Positions 1-64,000 of a stretch of DNA of 64,000 nucleotides are shown here, piece after piece. Every line of letters begins with the position of its first letter. Within the stretch, counting starts at the first letter, position 1. This DNA comes from a virus: IMG/VR virus record IMGVR_UViG_3300050343_000177, positions 16,432 through 80,431 of that record, one strand, 5' to 3'. The notes beneath the pieces are model-generated. The model saw only the letters and a program-made list of their open reading frames with translations. It was not told the origin of the DNA and did no database searches. The position numbers and the translations under genes are program-made.

Positions 1-10
1 CTATTATTGC

Positions 11-1783
11 TCAAAAGTTACTGTTGAGGATTACGTAAGCCAGTTCAATATCATCTAAGTTGAGACCTTGCGCTAATGCAAATACAATCTCTAGCGTTGT
101 AATACCACCACGTCTATACGATGAGTTAAACCGTTGGCCGACTTCATCCATCTCTTTCGATAGTTTGTCTTCAAACTTTTCTCGTGTTTCAGCTGATGGA
201 TAAGAGTCAGGTTCTTTCACTTTGATTCTGTCTATGAACATAGCAGCGATTGAATGTTTACACATCTTGAAGCTCATCCGATGCTCTCTACTTTCCCAGC
301 TTTCAATACGACCAGCAGCTTGCTGAGTACCTGTGCCTGTTAAGTCTTTTTGACCCATGACTGTTGGCAGCGGGTATCTCAGCTGCCTGTTTGTTTTCCT
401 AGTGTTGGTATCATCTGTTTCCTGGGGTGATCGCAGTATTGCTTGTGCGTGGTTAGGACAACTACAGGTATAAACTGTCGCAGGCTTTAGGGGATTGCCT
501 GATGTAAATACTTCGTCCATCCAAGGGTCTACATCTGTATCTATACGTTCCCATTTTTTCTCACCTGGTTTACCTTGTTGATGATAGTAATCACCGTCAT
601 ATTCATCTATAGATGACTTTGTAAAACTCCAATCAGCAAAAGATAAGGTTGCGTTAGTTACATCTGTATACATCTTAAATTCACCCTTGAAAGGTAAGGC
701 GATGATGTCTACTGTATTTGCACCTGGTGCTTTTTGAATGCCTCGGATTGTAAACGGTAGTACTGTGTATGAGCAGGACGTAATTTCTGTTTCGACACCT
801 TCTGCTGAGAGATACTGTTTCCCGAAGAAACGTTGATAAAGTGATTTGTCATACTGGTATGTGCCTTTTAAATTTATACTTGTACTTGTTGTCTCTGCCA
901 GTATTTCTAAGGATGATATGTCGTATAGTGATGGAGGCAGTTCTTCATTGCCGGGGTCTAATATTTTTACAGTAGTGACGCCAATATCATCTTCAACTTC
1001 TACATTGAACATATATGTGTCGTCAACAAATATGATACTATCTACATCTGTTACGGGTTTCTCGTTATAGAACTCTTTGACGTATACAATTTTTCCAACA
1101 TACTGTTGAATATCGTCAGATAAGCTTGCAGCATCTAATGTTGCTGTGATTTCAACAGGTGTCTCTACTGGTGACTTACCAATATATAGACCTGGATGTA
1201 GTAGATCGTTTAGTACATAATTTAAGGTTGCTTCAGTCTCACCATCTGTTAAACGCTCGCCAATCATCTCAAGTAGCAATCTACTGTCTGCGCCTGAATT
1301 ACCTTGTACTAATATCTCTCTATTTGCTTTTTCGACTGGATATTTGAATGAATCATTCTTGACTGATGTTACAGTTACAAGGTCTACATCTGATTTAGTC
1401 TCACGTTTCATTACATAGTGATTGTTGCTGTCAGAGTTCTTTGTCGCAAACTTGTAACCAGAGAACGTTACATCTACTTCATAGTCTGTGCCTTGATATA
1501 GCTTGGAATCAATTTCTGCTACTGAGTATTCTTGTGTGTATTGGTTCAGCGTCTCTAACTCATACCAAGCAGCACGGTTGTAATACTCGAAGCCTTTACG
1601 CCATTTCACCCAGTTACTATCTAGGTCATACGATTCAATGACACTGCGATGTACTGACGAACCATACCGCCTACTACTGGGATAGTAGCCAGCAGCACCA
1701 GCTTCTTTACCTTTGTGAACAGCTTTAGTTGGCTTGAAAGAGAGTGCGTTGGATTTACCAAAGCCGTTCTGCTTCCTTGGCAT
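11..1783 (-). CDS. virion-region protein with SWIM-type zinc finger
   Basis: A 590-residue protein of unknown role, leftmost in the minus-strand virion block. The middle is beta-rich and resembles structural or tail-associated proteins only in composition. Residues about 440-510 carry a C-x-C (C440, C442) and C-x-H (C508, H510) pair, the pattern of the SWIM zinc-binding domain, with a long 65-residue insert. SWIM domains are known for DNA or protein binding and are unusual in phage structural genes. The start overlaps the stop of the upstream gene by one base, suggesting co-translation. Function is inferred from position only. Confidence 0.75.
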   Translation of the reverse strand: MPRKQNGFGKSNALSFKPTKAVHKGKEAGAAGYYPSSRRYGSSVHRSVIESYDLDSNWVKWRKGFEYYNRAAWYELETLNQYTQEYSVAEIDSKLYQGTDYEVDVTFSGYKFATKNSDSNNHYVMKRETKSDVDLVTVTSVKNDSFKYPVEKANREILVQGNSGADSRLLLEMIGERLTDGETEATLNYVLNDLLHPGLYIGKSPVETPVEITATLDAASLSDDIQQYVGKIVYVKEFYNEKPVTDVDSIIFVDDTYMFNVEVEDDIGVTTVKILDPGNEELPPSLYDISSLEILAETTSTSINLKGTYQYDKSLYQRFFGKQYLSAEGVETEITSCSYTVLPFTIRGIQKAPGANTVDIIALPFKGEFKMYTDVTNATLSFADWSFTKSSIDEYDGDYYHQQGKPGEKKWERIDTDVDPWMDEVFTSGNPLKPATVYTCSCPNHAQAILRSPQETDDTNTRKTNRQLRYPLPTVMGQKDLTGTGTQQAAGRIESWESREHRMSFKMCKHSIAAMFIDRIKVKEPDSYPSAETREKFEDKLSKEMDEVGQRFNSSYRRGGITTLEIVFALAQGLNLDDIELAYVILNSNF

Positions 1784-2250
1784 TAATACCAGCCACCTTG
1801 GATGCCCAAGTTAGGACCATCAGAGACTGCTCCACCAGTTGACTGTCTTGCTGCCCAGAGTGCTTTACCTTTAGGTATATACAGTGCTCGATTGTAAGCG
1901 TCATCGCCTACTTGAGGCACTGGTGTGAGAACTTGGGGAAGTTCAAAAACTGTTAATGTACCAATAGTTGTACTAGATACTACTGAACCAAAGTAAAATC
2001 CTTGATTAGGTCTCAAGTAATCATTAGCAGTACTCAGAAACAAATTAACAGTATAAGCTGTTTCACCTCTTGAGATTAAATACAGTGTTTCAATTACTGC
2101 ACCATCAGCTCCTGTTGAATCCAAAAGCAACTCAGCAGTGTTAGAACCACTTACATTAATAGTATCATTTGTTGCTAAGTCTAAGTTTACGATTGTATGT
2201 AATACGTGGTCTACCAGAAGTGGTTGCTTGTTTGTAGATGTTGATGCCAT
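1783..2250 (-). CDS. probable virion protein, beta-rich
   Basis: A 155-residue protein, Thr/Val/Leu-rich with alternating hydrophobic residues typical of a beta-sandwich, and with Gly/Trp/Tyr at the C terminus. It lies within a run of overlapping minus-strand virion genes (3 nt from the gene upstream, 1 nt overlap with the SWIM protein gene). No family recognised; a head decoration or tail accessory protein is possible from its size and context. Confidence 0.65.
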   Translation of the reverse strand: MASTSTNKQPLLVDHVLHTIVNLDLATNDTINVSGSNTAELLLDSTGADGAVIETLYLISRGETAYTVNLFLSTANDYLRPNQGFYFGSVVSSTTIGTLTVFELPQVLTPVPQVGDDAYNRALYIPKGKALWAARQSTGGAVSDGPNLGIQGGWY

Positions 2251-2252
2251 TT

Positions 2253-2831
2253 TTACTTCCTCTTTTTCTTAATTGTTGTTTTACTTGAGCCTGGGGTCAT
2301 TGGATTCATTGAGTTCTGTGGTGCCATTCCACCTGCTGCTTGTTCAGCGCTTTGCATGCCTTGCATCATTGGTGGACCTGAGCTTCCAGGGAAAGCACCA
2401 GGGAAAGCACCAGGGGCTGGTTGTGCAGGCATACCTGTCATCCCCATTGGACCTGCATTCAAGCCGTATTTAGAAGCATCACCTGCAAGTCTTCCAGATT
2501 CCATACCATCGGGAACCATTGATACTCCTGAGGTATCAGGCTGCTGTTGCATTCCAAAGGGAGCTTGTGAATTTAAGCCGCGACCTGTAGGGAAGAACTG
2601 TGGCAATCCTGAGTTATCAACGTTCATTGGGTTGACCATTCCGGTACCCATCTGTGCATAGTTCTGCTGATAGTCACCAGAGATACTTGTTGCTTGGATT
2701 GCCGGAGATGCATTGTCAGTTACATTCATCGCATTGTTATTCTCAGGTCCACCTGGGACAACTGCCATGTTCTTATTGATTTTAAATCTCTGAGGGTCAA
2801 GCACTCGTGCGTTATCTTCTTTGTTAGGCAT
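2253..2831 (-). CDS. Met/Pro/Gly-rich low-complexity virion-region protein
   Basis: A 192-residue protein, largely disordered in composition: Gly, Pro, Met, Gln and Asn dominate, and near residues 140-150 there is a short tandem Gly-Ala-Phe-Pro repeat. It ends in a basic Lys/Arg tail. One base separates it from the gene upstream, so it is probably translated as part of the same operon. No family recognised. Confidence 0.6.
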   Translation of the reverse strand: MPNKEDNARVLDPQRFKINKNMAVVPGGPENNNAMNVTDNASPAIQATSISGDYQQNYAQMGTGMVNPMNVDNSGLPQFFPTGRGLNSQAPFGMQQQPDTSGVSMVPDGMESGRLAGDASKYGLNAGPMGMTGMPAQPAPGAFPGAFPGSSGPPMMQGMQSAEQAAGGMAPQNSMNPMTPGSSKTTIKKKRK

Positions 2832-2832
2832 C

Positions 2833-3303
2833 TCAAACCTCCCGGTTACGATTGTTTAGACCAGGAAATCCTTGGCCGCCTTTAGCCATGTTATAAAGAC
2901 GATTTTCTATGTTTGTCGTTCCAAATTGTGGCTCATTCATTTTAAGACGATTAGAAAGAGCGTCTGTCTCCATTTCTTCTGGATCTTGCTGTGGAACAAT
3001 AGTGCTAGAAACTTGTGTATCTACACTACCAGTCTGATGCTGTGGTGTTGCTTGATTACCAGGGCTATCTTTATAAGCAAAGGTTCCTGCCCCTTGAATT
3101 AGTTCGTTGACTGGAATATTACTATTACCGTATGTGGTACGGTCACCTCTTACAGCCTCACCAATGCCACCATCCATTGCTGATTGAACGCCTTGGATGT
3201 ATGCATTCTCGCCAGCTTGACGCATTGCATTACTTGCATCAATTTTATTCTGTCGTCTATCACGACCCATCATAATTTTCTGAGTCCCCGGCATTACAGT
3301 CAT
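2833..3303 (-). CDS. hypothetical virion-region protein
   Basis: A 156-residue hydrophilic protein with a basic N-terminal segment (residues 8-25, Arg/Lys/Asp-rich) and a Gln/Asn/Gly-rich remainder. It belongs to the compact minus-strand block with near-zero spacing to the following gene. No recognised domain. Confidence 0.6.
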   Translation of the reverse strand: MTVMPGTQKIMMGRDRRQNKIDASNAMRQAGENAYIQGVQSAMDGGIGEAVRGDRTTYGNSNIPVNELIQGAGTFAYKDSPGNQATPQHQTGSVDTQVSSTIVPQQDPEEMETDALSNRLKMNEPQFGTTNIENRLYNMAKGGQGFPGLNNRNREV

Positions 3304-3338
3304 AACTTTACTACTTCATTGCTAAATCTATTCTACAC

Positions 3339-3836
3339 TTAACGCCACTCATTGTTAAGCATGATTCGTGAGCCTATTGCAGTATCAGCAGGGCCAGGTA
3401 CGGCCATAATGAATTCAGAACCAGCTCGTTCGAATGCGTAGCGACGCACTTCAGGCCTTCTATAGTTAGGAACATACAATGTCTCCGCTAAACGGTCTAC
3501 TTCACGCAAATAAATTTCACGGAAGTATTCATCACCTTTAAGAGGATCGGACGTATTGATTGTCCGTTGTACGTCTCCACTAATTATTTCCTGACGTGAA
3601 GGATTCAGAATACGGCTGCCGTCAGCATCAAAGTAATCATCTGGAATTGCAGCACTTGCTTTCCAAGCAATGTCGCAACGTTTAATGTGATACACAATTT
3701 CGTTATACCAAAGCTCGTCTGGCACTAATGCCATTGCTTCTTCTAATCGTGCACGGTCACCAGCAGGAATCTGAGCACCTGAATTAAAACCAAGGTGATA
3801 ACGAGTTTTAGACTTGAGATATTCGTCTAACTGCAT
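3339..3836 (-). CDS. hypothetical virion-region protein
   Basis: A 165-residue protein with a normal mixed, globular composition, in contrast to its low-complexity neighbours. It is rich in Arg, Glu, Asp and Tyr. The size and location between the capsid gene and other virion genes would fit a head-tail connector or head completion protein, but no motif proves this. Its start lies 2 nt after the stop of the upstream gene. Confidence 0.65.
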   Translation of the reverse strand: MQLDEYLKSKTRYHLGFNSGAQIPAGDRARLEEAMALVPDELWYNEIVYHIKRCDIAWKASAAIPDDYFDADGSRILNPSRQEIISGDVQRTINTSDPLKGDEYFREIYLREVDRLAETLYVPNYRRPEVRRYAFERAGSEFIMAVPGPADTAIGSRIMLNNEWR

Positions 3837-3837
3837 A

Positions 3838-4173
3838 TCACATACCTGGGTTGTTGTAAATATCTTTTAGGACTGACTGCAATTGATTGCGGTCCATAGG
3901 ATTCAGTGTTCCTTGTGCTTGCATCTTTGCAAGAATGGCAGCTGCTGGTGACTCTTGCACCATCATTTGACGTGCGCCCATACCTAGGCCACCACCAAGG
4001 ATTGCTCCAACAAGTCCACCTGCCATACGTCCACGTGCTCCGCCAATGCCGGGCAATGCACCAAGCACACCACCGACTGCTGCACCGCCACCCATAGCAA
4101 CGGCTGGATCTGGACGTTTCTCAGCATCGGCCAAAGCCTTTGCCATCAAGATATCTTCGATACTGCTAGCCAT
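3838..4173 (-). CDS. glycine-zipper small protein
   Basis: A 111-residue protein. Residues about 25-70 form a long Gly/Ala hydrophobic tract with repeated G-x-x-x-G spacing (glycine zipper), which can insert into membranes. The N and C termini are hydrophilic. In podovirus-like phages such proteins can be internal virion proteins ejected into the envelope; that role is an inference here. Confidence 0.6.
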   Translation of the reverse strand: MASSIEDILMAKALADAEKRPDPAVAMGGGAAVGGVLGALPGIGGARGRMAGGLVGAILGGGLGMGARQMMVQESPAAAILAKMQAQGTLNPMDRNQLQSVLKDIYNNPGM

Positions 4174-4198
4174 TGTCTAAGACACTAATACTATTAAT

Positions 4199-4224
4199 AG
4201 TTTAACTAATAAAGATTAAGTCCT
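4199..4224. repeat. 26-bp direct repeat, copy 1
   Basis: The sequence starting AGTTTAACTAATAAAGATTA recurs at 4528-4553 with one mismatch. Copy 2 overlaps the stop codon of the helix-hairpin-helix gene; this copy is intergenic, just after the stop of the 4227-4500 gene. Confidence 0.7.
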
Positions 4225-4226
4225 TT

Positions 4227-4500
4227 TCAGAAAGGAATGTCTCCAGTACTGAACTCGCTAATCCTTGCTCGTGCAAAATTCTGTGCTTCTTTAGCTCTGA
4301 TTACTCCATCAAGTTAATCTAATAACTACTTGTATCTTCTCTGGAGAAGTACCATGTTCAACTAACAAGTCATAGTAGTCGTGTAATTGTACATCCACGT
4401 CTACTGGATCGAGTCCTGATCGTATCATACGATCTTGTAACCCTTCTGCATTCATAGCGGATGCAGTAGGTCCAACTTGAAAGTTGATTCCTTTCTTCAT
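4227..4500 (-). CDS. small hypothetical protein (frameshifted)
   Basis: The intact frame gives 63 residues to position 4309. Reading continues in another frame to a stop at 4227 (ending in T-G-D-I-P-F), so the gene is probably about 90 residues with a one-base shift near 4310. It has acidic and alpha-helical character and no recognised family. It sits between the glycine-zipper gene and the helix-hairpin-helix gene. Confidence 0.5.
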
Positions 4501-4527
4501 GATTATCAGTCACTCATGTCAATTACC

Positions 4528-4553
4528 AGTTTAACTAATAAAGATTAGGTCCT
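4528..4553. repeat. 26-bp direct repeat, copy 2
   Basis: Near-identical to 4199-4224. Here it covers the last codons and stop of the helix-hairpin-helix gene, suggesting that the end of this gene was duplicated. Confidence 0.7.
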
Positions 4554-4959
4554 CTTCAATCAACTGTTCCCAATTAACACGTGGGATATTCTCTAGCTGC
4601 TTAAGGTTTGCAAAACGCTCACCACTAAGTGACATCCGCATCTCTACAATCTTCTTAGCTGTTGCAAAGCCTACACCTGGTAGACGCTTCTGAATGTATT
4701 CAGCAGTGGCAGTGTTCAGATTGAGTCGTGTCTCTTCCAAAGGAACGACGCGATTAGGTGCTTCTTCTTCTTTAGTCTCAAGGATGGGAGCTGTCACTTT
4801 TGCTAGACGACCTTTGCCTTGTTCATATGGGACCATCTGCTCTAACGTCAAGTAAGTAACATTACCCGTGGCATCTCTCACCATTGCGTAATCTTTATCA
4901 TGCTTACTAATGAACTCTACAAGCTTACCTGTTTTTGTGTCTTGGAATAGATTACTCAT
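4531..4959 (-). CDS. helix-hairpin-helix (ComEA-like) protein
   Basis: A 142-residue protein. Residues about 80-115 read L-N-L-N-T-A-T-A followed by L-P-G-V-G and A-K-K-I-V-E-M-R, the signature of ComEA-type helix-hairpin-helix domains, which bind DNA non-specifically. The N-terminal half is a small beta-rich domain followed by an acidic linker. A role in DNA packaging or in protecting the genome end is possible. A terminator-like hairpin separates it from the capsid genes upstream. Confidence 0.75.
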   Translation of the reverse strand: MSNLFQDTKTGKLVEFISKHDKDYAMVRDATGNVTYLTLEQMVPYEQGKGRLAKVTAPILETKEEEAPNRVVPLEETRLNLNTATAEYIQKRLPGVGFATAKKIVEMRMSLSGERFANLKQLENIPRVNWEQLIEEDLIFIS

Positions 4960-5005
4960 ATCAATTGTGTGTCTTGAATCATTCTAACTTCTTAAGTATA
5001 GGCAT

Positions 5006-5033
5006 AAAAAAGAGCCTCATTAGAGAGACTCTT
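5006..5033 (-). terminator. terminator after the capsid genes
   Basis: On the minus strand AGAGTCT pairs with AGGCTCT (one G-U pair) around an 8-nt loop and is followed by a run of T. It lies between the 5050-5673 gene and the helix-hairpin-helix gene. Confidence 0.65.
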
Positions 5034-5049
5034 GTTTATATGAATTAGA

Positions 5050-5673
5050 TCAATAGCCTTGACCAGCTTCAGTTGCGAAAGGTACGTGAGCGTCCTCTAC
5101 ATCAGGAGCAGAGGCTGCGCGGTAGTAGCACACTTCAACCAGAAGGGCAGAAGGTGAATTACGGCAAGCACCAGCAGAAGGATCCAACGAAGCAGTGAAG
5201 GCTGCGTCAGTTGTCAGCTCAATTGCAGTATCTGCAGATACAGGAGTTCCGCCAAGGATGTTACCAAGAGCAGATGTTGCGCCTTCTTCGGGGAAGTACA
5301 AATCAGCTTCAGCAGTAACAGCAACTGAGGTTGGAAGACCTGTAGCAGCTTTCACTACAACAGTGTCACCAGCAGCATTGGCCTTTACGCCAGGTGCGGA
5401 AACAGCTGTGCGATATACAACAGAACCAGCAGGAACAACAAGGGCTTTATCCTTACGGGGCTTGTCATCTTGACGAAGGTCAGGTGACAGAACTTGTGCG
5501 GCATAATCGCCTGCTGCAAGTACACCGTTAGCATCAGTGACGTTGTCATTATCAGGGTTAAGTACAACCGCACCAACAGCGCGATAGAACTCAACCCCAG
5601 GAAGAGCCACACAACCTTGCTCGCGATATGCGTTCAAGTGGGCTACATAGTTACCGGGAAAAATTACGGACAT
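5050..5673 (-). CDS. probable capsid-associated (decoration-like) protein
   Basis: About 207 residues, Ala/Val/Thr/Asp-rich and beta-strand-like, encoded directly after the major capsid gene. The start at 5673 is preferred because AGGAG stands 8 nt upstream; an in-frame ATG at 5691 lacks this site. Position and composition suggest a capsid decoration or second capsid protein. No specific family is recognised. A terminator-like hairpin follows it. Confidence 0.7.
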   Translation of the reverse strand: MSVIFPGNYVAHLNAYREQGCVALPGVEFYRAVGAVVLNPDNDNVTDANGVLAAGDYAAQVLSPDLRQDDKPRKDKALVVPAGSVVYRTAVSAPGVKANAAGDTVVVKAATGLPTSVAVTAEADLYFPEEGATSALGNILGGTPVSADTAIELTTDAAFTASLDPSAGACRNSPSALLVEVCYYRAASAPDVEDAHVPFATEAGQGY

Positions 5674-5687
5674 AGTTAGTTCTCCTA

Positions 5688-6759
5688 TCAATATACGAAA
5701 GAGTAACCAACCGTAATGAAATCCTTATTAAGGGTTTCAAAACCGGCGAACAGACTCCAAATCATGATGATGAATCGTGAGAAGTCATCATTGTTATTCA
5801 GAAGAATCTGAGCGTTGTTTCCACCGATGCCGACGCCGACAGCCTGAGGACCGAAGAAGATCAACTGAGCTGCATCATAATCAGCAGCACCAGCAACTTG
5901 CGTCAGTAATTGTCAGGTTGTACTGAGTCTCGGGAAGGTTGGTGGACTCGAACCAACGGACACCCTCAAAGAGGAAGCCAGTAGGCATTACAGGTTGACC
6001 GGCAACGAAGCCAGCTTGACCATATGCAGGACCCATTCCTTGGAAGAAGTTCGCAGAAGGACCAGCCAATGGGTTCATGGGATCAGCCATGCCCTGACCG
6101 GGATAACGTGCGATTTCGCGGAAGTCACTGTTCTGACGCAGATGCATCATTGCAGTGGGGTCGACGATGCAACGGTAGTAACCATCAGCGAAGGTAGGAA
6201 CGTTGCGCTTACGCATGTCCTTGACGACTTCGAGAAGGTCAGTACTGACATCGAACTTGGCAGATTCACCAGAGGTATACTGAGCAATATCAGAAGCACC
6301 GGCTGCCTTTTCTTTACCACCGGGAAGGTAGTAACCGCCTTGCTCACTAGAAGACTTGCCACAGGCTTCAGCCTTGAGGAGTTCATTAGCGAAGACGCGA
6401 TCGCGCCAACGACGGTAGTCATCAAGCAGCGTCAAGCTACCGATGGACTGGTGAAATACGTTGAGATTACCGGTATCAAGCAGCAAGCGCTGAGCGGTGA
6501 TCAGGGTCTCGCGAGCTACCTTGAAGGTAGAAGGCTGAGTGGTGTCGCGGGAATCAGCAGGGCCTGTATATTCCCTCAAAGTGACCAGCACTTTGTCCTT
6601 GACGATGTTGCGTGCGGAGGCGGATCCGAGAGTTTGATCAGCGGTGCGCTCACGGGACTCCTTAGTGCCGGGCTTGCCCCAGAAGCGGTAACGATCAAGC
6701 TGCACGGTTTGACCGGGCTGCTTACTAAAATCGTGAACGACTACTGGCTCAACTGCCAT
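5688..6759 (-). CDS. major capsid protein, N4-gp56-like (frameshifted)
   Basis: The intact frame (5881-6759) gives 292 residues resembling N4-gp56-type major capsid proteins: a 'TLREYTGPAD' strand early, a long helical segment with 'LLLDTGNLNVFHQSIGS', and a 'DGYYRCIVDP' strand near residue 205. After 'NLTITD' the frame ends, but a +1 shift near 5905 continues with 'TQVAGAADYDAAQLIFFGP' to a stop at 5688, giving the expected beta-rich C terminus and about 357 residues. The start may also be further upstream, since about 18 codons before the ATG are open. The break is either a sequence error or a programmed shift. The family assignment is by eye. Confidence 0.7.
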
Positions 6760-7133
6760 CTCAATGATGTAGGCAGGATGAGGGCGATAAAGTTCTGCAC
6801 CAAGAAGCTTTCACAGGGTACCGACTATATCTTCACCTTTAAAAGGGCTGGACGCTTAATTAAGGAGACTTTACTCCTCAGGTAGTCTGTGAACGTTCCT
6901 TAGGTGTACCTAAGGCTTCGCTGCTGATTGCCATATCTTTCGACTTAGGGTTCCAGCAATTCATCCAGTTTTAAAACGACCAAGTGTTTTACCAATCGTT
7001 ATCAATCCACATTTCTGGGATAACTCCTAAACTAAAAGGTTTATAAGTGACTTCGACGTGTCACATAATACGATATTAATAGTTATATTAAAGAAGTAGT
7101 TGATGTATACCGAAGCCTCGGTGTAAAGAGAGT
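6760..7133. promoter_or_regulatory. divergent intergenic region with four inverted repeats
   Basis: Lies between the divergent capsid gene and HNH gene. It holds AGGAGactttaCTCCT (about 6863-6877), the 18-bp palindrome CCTTAGGTGTACCTAAGG (6898-6915), GTGAC/GTCAC (7047-7064) and ACCGAagccTCGGT (7109-7122). The last stands just before the ribosome-binding site of the HNH gene. Presumed 5' leaders and promoters for both directions; no clear sigma-70 promoter is assigned. Confidence 0.4.
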
Positions 7134-7649
7134 ATGTCAGAATTTATTGATGTCAAAGAATGGGTACCAGTTCATACACTTCCAGGGTTCGAATGCTGCA
7201 TTGAATATTATGTATCTCACGATGGAAGGGTTATGTCAACTAAAGGTGGCAAAGAGAAAATCCTCAAAGGAGCTGTTATTAAAAATGGCTATCACAAAGT
7301 CACACTTCAGCAACGATTAGGGCAGAAAGGAGAAATTCAACCCTATGTTCATACACTTGTAGCCCTTGCGTTTTTACCACCTCCACCTTCTCCTATAGGA
7401 CGTACACGTGGTTCATCTGTTGTGGATCACAAAGACGAGAACAAGTTAAACAACTGTGTGTCTAATCTTCACTGGATTTCTGTCAAGGAAAATATATGCA
7501 AACATCCATATCGTAAATTTCAATCAACTCAAAAGACGGATGATGAAGTTCTTGTTCAACAGTGCAGGAATCGATATTCACATAAGATGGCTGTACGTCG
7601 TCAAAGAGAGAAACAAAAAGCGGTTAAAATAGTAGAAAGTGATAATTAA
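7134..7649 (+). CDS. HNH homing endonuclease with NUMOD4-like N terminus
   Basis: A 171-residue protein. Residues about 9-40 match the NUMOD4 pattern (W-x-P-V-x-x-x-P-G-F-E, then Y-x-V-S-x-x-G-R-V-x-S). Residues about 80-120 carry the HNH core: 'HTLVALAFLPP', 'VVDHKDENKLNN' and 'NLHWISVKEN'. Such enzymes nick or cut a target and spread their own gene. It is encoded on the plus strand inside the minus-strand virion block, next to the major capsid gene, a typical site for a mobile endonuclease gene. Confidence 0.88.
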   Translation: MSEFIDVKEWVPVHTLPGFECCIEYYVSHDGRVMSTKGGKEKILKGAVIKNGYHKVTLQQRLGQKGEIQPYVHTLVALAFLPPPPSPIGRTRGSSVVDHKDENKLNNCVSNLHWISVKENICKHPYRKFQSTQKTDDEVLVQQCRNRYSHKMAVRRQREKQKAVKIVESDN

Positions 7650-7653
7650 AAAA

Positions 7654-8319
7654 ATGTCAGATAGTCTCGTATTAACTGGTGTCAAAGATGTCAGGAAGCA
7701 CACTGGCACTGAGATGCTTCGTCTTAATCCAAAGGGTGGTGGTGATACTTTCTCTGTTAAGCGTTGGTGGGTTGCTGGTGGTATTAACACCTGCTATGAA
7801 CCTTGTACTGTCTTCAATGTGACGACTGCTGCTGGCACAGTAAAGCTTGCTCTTGCTACTAAAGCAGAAGGCTCACGTGTTCGTATTGACCACGATGGTT
7901 CTTTTAACTTCAGCTTCTTTGGTGCTGGTGAAATCACACGTGCTGCACTCTTTACTGATGCTTTTGAAATCATTGAGCATTACGTATTCCCCAGTATCTC
8001 TGGTGGTAAAGTAATGACCGTAACTCCAGCTGGTGGTGCTAGTCGTCCTGTCCCTGGTCCACCTCCGAAGACATTTACTGGTGTAACACTCACAGGTGCT
8101 GATACTGCAACTGATGCTGATACTGAAAGTTACACCGCTAGTAAGACTGGAACTGCTACTGACGTAACCTACGTCCTTACTTCTGATGATTCCAATGATG
8201 TAGTCTCTACTCTCGATGTAGAGTTTAATGGAACAGGCTCACGTGTTCTCACTTTGACTGGCTCTTCTACTGAAGTTGGTAACAGTCAGACAGATACGAT
8301 TACAGTTGTTGTTAGCTGA
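7654..8319 (+). CDS. virion protein with C-terminal Ig-like domain
   Basis: About 221 residues from the ATG at 7654, which stands 5 nt after the HNH gene. Residues 1-120 form a beta-rich domain. After a Pro-rich linker (V-P-G-P-P-P) a repeat-like Ig/BIG-type domain follows, with alternating Gly, Thr, Ala and Asp ('GVTLTGADTATDADT') and a V-T-Y-V core strand. Ig-like domains are common on phage capsids and tails and often bind surfaces. It is convergent with the next gene and overlaps it by 8 bp. The plus orientation inside the minus block suggests it moved together with the endonuclease gene. Confidence 0.65.
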   Translation: MSDSLVLTGVKDVRKHTGTEMLRLNPKGGGDTFSVKRWWVAGGINTCYEPCTVFNVTTAAGTVKLALATKAEGSRVRIDHDGSFNFSFFGAGEITRAALFTDAFEIIEHYVFPSISGGKVMTVTPAGGASRPVPGPPPKTFTGVTLTGADTATDADTESYTASKTGTATDVTYVLTSDDSNDVVSTLDVEFNGTGSRVLTLTGSSTEVGNSQTDTITVVVS

Positions 8320-8989
8320 TTCGTCTAGCGATATACCGGCGTTCATCGTCGGTTAATTTTTCTTCTTTAACATACATATCTCCCACTAAGCAATCGACGT
8401 TATACGAAAGTCTCCTTGTATTACGTGCGTGAAAGCCTATATAAAAGAAATCATTCTCTCGGATATACATCCGATCGTATGGGTGCTCTTCCCTATCTGC
8501 TGTATACAGCCTCACATCTAACCAGCTATCAATATACTTATTGCCTGTTTTAAGATTATTTAAATCAATACTCAGCAGTCCACCAAACTTACGATAAATA
8601 CCCATCCTAAATCTTGCGGGTAAATACGTATTGACTACCGTTAGATCTTCATTCAATAGAAGCTCTGCACTCTCCCATCCAGTATCTTCTTCATTTCTTT
8701 TAGAAATTACAGCACATTCCCAACCTTCTTCTTCAAAGCATTTACCAGCTGCAGTTGGATCAAGTTTTACATTAACTTTGACAAAGTAATTCTCTGCACC
8801 AAACAGACCAACACTGTCTCGATACTTCAGTGTGAAAGGAATGTAGCTTACACTTACATTCTCAGGCCGTGTGATAGATGGACCGTTGACATAATTCAAC
8901 GAACGGCTGCTAGATAATCCAGCCGGAGCTGTGTTATCACTGGAGCCATATAACATTGTATTACGTAGGATCTCTGCGGTAACGTCCAT
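8312..8989 (-). CDS. hypothetical virion protein
   Basis: A 225-residue protein with mixed charge, many aromatic residues and beta-strand-like patterning. No family recognised. It is encoded between the sigma factor and the capsid region on the minus strand, so it may be a head-tail connector or tail protein; that is inferred from context only. Confidence 0.65.
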   Translation of the reverse strand: MDVTAEILRNTMLYGSSDNTAPAGLSSSRSLNYVNGPSITRPENVSVSYIPFTLKYRDSVGLFGAENYFVKVNVKLDPTAAGKCFEEEGWECAVISKRNEEDTGWESAELLLNEDLTVVNTYLPARFRMGIYRKFGGLLSIDLNNLKTGNKYIDSWLDVRLYTADREEHPYDRMYIRENDFFYIGFHARNTRRLSYNVDCLVGDMYVKEEKLTDDERRYIARRIS

Positions 8990-9018
8990 CTTCCATTGGC
9001 GCTCTTTCTTCTATTGTA

Positions 9019-9961
9019 TTAGAGATACTCAGATACCATATCACCACGTGTTTTAAGCTCACGTAATGCTTTATGCTCCAATGTTCTTACTCGGTCACGG
9101 CTCATATTAAGCAGTTGACCAATTGCTGTCATTGACATTGGCTCAAGATACTTCTTCACCAATTCCATAACGCATACTGATCACAGCAGCTTGCATTTCA
9201 GGTAAGTCTGCAATCAACTCTCGCATATCTTCCTTGATACAGTTACGCTCAAGAATCATCTCTGGTAACTGTGTCTCGTCTTCAAGCAGGTCGATCAATG
9301 CTGTGTCACGGTTCTCACCAATCTTGATTTCAAGTGATGTTGGCTGACGTGCCTTACACATCAAATCTTTAATCTCATCAACTGTTAGCTCAAGATGATC
9401 GGACAGCTGGAAGACAGATGGCATATAACCATTCATCTGACTAAGCTCACGCTGTGCTTTCTTTCAGCTTGTTTAAGATTCTCAGTAACGTGGATAGGAA
9501 GTCTGATGGCACGGGACTTTTCAGCGATTGCCCTTGTAATACCTTGGCGAATCCACCAATAAGCATAAGTGCTAAATTTGTAGCCACGACCAGGGTCAAA
9601 CTTTTCAACGCCACGGACGAGACCAATCGTTCCTTCTTGGATGATGTCCAAGAGTTCCATATTTCTCTTCGTGTATTTTTTGGCAACAGAAACCACGAGA
9701 CGAAGGTTAGCTGTGACCATCTTCTCTTTGCTTTCTTGCCATCACGTATATCTCTCGTTTGATTTGCTTCATGGTCAAATCATAGCATCTGTGCTATCCT
9801 TGATTCATCAAGAGATAGCTCTTTGCGTTACTCTTCTAGTTCCATCAATCGTTGAACTTTACGACCTAGAAGATTTCTTCGTCGTGCTCAAGTAATGGAA
9901 TGCGTCCAATGTCACGTAGATATGAACGTACTGAATCGCCTGAAAGTCTTGGTTGTGCCAT
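9019..9961 (-). CDS. sigma-70 family RNA polymerase sigma factor (frameshifted)
   Basis: Across several frames the minus strand reads a nearly complete cyanobacterial-type sigma factor. It starts at 9961 with region 1.2 '[20 protein letters not shown]'. Region 2 (9433-9720) contains '[12 protein letters not shown]', '[19 protein letters not shown]', '[19 protein letters not shown]' and 'IRLPIHV'. Region 3 is at 9143-9436, and region 4 ends '[18 protein letters not shown]' near 9050, with the stop at 9019. At least four single-base shifts break it. The motifs are those of host-like group 1/2 sigma factors, not the small T4 gp55 type. It would redirect host RNA polymerase, probably to late genes or to the repeated box described elsewhere. 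It is either a decayed gene or, more likely, a gene with sequence errors. Confidence 0.85.
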
Positions 9962-10015
9962 ATAGTTCTGTCGCTACTTATTAATCATAGCCTCTAATTC
10001 TAGCTACGTCAACAC

Positions 10016-10303
10016 TTAACCGCGCATTCTTGCAAACCTAAGTGACTCATTAGGTGCCTCTTCTCTACCTTCTAATGCTTCTACTGCCATAGCTTGTGCA
10101 GCATGTTCGTTAAACCCTTTGGACTTATAGTTATCTTCGTATTGCTGATACTTTTCTACTGAACCTTCGAAGTCATCGTGTGTAATCATCTCTGCTGCCA
10201 TTTGATTAGCAGCTTGATCTGGAATACCATCTGACTTTAGATGTTTCCAGATATTCTGATATAGTTCAGGAGTTACCTCTTCGCCAGCTTTGCGAATACT
10301 CAC
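10016..10303 (-). CDS. small hypothetical protein
   Basis: A 95-residue, mostly helical protein rich in Glu, Ala, Gln and Asn. A pattern of 'aromatic, acidic ... A-A-Q/N-x-M-A' occurs twice (around residues 30-40 and 68-76), suggesting two related helical repeats. It is encoded between the sigma factor and other virion genes. No family recognised. Confidence 0.6.
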   Translation of the reverse strand: MSIRKAGEEVTPELYQNIWKHLKSDGIPDQAANQMAAEMITHDDFEGSVEKYQQYEDNYKSKGFNEHAAQAMAVEALEGREEAPNESLRFARMRG

Positions 10304-10383
10304 AACAATTACTAATCAGACTATTAATATTGTAGTCAATTGATTACATATACTGGTTCTTAGTAGCAACTTCACCACCAAGG

Positions 10384-10753
10384 TCAGGGCTCATACCCAG
10401 CTGCCATTGCTTTACCGTTAGCAATACCGTGCATAAACTTAGCTTTCTCAGGTGATTGCATCACTGAATTCATCTTCATCAGTGCAGAGCCAGACTGATT
10501 GGCATACAGTGCTTCTGACATACGCTCGGCAGCAAACAGTTGTGCTTTTGCTTCTTGCATCAGATCCTGCAGCAGTCTGACTACGGACTTGGCCCATTGC
10601 ATTAGCAGCTGCTTGAGGTGCAGCACTGCCAATGTTTTGCAATTGATTCTGTTCAGCAAGACGCTGATTGTTATATGGCTGTGTATTCACAGAAGGCTTA
10701 GACGCGCCACCTAGGTCATATGCATTCGGACCAGGACGAACAGGACTTTTCAT
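10384..10753 (-). CDS. small helical virion-region protein (frameshifted)
   Basis: The N-terminal part (to near 10580) is Pro/Asn/Gln-rich. The C-terminal part continues in a second frame with 'LLQDLMQEAKAQLFAAERM' and ends 'AMAAGYEP'. One base shift near 10570-10580 joins them into about 120 residues. The second Met at 10753 is a likely start, with GGTGG close upstream. The leader carries a long hairpin at 10759-10791. No family recognised. Confidence 0.5.
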
Positions 10754-10758
10754 ATCCA

Positions 10759-10791
10759 CCTAGGCCTCTCTGCATAGAGGACATTCCTAGG
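10759..10791 (-). other. nested hairpin in the leader of the 10384-10753 gene
   Basis: CCTAGG pairs with CCTAGG at the ends, and CCTCT/AGAGG forms an inner stem. It lies directly upstream of the start codon and could act in the mRNA leader. Confidence 0.45.
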
Positions 10792-10851
10792 GTTTCCTGT
10801 GCAACTGAATAAGGTGATTCATTACTTAATACCGTTCTATATATCTATTGT

Positions 10852-10875
10852 AAGGGGACTGAATAAACAATCCCC
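10852..10875 (-). terminator. hairpin after the portal region
   Basis: AGGGGA and TCCCCT form a 6-bp stem with a 12-nt loop, extended by a TG/CA pair. It begins 10 nt after the stop of the portal-region reading frame at 10885. No strong T-run follows, so termination is plausible but not certain. Confidence 0.5.
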
Positions 10876-10884
10876 TAACAGTTA

Positions 10885-12472
10885 TCAGCCCTCTTGGACG
10901 AGCATCTTGGCTTGCAGTGCACCCTGTGGTGCCTGTGCCAAATACTTCCAAGCATTCTCAGGGTTGTTATCCATCATCTGACCGAAGCCACCCCAGAAGT
11001 CATTAGCCTGATTCACCTGACGACCAGGTGTAGGCATTGCCATCTCAGGACGCTGGAAGTTCTGAGGAACGTTATTCTGCTCTTGTGCACGAATCTCAGT
11101 TCTCGAACTGATCGCGAGCTTGCATACTGCTGCATCTGATACTGCCTCTTCTGCAGTAGGAGTTGGATAAGGACCTTCAGGACCATAGAAGTCATTGACG
11201 TAGTCAGCAAGCACGTCTGGGTCAGTCAGCATGAGGTTCATTGCTGCACGCTCTTCACCAGCTGCTTCAAGCATCAGTGATTGAGACTTGGACAGCTTGA
11301 ACTTGCTCGATCAGTGCATCTTCTACAGCACAGGCATACTGGTTAAGAAGCACAGGGAGCTTCTGCACCGAAGTGCTCAAGAACTTCAAGACTTGCGTCG
11401 CTGATCTGACTTAGATACGCGTCGCTTACCGCCTCTTGTTTGAGGCTGAAGGCCCTGCATTGGAGCCTGGGCCGTATAAGCCTGGGGTTGAAACTTGGGG
11501 ACTGTAGGTCGGCTGCGCCGAAGGCACCGACATTTGCTTGGGGAGTTGAAGCCCAATTGACTTGTTGAGAAGCCTGCGTTGTCGGAGTCTGGTATGCCGA
11601 GTACGGAACCTGGGTTTGGGAGGGGCTGCTTGTATTCAAGCTTGCGCTGAGCGCCTGGAACGCCTCCTGCCATGGATTGCCCTGTGGTGCCGAAGCCTGC
11701 TGCGCCTGGGCCGGTGCCTGGTAAGTTGGCCGGAATTTGTGGGACCTGGTGCCTGGACCTGATAGGCCTGCGAGATTTGGGGCTGGCTCATCCCTGGTTG
11801 GGAGACCGATGCCTGGATGCGGCGCTCGTCGGCATCGGAGAGCTTGTCGGGGCTTGGGCCGGAATCGCTTGGTTTGTAGCTTCCACTGTAACTTAACTCC
11901 TTACGTAAAAATTCGAGTGATCTATATAAGAACCCTGTGATATCAAGATTCGGATCAGATGCCAATGGCAAATCTGGCGTCTGTGGGTGTGGTAGTTGAT
12001 AAAGACTACCGAGTAATCCAATGAATGAATTTAAAGACTGTTGCGTTTGTTGAACCATCCTGAACGGATAGCCTGAAAGCATTGCTGCTCTCTCTTCATC
12101 CGTTTTATTTGGGAATAGATACTTAAGTGCTTCAATAGAATCGACACCTAATTCTTGAAGATTTCGGACGACAATACTGTTATTAAGAATGTCATCTGTA
12201 CCTTCTTCAAATACTTCTCCCATCCAACGCCAGCTAACTTTAGTGCTACCGTCAGGAACTAATCCAACTACTCCTGGAGGCATTTCGCCTGACTCAAGTG
12301 TAGCACGGATGTTTTCTTCTCTTTGTTGAATAAACTTCTGAATATCTTTCTGATATTTCTCCATTGCTTTCGTAAATGCTTCTTCATCACCAAACTCTTC
12401 AGGCAATGGAATCTCTGGTTTTTGACAAGACCAATCGCTACTGCAAATGATCTTGGAACATCTTCTCTTCAT
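10885..12472 (-). CDS. portal C-terminal region or separate Pro/Gln-rich protein (frameshifted)
   Basis: A chain of frames (11636-12472, then 11386-11673 or 11343-11639, then 10885-11274) reads like one protein. It begins with a helical 'KPEIPLPEEFGDEEAF' segment, goes through a Gln/Pro/Ser-rich disordered zone and ends with acidic and Gln/Asn-rich helices. It directly follows the portal-like frames, and several residues suggest the same protein continues, which would give a portal of about 925 residues. Alternatively it is a separate virion protein. At least three base shifts are needed. Confidence 0.5.
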
Positions 12473-12481
12473 GATTAATCA

Positions 12482-13670
12482 TTAATGAAACAACTTACAT
12501 AGACCGTAAGTGAAAAGACCTTTTGCTTTTTTCTCTGCTGTAGCTGCTACACGACCATAGAGTGTCTTGATTTCATAAGCAGTACCAGCAGTACCGATGT
12601 CAAGGTCATCTACACCGCCTAGTGCTAGACGAATCTCTGATCTGTAGTTCTTGACATATAGATTCTGGTCACCAGACACACTATCGGGTGTCATGTACTG
12701 AACACGGTCAGTTGGTTCAAGGTTTGCAATAACACGTGGGACTTTGATCTGTCCATCAACTGAACGCCCACCAAACGGCTGACTGACACGAGTGCTGTGC
12801 ATTGACCCACCAGTCATTGGTGCAAATCCTGCTTGTGAACTAATCGTTGGCTTGAAACTACTCTCGTCACCAGACTCAATCAGGTCGTGACGTGGGCGAC
12901 TTGATACCAGTGTTGGGTTACCAAAGAACTTGAGGTTCTTACGAATGTTTCTGGTTAGCTCATCGTGATACAGAATCTGATGTGCAAGCCAATCGAACTC
13001 ACCATTACCAGTTGCTTCACCTGTGCAATCCATATGATTGAACACTTCAACTGCTGGAATGAATCCAAGTGAGTTTGTCAGAGTCTCTGTAGACCCTGGC
13101 ATATTCATAGGCAGTGACCGTTCTCATTATCAAACTCAATCTTCTCATCAGAGATTGTTTGTTCGATCCTGTCTTGTAAACTTTCAGTCGAATATACTTT
13201 TTCTTACCACCACGACTTGTTGCATTGTCGCATATGCACCAAGCGTTTGATTGCTTTACTGCAAAGCTATAGACAAGCACGATGCTTTCTAATTCATTAT
13301 TCTGATCTCGATATGCTCTATAACTATCTTTTGGGAAATACAGAAGTTGATAATCATCACCTGTTGGCCTGAAGTAAAATAACCCTTGACCGTCACATAA
13401 GAAGTAATCAACAATACTGTCGAGCTTCATATCAAGCATGTTGTGCTCACATACTTGTTTTATAAACTCTCGACGTTTACCATATGAATCTTGTTCAGCA
13501 AAGAATTCAATTCCTCGACGCAGCATAAACATCCGCATCTGTGCTAGATGGGAAGACACAATCATGCTGTCTACAGACAGATCACCCCTACGCTCTTTAG
13601 CTGCAGTAAGATTTGTTGAAATCTCTGTCTGTACTTGAACTTGCTTACATATTTCATTCCTATGCACCAC
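12482..13670 (-). CDS. portal protein (frameshifted)
   Basis: Two frames (13047-13670 and 12482-13108) join through a short third-frame bridge ('EQTISDEKIEFDNENGH'). The order and style fit a phage portal: an N-terminal helical domain, a beta wing with 'LLYFPKDSYRAY', then 'SLGFIPAVEVFNHMDCTGE' followed by 'FDWLAHQILYHDELTRNI', a stretch typical of portals. It directly follows the large terminase, with the GTG start at 13670 overlapping the terminase stop by 11 nt. The portal forms the dodecameric ring through which DNA enters the head. The assignment rests on context and pattern. Confidence 0.7.
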
Positions 13671-15158
13671 GTCTTAATAATCCACCCATCGTAAGCACCA
13701 TAGAATCTACAGCATCATCATGCTGTGAATGTCCGAAATTAATAGTTCATCTTCAAGGATATTCCACTTACGCCATTTGTTCCATACACTTTTTATGTTC
13801 ATACAACCAAGCACTCCACGTAATCTTGCTAGTTTGTCTCCTTTAAATCCTTTCACTGGTGAGCATGCAAGGTTATATAAAGCACGTTGCTCAAACATCA
13901 CACGTTTAAAGTCACCTTCAAATGATGTCTGATATGCAACAGCTTCTGGCCATATCATGCACGGCGACATCGTAGGGAACCATTGACCTTCATCGTTTTC
14001 AAGCAAGATGTTCCAGTCAGATAAGCATCTCACATAAAGTATCCATCTTCTCTAGATTGCCCATTGTTCGTGACCGACGTTGGTCAATGAGATATATCTT
14101 TCCGTCTTTGATGCCACCTAGTGTCATTACAGTCCAGTCATTCTTTTCGCTTAGGCCAGCACTAAGGTCAATACCTACGCCTAAGCAGTCATAATCTTCT
14201 GGGACTACATCTTTGACAATCAGTTCTGGTGAGATACCGACGTCTGCATTACGAACTGCTGTATTGAGATACTGATATGCAAAGGCAACACGATCTTCCA
14301 TCTTGCGTTCGTTTAGATACTTCATTGACCAGAACTCTGGCCAGTACGAACGTTGCCTACCGTCAGCGTCTGTTATGACAGCTTTCTGTACAATCTGTTT
14401 CCAGTTGTTCTTGGGGACAAAGAGAGTGGCGTGAATATCGTCAAAGTGGAAGCGGGTTCCCAAACAGATAGCCCGTGCACCTTGGAACATCGTTGGTGCG
14501 ATAACGTTAGACCACGTCTGCTCCATCTCACGGCGAATGTCTGGGTTGTTGATTGAAGCGGCAGATTTGATAGGGTCATCAATAAGCACCAGCTGCGATC
14601 GTTTAGAGGTGATTGCACCTTTGAGACCACCACACGCAATTGTGAAAGCTTCTTCACCTGCTGTGTCAATGCCTGCAAAATCATAGTCAATACTCCAGTA
14701 TTCATCTGAACGTTTAATCTTTGAAAGTCTCACCATTGGAAAGACTTCACGGTATTTATTACTTGTCAAAATACCTTTAATGGTTGCACTCTTTGCTCGA
14801 CTGATGTCAACCATGTATGCAATATATAGTATACGCAACATCTGCTTTGCTGCGGTATGTCTACCAATCATCCATGCTGCAAATAGTCCAAGCACTGTTG
14901 ACTTAGCTGAACCACGTGGTGCAAGGATTGCAGTATTAGGTCCACCAATGCCCATCAAGCATTCACTATCTACACCAGTACATAACTCTGCGTGCCACTC
15001 ACGCATATGATTAGCAGGAGCTTTACCCATAAATACACAGAAGTCTTTGAAGTCATCTCGTGCTCTAATACTTCTGGTGATGGTGGCTTAGTTGTTACTT
15101 TAGTTGCCGTCATTAATGCTGAACGACGATAAGCTAATGCTGCACTTGGTATTGCCAT
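13660..15158 (-). CDS. terL: terminase large subunit (frameshifted)
   Basis: The main frame (14017-15030) holds Walker A 'APRGSAKST' and Walker B 'LVLIDDP', followed by the nuclease half beginning 'GVGIDLSAGLSEKNDWTVMT' with its first catalytic Asp. The C terminus lies in two further frames and ends 'GHSQHDDAVDSMVL', the typical terminase nuclease ending. The N terminus (MAIPSAAL, start 15158) is joined through a shift near 15040. It packages DNA into the prohead by ATP hydrolysis and cuts it. At least three single-base shifts break the gene, although every conserved motif is present. Confidence 0.92.
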
Positions 15159-15181
15159 ACAGTTAGACCTTTAGGTTCAGT

Positions 15182-15583
15182 CTAACGATATAATTCTGTT
15201 CCCATCCCTAATACATCACGAGCATTTCTCAATATCGTACTTCTCTTAAAGCGTGCTGAGCGTCCCTGTCCTTTACTCAGTCGGTTGTCTGCATTTGATG
15301 CTCTCTCCGATTGCTTCTGTGCTTGACGTCCTCTAGCTTTGGCTATTGCTTTACTTCTTGCAGATTGTTGACGAGAGATATCGTAGACATATCTCATATC
15401 ATTCATTAACTCCGCAGCTTCTATCTGTCTGTTATTAGTGAAGGCCAGATTATCTAAGTCACCAGATGGCATACCTGGCAGGCGTTTTGCAAGAGTACCT
15501 TCTAATCGTAAAGTGCCTGTACTGGCATCCTTGATTTCTGCCATCTCAGGCAGCTCTCTGCGAGAATTGACTGGAAGGTGCAT
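15182..15583 (-). CDS. basic hypothetical protein
   Basis: A 133-residue protein. The C-terminal half is strongly basic (Arg, Lys, Gln, Ser) and helical, with 'AKARGRQAQKQSERA', which suggests nucleic-acid contact. It lies upstream of the large terminase, where a small terminase subunit or its cofactor would be expected, but no family is recognised. Confidence 0.6.
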   Translation of the reverse strand: MHLPVNSRRELPEMAEIKDASTGTLRLEGTLAKRLPGMPSGDLDNLAFTNNRQIEAAELMNDMRYVYDISRQQSARSKAIAKARGRQAQKQSERASNADNRLSKGQGRSARFKRSTILRNARDVLGMGTELYR

Positions 15584-15622
15584 AAGTCCCCTCCATCGCT
15601 TGAATAGTAGATGCGCCGTACA

Positions 15623-15967
15623 TTATGTGTTACTCAGTTCACTATAGATTTTGGACCACACTGCATTGATTGCATTCTCAATAGGTTCAGCAAACTGTGG
15701 GTCATCTTTGAAGATACCTGTTAGTTCACGCATCACACGGTCAGCACCAGCAAGCACTAGTCCACGCTTATCTGTTGTGCGATTCATCTTGTCCGACGTT
15801 TCGATGTGACTACGGAGTTCTTTCTCCAAGGCAGCAAGGCGTTGGCAGCCATTGTCAGCTTTGACTTCGCCTGAGGTAATTGCCATTCGAAGCTCTTGTA
15901 TATCGGAGTGAAGAGCAGCAATTTCGCTATTAAGTATTTCACGTCGGTTGAGCTTCTTATACTTCAT
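15623..15967 (-). CDS. coiled-coil protein, possible small terminase subunit
   Basis: A 114-residue protein with a clear heptad-type helix over residues about 10-60, followed by a compact C-terminal region. Size, coiled coil and location one gene upstream of the large terminase would fit a small terminase subunit, which recognises the packaging site. No helix-turn-helix motif is evident, so this is a suggestion only. Its start overlaps the end of the next upstream gene by 11 nt. Confidence 0.6.
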   Translation of the reverse strand: MKYKKLNRREILNSEIAALHSDIQELRMAITSGEVKADNGCQRLAALEKELRSHIETSDKMNRTTDKRGLVLAGADRVMRELTGIFKDDPQFAEPIENAINAVWSKIYSELSNT

Positions 15968-16163
15968 CTTTGACCCAACGACTTAGATCATTGAACGAAC
16001 CTGGGTATTGAAGGATTCCTGCATATACCCAAATTTCAATCACACTTGGAGTGACTTCAGCAAATTCTTTGAAGTCTTCACTTTCAGCAGCAGGTAGTGT
16101 ATCTAGCCATTGGTCTACATAGGTGAGGTATACCTTCCCCCCAGTTGCTTCTTTGGTAGGCAT
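15957..16163 (-). CDS. small acidic hypothetical protein
   Basis: A 68-residue protein with Asp/Glu and aromatic residues. It overlaps the coiled-coil gene downstream and shares a base with the end of the gene upstream, a translationally coupled arrangement. No family recognised. Confidence 0.6.
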   Translation of the reverse strand: MPTKEATGGKVYLTYVDQWLDTLPAAESEDFKEFAEVTPSVIEIWVYAGILQYPGSFNDLSRWVKDEV

Positions 16164-16897
16164 CAGAATGCCCTCGCCATTGAACGACTGCGTGCAGACT
16201 GTCTATTAGCTTTCTGAGAATCTAAGTTATCTTGATAGCCCATTGTCTTACGTTGCTGTTCACCTGTCTCTGTTATGTTTTTAGTACTAGTATCAGATTG
16301 ATACATACTGGCTTCTTTTGTTGCATCTGCTCCATACTTGCTAGCTTCGGCTGATTTCTTAGAACTATACTTACTAGCATCTGCTGATTGCTTCGCACTA
16401 TATTTAGATGCACCTGCTGCTATATTTGCCTGTTGATTTCCATAGCTACCTTTAATGTTAGCTAATTGTTTATTCTGTTTACCTTGCGCAATAGTGGTAA
16501 GCCTATCTTGACGTCCTTTACTCTTGTTTAATAAACGCTGCTGCTCTCCTGTAGCGGCAACCATTCCTATGTCTCTCTCATTTTGATTATCAGCAAACTT
16601 ATCTTGTAATTCAAACTGACCAGCCATTGACTGCATACCATAATTAAACTCTTGCTGCATATTGGATGCAGTATTTCTCTGCTCCAAATCAGCGGCGTGA
16701 GTCATATTTCTCTGTGCAATTCCAGATTGTGTCTTTGCCATACCTTTTGCTAAGGATTGGTCAAAACCAGACTGCACCATGTTGGCTTGAAAGTTCCGTT
16801 TCATCGCACGGCCTTCAGAATCATCTTTATCAGGCTTAAAGTTATAGAACTCATTCATTACTTGGTTAAATCCAAAGTTACCTTGATCAGCAGCCAT
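16163..16897 (-). CDS. Gln/Ser/Ala-rich helical virion-region protein
   Basis: About 244 residues from the Met at 16897 (a GTG at 16915 is an alternative). It is a long polar, Gln/Asn/Lys/Ser/Ala-rich helical protein with repeated 'AS-K-Y-S/G' units around residues 160-205, a repeat of roughly 11 residues. Similar rod-like proteins occur as internal or fibre virion components. No family recognised. Confidence 0.6.
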   Translation of the reverse strand: MAADQGNFGFNQVMNEFYNFKPDKDDSEGRAMKRNFQANMVQSGFDQSLAKGMAKTQSGIAQRNMTHAADLEQRNTASNMQQEFNYGMQSMAGQFELQDKFADNQNERDIGMVAATGEQQRLLNKSKGRQDRLTTIAQGKQNKQLANIKGSYGNQQANIAAGASKYSAKQSADASKYSSKKSAEASKYGADATKEASMYQSDTSTKNITETGEQQRKTMGYQDNLDSQKANRQSARSRSMARAF

Positions 16898-16976
16898 CTG
16901 TCTTACGCTTAACACTATTGATTACATTATATCTATTATTTCTTACTACAATAGATTTAAGCCTTGCGTTAGATAT

Positions 16977-17503
16977 ATGCGATTTGCTTCTGCTGGTAAA
17001 AGTAATGGTGCTAGCTATGCAGCTGCAGGTAAAGCTGTAGCTAATAGTGCGGCTAATATCTTTGACGTTCAACGTAAGACAGGACCTGATTACGGAGGTC
17101 TTTCCAAAGTTGCAATGAAGACTGCATCAGAAGAAAAGATTGCTGGCATGAAAGCTGAGGCAACTGTTGCACGCGCAGGGATTCAAGCAGTAGCAGGGAT
17201 GAAGAAGGCTCAAATTCAAAGTTAGAAGTATTTAATCGTAAAGGGTCAAGAGATTAAACCAATAGGCAACGTAAAGCAGGTGGGCTCGCAGCAATTGGCA
17301 AGATTGCAGGGGCTGGGTTCCTTGCAGCTACCGACAATACCAAAGGTAGGGAAAGACCTAAGGCAGATTAAATACAAGACTTCTTTACTCAGCTAGACGG
17401 ACGTACTGAGTTCAAAGGGCAGACTATGCTTCATAATCGTGTAAAAAGCGAAGATCCTATGTTTAGTTCTGGTGGTAATTTCTATCACTATGCAGGTCAA
17501 TAA
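16977..17503 (+). CDS. inverted 'MRFA' family virion protein (frameshifted)
   Basis: The first 82 residues begin M-R-F-A-S-A-G-K and share 'PDYGGLSKVAMKTASEEKIA' with the 'MRFA' proteins at 18122-19225 on the other strand. After the stop at 17225 another frame continues with 'AGGLAAIGKIAGAGFLAA', a glycine zipper, and a third ends 'SSGGNFYHYAGQ' at 17503. At least two base shifts are needed. It is the only plus-strand gene here and is convergent with the next gene. Confidence 0.6.
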
Positions 17504-17506
17504 GCA

Positions 17507-18089
17507 TTAACCAAATGCTGCACCAAGTGAACCGAGGCCTGACATAAGCTGAGCAATCATTCGGTCGCGCTTATCCATACGATTTGTCTCACGGTCATAG
17601 TCCATACGCTTTTCGGCAAGGTCATTATTCATAATGGCCATTTGCATTGTTAAGCCATCTCGTGAATCTGCAAGCTCTCTTTCTTGAGTACGATTAAGAG
17701 CATTTTCTTTTCTAGTAAATGCACGTTCATTAGCTCTCTCACCTGATTCAAACATTCGATAAGCATCGTTTGATTTGAGAGTTGCAATACTAATTTCATT
17801 TGCAGCTTTCCTAGCATCAACGCCCTCTTGATCAATCCTTCTAGTCTCGTTATATTTGCTTTTTGTAGCGTTGTGCTGCTGTTTCAGCAAAGCCTTCTTT
17901 CTCAAGCATTTGCAGCCACCACGCTGCACCATCTCGTTTGACGTTGCCCTCCTCATCAAATGTTACACCCCCTTTAACTCTATCGGTGTACCAATTTGCT
18001 CCACCACCGCCACTACCCTTTAAGCGTTTTTTATACTCTTCTCTTACTTCGTCTGGAGTTTTAAATAATCCATTTTCTGGAGCAGCCAT
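17507..18089 (-). CDS. coiled-coil virion-region protein (frameshifted)
   Basis: The N-terminal frame (to near 17855) gives Gly-rich, then 'GVTFDEEGNVKRDGAAWWL'; the C-terminal frame gives a long Arg/Glu/Met-rich coiled coil ending 'LMSGLGSLGAAFG'. A single base shift near 17870 joins them into about 190 residues. No family recognised. It is convergent with the inverted 'MRFA' gene, with 3 nt between the stops. Confidence 0.55.
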
Positions 18090-18121
18090 CTTATAACCTT
18101 AAATATAACTCTTTTACTATT

Positions 18122-18787
18122 TTACACAGTTGCTAATGCTTGTTTTGCTTCAAGCATTCCAATGCGTGCTTCGAGCTCTTGGTTAGCACGAACGAGTAGT
18201 CCGATTACATCACCAGTATCGATGCACATCTTGCCGATGCTCTCATCGAAGTAGGTAGCATCAGGCAGGACCTTCTGGAACTCTTGTGCAATGAAGCCGT
18301 GATGCATACGCTCTGGGCTGGTGCTGAACTCTTCCTTGTAGTGGAAGGTGACAGGCTTCAGATTACGTAGCTTCTCAAGTGCAGTATCGATACGCTTCAC
18401 GTCATACTTAGTTGTTAAGAGTGTAAGTCCTGCACCTGCAATTCCACCGATTGCACTCATCATTGCAGAAGACTTCTCTGCTTCTGCCTGAGCTTTAGCT
18501 GCTTCAATCGTTGCCTTTGCTTGCATTGCTGCAGCTTGTGTTTGTCCAAACGATTTGATACCAGCTCCTGTTACCTGAGCTGCTGCGTTCATACCAGTTT
18601 GTTTTTCTGCAGAGTTTGTCTGCATTGCCATTGCAGATAGCTCATCAAACCTAGGAGCTTTACTCCTTGCCGTAGCAAATGAATTGCCAATATCTACTAC
18701 ACCTGCTGCTGCCGCTGCACCAGTACTACCACCTGCCGAAGCTAATGTAGGGGGCTCAAATGATATTCCAGAACCTGCAAAACGCAT
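18122..18787 (-). CDS. 'MRFA' virion protein with S74-type chaperone domain
   Basis: A 221-residue protein. Residues 1-115 are the 'MRFA' family part, Ala/Gly-rich and helical, with 'SAIGGIAGAGLTLL'. Residues about 125-215 resemble the peptidase S74 (intramolecular chaperone) domain: 'DVKRIDTALEKLRNLKPVTF', 'HGFIAQEFQKVLPD', and a C-terminal helix 'LLVRANQELEARIGMLE'. S74 domains help tail-fibre trimers fold and then usually cut themselves off at a Ser in an S-D-x-R motif. Here that position appears to be Y-D-V-K-R, so self-cleavage may be lost. Confidence 0.8.
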   Translation of the reverse strand: MRFAGSGISFEPPTLASAGGSTGAAAAAGVVDIGNSFATARSKAPRFDELSAMAMQTNSAEKQTGMNAAAQVTGAGIKSFGQTQAAAMQAKATIEAAKAQAEAEKSSAMMSAIGGIAGAGLTLLTTKYDVKRIDTALEKLRNLKPVTFHYKEEFSTSPERMHHGFIAQEFQKVLPDATYFDESIGKMCIDTGDVIGLLVRANQELEARIGMLEAKQALATV

Positions 18788-18814
18788 AGCTGTATTACTT
18801 AGTCTCTACTTAGT

Positions 18815-19225
18815 TTACCAAAAATTTTGATTTAAGTTAAAATTACTTGGACCGTATGAACCGAAGGATGTAGTAGCAGCTTTTGGCTTAAAGGCTCCAA
18901 TAGCAGCACCACCTATACTACCAAGCATGCTGCTCAAGCCTTGTGACTGTGTTGCAGATGCGGCTGCTTCACCTTGAGCTTTAATTCCTGCAGCCTGTAG
19001 TGCACCCTGCTGAGCTAAAGCTTCACCAGTGATACCTGCTGTTGCTACGTCTGCTGATGCTTGCATACCAGCCATCGCTTCTTCAGCTGCGTTTTTCATT
19101 CCCATCTTGGATGATGTGCCCCAGTCAGGTGCCGTTTTAGCTAAGGCAGCACTAATATCTTTATTAGCGTTACTTGCGGCATTAATATAGTTACCACCAT
19201 TTATTGCTTGTCCTGCGAAACGCAT
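18815..19225 (-). CDS. 'MRFA' family virion protein
   Basis: A 136-residue paralogue of the two other 'MRFA' proteins: M-R-F-A-G-Q start, 'APDWGTSSKMGMKNAAEEAM' in the middle, an Ala/Gln-rich helix, then a Gly zipper and an Asn/Phe/Tyr-rich end. It lacks an S74 domain. Its role in the particle is unknown. Confidence 0.65.
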   Translation of the reverse strand: MRFAGQAINGGNYINAASNANKDISAALAKTAPDWGTSSKMGMKNAAEEAMAGMQASADVATAGITGEALAQQGALQAAGIKAQGEAAASATQSQGLSSMLGSIGGAAIGAFKPKAATTSFGSYGPSNFNLNQNFW

Positions 19226-19255
19226 ATCTATGGTGCTTATTATCTTTTAATTCTA

Positions 19256-20440
19256 TCAAAGAGTGTCATAGTAAGCTTGATTACTAGCTTCGTTACGCTT
19301 ACGTCTCTCTGACTCAATCGTATTACCAATAGCCATACCTCCAAGTGCTCCTGCACTGCCTCCCATTAAGCCACGCTTCACTGCATCTGGATCAACCTTA
19401 CCTTCGAACTCTCCACCCTTTCTATACTTACGACCTCTACGTACCCCTGCCATTGTTCCGGCAACGGATGATAAGAATGGAACTAGTGCCGTGTTGACAG
19501 GCAGTGATCTACCAAGAAACTGAATTTCTGCACCGTGGATGCCATCAGTCGTAGCACGTAGTACTCCGCCAGGTAGGCTTATGTTCCCATCATCAAATGG
19601 ATTCATATCAATCGCTTTGTCATACTTAAATGCTTTATAAGCGTTGTACTCACCTTTACTTACATCAGGTCGTACTTTCTTGAATTCATCCCAGTCAAGT
19701 AGATTACCTGTACGTCCAAGAATATACTTAGATGCTACTTCTAGCACTGCGTTGTCAGTCTTCGATGGGTCCTGTGCATTAGGTACAACTGCTTCGTATC
19801 CTTCATATCCTCCAAAGGGTGTCATTAGACCCATACCTTGGTTGATTGCAAAACCAACAGGTGCACCTAAGGCTGCAACCATTCCACTTCTATAGTTACG
19901 ACGCTTAGCTCTACCATTAGCGCCATATATACCTTCAGCTGGTACTTCTCTACCAGTCTCGGTAAGCCGTGTTAGTCCTGCAGCTTTTAAGTCATTAATA
20001 TTAAATGGTGTATTTAAATCTGTTGAACCGTACAACGACGGATTAGATTTCTTTAAACCATAGTCATTTAAAACGTTACCAGCTGCTTGCGCTGCATTCA
20101 GTAGCCACCATATACTTCTACTCTTATCCTGAATGATATCTGCACCTAATGCACCACCGAGTTGACCAATGCGTCCGCCTGGTGTCTGCTTCATTTCCAT
20201 CCCAAGCAACGCTCGAGCTTCCATTGCATCCCTATCAGCAATACCTAGATTCTCACGAATGCGATAGACAAGTGGGTGCTCACCCATTGTTTTATCCATA
20301 CGTGGTGCATCATCATCTAGGCCTTGCAACTCACGAGTTTTATAAAACATCTTTGCTTGTTCATCAGCACCACGCCCTATCTCTTCTTTAAACGCTGAAC
20401 GTGCGTATTTAGCCTGTTGAATTAACTCTTCTAAATTCAT
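19256..20440 (-). CDS. large Gly-rich virion-region protein
   Basis: A 394-residue protein with a helical, charged N-terminal 70 residues, a mid-region containing short hydrophobic Gly/Ala tracts ('SGMVAALGAPVGFAINQGMG') and a C-terminal glycine zipper ('GLMGGSAGALGGMAIGN'). The composition suggests an internal or membrane-interacting virion protein. Its start coincides with the last base of the gene upstream. No family recognised. Confidence 0.65.
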   Translation of the reverse strand: MNLEELIQQAKYARSAFKEEIGRGADEQAKMFYKTRELQGLDDDAPRMDKTMGEHPLVYRIRENLGIADRDAMEARALLGMEMKQTPGGRIGQLGGALGADIIQDKSRSIWWLLNAAQAAGNVLNDYGLKKSNPSLYGSTDLNTPFNINDLKAAGLTRLTETGREVPAEGIYGANGRAKRRNYRSGMVAALGAPVGFAINQGMGLMTPFGGYEGYEAVVPNAQDPSKTDNAVLEVASKYILGRTGNLLDWDEFKKVRPDVSKGEYNAYKAFKYDKAIDMNPFDDGNISLPGGVLRATTDGIHGAEIQFLGRSLPVNTALVPFLSSVAGTMAGVRRGRKYRKGGEFEGKVDPDAVKRGLMGGSAGALGGMAIGNTIESERRKRNEASNQAYYDTL

Positions 20441-21114
20441 TACATCATTCCTGTATTGTCAAAGTAACGATCTTGAACTCCTGGGATTAACCCAGCACCT
20501 GCGAGTGTCTGTTGTCTAATCTGTTCAGCAAACTGTGCCTGCTGTTCTGCGCTCATACGTTCATAAGCAGTCTGACCTTCTCCACCAAATACTTTATCCT
20601 TACCACGTTGCAATGTATCTCCAACCATCATCCCTGCATAGTCACCACCAATCGAACCAGCCATATCAGCCATAAACCCAGCAGTGTCTCCAAAGCGTTG
20701 GCCTGCACGTCCGAGTGCTAATCCACCAAGTCCACCACCTACTGCTGATGTAGTACCAGCAATTAACTTATCTCCTAAGTCGCCTGGTGTTTGCAAAGCT
20801 GCAAGTCCACCAAAGAATGCGTCAGGTGCAAGACGCCCGACAATTTGACCTTTATCCATTGTTCCAAATAGTGCTTTACCAATACCAGATTTAAATGCAG
20901 GGTTAGTGACTGCCATCTGGGCAAGCTTTTGTCCACCCATTCTCGTGGCTGTAGCTTGTGCTAATCCAGGGATTGCTAACTGTGTAGCTGCAGCTTTAGC
21001 ACCGCCTAATCCTATTAACCCTTTAGCAGCTGTAAATGCAGATGCAAGCTTTGCACCGATACCAAACTTTGCAGCTAATGCACCTGCTGCTGGAATAATT
21101 GCGGGTAAAGCCAT
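20440..21114 (-). CDS. Ala/Gly-rich hydrophobic virion-region protein
   Basis: A 224-residue protein with long Ala/Gly/Leu tracts at residues 1-60 and a 'GGGLGGLALGRAGQRFGD' zipper around residue 130. It could cross or line membranes and may belong to the ejected internal proteins of a podovirus-like particle (inference). It is adjacent to two other Gly-rich genes with one-base overlaps. Confidence 0.6.
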   Translation of the reverse strand: MALPAIIPAAGALAAKFGIGAKLASAFTAAKGLIGLGGAKAAATQLAIPGLAQATATRMGGQKLAQMAVTNPAFKSGIGKALFGTMDKGQIVGRLAPDAFFGGLAALQTPGDLGDKLIAGTTSAVGGGLGGLALGRAGQRFGDTAGFMADMAGSIGGDYAGMMVGDTLQRGKDKVFGGEGQTAYERMSAEQQAQFAEQIRQQTLAGAGLIPGVQDRYFDNTGMM

Positions 21115-21422
21115 TATTGTTGCTCCTCTTGTGGCTGCTGTGGCTGTGGGTTTGCCATCATCATTCTAGCTTGATTGAACTCACTGCCTTGATTAGATAA
21201 TCCGAATGACGCCATCCAGTTATCTGTTCGTGCTTTTTCGTTTGGATCATTCATCATCTGCATAGCACGATTACCTACTGGTCCTGCCATTCGTGACTTA
21301 CCAAACCCTTCATCTGACGGGCGTTCTACTGATCCATCTAGTAGTCCAAAGTTACTTGGAGTTTCCTGTGCCTGACGCTTAAGGCTTAAGCCCTGTTTGA
21401 TATCTTCTGATGAGTAATTCAT
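21114..21422 (-). CDS. small hydrophilic virion-region protein
   Basis: A 102-residue hydrophilic, Met/Asn/Gln/Pro-rich protein ending in a Gln/Pro/Glu tail. It overlaps the end of the 729-residue gene by 4 nt (ATGA-type coupling) and the next gene by one base. No family recognised. Confidence 0.55.
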   Translation of the reverse strand: MNYSSEDIKQGLSLKRQAQETPSNFGLLDGSVERPSDEGFGKSRMAGPVGNRAMQMMNDPNEKARTDNWMASFGLSNQGSEFNQARMMMANPQPQQPQEEQQ

Positions 21423-23608
21423 TGGTACTGCTCCTCCTCACGCTTGTCGCGTTCTCCTCCAATAAGAGAGCTCAATCCTGCAACCCCTAAAGCTGCGGCT
21501 CCTCCGACTGCTCCATACCTCTGATACCTTGGTGCAGATCTGAAATTATTAGGAGCACGTTTAACAGAATTCATTATCTTATCTCTTATTCCTGGTGATC
21601 TAGGGCCTTGCGTTGCTCCATTATTAATAGGACGTGCTGGACCTTGAGAGGGGCCTGAAGTGCTTACCCCATACGGCAGCGCTTTCTGTGGGTTGGATGC
21701 ACGTTTTTGAATTTCTTGTGTAATACCATTACCAGTTCCTACTGGTTGTGACCAAGGATCTGGGCCTGGGTCGAACCCTGGGCCTGGGTCCATATTCCGT
21801 TGACGTTCGACTCTTTGTCCGAAGCCGTCTGGGTTAGTACCTTGTGCTTGTTCAAATCTTTGAATGACAGCGTTTGCAATCTGTCCGTTGACTGGACCGA
21901 AGCGTTCGTACACTGCATCTTCTGACATAGCACGAGTAGGGCCTGGTCCCATTACTGGAGCTCTTACAAATCCAGCACGAGGAATATCCTGGCCTGCAAC
22001 TCCACCAATCATTGGCATCCGAGCATCTGCGAGTTCAGCTGCATTCAGAGGAGTGTCATTACCAACTCTTCCCATCAATGCTTGGAGTTGACCACGTACT
22101 TCCTTACCTTTGATCTTCTCCCCTTTAAGTTGAGCAATTTGAACCATTCCGCCACCTAACGCAGGATGATTGCCTCCAAACTCAACTGATCGACCAGGCT
22201 GACCCATTCCTGCTTGATAGAAGTTCTTAGCGACTTGATTTGCTGGATTACGACGTGCTGCTTCTGCTGCGAACAGTCCACGGGCAACATCATTAATTTG
22301 GTTATCATTCATTCCCCCTTTACGTAGAACTTCACTAATTCCTGGGTTTTCTACGTATACATTTTTGCCATCTTGTAAATCGTAGAACTTTACTCCTTGC
22401 TGCCGTCCTAAAGCAGCAACTTGGTCTACTGCAGCTTGCAAATCATCTAAATTACGAATTCCGCCTTGGCCAAGGTTGATATTTTGTCCATTGAAGTTAA
22501 TACCTTCAATAGCAGCCTGTGCAGCACCTAATTGCTGACCAATTGCAACTTGTGGATAATCACCAAACGCATTACCTTGCTTATACCCGGGTGCGTGATC
22601 TGCAAGCCACTGTTCTTGCTTTTGTAGTGGTCCAACAAACCTATTGTCACTTGCAGGTGCGTTGTACTGGTCAGGCAGGTTCAAAGGCAGTGCATTTGGC
22701 ATTGCAGTGCCACGATCGACTGGATTATTAGATACTTGGAAGTCGTAACCGACTTTCGCGGGACCTAACTGTGCAATGTTGCCAATATTCTCCATTGCTT
22801 GGTCAGTAATTGCCCCACGACCACCTGCAACAAAATCTTGACCGATAACGTTAGCTGCAGCTTGTGCACGCCAGTTATTGGCTTCTACTTGTGCTGCGTT
22901 CTGCCTTAGTTGATCTTGTTGTACTAACTCACGCGCCAATGCTTGCTCTGCACCACGGCCACCGTATAAATCATCTTCAATCCGACCTGCTACATCAGCA
23001 GCACCTGGGAATGCATCGGCACCGTATTGATCGATCCCTTCCTGTAGTCTTGCAAGCTCACCTTGTAAAACTTGTTGTGCTGGGGCAAACTGATTAGGAA
23101 CTTGGATACCAAAGTCCTTATTCTTAGCAGCTTCTTGGAAATCAGCAGGAATAGGCACACCATCCGCTGCATAGAACTCATCTGTTACGAATGCACCTTT
23201 AGCTTTATCCCATCTGCTGCGTTTAATAACATTAGGGTCAACTTTACCCTCAGCTCCAGCCATTTCTTTCAGCTGCTGCTCCACATCTTTGATATTCCCT
23301 TGACCATCACGCCCACCGAAGTTTTGAAGTAGATCTTGGTTACCTTCTTCACCTTGTTGTACTTGATTATTTGAAACTGTGCGATATTGATCAATATCAC
23401 CTGGCATATCTTCATTTACGCCTTTAACTTTCTGTAATCTTTTTAATACGGCAGCTTGTGCTTCATCTGTTCCAATATCTCTGCCTAATTTACGTCCACC
23501 CTTACGCTGAGCGCCAATTACCATCTGAATGACTTGATCTTCGCTCATTCCAATGGCATTACCGATCGCTTTGATCTGAGCGCCTAACATAATATCTGAA
23601 TTTGCCAC
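21419..23608 (-). CDS. large Gln/Asn/Gly-rich virion-region protein
   Basis: A 729-residue protein, one of the two largest in this block. The first 60 residues form a helical, Arg/Lys-rich unit ('MSEDQVIQMVIGAQRKGGRK'). The rest is rich in Gln, Asn, Gly and Ala, and near the C terminus comes a hydrophobic Ala/Gly segment ('GAVGGAAALGVAGLSSLIGG'). Length, composition and position in the virion block suggest an internal virion or tail protein. No family recognised. Confidence 0.65.
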   Translation of the reverse strand: MANSDIMLGAQIKAIGNAIGMSEDQVIQMVIGAQRKGGRKLGRDIGTDEAQAAVLKRLQKVKGVNEDMPGDIDQYRTVSNNQVQQGEEGNQDLLQNFGGRDGQGNIKDVEQQLKEMAGAEGKVDPNVIKRSRWDKAKGAFVTDEFYAADGVPIPADFQEAAKNKDFGIQVPNQFAPAQQVLQGELARLQEGIDQYGADAFPGAADVAGRIEDDLYGGRGAEQALARELVQQDQLRQNAAQVEANNWRAQAAANVIGQDFVAGGRGAITDQAMENIGNIAQLGPAKVGYDFQVSNNPVDRGTAMPNALPLNLPDQYNAPASDNRFVGPLQKQEQWLADHAPGYKQGNAFGDYPQVAIGQQLGAAQAAIEGINFNGQNINLGQGGIRNLDDLQAAVDQVAALGRQQGVKFYDLQDGKNVYVENPGISEVLRKGGMNDNQINDVARGLFAAEAARRNPANQVAKNFYQAGMGQPGRSVEFGGNHPALGGGMVQIAQLKGEKIKGKEVRGQLQALMGRVGNDTPLNAAELADARMPMIGGVAGQDIPRAGFVRAPVMGPGPTRAMSEDAVYERFGPVNGQIANAVIQRFEQAQGTNPDGFGQRVERQRNMDPGPGFDPGPDPWSQPVGTGNGITQEIQKRASNPQKALPYGVSTSGPSQGPARPINNGATQGPRSPGIRDKIMNSVKRAPNNFRSAPRYQRYGAVGGAAALGVAGLSSLIGGERDKREEEQYQ

Positions 23609-23657
23609 AATTGCTATATCAAACCTTCCACTATTGTAGAAAGTTTGAGATAGCTAC

Positions 23658-25196
23658 TTATTTCTTTTTAGTGTACTGATCTAAAATTCCACCTGGACGA
23701 AAATAGTCTTCTTCAGCACCTGGTTTACTGAAATCGTAGTTTTCAATAACATTGGCAGGCACAACCGGACCGACACCAGTCTGAGGCGCACCTTGATTAT
23801 TATTCAGTGCAAAATCAGTCTTTGCTCCTGCAGCAAATGCAGATTTCACAGCAGACCCTGCAGCAGATAAAGGATTCTGTGCGGATGCAGGAGTATCTTT
23901 GCTTACATCTTTATTTTTATCGATATGTGCGGCTAATAGTGACTGAGCACTGGATTTACCGCTGGATATATCGCGAGCATCGGCCCGATCAATCTTAAAT
24001 TTGTCTCCGAGCTTCCCATCTTCGGTCAATGCGCCACGACCATAGTGCTGACCGCCCGCATATACGACGTTATTTACCGCATCACGCGCTTTTAGTCCTG
24101 ACATACTGTCGTCACCGCTCATAAATGCAGCACGTGCCATCAATTGACGGCGTTCTGGCGTCATTTCCCTGTTTGCTTCCTGCGTTTTTACCCCTTCAAG
24201 CGCATCTGACAGTCTTCCGCTAGAAATTCCTGTGGATTGTTGGGCGATTCGCTCCGATCCGCCTTCAATTAGTGGAGCACCGGGGTTAAATGGCGCTTGA
24301 TCCTGCAGATTTGTAGAACGAATTGCAGATACTCCACCTTCTGCGTCGAAATTTACAGCAGCTCTACCACCGAAGTCGCCTTGACTTGTATCAAAGCCGG
24401 GTGTCTGTGCACCTGTTTGTGCATATGGGTTTGACATTGTGGATGCCAACTGGTTAGAGCTAAACGGCTGTACACCTAAGCCTTTGAGTAGGTCATCAAA
24501 CGTCCTATTCATATTGATTGGCGTACCGCCACCGCCGAGATTTTTACCCGTTTGTGTACCTCCGCCAGGAATTTCACGAGTTTCCTCTGCAGGAAGAATA
24601 GTTCTTTCAGATACTTGTCCTGTGTAGCCACCTGATGAATGATCATAATTACCTTTGGTCTGCTTAAGAGCTGCTGCTGTCTCCGCTTGCTGCTTTTTTA
24701 TCCTTGCGTCTATATCAGCAGTGTTGTTAAAAGTACTGCTTGAAGTATCCGAGCCGATAGGTCTCTCTTTATTAGCATTCTGACTAACTGCCTTTTGATA
24801 AGCCTCTGGACTTGAGTATCCAAGACGACTCCACTTTCTACTTGAGTCCTCACTCCCACCAAGGATTAGTGGTGCTGTTACTGCACCAGTTGTGGTCATA
24901 CTTCCTAGACCCAACAAGCTTCCAGCATTTTTTTGAGTTAGCTGTCCCGTAGGTTTAGCAGCATAAGGATTTGGTTTAGCAGGTTGAGAGCCTGGCATTG
25001 CCTTTATCTTGTCTTTGATAGTATCAAACACATTCCTTGATTGTCCTGAAAAATTACCCTTATTAGGTTTAGCGGAGTAAGGGTTTGGCTTACTGGAAGG
25101 CTTTTTTGGTTTTGAAATCACGTCATCATAATCAGCACCAAAAAGTACTTCGCCAACTTTTCCAATCGCGTTATCTAAAAACTGCTGTGCTGACAT
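23658..25196 (-). CDS. large disordered virion-region protein
   Basis: A 512-residue protein, the first gene of the minus-strand block. The first 130 residues repeat P-N-P-Y-(A/S)-A-K-P several times ('KPNPYSAKPNKG', 'KPNPYAAKPTG') between basic linkers. The rest is Gly/Ser/Gln-rich and probably disordered. It ends 'DYFRPGGILDQYTKKK'. As the promoter-proximal gene it sits about 350 bp from the divergent plus-strand genes. No family recognised. Confidence 0.65.
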   Translation of the reverse strand: MSAQQFLDNAIGKVGEVLFGADYDDVISKPKKPSSKPNPYSAKPNKGNFSGQSRNVFDTIKDKIKAMPGSQPAKPNPYAAKPTGQLTQKNAGSLLGLGSMTTTGAVTAPLILGGSEDSSRKWSRLGYSSPEAYQKAVSQNANKERPIGSDTSSSTFNNTADIDARIKKQQAETAAALKQTKGNYDHSSGGYTGQVSERTILPAEETREIPGGGTQTGKNLGGGGTPINMNRTFDDLLKGLGVQPFSSNQLASTMSNPYAQTGAQTPGFDTSQGDFGGRAAVNFDAEGGVSAIRSTNLQDQAPFNPGAPLIEGGSERIAQQSTGISSGRLSDALEGVKTQEANREMTPERRQLMARAAFMSGDDSMSGLKARDAVNNVVYAGGQHYGRGALTEDGKLGDKFKIDRADARDISSGKSSAQSLLAAHIDKNKDVSKDTPASAQNPLSAAGSAVKSAFAAGAKTDFALNNNQGAPQTGVGPVVPANVIENYDFSKPGAEEDYFRPGGILDQYTKKK

Positions 25197-25541
25197 CTTA
25201 CTTGTTCAATATATTCTCTTATTCTACAAACTACAAAACTACGCTAGCTACGCTCCTATCTAACCCTTTCTAAAAAAATGATAGTAGGGGGAGATGACCG
25301 TGCATTAATAAACAGGTATATAGAAAACTACCGTAGTTACCGTAGCAAAAGCGTTTGACTCTAAACCTCAGTCAATAAGCAGGCTAGACCTTCCCCAATT
25401 TATAAAGTAACACAGCCTCCAAAGCTAGTGATTATTAAGACAATCTGCACACTACATTATTATGTATGCACATTAATTTCAAGCAACCACATATTTGTTT
25501 TTTAAGTTCGCTAATATTAAAGTGTTGAAGGCATAATTGAT
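25197..25541. other. divergent intergenic region
   Basis: Between the minus-strand virion block and the GIY-YIG-like gene. It contains a 47-bp direct repeat (25231-25277) shared with 38682-38729 and a CTACCGTAGTTACCGTAGC stretch near 25329. Presumed to hold the promoter of the virion block; no confident promoter is called. Confidence 0.5.
25231..25277. repeat. 47-bp direct repeat, copy 1
   Basis: Begins CTACAAAACTACGCTAGCTA and later contains CTAACCCTTTCT. The first 24 bp are identical to 38682-38705 and the rest is similar, in the same orientation. The two copies flank 13.4 kb and both precede an endonuclease gene. Confidence 0.8.
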
Positions 25542-26168
25542 ATGAACTATGAAAACTTAAAATACACGGAATTAGCTACAGAGTTCAAAAAGATTCACAG
25601 AAAGAAGATATCACCTGAAGCATTGATGTATCGCGTCAAGACGAAAGGATTATCAAAGACTGAAGCTGTTAATCTTCCTTTAGACACACGTGGGAAATCA
25701 AGCAAGACTAAGCAGCTTCGGGTCGGTCGTCGTCCTCGTAAAGAACGCTGTTCTGGTCTGACTTATTGCTATCTACATATTGATGTTGCGGGTACGGGTG
25801 CTCCTCCTGTTGTCCGCTATGTAGGCAGAGGTGAAGGGGGACGATGTTTGCATTTTAAGGATCGTGAAAAGCTGCATGCTGACTGGATTCATTCATGGTT
25901 TACTGATATTGATTACGGTGCGATTGAGATGGGTGTAGCGCCATCAAAACTTAGAGATCTTAGTTGGATTGATTGTTCAGTTCGTCAAAAGCTTATTGTG
26001 ACTTCAAGTCCTTTTGAAAATGCTAAACGTGAGGAGCCGAGGCTTATTAATCGCTATAATACCAAGGATCATGATCTATTTAATCTAATTCTTCATGCAA
26101 CTGATAGACGTAGTATTAGTAAAGAGTTTCAGCCACGACCATTACGTAAAAAGCAGATCGCCGCATAG
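25542..26168 (+). CDS. GIY-YIG-like endonuclease
   Basis: A 208-residue protein. The N-terminal 60 residues are basic and helical, possibly a DNA-binding repeat. Residues about 75-100 read 'YCYLHIDVAG' then 'VVRYVGRGEGGRCLHF', matching the Tyr/Gly core and Arg...His of GIY-YIG nucleases. Near residue 166 'EEPRLINRYN' supplies the conserved Glu and Asn region, followed by 'LFN'. It is probably a homing endonuclease gene between the virion block and the candidate origin. Confidence 0.6.
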   Translation: MNYENLKYTELATEFKKIHRKKISPEALMYRVKTKGLSKTEAVNLPLDTRGKSSKTKQLRVGRRPRKERCSGLTYCYLHIDVAGTGAPPVVRYVGRGEGGRCLHFKDREKLHADWIHSWFTDIDYGAIEMGVAPSKLRDLSWIDCSVRQKLIVTSSPFENAKREEPRLINRYNTKDHDLFNLILHATDRRSISKEFQPRPLRKKQIAA

Positions 26169-26340
26169 AGTGCTAAAAAGTTGAAATAAAAAATTATGCT
26201 ATATAACGGACCCCCCTGCTTGTTGACTTTTGCTGTGACAAAAACGCCCTATAGGAGGTCAAAAATGCTAAATTTTTCGTTTTTGGTTTAATACCCTCTG
26301 TACCTCGATTGGCGGTCAAACAAAAAAAATAAGTAGTAGT

Positions 26341-26705
26341 TAACAGTTGCTTACACATAAGTAAGTAACACGAGTTAACAATTACATTTACATTTGTTTG
26401 TCCTTTGTCATCGAGCTGAAGTGTATTTAACAATCGTTGTTCGTTCGTTACACGAACTCACGTTTGTTCTTCTGTTCACACGAGTTTACGTCAGTTACAT
26501 TATCACTTATGTTATTCGATACGAATCCTTATCGTGTGTAACTTCCGTTCGTAACTCGTATTCACTTCTGTTGACACAAGTTACCTCCCTTATCTATCTA
26601 CCGTTCAAGACACATGTCGTGACGGTTGTGATACATATATTGCACCGTGACTCACCTCGGAGTTTTCCACAGTTATGCTTAAGTTTTCCACAAGCTTGTG
26701 GAGAA
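26341..26705. other. candidate replication origin: iterons plus DnaA boxes
   Basis: A noncoding stretch at the point where gene direction diverges. It holds copies of a GT(A/T)ACACGA-type sequence: GTAACACGAGTTAAC (26365-26379), GTTACACGAACTCACG (26447-26462) and GTTCACACGAGTTTACG (26474-26490), plus a related inverted copy near 26550-26563. About 100 bp further on are three DnaA-type boxes. The remainder of 26169-26900 shows no gene. Confidence 0.5.
26663..26705. promoter_or_regulatory. cluster of three DnaA-box-like sites
   Basis: TTTTCCACA occurs at 26663-26671 and 26684-26692, with an inverted TTCTCCACA at 26697-26705. The last two flank AGCT, making a near-perfect palindrome. TTTTCCACA is the DnaA-box consensus known from Synechococcus and Synechocystis. 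Two exact copies 12 nt apart are unlikely by chance in such a short stretch. Confidence 0.6.
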
Positions 26706-26901
26706 CTCCTTGGTTCGTAGTCACTTTACTTGTGTCATTACAGAGGTATTTACCCTAGTTCCTTTTACACGTTCCACTAATGTTCGCCACTTCGTGGCTC
26801 ACGGCTGCGCGGTGTTGATTGTTATGCAGCAGTGAGTATCTCTTGATTCTCTCTGGTGTTATCTCTGCCTACCCAGTGGCCTCCCAACAGCCAGCAGCCT
26901 T

Positions 26902-26952
26902 GGGGCTCAGCCGCCCCTTTATTCGAGAGTGTTCTTTATTTGAATTAATGAG
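26902..26952 (+). promoter_or_regulatory. hairpin-box unit 1
   Basis: Stem GGGGC/GCCCC (26902-26917), 11 nt, box GTGTTCTTTA (26929-26938), 14 nt, ATG at 26953. First of 21 such units in the window. Confidence 0.7.
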
Positions 26953-27060
26953 ATGTTTACTTTAGTAGATCTTTCTACAATGACTGAATTTGAAACCTTT
27001 CCATCATATTACTTAGCTAATCGCAAGTTAACTATGTTAGTAAGAAAACACAGTTTCTAG
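26953..27060 (+). CDS. mini-gene 1, hypothetical 35-residue protein
   Basis: Follows hairpin-box unit 1. The peptide begins M-F-T-L-V-D and ends in a basic K-H-S-F tail. No Shine-Dalgarno sequence precedes the ATG. It is supported mainly by its place between two units. Confidence 0.45.
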   Translation: MFTLVDLSTMTEFETFPSYYLANRKLTMLVRKHSF

Positions 27061-27096
27061 AAGTCGTTACCTCATATGGCATGAGTGACAATTATT

Positions 27097-27142
27097 CCCC
27101 CTCACGGGGGTTTATTTCTCTGTGCTCTATACATTAATTCTT
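27097..27142 (+). promoter_or_regulatory. hairpin-box unit 2
   Basis: Stem CCCCC/GGGGG with loop TCAC, 11 nt, box GTGCTCTATA (27122-27131), 11 nt, ATG at 27143. Confidence 0.75.
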
Positions 27143-27277
27143 ATGTTATTCGGTGCTGTACTTTTCTCCTTGAGTTATCTCACAGGTCGCTCTCTCGCTG
27201 AGCGTAAGTATATCCGTACTCTTACACAGAAGGGAAGTTACCAAACACCTGGTGCTTTCCTTTCGTTACTTAAGTAA
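27143..27277 (+). CDS. mini-gene 2, small protein with hydrophobic N terminus
   Basis: A 44-residue protein starting M-L-F-G-A-V-L-F-S-L, a likely single membrane anchor, followed by a basic stretch (R-S-L-A-E-R-K). Preceded by unit 2 and followed at 8 nt by unit 3. No family recognised. Confidence 0.55.
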   Translation: MLFGAVLFSLSYLTGRSLAERKYIRTLTQKGSYQTPGAFLSLLK

Positions 27278-27284
27278 CATCTAT

Positions 27285-27331
27285 GGCCCCTAACGGGGCC
27301 TGTATTTCATTGTGTTCTTTATATCTGTTCT
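27285..27331 (+). promoter_or_regulatory. hairpin-box unit 3
   Basis: Stem GGCCCC/GGGGCC with loop TAAC, 11 nt, box GTGTTCTTTA (27312-27321), 10 nt, GTG at 27332. Confidence 0.75.
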
Positions 27332-27481
27332 GTGTTTCGTTGTCGTTCTGTCTTTGCTGAATCCCCTTTGGGTTCTCCTGGCGTTTGTGCTTCCCGCGTT
27401 GCTATGCCTTTGCTGCCTGTGGTCTTTGCCTTCTGGTGGCTTCGGCTTGCTCCGCGTGGTTGCGCTGTCTTTGTTGTCTGA
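27332..27481 (+). CDS. mini-gene 3, possible hydrophobic peptide
   Basis: The spacing of unit 3 predicts a start at the GTG at 27332, giving 49 residues with a hydrophobic segment (L-L-P-V-V-F-A-F-W-W-L). A second, more hydrophobic frame begins at the GTG inside the box (27312) and runs through unit 4. The choice is made on unit spacing and is uncertain. Confidence 0.35.
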   Translation: MFRCRSVFAESPLGSPGVCASRVAMPLLPVVFAFWWLRLAPRGCAVFVV

Positions 27482-27488
27482 TCCCTCT

Positions 27489-27539
27489 CCCCCGCAAAGC
27501 GGGGGTTTATTTCATTGTGTTCTTTATCTGATTTCTCAG
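27489..27539 (+). promoter_or_regulatory. hairpin-box unit 4
   Basis: Stem CCCCCGC/GCGGGGG with loop AAA, 11 nt, box GTGTTCTTTA (27517-27526), 13 nt, ATG at 27540. Confidence 0.8.
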
Positions 27540-27951
27540 ATGGGTATTGACTTCCGCGCTTGTCTCTATGTTGCGAATCCTTCTCAGGACGAGCCAACCG
27601 TTATCCCACTTGCCTATCTAGGCAACGGCGATATCAAGCGTGCCATGTACGACCTGCTCACCAAAGATGAGGACGGTTTCCCCCACTCCCGGTGGATCTA
27701 TTCCAATCGATGAGGGCACTCCTGCATTCGAAGCACTCGATAGTCTACTTTTCGATGTAGACGTTGATCTTGAAATCCTTAAGAATCGGCTTGAGGATGC
27801 TGAAAGTGACCGTGATGATGATAAGTGGCACCGAATCTACCAAGATTTTAGGGGCACCAAAGATCATTACGACGTGTTGAACGACACTGTCAATGCCATC
27901 AAAGCTTCTTCCGGTAATCCTTCCATTACCTGTGAAATTGGTTGGTGGTAA
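27540..27951 (+). CDS. mini-gene 4, acidic hypothetical protein (frameshifted)
   Basis: The first frame reads 'MGIDFRACLYVANPSQDE' and continues to a run of C near 27684. After a one-base shift it reads 'IPIDEGTPAFEALDSLLF' and ends in G-W-W at 27951. Together about 136 residues, acidic and helical, with a likely coiled coil ('LEILKNRLEDAESD'). No family recognised. Confidence 0.6.
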
Positions 27952-27958
27952 CACTTAT

Positions 27959-28007
27959 GGCCCCTAACGGGGCCTTTATTTCATTGTGATCTTTATTTAT
28001 TAATCAA
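27959..28007 (+). promoter_or_regulatory. hairpin-box unit 5
   Basis: Stem GGCCCC/GGGGCC with loop TAAC, 11 nt, box GTGATCTTTA (27986-27995), 12 nt, ATG at 28008. Confidence 0.8.
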
Positions 28008-28157
28008 ATGGCTTATTTCTGGTATGCAATCATTGATACTGACATCACTGAGTATTCCCATGTTTTAGCTGGACCGATGCCTGCCCTTTATTGGGCTGTG
28101 ACTCGTGGTCCTGCTGCAATGCCCTATATTTCCTTTGATGATGATGATGATGAGTAA
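28008..28157 (+). CDS. mini-gene 5, acidic-tailed small protein
   Basis: 49 residues; aromatic-rich (Y-F-W-Y at the start) with a run of five Asp and a Glu at the C terminus. Set between units 5 and 6. No family recognised. Confidence 0.6.
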   Translation: MAYFWYAIIDTDITEYSHVLAGPMPALYWAVTRGPAAMPYISFDDDDDE

Positions 28158-28164
28158 CAACTAT

Positions 28165-28213
28165 GGCCCCTAACGGGGCCTTTATTTCATTGTGTTCTTT
28201 ACTTCAATTACAC
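28165..28213 (+). promoter_or_regulatory. hairpin-box unit 6
   Basis: Stem GGCCCC/GGGGCC with loop TAAC, 11 nt, box GTGTTCTTTA (28192-28201), 12 nt, ATG at 28214. Confidence 0.8.
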
Positions 28214-28360
28214 ATGAAGTCACGTACTAATTCTGACCTCAAAGTTATTACACTTCGTCAGACGATCAAGGCTTCCCTCAAGAATGCAGCTTCAGTTGCT
28301 TTCTTTGACCCAGCTGCAGATCCTCGTCACGTAGCAGCCCTGCTTGCTAACGCTAGTTAA
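28214..28360 (+). CDS. mini-gene 6, small basic protein
   Basis: 48 residues with a basic N terminus (M-K-S-R) and an amphipathic middle ('LRQTIKASLKNAASVAFF'). Set between units 6 and 7. No family recognised. Confidence 0.6.
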   Translation: MKSRTNSDLKVITLRQTIKASLKNAASVAFFDPAADPRHVAALLANAS

Positions 28361-28368
28361 TAACTATT

Positions 28369-28417
28369 CCCCCCCTCCGGGGGGTTTATTTCACTGTGAT
28401 CTATATCTATCAAGCAG
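28369..28417 (+). promoter_or_regulatory. hairpin-box unit 7
   Basis: C-run/G-run stem with a TCC-type loop, 11 nt, box GTGATCTATA (28396-28405), 12 nt, ATG at 28418. Confidence 0.75.
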
Positions 28418-28645
28418 ATGATTAAGCCCTTTAGTGCTATCTTCTTTGGTGCTACTCTCGGTTTCATGTCACTTATTCCTTTACAAGCTCTGACTAACAG
28501 TCACGCTAAGGCTAAGTGTTCCGATAACGCTGATACTCACACTCTTGTATCTGTACGCGCCTTCGCAGGCGATGCAGATTACTGTGTGGCTAACAAGTAT
28601 CTCACTCCTGATCGTATTGCTACTCACTACGGTCCTGGTTACTAA
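28418..28645 (+). CDS. mini-gene 7, secreted small protein
   Basis: 75 residues. Residues 1-25 form a signal peptide or anchor (K-P then 'FSAIFFGATLGFMSLIPL'). The mature part has two Cys (C34, C57) and would be a small extracytoplasmic protein. No family recognised. Confidence 0.65.
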   Translation: MIKPFSAIFFGATLGFMSLIPLQALTNSHAKAKCSDNADTHTLVSVRAFAGDADYCVANKYLTPDRIATHYGPGY

Positions 28646-28653
28646 CATCTATT

Positions 28654-28700
28654 CCCTCCTCACGAGGGTTTTTTCCTTTGTGTTCTTTACTTCATCAACG
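28654..28700 (+). promoter_or_regulatory. hairpin-box unit 8
   Basis: Stem CCCTC/GAGGG with loop CTCAC, T-run, 11 nt, box GTGTTCTTTA (28680-28689), 11 nt, ATG at 28701. Confidence 0.75.
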
Positions 28701-28926
28701 ATGCAAGTACAACACAACTCTCACGAAGAAGTGCCGCTTCGGTATCTCTGAGTGGACATTCGGTCAATTATCTTCTGGTTGGCTAGCTGCAATTGGTCCT
28801 CGTGGTAAGAAGATCTTCTTCGCCAACCTTGAGCAGATGGATGCTTGTACATCTAAGTTCATCAATGACTATCACTATAAGAAGCAATCAACTGAACTGG
28901 TTCAACAGTTAAGTCTTGCTATCTAA
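28701..28926 (+). CDS. mini-gene 8, small basic protein (frameshifted)
   Basis: The ATG expected from unit 8 opens a frame that stops after 16 codons. One base fewer after it would read M-K-Y-N-T-T-L-T-K-K, then 'CRFGISEWTFGQLSSGW' and on to the stop at 28926, about 74 residues. Mixed basic and aromatic; no family recognised. Confidence 0.5.
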
Positions 28927-28935
28927 CAGCCCTAT

Positions 28936-28983
28936 GGCCCCTAACGGGCCTTTATTTCATTGTGTTCTTTATCTGTTCATCAG
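28936..28983 (+). promoter_or_regulatory. hairpin-box unit 9
   Basis: Stem GGCCC/GGGCC around CTAAC, 11 nt, box GTGTTCTTTA (28962-28971), 12 nt, ATG at 28984. Confidence 0.8.
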
Positions 28984-29154
28984 ATGACACTTCAACAATC
29001 TATCCTCACTGGTGCATGTGTTGGAGCTATTGCTTCCATCCTTCTGTTTTTTACAGTTGATGCCTATCACACATTCATCATGTGGCAATTTACTCACCTC
29101 TGGTATCTGCTCCCATGTGCATTCATTGGTGCTCGCAGTTGCTTATGTAACTGA
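28984..29154 (+). CDS. mini-gene 9, two-span membrane peptide
   Basis: 56 residues with two hydrophobic segments (about 8-26 and 34-50), a short hairpin-like membrane protein. Set between units 9 and 10. A lysis-related role (holin-like) is possible from size and topology but is not shown. Confidence 0.6.
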   Translation: MTLQQSILTGACVGAIASILLFFTVDAYHTFIMWQFTHLWYLLPCAFIGARSCLCN

Positions 29155-29166
29155 CTAACAGACTAT

Positions 29167-29231
29167 GCCCCCTACCGGGGGCTTTAGGTCGGTGTGCCCT
29201 ATTCAGGGTTGTTCATTTACTTGTGTATTTC
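29167..29231 (+). promoter_or_regulatory. hairpin-box unit 10, double-hairpin variant
   Basis: Stem GCCCCC/GGGGGC with loop TACC, 11 nt, then GTG followed by a second small stem CCC/GGG and GTTCATTTA; ATG at 29232. Confidence 0.65.
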
Positions 29232-29504
29232 ATGCGTTTCAAAATCCCTGGTCAAGACGTCTCTGTCCGTCTATTCGAGCGTGTATCAACTACTGACTCT
29301 CAGTACGACATCTTTGATGTTGGTCTTGAGCAAGCTGACGGTTCTATCGACTCTATGGTCGTTGGTGGTTCTTTCTCTTACGCTAAGTCTCTTGTCAAAG
29401 CTATGGACAAGAAGGCTGAAGAGAAGAAGACTCCTGTCCCTGTCACTGTCCTCAATACTGATACATCTCCTGAACCTGTATCAGCTGAACCTGCAGCTGC
29501 CTAA
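29232..29504 (+). CDS. mini-gene 10, hypothetical protein with Glu/Lys/Pro tail
   Basis: 90 residues from the ATG at 29232 (M-R-F-K-I-P). The first 60 residues are beta-rich and compact; the last 30 are Lys/Glu then Pro/Thr/Ala-rich. Followed by a strong hairpin terminator. No family recognised. Confidence 0.6.
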   Translation: MRFKIPGQDVSVRLFERVSTTDSQYDIFDVGLEQADGSIDSMVVGGSFSYAKSLVKAMDKKAEEKKTPVPVTVLNTDTSPEPVSAEPAAA

Positions 29505-29512
29505 TACTCTCT

Positions 29513-29536
29513 CCCCCCTCACGGGGGGGGTTTTTT
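29513..29536 (+). terminator. intrinsic terminator
   Basis: A C6/G6 stem with loop TCAC followed by six T. It has the unit hairpin but no box before the next ATG at 29554. Confidence 0.75.
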
Positions 29537-29553
29537 ACTGTGGATTATTGCCC

Positions 29554-29670
29554 ATGACTGGTGTTTGTGATGCCAAATCGTACAAAGCACCAATACCGGA
29601 ACTCACTCCTATTAAACCTGCGGCTGGTACGCCGTACCTGACTCCAGCATTAACTGCTGGTACTCCATAA
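29554..29670 (+). CDS. small Pro/Thr-rich peptide
   Basis: 38 residues, 'VCDAKSYKAPIPELTPIKP' then Pro/Ala/Gly/Thr-rich. It lies after the terminator at 29513 and overlaps the end of a minus-strand frame. No Shine-Dalgarno sequence and no box precede it; existence is moderately likely. Confidence 0.4.
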   Translation: MTGVCDAKSYKAPIPELTPIKPAAGTPYLTPALTAGTP

Positions 29671-29895
29671 TCCCATTAAGGCTCGGAGTATGTCATTCTC
29701 CTCCTCTACCGCAAACTTCCGTGTTGCTGGTGCCCCAGCTACTAAGCCTGCTGCTGCTTGGACACCTTGTCCCATGCTTGCTTGCTTTGGCTTAAACCCA
29801 CTGATGTATTCAGCTAATTTACTAGCGTATGCATCATCGAAGTTTCTTACCTTCTGTCCTGCCATTCGCAGGCTATCCATAATTTGCTTACGCAT
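29650..29895 (-). CDS. possible minus-strand small protein
   Basis: 81 residues, with a basic helical start (M-R-K-Q-I-M-D-S-L-R-M-A-G-Q-K-V-R) and Gly/Ala-rich middle ('AAAGLVAGAPA'), a style like the virion-block proteins. The only gap in the mini-gene array coincides with it, which argues that it is real. It is antisense to the end of the 29554-29670 peptide. Confidence 0.45.
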   Translation of the reverse strand: MRKQIMDSLRMAGQKVRNFDDAYASKLAEYISGFKPKQASMGQGVQAAAGLVAGAPATRKFAVEEENDILRALMGLWSTSS

Positions 29896-29941
29896 TACTT
29901 ACATAACTAGTAGTATATTTATTGTACTAAGAATAACAATT

Positions 29942-29990
29942 CCCCTCTATCGAGGGGTTTGAATCATTGTGTTCATCATTTATATCTTCA
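29942..29990 (+). promoter_or_regulatory. hairpin-box unit 11
   Basis: Stem CCCCTC/GAGGGG with loop TATC, 11 nt, box GTGTTCATCA (29969-29978), 12 nt, ATG at 29991. Confidence 0.75.
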
Positions 29991-30362
29991 ATGACTACAT
30001 CAACTCCTGAAACCACCTCTACTGAAACTCTTGAGTACCTGGCTAAGGTTCAACAAGTGAAGGACCTCCAGACTGCTCGCTGTCGTGGATGGGCTTACTT
30101 CCTTGGTGCTTACTTCACTGGTCCTATTTGGCCTGGTGTAGTTGCTAACCGTACTGGCGAATGGACACCCTTCTGGGTTGGACTTGGCCTCGGTGTTGTC
30201 TCCTTACCTTTCGCATTCCTTGACTTAGGTATCATTAGTTCTTTACCAGCCGCTGGCGTTGGTACAGCAATGATGGCTTCCAAGTCTAAGGATAAGCGTC
30301 GGTTACTCAACATCGTTAGTCCTGAACAGGCTGACGTAAAGCTCTTCAGTTCCGGTTTCTGA
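29991..30362 (+). CDS. mini-gene 11, two-span membrane protein
   Basis: 123 residues from the ATG at 29991. After a helical N terminus come hydrophobic segments around residues 35-50 and 60-90 ('FWVGLGLGVVSLPFAFLDLG'), then a basic region (K-S-K-D-K-R-R). Probably an inner or thylakoid membrane protein. No family recognised. Confidence 0.65.
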   Translation: MTTSTPETTSTETLEYLAKVQQVKDLQTARCRGWAYFLGAYFTGPIWPGVVANRTGEWTPFWVGLGLGVVSLPFAFLDLGIISSLPAAGVGTAMMASKSKDKRRLLNIVSPEQADVKLFSSGF

Positions 30363-30373
30363 TCCCTCTATTC

Positions 30374-30420
30374 CCCCCTTATCAGGGGGTATTTCCCTTT
30401 GTGCCTTTCTTAAGTGCACA
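30374..30420 (+). promoter_or_regulatory. hairpin-box unit 12
   Basis: Stem CCCCC/GGGGG with a 6-nt loop, 11 nt, box GTGCCTTTCT (30401-30410), 10 nt, ATG at 30421. Confidence 0.7.
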
Positions 30421-30567
30421 ATGCCTTACTACTCCACTCGTAATATCGCCATTGTTGATCATGAGATCAATGTGGATGATATGACTCCCATGCACTATGA
30501 GTACGAATCCTATGAGGCTCGTGATCGTGGTGACTTCGATGAACTCTTAGAGCTTCTTGGCTTCTAA
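30421..30567 (+). CDS. mini-gene 12, acidic small protein
   Basis: 48 residues, strongly acidic (Asp/Glu) with Tyr and Met; ends 'FDELLELLGF'. Followed by an imperfect hairpin at 30575-30596. No family recognised. Confidence 0.6.
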   Translation: MPYYSTRNIAIVDHEINVDDMTPMHYEYESYEARDRGDFDELLELLGF

Positions 30568-30574
30568 GTACCCT

Positions 30575-30596
30575 CCCCTGTCCTACCGGATGGGGG
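30575..30596 (+). terminator. imperfect terminator hairpin
   Basis: CCCC...TCC-TAC-GGA...GGGG pairing, followed by TTATT. No box follows; the next gene has a different leader. Confidence 0.45.
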
Positions 30597-30665
30597 TTAT
30601 TCGTCGTGCGATTCGCGTAGGTCTTAAAAGGCCGCCCGCAAAAATCGCGTAAATAGTTAATATCT

Positions 30666-30692
30666 AAATAAGGGCCTATATATAAAGAAGCC
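30666..30692 (+). promoter_or_regulatory. shared leader of two secreted-protein genes, copy 1
   Basis: AATAAGGGCCTATATATAAAGAAGC before the GTG at 30693 resembles TAATAAGACCCCTACATAAAGAAGC at 31424-31450. It contains a -10-like TATA segment and an AGAAG site. Likely a promoter or ribosome-binding leader distinct from the hairpin-box units. Confidence 0.45.
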
Positions 30693-30875
30693 GTGCATAC
30701 TTTATCCCTAAACATACTAATAGCTCTGTCTATCGTCTTACCTCTACCTACACAAGCTACTCCTCGTTATGACGAGCTGATGTGTGAAGAGGTAGCTGAA
30801 GCTGTTAATGAGAGTGTTCTCTGGGGCACTCTTACACAAGCAGAAGCTGACGATATATCAGATCAGCTGCTATGA
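30693..30875 (+). CDS. small secreted protein
   Basis: 60 residues from a GTG. A signal peptide covers residues 1-22 ('LNILIALSIVLPLPTQAT'). The short acidic mature part has one Cys. The AGAAG just before the start is a plausible ribosome-binding site. No family recognised. Confidence 0.55.
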   Translation: MHTLSLNILIALSIVLPLPTQATPRYDELMCEEVAEAVNESVLWGTLTQAEADDISDQLL

Positions 30876-30897
30876 ACTCTATCACCTAATTACATCC

Positions 30898-31426
30898 ATG
30901 AAACTATTCCGCAATCTATGGCTGCTGCCGCTAGTGGCCGCTGTTTCTATGTCCACTCCCTGCACTCGCTAAAGTCGATGCTGGTACTGTCAATCTTCTA
31001 GAAACTCTAGATGATTACGGTATAACTGTTGAATACAATCTGCTCACTGGTTCTAGCGACGGTTATGCAAGGTAGGTATACCACTAAGACAAGTTGATGT
31101 CTATCTGTTATAAAGGTCAACCTGATGCATTCGAAACGCATGACACTGTTCGCCATGAAACGATGCATGTGCTTACAACATTGTGCAGCTCTACGTCGTG
31201 GTGATCCACGTGGTATCGTTCCACTAGCTATCAATCCTACTGAACGTCAATCAGTGGGTATCACAAGTTCTTGCGATCTGGTCATATTAATCGAGATCAA
31301 AGAGTAACTTTATCCTGCTCGAAAGCTCATCAGATTGAACTAGAAGCATTTGCAGGCGCAGCTCACTATTCAGCTGATGAATTAGCTAGCTTAGTCAAAT
31401 CTTGGTGTACCAAAGTAATACATTAA
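30898..31426 (+). CDS. secreted HExxH metallopeptidase-like protein (frameshifted)
   Basis: The start reads M-K-L-F-R-N-L-W with a signal peptide ending A-L-A after a one-base shift. The next part is 'VDAGTVNLLETLDDYGITVE'. A third frame gives 'DTVRHETMHVLQHCAALRRG', with the HExxH zinc motif, and the last frame gives 'KAHQIELEAFAGAAHYSADE' and ends 'SWCTKVIH' at 31426. The HExxH and the downstream Glu in I-E-L-E-A-F-A fit a zinc peptidase acting outside the cytoplasm. Four or more base shifts are needed. Confidence 0.5.
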
Positions 31427-31450
31427 TAAGACCCCTACATAAAGAAGCAG
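31424..31450 (+). promoter_or_regulatory. shared leader of two secreted-protein genes, copy 2
   Basis: Related to 30666-30692; overlaps the stop of the metallopeptidase-like gene and lies 25 nt before the start of the 31476 gene. Confidence 0.4.
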
Positions 31451-31475
31451 TCCTACTATTCTCCTCTAACAAATT

Positions 31476-31836
31476 ATGAAAATCTCTACTCTCGGCGCTC
31501 GTTCTCTCTGCCGCCTCTGTTTTACCTGTCTCTGCAGGCATTCATGACTTCAATCCTACTAACGCTGCTCCTGTTCCTACAAGAACTAAAGCACAAGTAG
31601 GTCAAGGTCAATGTGTCAGCTACTCGTGACGGCAGCAAGCTTTGCTATCATCAAAACTGCTGCCTCTAGTAATTCTCTATCTGCGATCCTCGATGTTGAT
31701 TATCCTAATGCTACCTCAAGTTGCTCACATTGACTGCAGTACAGGACGCTGGGGTGCCTTCGGTGACCTCCCTAAGGCAACACTCTCGAACTGGTATTTA
31801 GGTCAATTCTGTCCTCACTTATGGTTGATACATTAA
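31476..31836 (+). CDS. small secreted protein (frameshifted)
   Basis: Starts M-K-I-S-T-L. A one-base shift restores a signal peptide 'LALVLSAASVLPVSAG', then 'IHDFNPTNAAPVPTRTKAQ', and after further shifts 'DCSTGRWGAFGDLPKATLSN' to the stop at 31836. It has several Cys and was probably exported. At least three base shifts. No family recognised. Confidence 0.45.
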
Positions 31837-31837
31837 T

Positions 31838-31886
31838 GCCCCCTATCGGGGCTTTTGTCAATTCGTGTTCATTCATATATCTAACT
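31838..31886 (+). promoter_or_regulatory. hairpin-box unit 13
   Basis: Stem GCCCC/GGGGC with loop TATC, T-rich stretch, 12 nt, box GTGTTCATTC (31865-31874), 12 nt, ATG at 31887. Confidence 0.7.
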
Positions 31887-32049
31887 ATGAACTTTACCTC
31901 TGGATCCCGATCAGAAGCTGTTGGTACACCCGAATACGAAGAGATCTTCCAAGAACAACTATGACAGGCGACGTATGTTGCTTGACATGATCGAAGAAGA
32001 TCGTATGTATTCACAGCTTCAGTACCCCTACCGTGCATTCTCAAACTAA
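31887..32049 (+). CDS. mini-gene 13, acidic small protein (frameshifted)
   Basis: The first frame gives 25 residues (M-N-F-T-S-G-S-R...). After a one-base shift near 31960 it continues 'YDRRRMLLDMIEEDRMYSQL' to the stop at 32049, about 53 residues in all. No family recognised. Confidence 0.45.
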
Positions 32050-32051
32050 GT

Positions 32052-32187
32052 ATGACTGTACTTATGACTCAGCAAACACTATCCTGTCCTTGCAGTGATC
32101 GGTTCGCTAGGTATCCTCTCAACCGGTGTCATCCTTACGTACTCCTTCGCTCGTAAGGAATCGTATGGTAACCGTAGATACCAATAA
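32052..32187 (+). CDS. small membrane protein (frameshifted)
   Basis: Starts M-T-V-L-M-T-Q-Q-T-L 2 nt after the preceding stop. A shift near 32093 restores 'VLAVIGSLGILSTGVILTYS', a clean membrane segment, then a basic tail to the stop at 32187; about 45 residues. No family recognised. Confidence 0.45.
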
Positions 32188-32198
32188 TAGAACCTCTT

Positions 32199-32245
32199 GC
32201 CCCCTATCGGGGGCTTTTTTCAATTGTGTCCTTTAGATATTTCTA
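32199..32245 (+). promoter_or_regulatory. hairpin-box unit 14
   Basis: Stem GCCCCC/GGGGGC with loop TATC, T-run, 11 nt, box GTGTCCTTTA (32226-32235), 10 nt, ATG at 32246. Confidence 0.75.
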
Positions 32246-32459
32246 ATGACTACATAGCTTCTTCTTCTAATAAAGAAGCACTTGCTTTCCCTCCAGCTCA
32301 AGTCATTCCTGACAGGTATTATGTTTGTCAAGACTCCATTGACTGGAAACTGCAACTTGAACGCGCACGTGACGGCTGGAATTACATAACGTCGGTCTCG
32401 TTATTGCTCTTATAGGTGAAAAGTTACACGATGCTGGCCGTTGGTTAGCAGAAGTTTGA
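32246..32459 (+). CDS. mini-gene 14, hypothetical protein (frameshifted)
   Basis: The ATG frame ends at once; a one-base shift reads 'EALAFPPAQVIPDRYYVCQD' and 'DWKLQLERARDGWNY', then another shift reads 'HNVGLVIALIGEKLHDAGRW' to the stop at 32459. About 70 residues with a short hydrophobic stretch. Two shifts. No family recognised. Confidence 0.45.
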
Positions 32460-32463
32460 TCAA

Positions 32464-32522
32464 TGATCTACTTCCTTTGTGTAACGATCTTCATCTATGG
32501 CTGATGTTTGATCTCAACTAAC
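32464..32522 (+). CDS. tiny hydrophobic peptide (uncertain)
   Basis: ATG at 32464 opens M-I-Y-F-L-C-V-T-I-F-I-Y; a one-base shift would extend it by a few residues to 32522. About 19 residues, hydrophobic. Listed only because it fills the gap between two units. Confidence 0.2.
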
Positions 32523-32529
32523 AACACTT

Positions 32530-32579
32530 GCCCCCGATTGGGGGCTTTTTTTCGATCTGTGTTCTTTAGTCTATATCAC
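32530..32579 (+). promoter_or_regulatory. hairpin-box unit 15
   Basis: Stem GCCCCC/GGGGGC with loop GATT, T-run, 13 nt, box GTGTTCTTTA (32559-32568), 11 nt, ATG at 32580. Confidence 0.75.
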
Positions 32580-32980
32580 ATGACTCAATCGTGTATCCCT
32601 GATTCAATCTCTATGTCTGACCTTGAGTCATTCGCTAAGAAGGCTGTAACTCCAGTTGAAGAAGCCTCTTTACGATGGTCTCACTGCAACTGAAGTTCAA
32701 GAGCTTGCTATGGAAACTCTCCGTGGCATGACTCGTAAGTGCAAAGACCCTATGGTCGAAAAATGCATGATGCTTGCTATGGCAATGTCATGGGTTAAAT
32801 GGCACACAGATCTCGCTCAAGAGATTATGCCTGCTACTGCTGACTCTGACACAAGATGAAGCAGCTACTGAGTTTGCTACCTGTCTCCTACGTGATGCTG
32901 GTAAAGCTCAAGCTATCTATACCCTTGTTCATGACATCAGCATGGACAATGACTTCATCTTAGGTCTGATCAGACTCTGA
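32580..32980 (+). CDS. mini-gene 15, helical hypothetical protein (frameshifted)
   Basis: Reads 'SMSDLESFAKKAVTPVE', then after a shift 'LYDGLTATEVQELAMETLRG' and 'MLAMAMSWVKWHTDLAQE', then after a second shift 'AATEFATCLLRDAGKAQAIY' to the stop at 32980. About 133 residues, mostly helical. No family recognised. Confidence 0.5.
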
Positions 32981-32992
32981 GTAACAACATTA

Positions 32993-33041
32993 CCCCCTAT
33001 CGGGGGTTTTGTTTCTCTTGTGTTCTTTAGTGCACATTCTT
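32993..33041 (+). promoter_or_regulatory. hairpin-box unit 16
   Basis: Stem CCCCC/GGGGG with loop TATC, 13 nt, box GTGTTCTTTA (33020-33029), 12 nt, GTG at 33042. Confidence 0.7.
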
Positions 33042-33182
33042 GTGCACCCAACACTCTGTCAAGCGGATCTTCAAGAGTATAAACGCCGAGCTCGCGTGTG
33101 ACACCGCACCGCACGTAAACCTGTCAAACACTGCAAAGTTATCTACAGACTTTCATGCCGAGTAACATGGCAATCTGTGTAG
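33042..33182 (+). CDS. mini-gene 16, small basic protein (frameshifted)
   Basis: A GTG start placed by unit spacing; reads 'HPTLCQADLQEYKRRARV', then after a one-base shift 'HRTARKPVKHCKVIYRLSC' to the stop at 33182. About 46 residues, strongly basic with three Cys. No family recognised. Confidence 0.4.
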
Positions 33183-33222
33183 CGACTTACATTCCATATT
33201 AACCTTTGCTTGAATCACTTTC

Positions 33223-33391
33223 ATGGCTAACACTGTTTCTTTTGGGGTTATCGGTTCTACCGGTACTCAGTCCAGGCCAGCAACTAAGTGCTCCCAATCC
33301 CACAATTGTTCATTCAACTGTGGTTGGTAGGAGATCTTTTGGTCAACTTAAGTCACACAAGCCTAATCCGCTGAGGTATTTCACCTCGTGA
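33223..33391 (+). CDS. small hypothetical protein (frameshifted)
   Basis: Starts M-A-N-T-V-S-F-G-V-I-G-S-T-G; after a one-base shift near 33270 it reads 'GQQLSAPNPTIVHSTVVGRR' to the stop at 33391. About 55 residues. No hairpin-box unit precedes it. No family recognised. Confidence 0.4.
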
Positions 33392-33426
33392 CTCGTCGCA
33401 GGTCTTCTGCTGCATAACATCTAATT

Positions 33427-33451
33427 CCTCACCTAACGGTGGGATTTTTTT
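33427..33451 (+). terminator. intrinsic terminator
   Basis: TCACC/GGTGGGA hairpin with the usual TAAC loop followed by seven T. No box follows; the next ATG is at 33474. Confidence 0.65.
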
Positions 33452-33473
33452 GGTTGCACTTTGCATCTTTTGC

Positions 33474-34023
33474 ATGGCCTCCTACGGCTCTCTATCTTCG
33501 CAAACAAACGCAACGCAATCTTTTCAAAGCGCTGAGTTTGACACTAGACACAGAATTATTACAGCGGGTTCTACTCGTAAAGAAATCAAAGAGCAGTTTG
33601 AACATGCTCTAAAAACGTACACGTTCTTCTGCAAACTCGTCTAACAATATAGATGAGTTCTACGCAATTAATTTTCACGATGGATGTAGTTACTTAAAAC
33701 CAGGGTATTCTAATGATGTATTTGAACGAGTCTCTACATTGATTTCTCGACATGATAATTACAAACTCATCAAAGAAGTCACTGTTTTGCAAATGACTTC
33801 GTTAAATATGGATGCTAAGAGTCTTGAAAAAGTATCTAAGCAAATTCTTCGTCCATTGCTAGCCAATGACTATGGCTATCGTGACGCTTTTAACGACGAC
33901 CACCTCGTTACTATGCCAATAACTGAATTTTACTTTGGAAATTCAGATGTTTTATTTGATAACAGAATCTTTCATGATTTAATTGTTAAAACATACATCT
34001 GGACCAAAAGTATTAGTTTTTAA
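33474..34023 (+). CDS. hypothetical protein (frameshifted)
   Basis: The first frame gives 'MASYGSLSSQTNATQS' through 'STRKEIKEQFEHALK'. At a run of five A (about 33609) it shifts to 'RTRSSANSSNNIDEFYAI' and continues in frame through 'NYKLIKEVTVLQMTSLN' to the stop at 34023. About 182 residues, helical and polar. No family recognised. Confidence 0.55.
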
Positions 34024-34038
34024 TCAATAACATCCATT

Positions 34039-34082
34039 GCCCCCTAACGGGGGCTTTCTTTCAGTGTGTTCATCATCAATCG
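34039..34082 (+). promoter_or_regulatory. hairpin-box unit 17
   Basis: Stem GCCCCC/GGGGGC with loop TAAC, 11 nt, box GTGTTCATCA (34066-34075), 7 nt to the ATG at 34083 or 15 nt to the ATG at 34091. Confidence 0.7.
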
Positions 34083-34090
34083 ATGGACGT

Positions 34091-34282
34091 ATGTTGTATA
34101 TATACAAAAACATGAACGCTGCAAATATCCTTGACCGTTCCAGAAAAGATTTTACTGACGCTTTACCCGTACACGCTCTAACTTCTCCTCTCACGAAACT
34201 CAAATGGCTTATCAATCAATGCTTCCTATTGCCAAGCAACTCAAGGAAGAATCAGGTACTCGGTTCTCCGTTAAGTATCTGA
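34091..34282 (+). CDS. mini-gene 17, uncertain
   Basis: A 63-residue frame starting M-L-Y-I-Y-K-N-M-N-A-A-N. Its 3' part overlaps the better-looking 34204-34359 frame, so it may be the 5' part of one frameshifted gene. No family recognised. Confidence 0.35.
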   Translation: MLYIYKNMNAANILDRSRKDFTDALPVHALTSPLTKLKWLINQCFLLPSNSRKNQVLGSPLSI

Positions 34283-34359
34283 TCAAGGTTTATCAAACAC
34301 CTCAAGCCCTTCAGCACAAGCTGACCTGGGTTCGTGGTTGTAAAGCCTCTGTTGGATGA
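34204..34359 (+). CDS. small basic hypothetical protein
   Basis: About 51 residues, 'MLPIAKQLKEESGTRFSVK' then 'QHKLTWVRGCKASVG'. Compact and basic, possibly nucleic-acid binding. It may be the 3' part of the upstream frame. Followed directly by unit 18. Confidence 0.5.
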   Translation: MAYQSMLPIAKQLKEESGTRFSVKYLIKVYQTPQALQHKLTWVRGCKASVG

Positions 34360-34367
34360 CATCAATT

Positions 34368-34416
34368 GCCCCCTATATGGGGGCTTTTTTCATCTGTGTC
34401 CATTATTAATAATTAA
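34368..34416 (+). promoter_or_regulatory. hairpin-box unit 18
   Basis: Stem GCCCCC/GGGGGC with loop TATAT, T-run, 11 nt, box GTGTCCATTA (34396-34405), 11 nt, ATG at 34417. Confidence 0.75.
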
Positions 34417-34701
34417 ATGTCTAACACGAACTTCAACGCTGTTCTCTTCAACGGCAACAACAGTAATCCTAGAGCTCCTCAGCTTTCTGGATTTGTATCA
34501 ATCCCTGTATCACAAGTTGATCAAGTGATTGCACTATTGCAAGCACAGCGTCGTTTTTCTGACAACGGTGTTGAAACTGTGCGTCTTCCTCTGTCCTTCT
34601 GGCAAGCACAAGGAAAGGCACCGCTTGCTTATAAGGGCCAAAGTTCATTCTGGACTGGCACTTCCGTTCCTGCAGTAGACCCAACTCCAGCTGTCGCTTG
34701 A
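34417..34701 (+). CDS. mini-gene 18, hypothetical protein
   Basis: 94 residues with normal globular composition: 'SGFVSIPVSQVDQVIALLQA', a Ser-Phe-Trp segment, then a Pro-rich end. Intact and clearly coding. Followed by a strong terminator. No family recognised. Confidence 0.7.
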   Translation: MSNTNFNAVLFNGNNSNPRAPQLSGFVSIPVSQVDQVIALLQAQRRFSDNGVETVRLPLSFWQAQGKAPLAYKGQSSFWTGTSVPAVDPTPAVA

Positions 34702-34707
34702 GTCTTT

Positions 34708-34731
34708 TCCCTCCTAACGGAGGGATTTTTT
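34708..34731 (+). terminator. intrinsic terminator
   Basis: TCCCTCC/GGAGGGA stem with loop TAAC followed by a T-run. It ends the first stretch of hairpin-box units; no box before the next ATG (34766). Confidence 0.8.
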
Positions 34732-34765
34732 CTTATCCTTAAGTAAACAACAGCCGTATCAGACA

Positions 34766-35041
34766 ATGCCTACTACAGCTCCAACTAAAACTAAAACTAT
34801 CCCTACTGTCACACCTGATTCATATGAGTGGCACACCTGTGCTGACGGCCAGTATCGCGTAGTTCAAACTCGATTTGGTCTATACAAAAGTGTTGACAAG
34901 CTAAATAATGATCTCATTACTGGATTAACTGAAGAAGCAATTCACAATTGCACTCCTCTGCATTTACTGGCACAGCAGCCTGACTATGACAAACGTTACG
35001 ATACCGTTATAGGTAAAGCTACTGTGACACCTGACTTATGA
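34766..35041 (+). CDS. hypothetical protein, paralogue A
   Basis: 91 residues with a Lys/Thr/Pro-rich start. The core 'FGLYKSVDKLNNDLITGLTE' and 'CTPLHLLAQQPDYD' is shared with the gene at 35434. The stop overlaps the ATG of the next small gene (ATGA). No family recognised; the pair is a tandem duplication. Confidence 0.65.
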   Translation: MPTTAPTKTKTIPTVTPDSYEWHTCADGQYRVVQTRFGLYKSVDKLNNDLITGLTEEAIHNCTPLHLLAQQPDYDKRYDTVIGKATVTPDL

Positions 35042-35162
35042 ATCCAGAAAAACAATTAAAGAAACTAGCGAAAACTTACAAGGTATCGATGCAGTTCACT
35101 TGAGAACTAACGATGCCTACTGGAATCAGCACCCTGAAAAAGTATATAAAGTCCAGCGTTAA
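35038..35162 (+). CDS. small Lys-rich protein, paralogue A (frameshifted)
   Basis: Starts M-N-P-E-K-Q-L-K-K-L-A-K-T-Y, the same beginning as the gene at 35706. A shift after the Tyr continues 'IDAVHLRTNDAYWNQHPEK' to 35162. Coupled by ATGA to the preceding gene, as its paralogue is. Confidence 0.45.
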
Positions 35163-35196
35163 CTAATATTAACATTGTAAAACTTCGAACTTGGAA

Positions 35197-35412
35197 ATGA
35201 CTCAATCAACTACTTGGGAACAGTTTATCTACGGGATTGTTAACTTTGGAGACTGTTGGTACGCTCGTTTTGATACGGAAAACTGTTGTCGTGAAGATTT
35301 CTGGGAATGGTTATCAACAGGATATTATAGCATGTATGTCTATCCTTATCCAGATAACGATCCTTGGAATTTAGCCGGTCGCGATCCTATGGAATCTGTA
35401 TACAAAAAATGA
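35197..35412 (+). CDS. small aromatic acidic protein
   Basis: About 71 residues from the ATG at 35197, with unusually many Trp, Tyr, Phe, Asp and Cys ('VNFGDCWYARFDTENCC'). It lies between the two paralogous pairs. No family recognised. Confidence 0.6.
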   Translation: MTQSTTWEQFIYGIVNFGDCWYARFDTENCCREDFWEWLSTGYYSMYVYPYPDNDPWNLAGRDPMESVYKK

Positions 35413-35433
35413 ATTAACACAGGAGAACAACTC

Positions 35434-35709
35434 ATGACAACTGCTACAAAGACTAAAAAGAAAGATATTCTCACTGTTTCTACTGATAACTATGCCTGGT
35501 TCACTTGTGAACACGGCTCCTACCGTGTCGTCGAGACACGCTTTGGCTTATACAAAAGTATTGATAAGCAAGGCAACGACCTTATCACTGGCTTAACTGA
35601 GCAAGCAATTCACGACTGTACTCCCTTACATTTATTGGCACAGCAGCCTGATTACGATGGAAAATATGACACCGTTATCGGTTCTGCATCCGTAACTCCT
35701 GACCTATGA
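35434..35709 (+). CDS. hypothetical protein, paralogue B
   Basis: 91 residues, a close paralogue of the 34766 gene ('FGLYKSIDKQGNDLITGLTE', 'CTPLHLLAQQPDYD'). AGGAG stands 10 nt upstream, so unlike the mini-genes it has a normal ribosome-binding site. The stop overlaps the ATG of the next small gene. Confidence 0.7.
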   Translation: MTTATKTKKKDILTVSTDNYAWFTCEHGSYRVVETRFGLYKSIDKQGNDLITGLTEQAIHDCTPLHLLAQQPDYDGKYDTVIGSASVTPDL

Positions 35710-35834
35710 ATGAACATAAACAATTGAAAAAGCTTGCGAAAACTTACGCTAAAGCTGACTCCTGTGTTGATAGAGACACCGCTCAGAAGCTTATTAAAAA
35801 AGCTACAAAAATCAGAGCTAAATTAGAAAAGTAA
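35706..35834 (+). CDS. small Lys-rich protein, paralogue B
   Basis: 42 residues, M-N-E-H-K-Q-L-K-K-L-A-K-T-Y then a strongly basic helix. It pairs with paralogue B as the 35038 gene pairs with paralogue A. Possibly nucleic-acid binding. Confidence 0.6.
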   Translation: MNEHKQLKKLAKTYAKADSCVDRDTAQKLIKKATKIRAKLEK

Positions 35835-35848
35835 TTGATATATTAACA

Positions 35849-35926
35849 GTGCATACCACAACAATTCTTTCCCTTTTCTCTGGCTTTTGTGTCGGCTCTA
35901 TAGCCGCTGCTCTAATCCTTCATTGA
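35849..35926 (+). CDS. 25-residue hydrophobic peptide
   Basis: A GTG frame 'HTTTILSLFSGFCVGSIAAA' forming a single membrane-like helix. Short, so only moderately supported; it fits the gap between two genes. Confidence 0.4.
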   Translation: MHTTTILSLFSGFCVGSIAAALILH

Positions 35927-35932
35927 TACTGT

Positions 35933-36100
35933 ATGAACATAAATATTTCTCTATCTATAGAAGACTACACGATTCTCATTAATGCTCTTCACTACTACAA
36001 GAAAGCAGAGAAGCGCGGCAACTTTCAACAATATGACACTGACCGTATCAATCAACTAAGAGACCATATGGCCTCACAGTTTATGAGTGGCTTCAGTTAA
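35933..36100 (+). CDS. small helical hypothetical protein
   Basis: 55 residues, 'ISLSIEDYTILINALHYYKK' then 'DTDRINQLRDHMAS'. Intact, helical, polar. Ends 9 nt before hairpin-box unit 19. No family recognised. Confidence 0.6.
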   Translation: MNINISLSIEDYTILINALHYYKKAEKRGNFQQYDTDRINQLRDHMASQFMSGFS

Positions 36101-36109
36101 ACAGCCCTT

Positions 36110-36154
36110 CCGCCCTATCGGGCGGTTTAGTCGCTTGTGTTCTCTATATTTCCT
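36110..36154 (+). promoter_or_regulatory. hairpin-box unit 19
   Basis: Stem CCGCCC/GGGCGG with loop TATC, 11 nt, box GTGTTCTCTA (36137-36146), 8 nt, ATG at 36155. The stem differs from other copies by compensating changes. Confidence 0.75.
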
Positions 36155-36394
36155 ATGGAACAATCTTATTGCCTCATCTCATCGTTCAACCTCGAACGTA
36201 TTGATGAAATGCTCGTTCGTGCTATCAACATCTGTGGTAGCCCTCGTCCATTCTCTGAAACTACTGAAGAGGATGACTGCACTGCCTCATATGCAGGAGC
36301 TTATGGTTACTCCTATCAGACACTGAAAAGTATCAAAGAGTATATCGATACGGCTCGACCTTATGACCCTTCTATCACTGGCGTTCCGTTCTGA
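36155..36394 (+). CDS. mini-gene 19, small acidic protein
   Basis: 79 residues from the ATG at 36155: 'LISSFNLERIDEMLVRAI' then Tyr-rich 'ASYAGAYGYSYQTLKS'. Intact. Ends shortly before the tRNA gene. No family recognised. Confidence 0.65.
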   Translation: MEQSYCLISSFNLERIDEMLVRAINICGSPRPFSETTEEDDCTASYAGAYGYSYQTLKSIKEYIDTARPYDPSITGVPF

Positions 36395-36450
36395 CTTAAA
36401 TACACAAGCAGGTCACTACTTATTATTTAAGTAGCTAGACTTGCTTTATT

Positions 36451-36522
36451 GGGGCATTAGTGAAACGGTTATCACAATAGATTGTCTATCTATTATTAGC
36501 AGTTCGAATCTGCTATGCCTCG
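36451..36522 (+). tRNA. tRNA-Asp (GTC)
   Basis: A 72-nt cloverleaf: acceptor GGGGCAT/ATGCCTC with discriminator G (as in Asp tRNAs), D arm GTGA...TCAC, anticodon stem ATAGA/TCTAT with loop TTGTCTA and anticodon GTC, and T arm around TTCGAATC. CCA is not encoded. The only tRNA recognised in the window. Confidence 0.88.
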
Positions 36523-36540
36523 TTATAAGTACTACTGAAT

Positions 36541-37020
36541 ATGACTAATAAACATAACTGGACTGAATTATTCGAAAGCTTGCCTGACGAAGAGCTAGAT
36601 AAACTAGCCATCCTTCGAATTATTGAAACTTCGAATGGAATTATACAATTCGCCTTCCGCGACAAAACACCTGACGCTCTGTCTGTTGAAGACACCCGCA
36701 AAGCTATGGGATTTAGTATGTCTTCTATCAAACGAATGCAGATTGTTCTCGAAAACGAAACGATTGACTTTGCTGAACCTACCAAAGACATTATGGCATT
36801 GGTTCGCAAATATTATGTAAGCGGTATGAAGCAGGGCTCTGACGAAGATTATGAAGAGTTTCTCCGTTCTTCTCTTGCCTGCTTACAAGCCGTAGGTATA
36901 GAACGTTTGGAACGTGCAAAAGATAAACTCTTTGCGTTTAGCTATGCTATGCCTCCCTATGCATGGGAGTATGGAATGTCTTACTGCCGTAACTTCTTAA
37001 AAGAAGGTTTGCCTACTTAA
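36541..37020 (+). CDS. hypothetical protein
   Basis: 159 residues, helical and acidic, starting 18 nt after the tRNA. It has a leading 'ELFESLPDEELDKLAILRI' and a central 'DTRKAMGFSMSSIKRMQIVL', the latter loosely resembling a helix-turn-helix. No family recognised. Confidence 0.7.
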   Translation: MTNKHNWTELFESLPDEELDKLAILRIIETSNGIIQFAFRDKTPDALSVEDTRKAMGFSMSSIKRMQIVLENETIDFAEPTKDIMALVRKYYVSGMKQGSDEDYEEFLRSSLACLQAVGIERLERAKDKLFAFSYAMPPYAWEYGMSYCRNFLKEGLPT

Positions 37021-37075
37021 CTGTCATTTAATACTAGATATAATGTCTGTATTAAACATGTAACTTGTTAATATC

Positions 37076-37687
37076 ATGGGAAGGCGTACTGCACATACTG
37101 GACTTAATCGTAATAACGATTTCTACAATAAGTACGGTCAACTTAAGGAGGGCTACAGCTTTACAGGTGGCAATAATATGGTCGCACGTGGCACTGGTGA
37201 CGTTAGTGTTCGCTATGGTGCCGGTAAAGATGGTACAAATTATAAAATAGAGCAACGCACTATTTACGGTAAAGAATCTCAACCTAAAGCTGCTCCTCAA
37301 AAAGCACCGGCTCCTGCCCCTAAATCTAAGCCTAAGCCTAAGCCTAAGCCTGAACCTGAACCTATCAAACACTCACCTGAGATTCAACAAGCTAAAGCAA
37401 GTGTGGCTAAATACAAAAGTGAAATACTTAATGATCAAACATCTAAATCAATGTACGGCAATGATCAAGATTTACTAAGTGCTTACACCCAAGACTTTGA
37501 CGCTCGTAATAGTACTGAAGGAGAGAAGTCTACTCCTAACCTAAACTTAGATTTACCTAATAACGTAGACACTACAGATAACAATTACTTCGCTAATGGC
37601 ACGTTTGACCCTGTCAATAAATCTGACGAAGCAGCACAGAACTTCTTTTCTAACAAAAAGAACCTTGTCCTAAACAACTTCAGATAA
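37076..37687 (+). CDS. virion-like protein with Lys-Pro repeats
   Basis: 203 residues. Residues 1-60 are Gly/Tyr/Asn-rich; residues about 70-98 are Lys/Pro/Ala repeats ('KPKPKPKPEPEP'); then 'HSPEIQQAKASVAKYKSEIL' and 'SMYGNDQDLLSAY', shared with the next gene, followed by an Asn/Asp-rich end. Such domains are seen in cyanophage structural proteins. It is in the plus-strand part, away from the main virion block. Confidence 0.65.
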   Translation: MGRRTAHTGLNRNNDFYNKYGQLKEGYSFTGGNNMVARGTGDVSVRYGAGKDGTNYKIEQRTIYGKESQPKAAPQKAPAPAPKSKPKPKPKPEPEPIKHSPEIQQAKASVAKYKSEILNDQTSKSMYGNDQDLLSAYTQDFDARNSTEGEKSTPNLNLDLPNNVDTTDNNYFANGTFDPVNKSDEAAQNFFSNKKNLVLNNFR

Positions 37688-37718
37688 TTTAGAATAGATA
37701 TATTCTTGTTATTATCCA

Positions 37719-38678
37719 ATGTCTGTATATAAAGGTGAAACTTCCTACAGTGCTAATAAAGATGCAGCACAAGCATTCCTTGACGACAAACTTTCTAAGA
37801 ACAAATACAACTCTTCTAATGACTATTCAACAGAAGGGTTTGACCCCTCTAGCTATACATCCGAGCAACTGAGCTCACTCAATGCCTCTGGTGGTCCAAC
37901 TAAGTTTGGTAAGAAAACGTATAATGTTGTCTCTAATCAAGATGAGATTGATAACTTTAATAATGCACCTAGTACTGCAACAAGTACTTGGGATGGTAAA
38001 AACTATACTCGAAACTCAATGAACTCTGATGATTTGAAAAATCATTTTGGTCTTGCAGACGGTAGTGATGTTGGATCTGGTTTTAATAAATCCACAGGTG
38101 CAACAGATGATAATCAAACCAAAGGAAATGCTTTACTTGGTGAAGGTTATTTGACAGACGATAACTACGAAAAACTTCGCAATTCTGATAAGGTTTGGGA
38201 TGCTTATGCTGCTATGGAAGGGCAAGAAGCTGCTGATGAAAAACGTGAAGGAAATCCTGACGGTCTCTCTATTAATGCACTTGATGGCTTATTTGATAAC
38301 CTGACAGCTAATGCAGACCCTAAAAAAGCTCCTGAACCTATAACTGAAAAAGAAGAAGTCGTTCACTCACCTGAAATCCAACAGGCTAAAGCACGTGTTG
38401 GTAAGTATGAGAACGACATTCTCTCTGGTAAGACTTCACAAGATATCTACGGTGGCGCTGATGATTTTTATACAGACTATCAACTGAAGCTTCAAGGCAC
38501 GCCTAATCCAATAGGTAACAACAGTAACTATCGGTTTGACGATGGCGCACTGAACTTCAACGGCTCTGATATCTCTGCTGATGAAAAACCACCTGCCCCT
38601 GTACAAGCAGCTTCTTCGTTCCTTGCTAATCAAAAGAAAAAAGCTATCAAAGACTTTAACATTAAACCTACGAACTAA
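37719..38678 (+). CDS. virion-like protein, related to the gene upstream
   Basis: 319 residues, Ser/Asn/Asp/Gly-rich. Near residue 222 'HSPEIQQAKARVGKYENDIL' and 'DIYGGADDFYTDY' repeat the shared domain of the upstream gene, and both end with 'A-x-x-F-x-x-x-K-K' segments. Probably duplicated virion proteins; role unknown. Confidence 0.65.
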   Translation: MSVYKGETSYSANKDAAQAFLDDKLSKNKYNSSNDYSTEGFDPSSYTSEQLSSLNASGGPTKFGKKTYNVVSNQDEIDNFNNAPSTATSTWDGKNYTRNSMNSDDLKNHFGLADGSDVGSGFNKSTGATDDNQTKGNALLGEGYLTDDNYEKLRNSDKVWDAYAAMEGQEAADEKREGNPDGLSINALDGLFDNLTANADPKKAPEPITEKEEVVHSPEIQQAKARVGKYENDILSGKTSQDIYGGADDFYTDYQLKLQGTPNPIGNNSNYRFDDGALNFNGSDISADEKPPAPVQAASSFLANQKKKAIKDFNIKPTN

Positions 38679-38681
38679 AAA

Positions 38682-38729
38682 CTACAAAACTACGCTAGCT
38701 ACGCTACTTCCTAACCCTTTCTGAAAAAA
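38682..38729. repeat. 47-bp direct repeat, copy 2
   Basis: Matches 25231-25277. A partial inverted copy, AGCGTAGTTTGTGTAG, stands at 38784-38799, so this side also forms an inverted repeat about 90 bp apart. Confidence 0.75.
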
Positions 38730-38871
38730 TACATCTATAGAGGGAAGGCCACTGCCTATTAAAAAAGGACTTTATTAGAATCGAGCGTAGTTTGTGTAGC
38801 AGCGTAGTAATTAACTCTATTTCACAATTATACAAATGCTTGTTAGACTAGTCATATCAAGCGATTATAAG

Positions 38872-39269
38872 ATGAAAAAGAAACACAAAAAACTACCTCC
38901 TTTAGAACATTTACTCTCTCTTTATGATTATGACCCCAATACTGGTGGACTATTAAGAAAGGAGCAGAACCCAGTGAGCTCAATGCTATTGGCGCAGTTG
39001 GACTTCTGGAAGAGGATACAAATTACGTGTATGTCAAAAGGATACATTTCCTATTACATCGCATCGTTTACTTTATGTTTCACCGTAAGGACCCTGGTCA
39101 ATATGTGATTGATCACATCAACGGTGACCCTGCAGATAACCGCATTAAGAACTTACGCCGTTGTCGTCAGACAACTAACGCTAAGAACCTACGCAAGAAG
39201 GGTAAGTACGTCGTCGATGACGAAGGCGTTGGTCGCTGGGTCTCTGATGTTGTCAAAGCTGCTGTATAA
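38872..39269 (+). CDS. HNH homing endonuclease (frameshifted)
   Basis: Starts M-K-K-K-H-K-K-L-P-P with 'LEHLLSLYDYDPNTGGLLRK'. After a one-base shift near 38975 it reads 'LNAIGAVGLLEEDTNYVYVK' and the HNH core 'LHRIVYFMFH', 'VIDHINGDPADNRIKNLR'. About 132 residues. It lies after the copy-2 repeat. Confidence 0.75.
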
Positions 39270-39364
39270 CTGTAAAACTGTAAAACTGCAGTGCTGTTAA
39301 TGCTTTCCTGATAAATTTCGCACTTTCGGGCTCATTATCCTCATAGAGCTGTAACATATCCTTA

Positions 39365-39559
39365 TTGCTTCTTCGAGGGCTTATCAAACGTATAACTGTG
39401 ATGGTTCCACCGGACATACATAGAGAGCTCAAGCTTCATGCTGTAGCGAACGATACAACTCTCCAAGATTGCATAATGCAAGCCATAAAAGATCATTTAC
39501 AGCACAAATGTAGAACTGTAAATGTGGATTCAAAATGTGCAGAGTCGAACACTAAATAG
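39365..39559 (+). CDS. ribbon-helix-helix (Arc/CopG-like) protein
   Basis: 64 residues from a TTG. 'IKRITVMVPPDIHRELKLHA' followed by 'TTLQDCIMQAIKDHL' matches the strand-helix-helix pattern of Arc/CopG-type DNA-binding proteins; the strand residues R-I-T-V-M-V would contact DNA. The tail is basic and Cys-containing. Possibly a small phage transcription regulator. Confidence 0.6.
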   Translation: MLLRGLIKRITVMVPPDIHRELKLHAVANDTTLQDCIMQAIKDHLQHKCRTVNVDSKCAESNTK

Positions 39560-39593
39560 AGACATTCGACTGTCGCATGTATACCTTCAGATT

Positions 39594-39657
39594 GCCCCCT
39601 ATCGGGGGCTTTATTCGTTTGTGCCCCATTTGGGGTTTGTCCTATATATGTCAATCA
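39594..39657 (+). promoter_or_regulatory. hairpin-box unit 20, double-hairpin variant
   Basis: Stem GCCCCC/GGGGGC with loop TATC, 11 nt, GTG followed by a second stem CCCC/GGGG and TTGTCCTATA; ATG at 39658. Confidence 0.65.
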
Positions 39658-40653
39658 ATGTCCCCTGCTAATTTCACATCCGGCTGGCTCGGCAACGGAG
39701 AGCGTGCGTGGCACGGCCAAGGTGTCGTCACCGAAGGCACACTCCCAGCGCGAGAAGCGTTTGAAACAGCGAACGCACTCTTCACTGTCGAGAAACGAGA
39801 GCTTACTTATCCAAAAGAAGTCATCGGACATCCGCTCTCTGACTCAGAAGCTATCCGCTTCACAAGTGAGCCATCAGGTGCCTACGGTCTCGTCCGCACT
39901 GACACCCAAGACTTGCTTGGCATCGTCAGTAAGCAGTACGAAATCGTACAGAACGAAAGTCTCCTACGCATGGCGGAGTTCATCCGCGAAGAGGTTGACA
40001 TGGACACCGTCGTCGTTCTATCAGATGGTGGCAAAGTCTGCTTTACCGCCACACTCCGTGGTGCGACGCAGGACATCGTCCGTGGTGACACAGTCAAACG
40101 CCGCATCGTTGGCTTCCTAGGCCATGACGGTAAGACTGGCTGTGGTGCAATGTTCACCAACATCCGTGTTGTGTGCACTAACACCCTTGCTGCAGCTATG
40201 TCTGCTGCTACTGCAAAAGTGAGCATCCGTCACAAGACTGGTGCTAATGACAACTTCGATCAACTGATTCAGTCAATCGATACTGCACGTGAGACATTCA
40301 ATAATGAAGTCGAACTATTCCGTCAGTTTGCCGAGACACCTATTGAGCAAGCTGACTTCCGTGAACTCTTAGAGCGTGTCTACGCCAGTGAGATTCCTGA
40401 AGATAAGCAGATCGATGACTTACGTAAGTATCCCAAGCTCCGTCGTGCCTATACCGGTGGCTTAGGTCAGCGTGAGTTTGCTCCCTACACCATGTGGAGC
40501 GCAGTCAACAGTATCACTGAAGTAGAAACAAGCACGCAGATTGGAACACGCTCTCAGCAACGTCGTCAATTTGCTAGGGCTAACTTTGGTGGTGGTCTGT
40601 CTATAAGCAGACGTGCTATTCAAGAAGCTGAGGCAATGCTTTCGCTTGTCTAA
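39658..40653 (+). CDS. DUF932 family protein
   Basis: 331 residues from the ATG at 39658. The N terminus 'TSGWLGNGERAWHGQG' and the order of 'ALFTVEKRELTYP', 'YGLVRTDTQDLLGIVSKQYE' and 'NIRVVCTNTL' are characteristic of the DUF932 (phage/plasmid-related) family, whose function is unknown. One of the few long intact genes with a hairpin-box unit, so the unit is not limited to mini-genes. Confidence 0.85.
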   Translation: MSPANFTSGWLGNGERAWHGQGVVTEGTLPAREAFETANALFTVEKRELTYPKEVIGHPLSDSEAIRFTSEPSGAYGLVRTDTQDLLGIVSKQYEIVQNESLLRMAEFIREEVDMDTVVVLSDGGKVCFTATLRGATQDIVRGDTVKRRIVGFLGHDGKTGCGAMFTNIRVVCTNTLAAAMSAATAKVSIRHKTGANDNFDQLIQSIDTARETFNNEVELFRQFAETPIEQADFRELLERVYASEIPEDKQIDDLRKYPKLRRAYTGGLGQREFAPYTMWSAVNSITEVETSTQIGTRSQQRRQFARANFGGGLSISRRAIQEAEAMLSLV

Positions 40654-40727
40654 TGTGGTCTTTCATTTATACTTTACCTCACTAATTACATTCCAGTTAG
40701 TTAGAATGAGGTATAAGCTAAGTGATA

Positions 40728-41279
40728 ATGACTATACGAAAAGGATTTACTGCAGTCTCTGAACAGATACATATAGGTGATACTCGTGATAACTTGACAA
40801 TCATTGACATAACTCAAAAAGTTATGGAACATTGGAAAGATAAACGCAAGTCTCACCAACTTACTATCAAATGTGTCTGTGGTAATACTTATGAAATAGG
40901 TGCTCGACGCTGGCTTAGTGACAAACCTAGCAGTTGTTCCACTTGCTCCCGTAATCACGGTCAAAGCAAGACACAACTTTATAACCTTGTCTCTCACGCT
41001 AAGCGTCGTGCGAAAGATAACAACCTTCCGTTTGACATTACTTGGCGAGACCTTGAGATACCAGACACTTGTCCTCTTCTAGGCATACCAATTACTTCTG
41101 GCAACGGCAAAACTTGCGACACTAGTCCAACTATTGACCGCAAACGTCCAGAACTTGGGTATGTCAAAGGCAATGTGTGGATTATTTCTCACAAGGCTAA
41201 CCGTATGAAATCAGACGCAACCTTTAAAGAAATTCAAACCTTCTATGAAAATTACTACTCAATTCTCAATACGGCCTAG
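40728..41279 (+). CDS. HNH / endonuclease VII-like protein
   Basis: 183 residues from the ATG at 40728. Two Cys pairs (C-V-C near residue 48 and C-S-T-C near 72) can bind zinc. The C-terminal half has 'PLLGIPITSGNG' and 'SPTIDRKRPELGYVKGNVWI', then 'HKANRMKSDA', the pattern of HNH nucleases of the endonuclease VII type in cyanophages. Probably a homing endonuclease. Confidence 0.75.
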   Translation: MTIRKGFTAVSEQIHIGDTRDNLTIIDITQKVMEHWKDKRKSHQLTIKCVCGNTYEIGARRWLSDKPSSCSTCSRNHGQSKTQLYNLVSHAKRRAKDNNLPFDITWRDLEIPDTCPLLGIPITSGNGKTCDTSPTIDRKRPELGYVKGNVWIISHKANRMKSDATFKEIQTFYENYYSILNTA

Positions 41280-41296
41280 TCTCCGTCTTGTTTGAT

Positions 41297-41584
41297 ATGG
41301 CGTATAAATACAATCACGACCGTTCCCATGACGCTCGTTTACAGAGGTGTCACGAACTAGAGCGTAAATCCTGCCTTCGGGCAAACGCTCGGTTTGTAGT
41401 GATACGTGGCGATGCAGCGTATGACGGTACAGGTGCAGTTTATGACTACTCCTGTCCAAGTCGTCAATTATTCTTTGATGACCTACGTACTGCCCGTGCT
41501 TACGCACATCACGCAAGTGATTTGTGTGACTGTGAATATGGCGTCTATCGATATGAATTTATCGAAGGTGTAAATGTCTGTTAA
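41297..41584 (+). CDS. hypothetical protein
   Basis: 95 residues from the ATG at 41297; Arg/His/Tyr/Asp/Cys-rich, 'AYKYNHDRSHDARLQRCHE'. No family recognised. Confidence 0.6.
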   Translation: MAYKYNHDRSHDARLQRCHELERKSCLRANARFVVIRGDAAYDGTGAVYDYSCPSRQLFFDDLRTARAYAHHASDLCDCEYGVYRYEFIEGVNVC

Positions 41585-41602
41585 TTATTTACTCTATAAA
41601 TC

Positions 41603-41839
41603 ATGAAAATCAAGATTATGTATGACGTTGTTACGTCATTTGTTCTTACTGTCGAACGTGATGAACTTCCTGAAGATCACGACGAACTGCTTGAGTCAGT
41701 GACTCGTGCTGAGCTTGCTGATTGTCCTATGGAGGTCCACGAGATTGAATGGGACAACCTTAAAGAAGCTTGGCGTTCTTCTACCTCGGATAACACAACT
41801 GTGATGGATGAGGACGAAAGCATTGATTACTACAAATAA
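41603..41839 (+). CDS. small acidic hypothetical protein
   Basis: 78 residues, a beta-rich start 'KIKIMYDVVTSFVLTVERDE' and an acidic rest. Normal coding appearance. No family recognised. Confidence 0.65.
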   Translation: MKIKIMYDVVTSFVLTVERDELPEDHDELLESVTRAELADCPMEVHEIEWDNLKEAWRSSTSDNTTVMDEDESIDYYK

Positions 41840-41860
41840 ATGCTCTCTCTTGTTTAAATC

Positions 41861-42025
41861 ATGATGTTCACACCTATGCCACATTACTATTCTCCACGCG
41901 AGAGAGTTTACACCCACGCTCCATTGATTCGATCCCGTCAAGAGAAGGATGAAATTGAATACATTTCAGACATCGCTATATATCTAATGGACAAGGATCC
42001 TGAGGATCGTAGACCAAAGAAGTGA
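41861..42025 (+). CDS. small basic/acidic hypothetical protein
   Basis: 54 residues, 'PMPHYYSPRERVYTHAP' then 'EKDEIEYISDIAIYLM' and a basic end. Intact, between two other small genes. No family recognised. Confidence 0.55.
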   Translation: MMFTPMPHYYSPRERVYTHAPLIRSRQEKDEIEYISDIAIYLMDKDPEDRRPKK

Positions 42026-42236
42026 TTACTGATCTATAATCAAATAGTCGGGGCTCTGTTCTAAACATCCCCATTAAGTCCCGATCACAAGGGCCACGGG
42101 AATTGATCACCCGTGCAGTATTTAACTATCTGTTAACACTTATATTCGTACTTACTTAGTGCGTAGTTAAAGTTTCGCAGTTCGCTTATGAGGTGAACTG
42201 CAGCTTGTTTATCATTCAATCTATTTATATAAAACT
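42026..42236. other. noncoding region with hairpin and 38-bp repeat
   Basis: No gene seen. It contains a CACGGG/CCCGTG hairpin (42095-42115) and one copy of the 38-bp repeat (42134-42171) just before the next gene. Probably regulatory. Confidence 0.5.
42134..42171 (+). repeat. 38-bp upstream repeat, copy 1
   Basis: TAACACTTATATTCGTACTT... ending GCGTAGTTAAA; one mismatch to 42636-42673. Both copies precede a gene, so this is a shared promoter or operator rather than a random repeat. Confidence 0.7.
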
Positions 42237-42590
42237 ATGACTACCGAATTTGCAGCTATCAATGTAGATGAGTTGAATGAATTAATTTCTAAATTAACTT
42301 TTAATGATCGACTAGAATTCTGTTTCAGATCTAAGTCCCCTGCTGTACTTGCCTGGATTACACAATCTAAATTTTGTGGTGTTAATACTGCTCTTAGGCT
42401 TTCAGAAAATCCATGTATACCTGCCTTAGTTGAACAAAAGCTAGCAAGTCATCAGTATTATCATGTCAGAGAAAGAATTGCAAAACAAACTGAAAACAAA
42501 AGCTTGTTAATCAAATTACTTCAAGATTCAACTGTAACAGTAAAACGAGCTGCTGAAAAGAGACTTAAAGAACTACTTTCGCTTGTCTGA
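42237..42590 (+). CDS. hypothetical protein with HEAT-like helices
   Basis: 117 residues, wholly helical. Residues 30-112 look like two or three helical repeat units with 'RERIAKQTENKSLLIKLL' and 'VKRAAEKRLKELL'. Preceded by repeat copy 1. Unknown function, possibly a protein-binding scaffold. Confidence 0.65.
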   Translation: MTTEFAAINVDELNELISKLTFNDRLEFCFRSKSPAVLAWITQSKFCGVNTALRLSENPCIPALVEQKLASHQYYHVRERIAKQTENKSLLIKLLQDSTVTVKRAAEKRLKELLSLV

Positions 42591-42635
42591 TAGTTAACAT
42601 GTCAATTCTTACGTGTTAACTATTCATTGATTTGC

Positions 42636-42673
42636 TAACATTTATATTCGTACTTACTTAGTGCGTAGTTAAA
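42636..42673 (+). repeat. 38-bp upstream repeat, copy 2
   Basis: Second copy, 15 nt before the RlpA-like gene start. See 42134-42171. Confidence 0.7.
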
Positions 42674-42687
42674 TATACCTAATTGTT

Positions 42688-43044
42688 ATGTTAAAGAAAC
42701 TTACTACTGGCTTAATTGCTAGTGCATGTTTGTTGTCTGCAGCTTTGCCTATTAAAAGCAACGCAGCTAACAGCACCATGCTTACTAGCTATTACGCTCA
42801 CTACTTCCACGGCAGGACAACTGCCAACGGTGAAGCATTCAATATGTATGCCAACACCGCCGCTCACAAAACCCTCCCGTTTGGTACAAGACTTCGTGTC
42901 TGCTATTCGGGATGCGTGGATGTCCGCATCAACGACAGAGGACCGTATATCGGTAATCGTCAGCTTGACCTTTCTTACGGCGCTGCTAAGCGCATTGGTC
43001 TGCTGGGTCCTGGTGTAGCAACAACTACCGTAACGTTTCTGTAA
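42688..43044 (+). CDS. RlpA-like secreted double-psi barrel protein
   Basis: 118 residues. A signal peptide covers residues 1-26 ('[20 protein letters not shown]'). The mature part follows the RlpA pattern: '[20 protein letters not shown]', '[14 protein letters not shown]', '[18 protein letters not shown]', 'AAKRIGL'. RlpA-type domains are lytic transglycosylases or murein-binding proteins. Here it may act on host peptidoglycan in lysis or entry; that role is inferred. Shorter than host RlpA and lacking a SPOR domain. Confidence 0.85.
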
Positions 43045-43127
43045 CTCACAACGGTTAGTGTTCCGCGATAAAGTGTAAATAAGCGGGAGCAAATCCCATG
43101 CTCCTGCTATACGAAACGGAGTGAATT

Positions 43128-43340
43128 ATGTCCAGAACTTACAGACAAGCAAAGCTTGATAACAACCATTACAGAAACCCTCACACACAAAATGAGCGAC
43201 GTCAACTAAACGGATTAATTGCAGATGCAAGAATCAATGATTGCCGTATCAGTCCTGCTAATCGCCTATCTCGTCATATTCCTACAGACTTCGATGACTT
43301 GAAAGTTGCATCCTTTGCTGAAACTTTCTTCCAAGACTAA
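43128..43340 (+). CDS. small basic hypothetical protein
   Basis: 70 residues, Arg/Asn/His-rich, 'RTYRQAKLDNNHYRNPHTQN'. No family recognised; it lies just upstream of the psbA leader. Confidence 0.6.
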   Translation: MSRTYRQAKLDNNHYRNPHTQNERRQLNGLIADARINDCRISPANRLSRHIPTDFDDLKVASFAETFFQD

Positions 43341-43385
43341 GTAATAACACTTATGCGCATATCAAGACATAACGTGTAGAATTAT

Positions 43386-43413
43386 GAAGTAGGGATAACC
43401 TCCCGAGTACTTC
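43386..43413 (+). promoter_or_regulatory. stem-loop in the psbA leader
   Basis: GAAGTA/TACTTC outer stem and GGGA/TCCC inner stem with loop TAACC, about 30 nt before the psbA start. A likely mRNA leader structure affecting stability or translation. Confidence 0.55.
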
Positions 43414-43443
43414 GCCTTAATACACAAACAATGTCTTATTTAA

Positions 43444-44532
43444 ATGTCTTCAACTATTCTCACGCCCAGGTCTAATCCCCTTAAGGATACCTGGGATTCT
43501 TATCTCAACTGGGTCACAAGCACTAACAATCGTCTTTATGTCGGACTCTTCGGCACATTGATGATCCCTTGCTTGCTTGCGGCCACTACTTGCTTCATCA
43601 TTGCTTTCATCGCTGCTCCACCTGTGGACATCGATGGTATTCGCGAAGGTGTCTCTGGCTCTCTTCTGTGGGGTAACAACATCATCTCTGGTGCTGTTGT
43701 CCCTAGCAGCAATGCAATCGGTCTTCATATGTATCCGATTTGGGAGGCAGCATCTCTCGATGAATGGCTCTACAACGGTGGTTGCTATCAGCTAATTATT
43801 TTCCACTTCCTTATTGGAGTCTGGTGTTACGCCGGACGTGAGTGGGAACTTTCCTATCGCTTAGGTATGCGTCCTTGGATCTTTGTAGCTTTTACTGCAC
43901 CTTGTGCCGCTGCTACTGCTGTATTCCTTATCTATCCTATCGGTCAAGGTTCATTCTCCGATGGCATGCCTCTTGGTATCTCCGGCACTTTTAACTATAT
44001 GTTGGTTTTCCAAGCAGAGCACAACATCTTGATGAACCCTCTACATATGCTCGGCGTAGCTGGAGTATTTGGAGGCGCACTGTTCTCTGCAATGCATGGA
44101 TCACTTGTTACCTCTTCACTTGTTCGTGAAACGACTGAATTCGAATCACAAAACAATGGCTACAAGTTCGGTCAAGAACAAGAGTCGTATAATATCGTTG
44201 CAGCGCATGGTTACTTCGGTCGCCTAATCTTCCAATACGCAAGCTTCAATAACTCTCGTTCACTTCACTTCTTCTTGGCAGCATTCCCTGTTGTTGGTAT
44301 CTGGTGTGCAGCACTGGGCGTTAGCACAATGGCGGCAAACTTGAATGGACTGAACTTCAATCAGTCAATTCTTGACACTCAAGATCATGTTATCCCTACT
44401 TGGGCTGACATTCTGAATCGTGCCAATCTTGGCTTTGAAGTGATCCATGAAAGGAACGCCCACAACTTCCCGCTCGATCTTGCGTCAACTAGCGCCACAC
44501 CTGTGGCCTTGATTGCACCATCTATTGGTTAA
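43444..44532 (+). CDS. psbA: photosystem II D1 protein
   Basis: A 362-residue, complete D1. Ligands and functional residues are in place: the His at 'AEHNILMNP' (H190), His in 'AMHGSL' (H215), 'SRSLHFF' (H272), and the '[13 protein letters not shown]' end with the manganese ligands and the processing site. The residue equal to position 130 is Glu ('[11 protein letters not shown]'), the high-light D1:2 type. Phage D1 replaces the damaged host D1 and keeps photosynthesis going during infection. Numbering is +3 relative to the usual form because of the N terminus. A hairpin terminator follows. Confidence 0.98.
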
Positions 44533-44539
44533 TTCAACT

Positions 44540-44565
44540 AGGCTCTATTACATAGGGCCTTTTTT
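44540..44565 (+). terminator. terminator after psbA
   Basis: AGGCTCTAT/ATAGGGCCT stem (one G-U pair), loop TAC, then TTTTT. Begins 7 nt after the psbA stop. Confidence 0.85.
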
Positions 44566-44571
44566 AATGCA

Positions 44572-44718
44572 ATGAACCTAAACAAAGAACAACTGAATGA
44601 TGTGAGACATGCAGTGGCTTACTATATGTACCACCACGTATCTATTCAGAACCCACGGTATAACGATTATGAAGTTATACTACAATTGTTAAGTGATACT
44701 AAAGAGGAGGCTAAGTGA
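44572..44718 (+). CDS. small hypothetical protein
   Basis: 48 residues, 'NDVRHAVAYYMYHHVSIQN' then acidic. The 3' end overlaps the LAGLIDADG gene by 4 nt, and its last codons carry GAGGAGG, the ribosome-binding site of that gene. No family recognised. Confidence 0.6.
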   Translation: MNLNKEQLNDVRHAVAYYMYHHVSIQNPRYNDYEVILQLLSDTKEEAK

Positions 44719-45026
44719 ATGATATCGCTTGGGTAGCTGGAGTTTTTGAAGGAGAAGGTTCTATAAACCTTGTCCCAAATAGACCCAGCAGTGCAGCCCT
44801 TCAAGTTGCAATGACTGATTACGATATTATTCTCCGCATTCAACAAGTGCTAGGAGGTAATGTATATCAACGTAAACAGTACAAAGCACATCACAAGCCT
44901 TGCTGGCTTTGGCAAGTGACTTCTAAAGAACAATGCTACGACGTGCTAACTAAACTATTACCTTGGTTTGGCGAGCGTCGTTCATACAAAGCTCTCAATA
45001 CTCTTGATCATCTAGATAAAATTTAA
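44715..45026 (+). CDS. LAGLIDADG homing endonuclease
   Basis: 103 residues from a GTG with GAGGAGG upstream. 'IAWVAGVFEGEGSINLV' is the LAGLIDADG helix with the catalytic acidic residue, followed by a single-motif domain with Lys/Trp-rich strands. Single-motif enzymes act as dimers. Its neighbours are psbA and hli, both common targets of homing endonucleases. Confidence 0.8.
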   Translation: MNDIAWVAGVFEGEGSINLVPNRPSSAALQVAMTDYDIILRIQQVLGGNVYQRKQYKAHHKPCWLWQVTSKEQCYDVLTKLLPWFGERRSYKALNTLDHLDKI

Positions 45027-45027
45027 A

Positions 45028-45219
45028 ATGACTGTAACAAGTAACGAACGCGGCCAACAGAATCTCTGGGCCAAAGAACCACAAATGCAAATCATGGAGG
45101 TCCAAGTGACACACAACGAAATCGCAGAAAAGCTCAACGGTCGTCTAGCAATGCTTGGCGTTATTGCAGCCATTGGGGCCTATGCACTAACAGGCGATAT
45201 TATCCCTGGTATCTTTTAA
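45028..45219 (+). CDS. hli: high-light-inducible protein
   Basis: 63 residues. After a variable N terminus the single transmembrane helix reads 'AEKLNGRLAMLGVIAAIGAY' then 'TGDIIPGIF', the chlorophyll-binding Glu/Asn/Arg pattern of Hli/HLIP proteins. It protects the photosystems from excess light. A hairpin GGCGC/GCGCC follows at 45226-45240. Confidence 0.97.
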   Translation: MTVTSNERGQQNLWAKEPQMQIMEVQVTHNEIAEKLNGRLAMLGVIAAIGAYALTGDIIPGIF

Positions 45220-45225
45220 CTAATG

Positions 45226-45240
45226 GGCGCAACTAGCGCC
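45226..45240 (+). terminator. hairpin after hli
   Basis: GGCGC/GCGCC with loop AACTA, 6 nt after the hli stop, followed by TATTATTGTT. Confidence 0.6.
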
Positions 45241-45276
45241 TATTATTGTTAGAATAAGTGGGTTGGAATTAATACT

Positions 45277-45594
45277 ATGACCCACGATATTGCGTGGGCC
45301 ACTGGTGTTTTTGAAGGTGAAGGTTATATTGTTCTTCACCCTAAATGTGTTTCAGTTCGTATTGGAATGACCCAATCAGATTTGGATATTCTTGAACGTA
45401 TGCAACAACTCTTCGGAGGCACCATTGGTCCCAAAAGCTACAAAGCTAAACCAGCTCACTGGAAACCTACTTGGCAGTGGCGACTTGGTCGTTCTGCAGA
45501 AGTTCGTTCTGTTTTAGAACTGATGCTTCCGCTTCTTAGTGAGCGACGCGCTTGTAAAGCACAAGACGCACTTGACAAACTTGATGGAGTTTAA
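45277..45594 (+). CDS. LAGLIDADG homing endonuclease (second)
   Basis: 105 residues. 'IAWATGVFEGEGYIVL' matches the same motif as the gene at 44715, and the two proteins are related along their length (Lys/Trp-rich strands, 'RR-x-K-A-x-x-x-L-D'). A tandem duplicate with hli between the two copies. Confidence 0.8.
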   Translation: MTHDIAWATGVFEGEGYIVLHPKCVSVRIGMTQSDLDILERMQQLFGGTIGPKSYKAKPAHWKPTWQWRLGRSAEVRSVLELMLPLLSERRACKAQDALDKLDGV

Positions 45595-45596
45595 CT

Positions 45597-45665
45597 ATGT
45601 ATTTTAATTTTCCAGGCGGGTTCTACGGAGGACCTTGCCTGATGTTTAACATTTACTCCTGGTAA
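45597..45665 (+). CDS. 22-residue Gly/Phe-rich peptide (uncertain)
   Basis: 'YFNFPGGFYGGPCLMFNIYS' from an ATG directly after the second LAGLIDADG gene. Too short to be sure. The hairpin at 45679-45694 follows. Confidence 0.25.
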   Translation: MYFNFPGGFYGGPCLMFNIYSW

Positions 45666-45678
45666 ATACTGACCCAAT

Positions 45679-45694
45679 GCCCCCGACTGGGGGC
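45679..45694 (+). terminator. hairpin of the unit type without box
   Basis: GCCCCC/GGGGGC with loop GACT, but neither a T-run nor the GTGTTCTTTA box follows. Confidence 0.5.
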
Positions 45695-45706
45695 TATGAT
45701 TAAAAA

Positions 45707-45919
45707 GTGACCAACGAATGGTCTGTCGTTTATATCTCAAATCACATGGAAATGTCACGCGAGCAGCTTCAAGAGCTGACTGAAATAATTGAAGACACGA
45801 TTCAATACAGTTGCGATCAATGGCAAATCTCAGGCGAGAAAGCCTGGACTGTCCTTCACTATCTCTCAATTGCAAAGCTTGCTGAGCTTGAAGGCTTAGT
45901 CACTTCAGATGTTGCCTGA
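45707..45919 (+). CDS. small acidic helical protein
   Basis: 70 residues, 'EMSREQLQELTEIIEDTIQ' then 'GEKAWTVLHYLSIAKLAELE'. The stop TGA shares one base with the ATG of the next gene. No family recognised. Confidence 0.6.
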   Translation: MTNEWSVVYISNHMEMSREQLQELTEIIEDTIQYSCDQWQISGEKAWTVLHYLSIAKLAELEGLVTSDVA

Positions 45920-46080
45920 TGGCAGCGTCTGTAAGCAACGTCTATGACGTCCTTGAATGCGTCAAAAATAAAGTAGAAGAGCTATGCGTAGCAGAAGAGG
46001 TTTCTCCTCTGCTTGTATGGCTATTGCTACGGCAGCAAGCTGACTATCAGCTGTTACTTCTACAAGATTCAAACAAATAA
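45919..46080 (+). CDS. small helical protein
   Basis: 53 residues, 'VYDVLECVKNKVEELCVAEE' then Leu-rich 'LLVWLLLRQQADYQLLLL'. Coupled to the previous gene by TGATG. No family recognised. Confidence 0.6.
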   Translation: MAASVSNVYDVLECVKNKVEELCVAEEVSPLLVWLLLRQQADYQLLLLQDSNK

Positions 46081-46087
46081 CTTCTAT

Positions 46088-46157
46088 GCCCCCTACCGGG
46101 GGCTGTAGTTCGTAATGCCCATTCGTGGGTATCTGTTCCTTTATATTTTTTCTACAG
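46088..46157 (+). promoter_or_regulatory. hairpin-box unit 21, double-hairpin variant
   Basis: Stem GCCCCC/GGGGGC with loop TACC, 11 nt, a second stem CCC/GGG, then CTGTTCCTTTA (46133-46143), 14 nt, ATG at 46158. The last copy, about 6.5 kb after unit 20. Confidence 0.6.
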
Positions 46158-46805
46158 ATGACTGTTCTTAGCACCGCAACAATCGATCCAGCAGCAGCAC
46201 TTGTCGCAGAATTTGCTGGCGGTAGTGACTCTAGTGTTGACATGATGGTTGGCATTGGCGTCCTCAAGGATTCCGATGCAGTGTTCTTTCAATACCTAGG
46301 TGACACCAATGAGCCTGCTGCACTGATGTTGCAGTCTGGTAAGCCTCTCACTCGTATGGGTAACGTCACACTCACTGGTATCAGTGTTGCTGATGACATC
46401 GGTGAGTTCAATGCCACCAAGCTCAATGTGTTCCTTGAGTCTTCTAAGGGCACAACCGTGCTTGTCACCAGTGGTCTGACAACCATCTGGTCTCAGTGCA
46501 TCATCAATGGCTTGATGGCCATGTTCAACGGCGGTGATCTCACCTGCCCATTCAACCTCGACACTTGGAAAGGTAACTCCAAGATGAAGCCTTGCTTCGG
46601 TAGCATCCGCGTTGGTCAAGCCAAGATGTCAGACAATGACTTGTATGAGCAACTGCGTGACGCACGTACTGATGGCAACAAGCAGCTTGTCGAGACAATC
46701 ATGCGTGACTCTGTGCAGATCCTTTCTCACGCTTTGACTGGTGGTCCAGTCGAAGAAGCTGTTGTTACTACTGAGCCGACTGTGACGGTAGCTGCCGACT
46801 TTTGA
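46158..46805 (+). CDS. hypothetical protein
   Basis: 215 residues from the ATG at 46158. Beta-rich and globular with 'VTLTGISVADDIGEFNATKL' and 'TTVLVTSGLTTIWSQCIING', then an Asp/Glu-rich tail. The length and single intact frame make it a solid gene with a hairpin-box leader. No family recognised. Confidence 0.75.
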   Translation: MTVLSTATIDPAAALVAEFAGGSDSSVDMMVGIGVLKDSDAVFFQYLGDTNEPAALMLQSGKPLTRMGNVTLTGISVADDIGEFNATKLNVFLESSKGTTVLVTSGLTTIWSQCIINGLMAMFNGGDLTCPFNLDTWKGNSKMKPCFGSIRVGQAKMSDNDLYEQLRDARTDGNKQLVETIMRDSVQILSHALTGGPVEEAVVTTEPTVTVAADF

Positions 46806-46842
46806 GTTTCCTCAGTTCCGTAAGGATATAGGTCAGTTATCT

Positions 46843-46986
46843 ATGGCACGGCGTTCATTACGCGCTGTGCTTTTACACATAGATATTGACCCTGGGCAAA
46901 CCAATGTTGATACATTGCTCGCATTACTCGATCATTTTTACGAATACCCAGACGATTACAAAGAGATAATTCATGACTCAATCTGA
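46843..46986 (+). CDS. small hypothetical protein
   Basis: 47 residues, 'ARRSLRAVLLHIDIDPGQTN' then acidic. The end overlaps the next start by 14 nt. No family recognised. Confidence 0.55.
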   Translation: MARRSLRAVLLHIDIDPGQTNVDTLLALLDHFYEYPDDYKEIIHDSI

Positions 46987-47245
46987 ATACATAAGTGTCT
47001 TCAAAGAAGACTTAGTCGATGCAGTAAAGCTTTGCCATGCAGGGCTAGCACAAGACTCACCAAAGATGCCTAAAGAGTATCTCAACGAACTGTTGAATCT
47101 TTTGTTTGGCTATATGCCTGTCTCTAGCAGAGCTGAGATTGCTACGTATTTAGCTGAGAAGTCTTACTTACCACCACTCAAACTGATTGATCCTAATGAA
47201 ATGAAAGCAACGGTTGCTGCTTCTGACCTGCTTAAAGGCTTATGA
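46973..47245 (+). CDS. hypothetical helical protein
   Basis: 90 residues, acidic helices with 'ELLNLLFGYMPVSSRAEIA'. First of a run of overlapping early genes (each stop overlaps the next start by 4 nt or so). No family recognised. Confidence 0.65.
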   Translation: MTQSEYISVFKEDLVDAVKLCHAGLAQDSPKMPKEYLNELLNLLFGYMPVSSRAEIATYLAEKSYLPPLKLIDPNEMKATVAASDLLKGL

Positions 47246-47391
47246 AGTATCGCATCCGTTACACCGATAAAACTGACTACACACAAGAGATCATTGTTGA
47301 TGCTCCCAATGTTCGGGAAGCAATCGATGATGCTCTTGAGCAGTTACCAGACAACATCGTAATTCTTTCTGCACTGCAAGCAAACTTATGA
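47242..47391 (+). CDS. small beta-alpha hypothetical protein
   Basis: 49 residues, 'KYRIRYTDKTDYTQEIIVDA' then a helix 'VREAIDDALEQLPDNIVIL', a compact beta-beta-alpha-beta pattern. ATGA overlap at both ends. No family recognised. Confidence 0.65.
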   Translation: MKYRIRYTDKTDYTQEIIVDAPNVREAIDDALEQLPDNIVILSALQANL

Positions 47392-47648
47392 CAGTAACCT
47401 ACAAGCCTCAAGCGATCACTCACCTGATCTATGAGATAGAAAAACTAGGTATCGAGACAAGAGTACAAAGCACTTACTTCGGATATGAAGTCTGTGTTCA
47501 TATCTATGGCAATAACGAGCGTGCCGCAATCATGTCTGTCAATCAGTTCATCAACTGGGCACCTAACTACATCGCTGACTATGGCAACAAGCCTGAGTCA
47601 GAAGATCTAGATGACTGGATGGACTACACCAATGATGAGGTTATTTGA
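47388..47648 (+). CDS. hypothetical protein
   Basis: 86 residues, alternating beta and helix, acidic C terminus. ATGA overlap with both neighbours. No family recognised. Confidence 0.65.
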   Translation: MTVTYKPQAITHLIYEIEKLGIETRVQSTYFGYEVCVHIYGNNERAAIMSVNQFINWAPNYIADYGNKPESEDLDDWMDYTNDEVI

Positions 47649-47851
47649 TGACAGTAGTAATTAATCACCACCTCGTGCTTACAAAACGAGAGTGGACAGC
47701 AGTAATCAATGCACTCGATTTCATGGACGTACACCTGCACGGCAAGACAGACGAACTTCAAACTTTGCTCGAATTAGAAGATGATTTGAAGGAAGTATTT
47801 CCTTCTGGTTTCCTATGTGAGACATCAAAAAAAATTGCTACTTCTAAATGA
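47648..47851 (+). CDS. hypothetical protein
   Basis: 67 residues from the ATG at 47648, 'VLTKREWTAVINALDFMDVH' then Leu/Glu/Asp-rich. Overlaps both neighbours. No family recognised. Confidence 0.65.
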   Translation: MTVVINHHLVLTKREWTAVINALDFMDVHLHGKTDELQTLLELEDDLKEVFPSGFLCETSKKIATSK

Positions 47852-48066
47852 CACTATCTGCTGTAGAGCAAACAAAGTTTCGTGCCTACATAGCTAACCG
47901 CTTGTTACGCGAAATAGAAATTCTAATTCCTGAATACATTCACACTAATGCTTATTTGATTCATGACATTGAAGACAAAGGCTACGAGGAAGTAGAAGAA
48001 GCGTATGTCCAAGACGCTTTCAACATTGCATTTAACTGGACACCTGACCCTTACGGTAAATCATGA
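47848..48066 (+). CDS. hypothetical helical protein
   Basis: 72 residues, helical N terminus, then 'DIEDKGYEEVEEAYVQDAF'. Part of the overlapping early operon. No family recognised. Confidence 0.65.
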   Translation: MTLSAVEQTKFRAYIANRLLREIEILIPEYIHTNAYLIHDIEDKGYEEVEEAYVQDAFNIAFNWTPDPYGKS

Positions 48067-48233
48067 CAACTTATGTGATTGAGCAGCACATCGGTTACAT
48101 CACCGATTCAAAAGGCTCAACCAAATGGTGGAAGCCTATGGAAACATTTGAAGATCAATATCTTGCTGAAAAAGAATTAGATCTTCTCAGTCAAATTCCC
48201 TACTGCACGTATCGATTAATCACTACTGACTAA
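48063..48233 (+). CDS. small hypothetical protein
   Basis: 56 residues, 'VIEQHIGYITDSKGSTKWWK'. Stop TAA shares a base with the next ATG. No family recognised. Confidence 0.65.
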   Translation: MTTYVIEQHIGYITDSKGSTKWWKPMETFEDQYLAEKELDLLSQIPYCTYRLITTD

Positions 48234-48391
48234 TGACTGATGCTGAAACAGTAATCATCGTTGAAACACAACTAAATAACCTCGCTTCCATTCTCGATGG
48301 AGAATGGAGGCGTGTGTCAGTGTTGCATTCAAACGGTGAATCTGAAGACCAAATCATTATCACCTTCAACAAAACTAGATCAAACAAATGA
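48233..48391 (+). CDS. small hypothetical protein
   Basis: 52 residues, helix then strands, 'NLASILDGEWRRVSVLHSNG'. Overlaps both neighbours (ATGA). No family recognised. Confidence 0.65.
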   Translation: MTDAETVIIVETQLNNLASILDGEWRRVSVLHSNGESEDQIIITFNKTRSNK

Positions 48392-48696
48392 ATCCATACA
48401 TCACTGAGATGGAAGCTATCCCTGTGTCTGAACCACACATGGTAGCTGTGTTTAACCCAGCAACACTTGAAGAAGATGAGCACCTCGGCTACGAAGCTGA
48501 GATGCAATACAAGCGTAAGGATCCTGCGATTAAAACTATCTTGTGTTCAAGACTTGACACTGTAAATGTAGGCGAACCTGTGATGCTAGTGTATCATCAT
48601 GGTATGCGTTCCTACAAACATAATAGGCACGTTATTGTTTCAAACCCCAGTAATTGTATTGGAGGTTTTTACTATACAAATGGCACAGAAGCATGA
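48388..48696 (+). CDS. hypothetical protein
   Basis: 102 residues, beta-rich, 'PHMVAVFNPATLEEDEHLGY' and 'PVMLVYHHGMRSYKHNRHVI'. Overlaps neighbours by 4 nt. No family recognised. Confidence 0.65.
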   Translation: MNPYITEMEAIPVSEPHMVAVFNPATLEEDEHLGYEAEMQYKRKDPAIKTILCSRLDTVNVGEPVMLVYHHGMRSYKHNRHVIVSNPSNCIGGFYYTNGTEA

Positions 48697-48851
48697 ACTT
48701 ACACCAGATGCTAATGGCACGTGAGCAGCTAATGCATGACATTGCTTGTATTATTGAATCTCACTTTGGTGAAGTCGAATACAAAGATGAAGTTATTAAG
48801 CAGTTATGCGATGCCGTTTGTGAAAACTTTTCTATTCCAGACGAATCATGA
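48693..48851 (+). CDS. small helical hypothetical protein
   Basis: 52 residues from the ATG at 48693; amphipathic, 'QLMHDIACIIESHFGEVEYK'. ATGA overlap on both sides. No family recognised. Confidence 0.6.
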   Translation: MNLHQMLMAREQLMHDIACIIESHFGEVEYKDEVIKQLCDAVCENFSIPDES

Positions 48852-49198
48852 TGAAATCCTACGAGCTCTATGTATTCACACAACCCAATTGCCCACCATG
48901 TGAGCGACTAAAAGCTCACGTCAGTTGCCTTACTGAAGCTCAGAGAGCCACGTTGCATTACGTCCCTCTACGTGCACCTAACGGTAACTACACAGCCCTT
49001 GCAGAGGAACTTGAGGTTACTAAAACACCAACCTTGGTTGTGGCCTACGAGGGACTTTCTTGCCGTCTCGATGAAGACGGAGACGAAGACTGTGACTATA
49101 CGGAAGAAGCAGTCGAGAGATTCATTGGCGCGAATGCAATCATTGAAAATCTTGACTCAACCATCGACGCTTACACCTACGCAAATCCTCCTGAATGA
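48848..49198 (+). CDS. glutaredoxin/thioredoxin-like protein
   Basis: 116 residues. 'YVFTQPNCPPCERLKAHV' gives the C-P-P-C redox site near residues 15-18, and 'VTKTPTLVV' the cis-Pro loop. The C-terminal half is acidic. A thiol donor for the ribonucleotide reductase encoded downstream is a likely role (inference from the operon). Confidence 0.85.
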   Translation: MMKSYELYVFTQPNCPPCERLKAHVSCLTEAQRATLHYVPLRAPNGNYTALAEELEVTKTPTLVVAYEGLSCRLDEDGDEDCDYTEEAVERFIGANAIIENLDSTIDAYTYANPPE

Positions 49199-49383
49199 CA
49201 GACGAACAAGTTCAAGAACTTAAGTGTGCACTTACTGATGCTTTTTTAAAAGATCTATCTGAAGAAGACATCTTTGGAATTGCTCAACGACTCCTAGATG
49301 ACGGATGGGCTGAATACTCCCAGTCTGAATTAATAGAAGAAGCTGAATATTTAAATGTACCTCTACCGATTTCTCCTAAATGA
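49195..49383 (+). CDS. small acidic hypothetical protein
   Basis: 62 residues, helical and strongly acidic. ATGA overlap with both neighbours. No family recognised. Confidence 0.6.
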   Translation: MTDEQVQELKCALTDAFLKDLSEEDIFGIAQRLLDDGWAEYSQSELIEEAEYLNVPLPISPK

Positions 49384-49517
49384 CACCTGAAGAACGCAAG
49401 TTATACCAAGAATACCTGGCTGACTTTGACCCCACACCGCAACACGGCGGTGATGACTATGACTATCCACTATCTGAAGACAGCTGGCTTGAAGAATATG
49501 TTGAAGAAAAAATTTAA
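49380..49517 (+). CDS. small acidic hypothetical protein
   Basis: 45 residues, 'ADFDPTPQHGGDDYDYPLSE'. Overlaps the next gene by 20 nt in another frame. No family recognised. Confidence 0.55.
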   Translation: MTPEERKLYQEYLADFDPTPQHGGDDYDYPLSEDSWLEEYVEEKI

Positions 49518-49659
49518 AGTTGAACTAACTATTGATTGTAGACCCAGTCTTATTGAACATCTGTTAGAAGAGTTTATAGCGACTGCGGATTTTGAGAACG
49601 CAAACGTGAATTCATATACATACTACGGACTAACTAATGAGCAAGAAGAAGCAGGCTAA
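49498..49659 (+). CDS. small hypothetical protein
   Basis: 53 residues from the ATG at 49498, basic start M-L-K-K-K-F-K-V-E-L then acidic. The longer frame upstream is less likely because it would overlap the whole 49380 gene. No family recognised. Confidence 0.55.
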   Translation: MLKKKFKVELTIDCRPSLIEHLLEEFIATADFENANVNSYTYYGLTNEQEEAG

Positions 49660-49697
49660 ATCCCTCACTATCACTACCTTTTAGGTAGAATAGATGT

Positions 49698-50234
49698 ATG
49701 AATATCTACTATACATACGCCTATTTACGAGAAGATAAGACGCCTTATTACATCGGCAAAGGTAAAGGTCCAAGAGCATTTAGAACTTCTAATCGCCACT
49801 GTCCTTGCCCCGCAGATAAATCACGAGTTCTTTTTCTTAAGACAGGATTATCTGAAGCCGACGCTTTCAAGCACGAGGTTTATATGATTGCTGTGCTCGG
49901 TCGTAAAGACTTAGGCACGGGGATACTACGAAATCTTACTGACGGCGGGGAAGGCACATCTGGTAACAAACGGAGCGAAGAGTTCCGTGCTCGTATGTCT
50001 GAAGTTCATTCAGGTAAAACTATATCTGAAGAACAAAAGCATCAGATAAGTAAGACACTTACAGGTCGCACAATTCCTCCAGAAGCTAGACGCAATATGA
50101 GCCTATGTAAGTTAGGCAAAAAGAAATCTCTTGAAACTCGCAAGAGAATGTCTAAACCAAAATCAGCCGAAACTCGCAAGCGAATAAGTATCGCACAAAA
50201 AAATCGACACAGGAATAATAATGAGCAAACGTAA
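49698..50234 (+). CDS. GIY-YIG homing endonuclease with NUMOD3 repeats
   Basis: 178 residues. The N terminus 'YYTYAYLREDKTPYYIGKGK' is the GIY-YIG core, with Arg and the downstream 'HEVYMI' Glu. From residue about 95, four NUMOD3-type DNA-binding units follow ('SGKTISEEQKHQISKTLTGR' and similar). A typical free-standing homing endonuclease; its end overlaps the IF-1 gene by 14 nt. Confidence 0.92.
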   Translation: MNIYYTYAYLREDKTPYYIGKGKGPRAFRTSNRHCPCPADKSRVLFLKTGLSEADAFKHEVYMIAVLGRKDLGTGILRNLTDGGEGTSGNKRSEEFRARMSEVHSGKTISEEQKHQISKTLTGRTIPPEARRNMSLCKLGKKKSLETRKRMSKPKSAETRKRISIAQKNRHRNNNEQT

Positions 50235-50451
50235 GCAAGGGGTCATCGAGACCAAAGGCACTATCTATAAAGAGAGTGGTAATGGATACTTCAATGTATC
50301 TCTGGATGAACCAGCTGGTCACACTGCACTTTGTCGTGCGTCAGGACGTTTAATCACACGTAAGATTCAACTTCTTGTCGGCGACAAAGTTACAGTTGAA
50401 CTCAGTGAATATGACCTTGGAAGGGGTCGTATAACCCTGCGTGAAAAGTAG
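50221..50451 (+). CDS. infA: translation initiation factor IF-1 homologue
   Basis: 76 residues, the usual IF-1 size (about 72). 'GTIYKESGNGYFNVSLDEP' then a Ser-Gly-Arg-x-x-T-x-K-I-Q region, 'LLVGDKVTVELSEYDLGRGR' and a final I-T-L-R-E-K match the S1-like OB fold of bacterial IF-1, including the G-D-x-V-x-V-E-L-S core. IF-1 binds the ribosomal A site during initiation. A phage copy is rare. It could favour phage mRNAs, for instance the many leaders here without a Shine-Dalgarno sequence. Confidence 0.85.
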   Translation: MSKRKQGVIETKGTIYKESGNGYFNVSLDEPAGHTALCRASGRLITRKIQLLVGDKVTVELSEYDLGRGRITLREK

Positions 50452-50491
50452 AACGTTCAATGGTTACACTAAAGAAACCCGAAAAATATAA

Positions 50492-50929
50492 ATGACATTA
50501 CTAGAACAAGCTATCGCCTTTCGCGAAGCATTCAATCAAGAGATGATTGACGGAATGACAAGGTATGGCTTTGTCAAAGAACGTCTGTTCAATATGCAAG
50601 CTGGTCTTATTGAAGAAGAAGCTAATGAGTTTCTCCAAGCTGCACGTGACTTAGAGGGAGCACCAAACACTCCTGCTAATCACATCGAAGTACTCAAAGA
50701 ACTAAGTGACGTAGTCTTTGTCTGTTATCAGTTCGCTGCTGCCTACGGGTTAGATCTAGACACAGCTATGCAACGTGTTTATGAATCTAATATGAGTAAG
50801 CTAGATGATGACGGCAACCCAATCTACCGTGATGACGGTAAGGTTCTTAAAGGACCTAACTATAAGAAACCAGATTTGTATGACCTGGTGCCACTTAGCA
50901 ATCTTCAATATGATACTTCAAGCAAATGA
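50492..50929 (+). CDS. MazG-like NTP pyrophosphohydrolase
   Basis: 145 residues. 'LIEEEANEFLQAARDL' and 'LKELSDVVFVCYQFAAAYG' carry the E-x-x-E and E-x-x-D metal sites of the all-alpha NTP-PPase family, and the end 'DDGKVLKGPNYKKPDL' is typical of phage forms. Common in cyanophages; may act on (p)ppGpp or aberrant nucleotides. Overlaps NrdA by 4 nt. Confidence 0.88.
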   Translation: MTLLEQAIAFREAFNQEMIDGMTRYGFVKERLFNMQAGLIEEEANEFLQAARDLEGAPNTPANHIEVLKELSDVVFVCYQFAAAYGLDLDTAMQRVYESNMSKLDDDGNPIYRDDGKVLKGPNYKKPDLYDLVPLSNLQYDTSSK

Positions 50930-52350
50930 TGGAAACTAAAGCAGATACAAACAATTTAATAGCAAGAACGGGTAGGGTCCAAGGTTGGATTGATAATCCC
51001 GAAAGTCGCTTACCCGTGAGCTGCACGGTGATTAATGTTCAAGACTCAATGGATTATGGCCAAGACTCAATCGAAGCAAGCTGGCGATTTGTTTCGCACG
51101 CTCTACGCTACGGAGCAGGAGTTGCTGTACATTTATCCGATGTTAGGCCAAGCGGAACAGAGAATGGTAAAGGCTTGGTTGCCTCGGGTCCTGTCTCATT
51201 TGGAAAAATCTACAGCTGCTTAAATGAACAACTCCGCAGAGGTGGCGTGTACAAGAACGGAGCTGTGGTTCTTCATCTTGATATTTCTCATGGTGACATA
51301 CTTGAGTTTGTTACAACACCTCGACATGAGCTTCCATGGGCCAAGCGTTGCGTCAATCTGACGACTGCTCTTTGGAATGAATCTACGGATGATGTCAAAA
51401 ACGAGATACTAAAAGGCATTGCTCGTGGTGACATTTGGCTTGCCAAGATTCGCTATGACCAACACGGTAAGCGTATCTTCGCAAATGTTTGCCTTGAAGT
51501 CTTTCTTAAGTCACGGGGCACTTGCTTGCTACAACATCTGAACCTAGGCGCTTGTCGTATTGAAGATATCTCTACCGCATTCGCTGTTGGTATGAGTGAG
51601 CTGATTGAGCTTCACGGTAAGACTGGTGTTGAAAAGACTGGCGAATATTTGATTCAAGAAGCAGACCGTCAAGTAGGTCTTGGTCTGTTGGGTCTAGCCA
51701 ATCTTCTTGCCCTAGAAGAGGTGACTTATGCCGAGTTTGCTGATGCACTTGAGGAGTTACCTCAAGCGACTCCTAAGGCTACTAAAATCGTAGCAGCACT
51801 AAGCGCAGGTTTCTCTGTTGCTGCATCACTTGCACGCTCTGCCAATATGGACAGGGCATTTGCAATTGCACCAACTGCTTCCTGTTCTTACCGTTATACA
51901 GACCGAGCAGGCTATACCACAGCCCCCGAGATTGCACCGCCAATCGGGCGCACCGTGGATAGGGACAGTTCTACATTTGGCGTTCAACAGTTTGATTACG
52001 GCAACGTAGAAACTGCAGATCAGGTCGGTTGGGATAACTACTTCCGTGTAGTTAATGGCATCGTTCAAATGATGCACGACACCGGCCTCAGCCATGGCTA
52101 TTCATTCAATAGCTGGTCAGACGTTGTTCAATACGATGAGGACTTTATTCAGTCTTGGTTAGCTTCACCGCAGACCTCACTGTATTACAGCCTTCAAGTT
52201 AATCAGAACACGCAGGCCAAAGATGATGCCATGGTTGCTTTAGACGATCAGTTCAACTTTGACTTCTCTGATATTTTTGAAGATCATGATACTGACGCTA
52301 ATTACGACTTATTTAATGACCCCACTACATGTGTGGGTTGTGCAGAGTAA
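50926..52350 (+). CDS. nrdA: ribonucleotide reductase alpha subunit, class I, short form
   Basis: 474 residues, shorter than T4-like or host NrdA. Conserved: 'SCTVINVQDSM' (substrate Cys), 'ANVCLEVFL' (N-x-C-x-E, the thiyl and its neighbours), 'TCLLQHLNLGACR' (second redox Cys) and the C-terminal C-V-G-C pair for reduction by thioredoxin or glutaredoxin. No long N-terminal ATP-cone. A beta-subunit gene follows, so it is class I despite its class II-like size, as described for cyanopodovirus/cyanosiphovirus-type enzymes. Confidence 0.92.
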   Translation: MMETKADTNNLIARTGRVQGWIDNPESRLPVSCTVINVQDSMDYGQDSIEASWRFVSHALRYGAGVAVHLSDVRPSGTENGKGLVASGPVSFGKIYSCLNEQLRRGGVYKNGAVVLHLDISHGDILEFVTTPRHELPWAKRCVNLTTALWNESTDDVKNEILKGIARGDIWLAKIRYDQHGKRIFANVCLEVFLKSRGTCLLQHLNLGACRIEDISTAFAVGMSELIELHGKTGVEKTGEYLIQEADRQVGLGLLGLANLLALEEVTYAEFADALEELPQATPKATKIVAALSAGFSVAASLARSANMDRAFAIAPTASCSYRYTDRAGYTTAPEIAPPIGRTVDRDSSTFGVQQFDYGNVETADQVGWDNYFRVVNGIVQMMHDTGLSHGYSFNSWSDVVQYDEDFIQSWLASPQTSLYYSLQVNQNTQAKDDAMVALDDQFNFDFSDIFEDHDTDANYDLFNDPTTCVGCAE

Positions 52351-52368
52351 ACCCTACAACATATTCAA

Positions 52369-53112
52369 ATGACCAAAGCAGCAACTAAATACATTCACCT
52401 CCATCAGCGCAAGCGTACCTGGACACCAGTTCAAGTCTCTGCTGGTCAGCTGTTGGCTGGTGGCGAAGAAGCAGTGCAACGTGCTCTTGCTCTTCGTAGC
52501 CTTGAGATTCCCGTAGGTGACTTTATTGCTGAAGCAATGAAGGGTGATCTACCTCAGGGTATTGAGGCCGAAGGATGCAGAGAGCTGCTGCTTTCTAATG
52601 TAAAAGATGAAGAGAAACATGACCTCGCACTTAATTTCGCGGCTGAAGCACATCAGATCCCCGTTAAATTTGAGAAAGAAGCTGCGAGGATTACTAAAGC
52701 GTGGCTCGAACTCGACAGGCACCCAGTCCTCAAGGCAGTTGTCCTCGAACGGTCTGTGTTCTTCGTGCTCCTGCCCATATTCCGATTCCTTGGAGATACC
52801 GGACTTAGAACCACTTCTGCAGACATTAGCCGAGACGAAACAACCCACGTCGCTGCCAACACAATCGTCTGCCAAGAGCTCGGTCTTAAGACTGACAAAG
52901 AACTCAATAAACTTAGAAGAGCTACGGTCGCTTGGGTGCTTCAATCCCTCCAAGGGGAAGCAGATCATAAACATCTCTCGTCAAACTTCTGGTTGGGATG
53001 TTCGGATAGTCTTTACACCACCGGTAAGGCGTTAGGTCTATCTGACACTAGAGCTAGCAGGATGCCTGCATTTTTCGAGACTGCAAACCAAAATCTTCCA
53101 CAATATGCTTAA
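52369..53112 (+). CDS. nrdB: ribonucleotide reductase beta subunit, class I
   Basis: 247 residues, a short ferritin-like NrdB. Metal-ligand segments: 'NVKDEEKHDLAL' (E-x-x-H type), 'ERSVFFVLLPIFRFLGDTG' and 'DETTHVAANTIV' (E-x-x-H). Several Trp/Tyr near the C terminus could carry the radical. Directly follows nrdA. The class I small subunit confirms the class of the pair. Confidence 0.9.
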   Translation: MTKAATKYIHLHQRKRTWTPVQVSAGQLLAGGEEAVQRALALRSLEIPVGDFIAEAMKGDLPQGIEAEGCRELLLSNVKDEEKHDLALNFAAEAHQIPVKFEKEAARITKAWLELDRHPVLKAVVLERSVFFVLLPIFRFLGDTGLRTTSADISRDETTHVAANTIVCQELGLKTDKELNKLRRATVAWVLQSLQGEADHKHLSSNFWLGCSDSLYTTGKALGLSDTRASRMPAFFETANQNLPQYA

Positions 53113-53299
53113 ATACTTTCGCAATATACGTCTAATTGCTTTTATATACTCTTTAGTTATGCTTGCGTGCATTGAATCTGTAGGAGTATTTTCTCAAGGT
53201 GATGTTGAATTAGAGGAAGACAGAAGAGATATCTATGCTTCTGTTCTGCTTGCAACTCTTTCATCGTTCATAACTGAAAAATCTATAACTAATGCTTGA
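53105..53299 (+). CDS. small membrane protein
   Basis: 64 residues with one hydrophobic segment at residues 8-26 ('IRLIAFIYSLVMLACIESVG'), acidic afterwards. Overlaps nrdB by 8 nt. No family recognised. Confidence 0.6.
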   Translation: MLKYFRNIRLIAFIYSLVMLACIESVGVFSQGDVELEEDRRDIYASVLLATLSSFITEKSITNA

Positions 53300-53582
53300 C
53301 TTTACAAAGAAAGAACAGTCAAAAATACAAGTCCATACAACTGGAGTTGATCCAGATAACTTTGACCATAAAGGTCTGCCTACTGACATTCATCTTGTCA
53401 AGTATCAGCTAAATAATGGCATCATATATGACGCTGTTCGTGGCTATACTAAGGTTGATATCTTTGATGCTTACCACGATAAACTCAAGCCACAAAAAGG
53501 AAAGGTCTTAGATATCAGATCGGGCTATGGGAATGTTCGCCCAAACTTATATGGCAAAATTAAAACAACTGAGGAAGAATGA
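53292..53582 (+). CDS. hypothetical protein
   Basis: 96 residues, Lys/Asp/Tyr-rich, 'VRGYTKVDIFDAYHDKLK' and a C-terminal 'PNLYGKIKTTEEE'. Overlapping start and stop with neighbours. No family recognised. Confidence 0.65.
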   Translation: MLDFTKKEQSKIQVHTTGVDPDNFDHKGLPTDIHLVKYQLNNGIIYDAVRGYTKVDIFDAYHDKLKPQKGKVLDIRSGYGNVRPNLYGKIKTTEEE

Positions 53583-53800
53583 CACATAAATACGGATCAA
53601 AAGAGTTTTACGCAGAGCAGTTTGCAGATTTTATTGCAGATTGCCAGCATGACTCACCAGAATATAGTGACAATCTAGTTGCAGGCTTTCTGCTTGCAAT
53701 AGATGACTGGCGAAAGTATCACGTTAAGCAAATACTTGAACTAGACAGAGTTGAATATAACTTCCATGACCAAAGCAGAGTACAAACAGAAACTCCTTGA
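53579..53800 (+). CDS. hypothetical protein
   Basis: 73 residues, aromatic and acidic, helical. ATGA overlap with the preceding gene. No family recognised. Confidence 0.6.
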   Translation: MTHKYGSKEFYAEQFADFIADCQHDSPEYSDNLVAGFLLAIDDWRKYHVKQILELDRVEYNFHDQSRVQTETP

Positions 53801-53879
53801 CTACATTGATAAGCAGTTAGATAAACTAACTGTTAAACAAATACGAGTACTTATTGCAAGTTACGTTTTAAAAACATAA
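53766..53879 (+). CDS. small basic helical protein
   Basis: 37 residues, 'KQKLLDYIDKQLDKLTVKQI'. Overlaps the preceding gene by 35 nt in another frame; its stop shares a base with the next ATG. Short, but the chained TAATG overlap supports it. Confidence 0.5.
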   Translation: MTKAEYKQKLLDYIDKQLDKLTVKQIRVLIASYVLKT

Positions 53880-54205
53880 TGAAGATTTACGAATTCGAAG
53901 GTAATACTCTGTCTTGTTCTTTTGAGTATCACCGAACTAAAGAAGGTCCCAATCGATTCATCACTTATTACAAGAACTCTTCACGATTGTTTTACGATAT
54001 AGGTGAAGGTTGGAAAGATGCTTGGAGAGTTATGGGTGTATCTAAATTCACTGCTACTTCTCAAGACATTAAAGCGTGGTGTCTATCAATGCATGATCAA
54101 TTTGGCGATCAGCCTAAAGAAACTCAAGGTCATGTTGATACATCATTTGCTTCTGAAGTTCAGTCAGAATCTGACCCTACTGCTGATACCAAAATGATCA
54201 CATGA
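53879..54205 (+). CDS. hypothetical protein
   Basis: 108 residues; the first 70 are beta-rich and aromatic ('FEGNTLSCSFEYHRTKEGPN'), followed by a Ser/Thr/Asp tail. No family recognised. Confidence 0.65.
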   Translation: MKIYEFEGNTLSCSFEYHRTKEGPNRFITYYKNSSRLFYDIGEGWKDAWRVMGVSKFTATSQDIKAWCLSMHDQFGDQPKETQGHVDTSFASEVQSESDPTADTKMIT

Positions 54206-54348
54206 ATCGCTTGCAGAAACTACAAGAGTGCTTGGCCATAGCACAGAAACACAAGAATCCTGATATGGAAGCTAACATTAAGCTTGCTATTGAAGAAGAA
54301 CGTAAGAATCCTTGCGATGATGTCTATCCTGACCCCACAGATGATTGA
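54202..54348 (+). CDS. small hypothetical protein
   Basis: 48 residues, helical, 'QKLQECLAIAQKHKNPDME', with an Asp-rich end. ATGA overlap with the preceding gene. No family recognised. Confidence 0.6.
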   Translation: MNRLQKLQECLAIAQKHKNPDMEANIKLAIEEERKNPCDDVYPDPTDD

Positions 54349-54395
54349 CTTAGCTCTTACACTGAGAACGGCGAACAAAATAAAGCTAACTCAGA

Positions 54396-55095
54396 ATGAA
54401 TTTTATAGCAGCTACCGTTGAACTCAAAGACTTCATCGGTGATCCAATCAAAGCTTATGGGCTTGACTATTGCGGTGCTAACGCTGTCGTGCCCTCTAAT
54501 GGTCCTGCAAGCGAGGTTAGATTTAGAGTCCTCTGCTACGACAGACAAGGTCCTAAACTTCAGAACTTCCTTGACTGGAAACCAGGCACACGTGCATTGA
54601 TAACAGGCAACATTGTTTTCTCTGATGACACATCTAAGCCACTTGACTTAATCGTTACAACGATTGAACAGAACATTCCTAAGGATATGTACTGTAATCA
54701 AGTTGTGCTTGGCAATGCTTTCTTTGGATCTGATGAAGTTAAAGAACGTAAGAACGGAATGGTTGCCACTAAGATTGGCACCACTCTCGATAACCAAGAT
54801 GTAACCACCTGGCTATTCCTTGAACTCCATGAACAACGTAAAAATAAACTCACTGACAGACTCCGCAAAGGACGTGCTATCTGCGTCCAAGGATATCTCC
54901 GTGAATATCGCAAGGACGACGGTGACAGCCCTTATCGGGCTCTCGTCGCAAACGACTTCACTACTCGAAAAGAGCTCGCAAAAACTAACGGAGGTCGCAC
55001 GCAAACGGGACAGGGCAGCGGGATACTCGGAGACGGACCCAACGCCGGACTACTAGTCGTTTATGGATATTGAAGATAACTATCCTGATTGGTAA
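54396..55095 (+). CDS. ssb: single-stranded DNA-binding protein, tandem OB type (C terminus frameshifted)
   Basis: The main frame gives 225 residues. Residues 1-85 and about 105-190 look like two SSB-type OB folds ('KPGTRALITGNIVF' and 'RKGRAICVQGYLREYRK' are the beta4-5 segments). Near residue 200 the frame departs. Another frame reads 'YSETDPTPDY' and, after a further shift, an acidic tip D-I-E-D-N-Y-P-D-W at 55095, as expected for an SSB tail that recruits partner proteins. Two base shifts are needed. Confidence 0.7.
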
Positions 55096-55099
55096 CTCT

Positions 55100-55239
55100 A
55101 TGGATGATCTTAAACATGCTTATGATCTTAATGATCATGAGCGTTATTAAACCAGACTGCTGAACTTCGCACTGAAGCAAAGGAAGCTGGTTGCTATAAA
55201 GAGCTAATGGCTATACGTAAGTCAATGATTCTTATTTAG
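55100..55239 (+). CDS. small hypothetical protein (frameshifted)
   Basis: 'DDLKHAYDLNDHER' then, after one missing base, 'NQTAELRTEAKEAGCYKELM' to the stop at 55239; about 46 residues, helical. Followed by a terminator hairpin. No family recognised. Confidence 0.45.
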
Positions 55240-55276
55240 AAAGCGCAAGATCAACATTAAAGTAAATACCCCAAAT

Positions 55277-55296
55277 GGTCTCGCGAGGCCTTTTTT
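55277..55296 (+). terminator. intrinsic terminator
   Basis: GG-T-CTC/GAG-G-CC stem with a 2-nt loop region and a run of six T. Separates the first SSB genes from the next operon. Confidence 0.7.
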
Positions 55297-55366
55297 AATG
55301 TCAAAAATTTTACCCCACATATTATGATTTAGTTCTTATATTTGTATTGTCAACAAAATAATAAAC

Positions 55367-56106
55367 ATGACATTACAAGTTATTCCTCCAGAACTTCTGG
55401 AAGTAAAAGACAAGATTGAAACGAAAGAAGCACAGCCGTATTGGAAACCTAGCTCACTTAAAGATGGAGAATCAGAAGAATTTAGATTGCTTGGATGCTA
55501 CGAAACAGGCCACGCCTGTCATGGTTGGCAGTACGCTTCAGAAATTCAAGATCCGAAGACCGGTGACCTCCGCTTTAATGGTTACGTCGTTACTAGGACT
55601 CACCCTGGTAGCCCTGCTGACATTGCCCGTGAGACCGACTGGTCCAAAGCAGACCGTCCCAAAATCGACGGAACCTACGTCAAGCCTCGTCGTTTCCTTG
55701 CATGGGTTGCTACCTCAGCAGCACGTGGTCGGTTAGAAGTTCTGTTCATTGAGCAGAAATCTATTCGTGAACAACTGACTGAAGTGCTTCAAGAAGTTGA
55801 AGACTACACCTGGACTGAAGAAGGTCTCGCAAACTTCTCAATCAAGATCTCTAAGAAAGGTGCTGGTCTAGATACTCGCTACACGATCATGCCTAAGGTT
55901 CGCCCTGTACCTGACAAGATCAAAAAGCAATGGGCATCTGAAAAGATTCCATCTGGTTGCCTAATTATTTTGAAGGTAAAGATCCATTCGATGGTAAACA
56001 AGTAGAAGAGAAAGGACTACCAGCTGGTGGTACCGATAAGCGTGGTGCTCATGTAGAGCCCACTAAGGCTAAGAAAAAAGTTGAAGATACTAACGAGGAA
56101 TTCTGA
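55367..56106 (+). CDS. second SSB-like protein (C terminus frameshifted)
   Basis: The main frame gives 212 residues, beta-rich: 'EEFRLLGCYETGHACHGWQ', 'KPRRFLAWVATSAARGRLEV', 'SIREQLTEVLQEVEDYTWTE'. Near 55960 a base shift continues 'YFEGKDPFDGKQVEEKGLPA' with a Lys-rich linker to the acidic end E-D-T-N-E-E-F at 56106. This tail is typical of phage ssDNA-binding proteins. The overall fold could not be assigned further. Confidence 0.65.
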
Positions 56107-56477
56107 TGACAAATATTAATACCGAAGGTCTACCTGTTGAAATGCAGCAACGCATTGCAGAGATTATTGAGAAGGCTAAATCAAATGCGATTCAGCCAGT
56201 GACACAACAAGCACCTGCGGCTCCAGCTGCAGCTCCTGCTCCCATTCAACGTCCACCTTCACTGATGGATCACATCATTGCTTTGCGTGGTGAAGTAGCT
56301 GATTTACGTCAAGAGAATCTCGATCTACGCCAACAAGTTCACGCTACTGCACAAGTAACGGAGGCGGTTGGTCAAGCAGTCGGTCAAATGTATGCGATGT
56401 TTCAACAGCAAACCGAGCCTTCAAGTTACAGCGCAGGCTTCGAAGCGGCGCAACCGTCGCAGATAGATGACTTCTAA
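56106..56477 (+). CDS. coiled-coil protein with acidic D-D-F tail
   Basis: 123 residues. Residues 35-50 are Pro/Ala-rich; residues about 55-80 are a coiled coil ('LRGEVADLRQENLDLRQQV'); the last residues are S-Q-I-D-D-F. Start overlaps the preceding stop (TGATG). The tail resembles those of SSB proteins and may bind the same replication partners (inference). Confidence 0.65.
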   Translation: MTNINTEGLPVEMQQRIAEIIEKAKSNAIQPVTQQAPAAPAAAPAPIQRPPSLMDHIIALRGEVADLRQENLDLRQQVHATAQVTEAVGQAVGQMYAMFQQQTEPSSYSAGFEAAQPSQIDDF

Positions 56478-56769
56478 GGCATACTATCAGAGAAATAAAG
56501 CTGAAATTATTGCTAAAAATACTGCAAGAAATAAGCTAACTGTTCAGATGAGAAGAGACCTTCTTTCTGACTTTTCGTGTAAAGCTTGCAGTAATCAGAC
56601 CCTTCTGTAATTCAGTGGCATCATGTTGACCCAGAGAGCAAAGAATTTGAATTGTTTGCTTGGCCTGTTGAACGCTTGGTGGGATGAAGTACTTAAATGT
56701 GTCCCACTCTGTGCCAATTGCCATGTAAAAATTCACAAAGAACTATTATGTCTACTACCGATCCACCTA
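56468..56769 (+). CDS. HNH endonuclease (frameshifted)
   Basis: 'SKAYYQRNKAEIIAKNTA' then the first Cys pair in S-D-F-S-C-K-A-C-S-N. After a shift 'VIQWHHVDPESKEFELFAWP' and, after another, 'VLKCVPLCANCHVKIHKELL'. The C-x-x-C, H-H and C-x-x-C-H...H pattern is the zinc HNH type. At least two shifts. The end overlaps the nuclease gene. Confidence 0.65.
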
Positions 56770-57521
56770 TAAAAGATAAGCCTTATCGTATACAAACGAA
56801 CGCAGGCCACCGTAAATACCTGTGTTCCGGTCTTTATATGCCAAGCGTTACAACCGTTCTTTCGGGTACTGAAACTGAAAAGTCTAAAGCCGGTCTCCGC
56901 AACTGGAACATCAATAATCCAGGTAAGCTGGAGGAAGCTGGCAAGCGTGGTCTGCTATTCACCTTGGTTGTGAAAACTACTTACGTGGTTTAGATCCAGG
57001 TGTACCTGATGAGTACCAAGACTTTTGGAAAGGTATGAGCTCTTACCTTGACTGGTTCGATGTCCTTCATTGGAGTGAACGACCATTAAGAAAAGATTGG
57101 TATCACCTACGCTCTGACGATAAGGAAGTAGCTTATGTCTGGTCAACAAAACATTTATATGCAGGCTGTCCAGACTTAATTGGTGAGATCGGCGGTGTCA
57201 AAGTCATCGCTGACTTTAAGACAAGCAATGGTCCATACATGAATCGGTTTCCCGACAAGGGAGACAAGATGGGCTTCGGTGGCTTTCGTAAATATCACCA
57301 AGACCGCTCAACAAATGGCTGCCTATCGGCTCGCTCTTGAAGAACGTACTGGTTATAAGTGTGACGTAGCTTTGATTATTGTTTCCACACCGGAAACATC
57401 ACAAGCTATATTTATCGACGGTGATCAAATGGATCTAGCAGAATCTAGATTCGTTAACCGGTGCGCTCAATTCCATGAGATGTATCCACCTGATCCTGAC
57501 GAGATTGCGTTAAAAGAATAA
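56748..57521 (+). CDS. PD-(D/E)XK nuclease, RecB/Cas4-like (frameshifted)
   Basis: N-terminal frame 'HRKYLCSGLYMPSVTTVLSG', then 'DEYQDFWKGMSSYLDWFD'. The nuclease core is 'YAGCPDLIGEIGGVKVIADF' followed by K-T-S (PD...DxK), and after another shift 'QQMAAYRLALEERTGYKC' supplies the QxxxY motif. Two shifts join three frames to the stop at 57521. Such exonucleases act in phage recombination or DNA degradation. Set next to SSB and primase-helicase genes. Confidence 0.75.
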
Positions 57522-57527
57522 TGGTAA

Positions 57528-58052
57528 ATGAAACTCAAATTATCGGTTCACAAAAGTTGTAAGAATAAAGCCAATCCTCAAAAGGTTGCCCGTGGTTGGA
57601 GCAATATCTATGAGGATATTACTTGGCTACTTGGTTGGGTGCAGCATGGCTACGGCTGGACTGCTACTCACTTCATCGACAAGCACCGCAAAGCTGAGAA
57701 TGCTTGCGGCAGTAACCTCGTTGTCATCGACTTCGATGGTGATACCACTCTTGATAAGTTTTGGGATACTCAGACTGCTAAAGATTGGTGCATTGCTACC
57801 TATACATCTTCAAGTCATTCACTTGCTGAGCACAGGTTCCGTGCTCTTTTCCCTCTTGGCAAAGATCTAGAGACTTCAGCAGAGCATCGCGGTGCTTACT
57901 GGCTTGTGGTCAATCGTTTATTACAAGAGCTTGGTCTTACTGAGCTTAAAGATAACTGTGGCCAGAAGAACGAACGCTTGTGGTATGGCAATACCAAAGC
58001 TGAAGTACGCCTCAATGAGGATGCATTCGTTCCTGACTTTTCTGCTCACTGA
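57528..58052 (+). CDS. AEP-type primase domain protein
   Basis: 174 residues. 'NLVVIDFDGDTTLDKFWD' has the D-x-D of the archaeo-eukaryotic primase (prim-pol) family; 'ATYTSSSHSLAEHRFRALFP' gives the Ser-x-His and Arg segment. It lacks the helicase half, which is encoded by the next gene. Together they probably form the phage primase-helicase, either as two proteins or as one gene split by a shift near 58050. Confidence 0.7.
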   Translation: MKLKLSVHKSCKNKANPQKVARGWSNIYEDITWLLGWVQHGYGWTATHFIDKHRKAENACGSNLVVIDFDGDTTLDKFWDTQTAKDWCIATYTSSSHSLAEHRFRALFPLGKDLETSAEHRGAYWLVVNRLLQELGLTELKDNCGQKNERLWYGNTKAEVRLNEDAFVPDFSAH

Positions 58053-58079
58053 TATTGACTATAGGAAACAACGAACTAT

Positions 58080-59755
58080 GTGCACTCTGATACGACTGAC
58101 ATAGATGTCAGACGCTGTCAGTGGCTCCTGCGTGAGTTCCTAGAGCCGTCTGATGACGGTGAGTATGAGTCTTACTTCGTCCCTGTCATGGCTGCCTGCG
58201 CTGGCGTTGGCCATGTCCTGTTTGATGACTGGGTTGACTGGGTATTACGTGGTCATCACGGTGAGAAGCCTGAGAACTCACAGCCATTTAAGTGGCACGG
58301 TCTTGGTAACTTTGCTGGTCATACTTCACTGTATGCATTAGCCAAGAAACAGGATCGTGGCTGGACACTTAAGCTCCCACGTGACTTAGTCTTTGGAGCT
58401 GTTGGATCTGCTGTTGGTTATACCGAAGTAGACCCACAACCTGATTTTGCTGACGTTATACTTGCAGCGGGTAAAGATAATAAACCGGAGAAAAATATGC
58501 TTGAACCAGAACCGTTACCTGATGTATCGGTTGCAAAAACTAGAGGTCGTCCTAAGAAGTCTGCATCTGATGCAGCTAAGGAACGTGAAGAAGATGTCCG
58601 TCAAGTTAAAGAGATCCTCAAAGATCTACGTAAGAATGAACTGACTGGAGCGATTGAATATACAGACAGCACTGGTCGCACTATCTCATTGCAAGGTAAT
58701 GACCTTGACTTGATGACGACCAAGCTTGCTTGTGAGTATGGTGTGTTCATTGTTGAGCCTCGGATAAAATCTGCGATTCAATATGCAGCAGTAAGAATTC
58801 TTACTGTCCGATCCGTCGTTACCTCGATCACTGCAGTGCTCACGCTAAGCCTCACGAGGCGTGGGATCGTATCGGTGAAGTCTTCCTAGGTAATAAGCAC
58901 AACATCGCCACACTCGCCATGCAGCGCATGATGATTGGTGCAGTAGCTCGTGCCTATAACCCTGGCTGCTCGATGTCCTGGCTACCGATCCTGGTCGGTG
59001 CACAAGGCGTTGGTAAGTCGATGTTCGCTCGCAATCTTGTTCCACCTGCTTTGTTCTCTGAGGTAACTACACCTCTAGATACATTGATGAAAGAACAGTA
59101 TCGATTGCACGTTGCATGGCTGCTTGAGTTACCTGAGATTGATAACTACTTCAACATCAGGAACATTGAGAACTTTAAGAACCTTATTACCACTCGTGCT
59201 GATGAAGTTCGCAGACCATATGCTAGTCTTCCAGAGCGACTATTCCGTCGCTTTGTATTGATTGGTACGACCAATCGCAACCAGTTCCTTGTAGATAGCA
59301 CTGGCAACAGACGCTTTGTACCACTAGAAATTGGTGGTGGCTTCCAAATTCCATGGAAGCAATTGGTTGATGAGCGTGATTCACTATGGGCGGCAGCCGT
59401 TGAGGCTTATCGCAGTGGTGTGGGATATGAATTCAATAGCGGTGAGATCGCTGCTATCTCTGAATACATTCAAGAGTTTGGTGACCCTGATCCTTGGATG
59501 GAGAAGGTCTCGCACTATGTCTCTATCAAGCCAGAGGTCACAGCTGCTGAGGTTCTAACCAATGCACTGGAGCTAGATCCACGTAACCAAGGCAGACGTG
59601 AAGCACGTCGTGTCGCTGATGTCCTGCAATCACTGGGCTGGAGACGACTCGTCACCTCCCGTAAAGATGCAAACGGTAAGTCAAAGTCAGTTCGTATCTG
59701 GCAGCGACCTAAGAATGATCCTCTTCAAGACAACCATTATCTTAATGACTTCTAG
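58080..59755 (+). CDS. VirE-type primase-helicase (frameshifted)
   Basis: N-terminal frame: a PriCT-like part 'YFVPVMAACAGVGHVLFDDW', a basic linker, then 'LDLMTTKLACEYGVFIVEPR'. After a shift near 58797 it continues 'RIGEVFLGNKHNIATLAMQR' and the SF3-like helicase: Walker A 'VGAQGVGKS', Walker B 'LLELPEID', sensor 'LIGTTNRNQFLVDSTGNRRF'. The domains and order are those of the virulence-associated E family helicases found in phages and plasmids. Confidence 0.8.
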
Positions 59756-59793
59756 ATAGTCATTGTTCATAAGTTCAATCGTATATATTTCAA

Positions 59794-60030
59794 ATGAATC
59801 CTTCAGATATTTCCATCGGTCTCCGTGTGCGTGTTGCATCTAACGATATGACTGCACTCATTGTCGGTAAGCCTGAGTACTACACCCCCAGAGCTAAGCT
59901 TGTTCGTATAAAGTATGAAAATAGCACACGTTATGAGTACATGATTACGAATCAACTTACAGCATTGCCAGCTGATGAACAGTATGTAGCTCTTGGCGGT
60001 AGTTATGTAAGACCTGAAAATAGTTTTTGA
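59794..60030 (+). CDS. small beta-rich hypothetical protein
   Basis: 78 residues with an SH3-like strand pattern: 'IGLRVRVASNDMTALIVGKP' and 'KLVRIKYENSTRYEYMITN'. Basic, possibly nucleic-acid binding. No family recognised. Confidence 0.6.
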   Translation: MNPSDISIGLRVRVASNDMTALIVGKPEYYTPRAKLVRIKYENSTRYEYMITNQLTALPADEQYVALGGSYVRPENSF

Positions 60031-60032
60031 TT

Positions 60033-60836
60033 ATGAGTGAAGCACAACCGTCCCGCAAAGTTGGAGGTCACGCCTATGGTAGACGACATCAAACAATGTC
60101 TAACACTGCTGAAGAAGGTGAACTCTGTATCTATACTGGTCATTCGCTCGGCAGATTCTCTTCGCATTCGATGCGATATGACAGTCATCAAGCTTGCGTT
60201 CGCTGTGTTGCTGCTGCACGTGAAGGTCGATTGTCTTTTGATATTGACCGTTTACTAAAACGTGAACGTAAACGTGCTCTTAAATTCTGGTCTCAAGTAG
60301 ATATCGGTGACCCTGATGAATGCTGGATGTGGAATGGCACAATTAATAGCCGCACTAAACAACCTCAATTTTCGTGGAGACGTCATGGTATTTCTAGTTC
60401 CACGCAGCACCATCCTCAACGTGTTGCAATGTGGTTTAGCTGGGGGGACTTGGGATTCACAGGAGTTAAAACAACTTGTGGAGAAAAGTATTGCTGTAAT
60501 CCCTTCCACCTCATCCCCCAAAGAGTGGGAGTCTTTGTTGACCAAGATAGTTACATCGAATCTTTTGAGTTAGCTTGTCAACTTCATACACTTAAGCAAC
60601 AAGTAGCTGAGTATATGATTGAAGAAGCTCTTAAAGAGCAAGCACGTATGGATGAATCTGAAGAGATTGATGCTCGTGCTGACTTACTACTCAATCCTGA
60701 TACTGGTTTTGCTGAACGCTTTGATGCAGTCATGACTGACATGCTTGCCGGTCGTCACATAAGTCAGACAGAACCACTAGACCCTGGTCTACTTCGTAAG
60801 CCTTCTGACAATGAAGAAACAAACGAAGAATTCTAA
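60033..60836 (+). CDS. HNH-like endonuclease with acidic tail
   Basis: 267 residues. Residues about 90-175 read 'DECWMWNGTINSRTKQPQF', 'QRVAMWFSWGDLGF' and 'CGEKYCCNPFHLI', the cyanophage-type HNH pattern (C-x-W, Arg, C-x-x-x-C-C-N-P-x-H-L). The last residues are E-T-N-E-E-F, like the SSB-type tails at 56106. Start chosen at the ATG 60033. Confidence 0.65.
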   Translation: MSEAQPSRKVGGHAYGRRHQTMSNTAEEGELCIYTGHSLGRFSSHSMRYDSHQACVRCVAAAREGRLSFDIDRLLKRERKRALKFWSQVDIGDPDECWMWNGTINSRTKQPQFSWRRHGISSSTQHHPQRVAMWFSWGDLGFTGVKTTCGEKYCCNPFHLIPQRVGVFVDQDSYIESFELACQLHTLKQQVAEYMIEEALKEQARMDESEEIDARADLLLNPDTGFAERFDAVMTDMLAGRHISQTEPLDPGLLRKPSDNEETNEEF

Positions 60837-60887
60837 CCTCACATTAACGATTAAAAACACTTATCTTAAACAAAGAGTCATTCAATT

Positions 60888-61310
60888 ATGTCTAGACGCA
60901 CAGATCTACTTCAAGCTCTCGTTCAATCCGACAAGTTCGGTGAAGAGAAAAAGCAGGAGCAGCAATTCCTTATTGCTACTGCTGAGTTAATCCTTTATGA
61001 CCTAGTAAACATTGCAATTGCTGGTGTCGAAAGAAGCGGTGCTGGTTCACTTGTTATCAATTTACAAAACGACTCCACGACATTTATGTCTGGTCACTCA
61101 ATTGAATTTGATATTAGAACTGCTGAACGCGAAGAAGATACTGAGATCCTTGAGTTCCTACGTGGACTGATGGAAGAGATAGACGAAAATGACTGGAGCA
61201 AAAATGTTTTAATTACGTTGATTAGTGATGCTGGAACAAGAACATTTGCTGTCGAAGCAGGAGGGAGCCAAGAAAGCCTCCGAGCGCTTGCAGCAGAATT
61301 TAGCGGATAA
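60888..61310 (+). CDS. hypothetical protein
   Basis: 140 residues, helical N terminus then a beta-rich domain with acidic loops. The last 83 nt overlap the start of the next gene in another frame. No family recognised. Confidence 0.65.
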   Translation: MSRRTDLLQALVQSDKFGEEKKQEQQFLIATAELILYDLVNIAIAGVERSGAGSLVINLQNDSTTFMSGHSIEFDIRTAEREEDTEILEFLRGLMEEIDENDWSKNVLITLISDAGTRTFAVEAGGSQESLRALAAEFSG

Positions 61311-61896
61311 GCTCAAGTCTCAAGGTCTTAAGCTACCTCTCTATCCGACACCTCAAATCATTGAGCGTGCTCGTGAAGTCATGGGTGGCATTGACTTTGA
61401 TCCGACTTCAGATCCTGTACAACAGGTGCTTGTTAGTGCAACGTCTGTTCCATCTATAGAAATCAATCCGCTACAAGAGCACTGGCATGGCAACGTATGG
61501 GTCTCTCCTAAAGGTGCTGTTCGTAACTCACGCATTTGGTTTAACAAGACAATCAATGAGTACCGCAATGGTCACATCAATAGCTTTGTCTTCTTTACCA
61601 GTGCATCTGAATTAGTGCGTGCATCGCCTGTCATCTGGGACTACCCCGTTTGCATACCGTTTAAACGTATTAAACAACTCAAAGCAACCACTGGTGGCTT
61701 TGAACCTGTCTGTCCTTCTACCTGGAATGCCATTGTCTATGGTCCTCCACTAGAACAAGTCATATCATCTATTGATAAAGTCTCCCTGTTTTACAACAGC
61801 TTTCGTGACATTGGCCGGATCATCTACAACGAATTTGCTGGAGATGGTTGGAGTAAAGATCTTGAGTACTATGACGAACAACGAGGACAACTGTGA
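61228..61896 (+). CDS. DNA N6-adenine methyltransferase-like protein (Dam family)
   Basis: 222 residues from the ATG at 61228. 'LYPTPQIIERAREVMGGIDF' then D-P-T-S-D resembles phage Dam-type N6-adenine methyltransferases; 'NPLQEHWHGNVWVSPKGAV' has S-P-K-G where the catalytic (D/N/S)-P-P-(Y/F) is expected, so activity may be altered or lost. The long overlap with the preceding gene leaves the start uncertain. Confidence 0.65.
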   Translation: MLEQEHLLSKQEGAKKASERLQQNLADKLKSQGLKLPLYPTPQIIERAREVMGGIDFDPTSDPVQQVLVSATSVPSIEINPLQEHWHGNVWVSPKGAVRNSRIWFNKTINEYRNGHINSFVFFTSASELVRASPVIWDYPVCIPFKRIKQLKATTGGFEPVCPSTWNAIVYGPPLEQVISSIDKVSLFYNSFRDIGRIIYNEFAGDGWSKDLEYYDEQRGQL

Positions 61897-62141
61897 TGAG
61901 TAAGCATATTGATAAAAACTTTCTTTACTCATTACCATCTGGTGCTTCTATTCATCCTTGTCGTTTGATCCACAAAGACGGAACACTAATGTGGAAACAT
62001 GCTTTGCTGTCTCAAGATAATGTTCCTAACCTTCCTGTGACTGAAGGTCACGAGCAGCACATAATAAAAACTGCTCAACGCTTAGAAGAGTTGAACAGCT
62101 GGTGCTCGCAAGAGTTAGAACCTTGGCAATGCTTTTTCTGA
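61896..62141 (+). CDS. hypothetical protein
   Basis: 81 residues, 'YSLPSGASIHPCRLIHKDGT' and 'LEELNSWCSQELEPWQC'. Adjacent to the methyltransferase gene. No family recognised. Confidence 0.6.
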   Translation: MSKHIDKNFLYSLPSGASIHPCRLIHKDGTLMWKHALLSQDNVPNLPVTEGHEQHIIKTAQRLEELNSWCSQELEPWQCFF

Positions 62142-62311
62142 TATACGCATGGTATTCACCTGAAGATGCAGAGCTCACAGAAGGTATTAATGTTTACTTC
62201 ACTCACGCTATCTACAAAAATGCAGACGTATTCCAAACGCTACTGCCACACATTCAAGATCATGAGACATTAGAGCTTCGCGATAATCTTCTATTCTTCA
62301 AGCGGTGTTAA
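62129..62311 (+). CDS. small hypothetical protein
   Basis: About 60 residues from the ATG at 62129 (M-L-F-L-I-Y-A-W-Y-S). Overlaps the previous gene by 13 nt. Its 3' end is convergent with the minus-strand gene. No family recognised. Confidence 0.5.
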   Translation: MLFLIYAWYSPEDAELTEGINVYFTHAIYKNADVFQTLLPHIQDHETLELRDNLLFFKRC

Positions 62312-62482
62312 TCCTGCTGCATGATTTGGATAGCATTCAAGGTAGGCATCCATTGGTATGACTATGTAGTCAGCGGTCATACGCTGATCTAAGTAATCAA
62401 CTGTCATCCAGCCAGGCTGTGACTCCACAGCACCTGTGATTGTATATCCCGCAAGGATGCTACAAAAAATAAGTGGTGTCAT
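62291..62482 (-). CDS. small secreted protein
   Basis: 63 residues with a short signal-like N terminus (M-T-P-L-I-F-C-S-I-L-A-G) and a Tyr/Asp-rich remainder. Overlaps the DUF3310 gene by 4 nt on the same strand. No family recognised. Confidence 0.6.
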   Translation of the reverse strand: MTPLIFCSILAGYTITGAVESQPGWMTVDYLDQRMTADYIVIPMDAYLECYPNHAAGLTPLEE

Positions 62483-63012
62483 TTTGTTTCCTCCAAATGT
62501 TTAATCAAACGATTTAAATACCAACTGCACTTAGCCGCATCCTGTGGTGCATTACCTTTTAGCCATAAGCGAAGCAGATACTTTAGTGCCTGTGCTTGAA
62601 GCATCCCTGCTTTTACATCAGGTGCATCTTGAATCGCTTCCTCAATGGTATCGATTGCTTCCTGCTTACCACGTGTGTAATGTGATGGACTATTAACAAT
62701 ATCGTTCTGTGCTTCAGGATGATAGAAGTTCCCGTCGTTATCTACTGGTCCTACATAACGATCTTGTACAAACCGATTAATGTCTTCTCTAATAGAACGC
62801 ACACGATCAACTGCTTCATTGATTGGTGTATCTTCACCACCGTCATAACCTTGAACAATCTTTAACCAACGCTTACCGTCTTTAAGATCTTCCTTGCTAT
62901 ATGAAGATAGATTTGGTAAATCGTTATTCAAATATTCCCAACCTTTGTCACTGTTCCATTCTTCGAATGCTTCATACTCTTTTTTAAACTTGTCATAATC
63001 CATGTATCGCAC
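62479..63012 (-). CDS. DUF3310 domain protein
   Basis: 177 residues (start at 63012, or M-D-Y-D-K at 63003). The C-terminal 75 residues 'NSPSHYTRGKQEAIDTIEEA' then 'QALKYLLRLWLKGNAPQDAA' and 'CSWYLNRLIKHLE' match DUF3310, a phage family of unknown function. The N-terminal half is helical and charged. Confidence 0.8.
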   Translation of the reverse strand: MRYMDYDKFKKEYEAFEEWNSDKGWEYLNNDLPNLSSYSKEDLKDGKRWLKIVQGYDGGEDTPINEAVDRVRSIREDINRFVQDRYVGPVDNDGNFYHPEAQNDIVNSPSHYTRGKQEAIDTIEEAIQDAPDVKAGMLQAQALKYLLRLWLKGNAPQDAAKCSWYLNRLIKHLEETK

Positions 63013-63062
63013 TCTTGTGTTTCACTACCTAATATAGAAGAGAATAATTAATAGCGAGAGAT

Positions 63063-63563
63063 ATGCCTGCACCAAAAGGTGACCCCTGTTATATCAAAAA
63101 TAAAGATAGATACTTTATGAGTATCGCAACTGCAATCGCCCGTGGCTCAACGCATCCGATCGTTCCTGGTGGCTGTGTCTTGATCCGTGATCGTGAAGTC
63201 ATTGGTGATGGACGCTCTGTCCTAGCTCAATCCAAAGTAGAAATTGATTGTATTACCTATGCCATTGCCACTTGCGCCAAACGAGGCACGCCCACCACCG
63301 GAGCTGTCATCTACAGCACCCGTTACCCATTCTCTGCATCTGTTTTTCAAGCTTACTTAATGGGTATACGTAGGTTTGTAGTTGCCGCTCACGAGTGGGA
63401 GCCTTACTATAAGGATGAGTTCAGACGTGCTGCACGTTTGGCAAGAGAGTTGTCTATAGCTATTGAACCACTGTTTGATGATGTAGACCAACGGTTTACA
63501 AAGAACCCACACGAACTTGATGAGTTCGATCCACAAGATAAAACTGATTTAGATAATGACTGA
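63063..63563 (+). CDS. cytidine/dCMP deaminase-like protein, zinc motif lost
   Basis: 166 residues. 'GGCVLIRDREVIGDGRSVLA', 'KVEIDCITYAIATCAKRG' and 'TTGAVIYSTRYPFSASVFQA' reproduce the order of a dCMP-deaminase fold. The H-A-E is V-E-I and the P-C-x-x-C is P-F-S-A-S, so zinc binding is probably lost. The C terminus is acidic. It directly precedes the DNA polymerase, with 8 nt overlap. Confidence 0.6.
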   Translation: MPAPKGDPCYIKNKDRYFMSIATAIARGSTHPIVPGGCVLIRDREVIGDGRSVLAQSKVEIDCITYAIATCAKRGTPTTGAVIYSTRYPFSASVFQAYLMGIRRFVVAAHEWEPYYKDEFRRAARLARELSIAIEPLFDDVDQRFTKNPHELDEFDPQDKTDLDND

Positions 63564-64000
63564 ACTACTATTTGACATAGAAAGCACGGGCTTACTCCGT
63601 GTCGGATCTACCATTCACTGCATCGTCATGCGTGACATGGATGATGTAGAAGAAGCACAGGTGTTTGATTACAAACCTGAACGCGCTGTGATTCAAGGTG
63701 TGAAACAATTAGAGAAGGCTGATGTATTAATTGGTCACAATATTATTTCCTATGACATCCCCTTACTCAAAGAACAGTTTCCAGACTTTACCTTTGGAGG
63801 TGAGGTGCTTGATACTCTTGTGCTCTCCCGTCTCTTTTATCCTCATATTGAAGATCGTGATTTTGAAAGACGCCCTCAAGGTATGCCGCAACGCCTTTAT
63901 GGACGCCATAGCCTCGAAGCCTGGGGACACCGATTAAAATGTTTCAAGGGTGACTATCGGTAAGCACGAAGCTGCTTGGGATAAATATTCACCTGAGATG
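63556..64000 (+). CDS. T7-like DNA polymerase, N-terminal part (runs off the window)
   Basis: The visible part is the 3'-5' exonuclease domain: 'LLFDIESTGLL' (Exo I, D-x-E), 'ADVLIGHNIISYDIPLLKEQ' (Exo II) and 'DTLVLSRLFYPH', then 'GRHSLEAWGHRLKCFKGDY', all as in T7-type DNA polymerases. The frame breaks after G-D-Y-R at 63963, but another frame continues 'GKHEAAWDKYSPEM' to the edge, so a base shift is likely. It replicates the phage genome. Confidence 0.85.

Follow-up and report, generated by a model that had tools for sequence, protein, structure and literature searches.

A reading frame of 76 codons in an uncultured virus raises the question of whether marine cyanophages carry a translation initiation factor of their own, where such a factor comes from and what it would do on the host ribosome. 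The gene starts with ATG and occupies 50221..50451 (+) of the window, by which we mean the whole 64,000-nt stretch analyzed (positions 16,432 to 80,431 of IMG/VR record IMGVR_UViG_3300050343_000177). We read its product as a core IF-1 of picocyanobacterial type that would bind the 30S A-site, supplement or displace the host IF-1 and contact the decoding center in an altered way, and we give this reading as a whole a probability of about 0.6.

IF-1 family membership and genome context

The initial annotation had described a 76-residue ORF with the size and OB fold of IF-1, and the ORF is exactly as described; the structure prediction and family search that it called for both place the product among IF-1 proteins. 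The protein scores 62.1 bits against the NCBIfam equivalog TIGR00008 (infA; cut-off, 61.15) and 55.6 bits against Pfam PF01176 (cut-off, 30.2). That the first score barely exceeds its cut-off speaks against our reading, but the same profile gives the sole picocyanobacterial IF-1 60-68 bits, so the narrow margin casts no doubt on membership. In a sequence search of solved structures, all 12 matches are bacterial IF-1 (best E, 7e-15). The AlphaFold model, built from 44 aligned relatives (mean pLDDT, 84.5), superposes on 30S-bound IF1 of Escherichia coli (9fco_I; rmsd, 0.9) and Thermus thermophilus (1hr0_W; rmsd, 1.1), fitting free as well as 30S-bound chains at about 1 Å. It has strands at residues 8-20, 23-28, 35-40, 56-62, and 68-74 and a helix at 43-46; the model and the PDB matches thus give the fold typical of IF-1, an OB barrel of about 70-75 residues in which a short helix connects the third strand to the fourth. 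We conclude that the product of this gene is a member of the IF-1 family. With bacterial IF-1 (infA; TIGR00008, PF01176; PDB 1HR0 and 9FCO) it shares length, OB fold, C-terminal Arg and most 30S-facing residues, and it passes the curated profile cut-offs. Its differences are two residues inserted before Gly28-His29 (mature E. coli numbering), a beta1-beta2 loop that reads GNG where bacterial IF-1 has PN(A/T), a C-x-C-R-A strand and the absence of Arg at both positions reported to contact A1492/A1493.

The source record is an 80.4-kb contig of an uncultured marine cyanophage carrying psbA, hli and an integrase along with cyanophage-type genes for terminase, virion proteins and ribonucleotide reductase. 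The gene for photosystem II D1, psbA (43444..44532, +), is 76-77% identical in DNA to psbA of cyanophages and identifies the phage as one of them. The closest sequenced relative is Synechococcus phage S-EIV1 (KJ410740), by far the best match of the terminase (58.9% identity) and the only match of a virion protein (54.4% identity). Together with a primase/helicase gene (58919..59755, +; phrog_1313), these features uphold the claim that the IF-1 is phage encoded. Upstream of IF-1 lies a thioredoxin-like gene (48848..49198, +; PF13098), and downstream follow genes for a MazG-like pyrophosphohydrolase (50492..50929, +; PF01503, phrog_671), ribonucleotide reductase alpha (nrdA; 50926..52350, +; PF02867, phrog_367) and class Ia ribonucleotide reductase beta (nrdB; 52369..53112, +; phrog_6799, E 6e-99, with cyanophage homologues). 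A GIY-YIG/NUMOD3-like homing endonuclease gene (49698..50234, +), called from PHROG homing endonuclease and weak NUMOD3 matches, overlaps the IF-1 start by 14 nt at its 3' end. It was not found in the syntenic relatives and therefore is probably an insertion directly before IF-1.

The integrase gene (PF00589, phrog_1) lies outside the window (L037, 5169-5975, -), and the phage may have the capacity for integration. A piece of a DNA polymerase exonuclease is found at 63556-63963 of the window, and an NblA-like ORF at 45919-46080 gave no match in profile searches. Flores-Uribe et al. 2019 (cited in PMC8776855) described a marine cyanophage lineage of which this record may be a member; that lineage reportedly carries an integrase, NblA and a split DNA polymerase. 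The window also has a tRNA-Asp (36450-36523), a group I intron (6802-7039, -; RF00028, 80.9 bits) adjoined by an HNH endonuclease gene (7134-7649, +) and a duplicated small gene (34784-35079 and 35452-35747; 296 nt, copies 72% identical). Between 26900 and 39640, about 20 terminator-like CCCC-TAAC-GGGG hairpins, complete with a T run, each precede a conserved stretch resembling TTTCATTGTGTTCTTTA, and TGTGTTCTTTA has 12 matches versus 2.2 expected. Often spaced 200-500 nt apart, with many ahead of a small ORF, they look like an array of terminator-plus-promoter mini-gene cassettes.

Conservation within the lineage and occurrence in other phages

To sample the lineage independently of IF-1, we selected the best 80 of 216 relatives by primase/helicase and sought IF-1 in these contigs by profile, counting as informative those with 8.5 kb or more of sequence upstream of the helicase. 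IF-1 is present in 22 of 22 informative contigs. Eight contigs are without it, and none of these extends beyond 7.7 kb upstream of the helicase. Of 35 IMG/VR loci, 31 have the gene in the same form, and the order thioredoxin-IF1-MazG-nrdA-nrdB is kept in nearly all 31 of these relatives; in a second scan, nrdA-nrdB lies downstream of IF-1 in 60 of 61 loci, the remaining locus ending at the contig end. Between relatives, synonymous divergence is close to saturation, whereas the IF-1 protein is mostly 70-87% identical to the window copy and among the most conserved products of its neighborhood, with a median dN/dS of 0.068 for unsaturated pairs. The recurrence of the same gene form, its synteny and this dN/dS rule out a chance ORF. 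One relative (L029) has a broken IF-1 frame, and the window copy is itself somewhat odd in the lineage, with Glu for the usual Pro63 and Ala for the usual Cys36. Thus, IF-1 is a fixed, core gene of this S-EIV1-related marine cyanophage lineage. This history also brings close to refutation the idea that the gene is a neutral passenger captured from the host and useless to the phage, for which the existence of a host homologue speaks but which purifying selection at a dN/dS of about 0.07, the prevalence and the fixed position across divergent relatives leave with next to no likelihood.

IF-1 genes are uncommon in phages, as had been supposed: only 36 of 50,697 phage records have IF-1-like matches (E<=0.01), some of them probably host DNA, and no cyanophage is among the 36, nor does one appear with the host protein as the query. 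S-EIV1, which has the terminase and virion genes in common with our record, is itself without IF-1 by tblastn and has no significant profile match with filters off. One of the matching records, OR844994 (L271, SA 1306), carries an ordinary Firmicute IF-1 identical letter for letter to that of a Macrococcoides (L086); this contig, and perhaps similar phage contigs, is probably host DNA. Huge phages are known to encode IF1 (Al-Shayeb 2020, PMC7162821). The IF1s of huge and jumbo phages (Lak, LR756511, Phosso, DAC16) are likewise phage encoded but branch outside the clade of our phage and picocyanobacterial proteins, and they reside in genomes of about 180-600 kb, compared to at most 106 kb for the longest records of the cyanophage lineage. 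Beyond the huge-phage report, we found no literature on IF-1 in cyanophages. As far as the literature could be searched, it appears to be new that IF-1 occurs throughout a lineage of cyanophages of about 80-106 kb, that this IF-1 is akin to an unusual picocyanobacterial type and that the residues reported to contact A1492/A1493 are constantly lost.

Kinship with the picocyanobacterial IF-1

The best cellular matches of the phage protein are the IF-1s of Prochlorococcus and Synechococcus (57-61% identity), which are encoded next to a thioredoxin reductase gene in the loci that we read. Of 101 picocyanobacterial genomes, 100 have no IF-1 other than this divergent type. In a class-wide cyanobacterial sample it occurs in 31 genomes, the remaining IF-1 matches being far weaker (best, 8.7e-15 versus 8.3e-36), and no genome of this sample was seen with both types. 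Picocyanobacteria thus use a divergent IF-1 instead of the usual cyanobacterial one. Two of the 31 genomes (G141 and G246), which we take to be Synechococcus elongatus, have a more distant version (70%) without a long basic tail, and they too have no copy of the ordinary infA.

Phage and Cyanobiaceae/probable S. elongatus proteins form a joint clade with support of 100/100, and three features are common to phage and picocyanobacterial IF-1: a Pro-x insertion before Gly28-His29, the GNG loop and the C-x-C-R-A strand. In the alignment, every phage row and every Cyanobiaceae/S. elongatus row has the Pro-x insertion; no other cyanobacterial row does, and among the rows of other bacteria it occurs in about 4% (a single Fermentibacteraceae MAG). 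The picocyanobacterial and probable S. elongatus proteins, with the same insertion and motifs, are therefore the closest cellular relatives of the phage IF-1. The phage form is set apart by an added MSKKAN-like N-terminal extension of about 6-7 residues, by the lack of the Gly/Arg- or Asn/Lys-rich basic tail of Cyanobiaceae IF-1 and by [IV]TRK-I-[QH] where the host proteins have TKFR-I-K or TKNK-I-K. Two other readings were considered and rejected. The phage gene is not a recently captured ordinary bacterial or ordinary cyanobacterial infA, since it groups with the picocyanobacterial type; nor is the host type a second paralogue that accompanies a canonical infA, since a single match was obtained in 100 of the 101 picocyanobacterial genomes and the two types are separate in the class-wide sample.

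Trees of about 75 columns do not fix the root of the phage/picocyanobacterial clade or the direction and age of the transfer, and in approximately unbiased (AU) tests on them a clade of Cyanobiaceae and S. elongatus without phage (p 0.28), one of phage and Cyanobiaceae without S. elongatus (p 0.37) and one of all cyanobacteria plus phage (p 0.21) all stand unrejected. Transfer from virus to host is allowed by this unfixed root and by a host type that stands alone, far from other cyanobacterial IF-1s. In such a scenario, which we regard as improbable, the ancestor of S. elongatus and picocyanobacteria would have lost its ordinary infA and taken up a phage-type IF-1, while the phages kept a form tuned at the decoding center. 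If it were true, the most abundant phototrophs of the ocean would rely on a protein of viral origin as their sole IF-1.

Decoding-center contacts and the proposed role of the phage factor

For Clostridioides difficile IF1, PMC10913371 assigns K39 and M42 to the 530 loop, R41 and R46 to A1492 and A1493 in their flipped state, and H35, Y60, R64, and R66 to the S12 side. In 60 of 60 readable phage copies, R41 is replaced by I/V and R46 by Q/H, so that the pair of arginines assigned to A1492/A1493 is absent from the phage proteins, while every cellular IF-1 sampled has K/R at position 46. In the window copy, the second of these changes falls in codons 48-52 (KIQLL; 50362..50376, +), the stretch after the beta3-beta4 helix, where the Gln of codon 50 is equivalent to C. 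difficile R46 and E. coli R45; the phage proteins have Arg-Lys at E. coli positions 42-43 instead. Basic 30S-facing residues elsewhere are kept, with K/R, R/K, and R at the C. difficile positions K39, R64, and R66, and the C-terminal Arg, which is R69 in E. coli, is present as well; the roles of these residues are taken from PMC10913371 and PMC4611024. In E. coli numbering, the 30S-facing K/R38, Y/F59, R63, R65, and R69 are all conserved. We do not treat R41 and R46 as family defining, since the host's only IF-1 also lacks R41 (T) and has just a Lys at position 46. Among other phage IF-1s, those of Phosso (N) and L035 (H) likewise lack Lys/Arg at the R46 position, at most a hint that phages may repeatedly loosen this contact.

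With the family, fold, ancestry shared with picocyanobacterial IF-1, conservation, synteny and loop substitutions established here, we infer ribosome binding, time of expression, displacement of the host IF-1 and the effect on initiation as follows. Its fold and residues, together with the known behavior of IF-1 (PMC4611024), lead us to expect that the phage protein binds the 30S A-site during initiation, most likely between h44, the 530 loop and S12 like other IF-1s. The gene sits among nucleotide-supply genes, and a promoter scan scored shuffled sequence higher in number of promoter-like sites than the real one, with none immediately ahead of IF-1; with no such site of its own, it is probably cotranscribed with MazG, nrdA and nrdB. 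In infected cells, the product would add to or displace the one IF-1 that the host has, keeping initiation fast for the phage. With both basic residues reported to contact A1492/A1493 gone from the loop and Arg-Lys at positions 42-43, it would probably bind or leave the decoding center differently from the host factor.

The loss of both contacts could equally mean weakened or altered function, which speaks against our reading. A poor or slowly released IF-1 that fills the 30S A-site and depresses host initiation early in infection would account for the absence of R41 and R46 from every readable phage copy; IF1 has been hypothesized to inhibit protein synthesis at high concentration, and a peptide derived from its loop has been used as an antimicrobial (PMC10913371). 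However, the retained OB core, K39, R64, and R66 equivalents and C-terminal Arg and the strong conservation of the gene in its neighborhood fit an active factor as well, and phage messages depend on the same ribosomes. We consider such a shut-off of the host unlikely.

The initial annotation had proposed that the factor shifts start-site choice so that phage messages without Shine-Dalgarno (SD) sites are favored over host messages. Its premise that many genes of this genome start without such a site is borne out: SD sites precede 10 of 55 genes in the window (18%, versus an intragenic background of about 6%), one of these sites being the AGGA at 50211..50214 (+), 6 nt before the IF-1 gene itself. 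IF-1 together with IF-3 also contributes to the fidelity of initiation when the 50S subunit docks (PMC4611024), which lends the idea some plausibility. The proposed effect finds no support, however, since S-EIV1, without IF-1, has equally few SD sites (15 of 102 genes, 15%; Fisher p = 0.65 versus the window). Cyanobacteria in general often lack them as well (PMC4535381), so that host and phage messages do not differ as the idea would require. The scarcity of SD sites thus looks like a trait of the host or lineage that needs no special IF-1, and we think it quite unlikely that favoring SD-less messages is what the phage factor does.

Another possibility, which we likewise rate as unlikely, is that the protein has put its OB fold to a new use, acting as an RNA chaperone or transcription antiterminator whose target is not the ribosome. 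E. coli IF1 is reported to have activity of this kind. IF-1 is an S1-family OB-fold protein (PMC13030852), and the window has roughly 20 terminator-like hairpins, but nucleic acid chaperoning alone would not need the 30S-facing residues that the phage protein conserves.

IF-1 of huge phages was reported without a tractable host system. Here, the gene is fixed in marine cyanophages that are widespread and infect hosts with only one IF-1, an unusual one. The consistent two-residue change at the decoding center enables a clean comparison of host and phage IF-1 on the same 30S subunit, one that addresses both the role of the A1492/A1493 contacts in initiation and what a phage gains from an initiation factor of its own.
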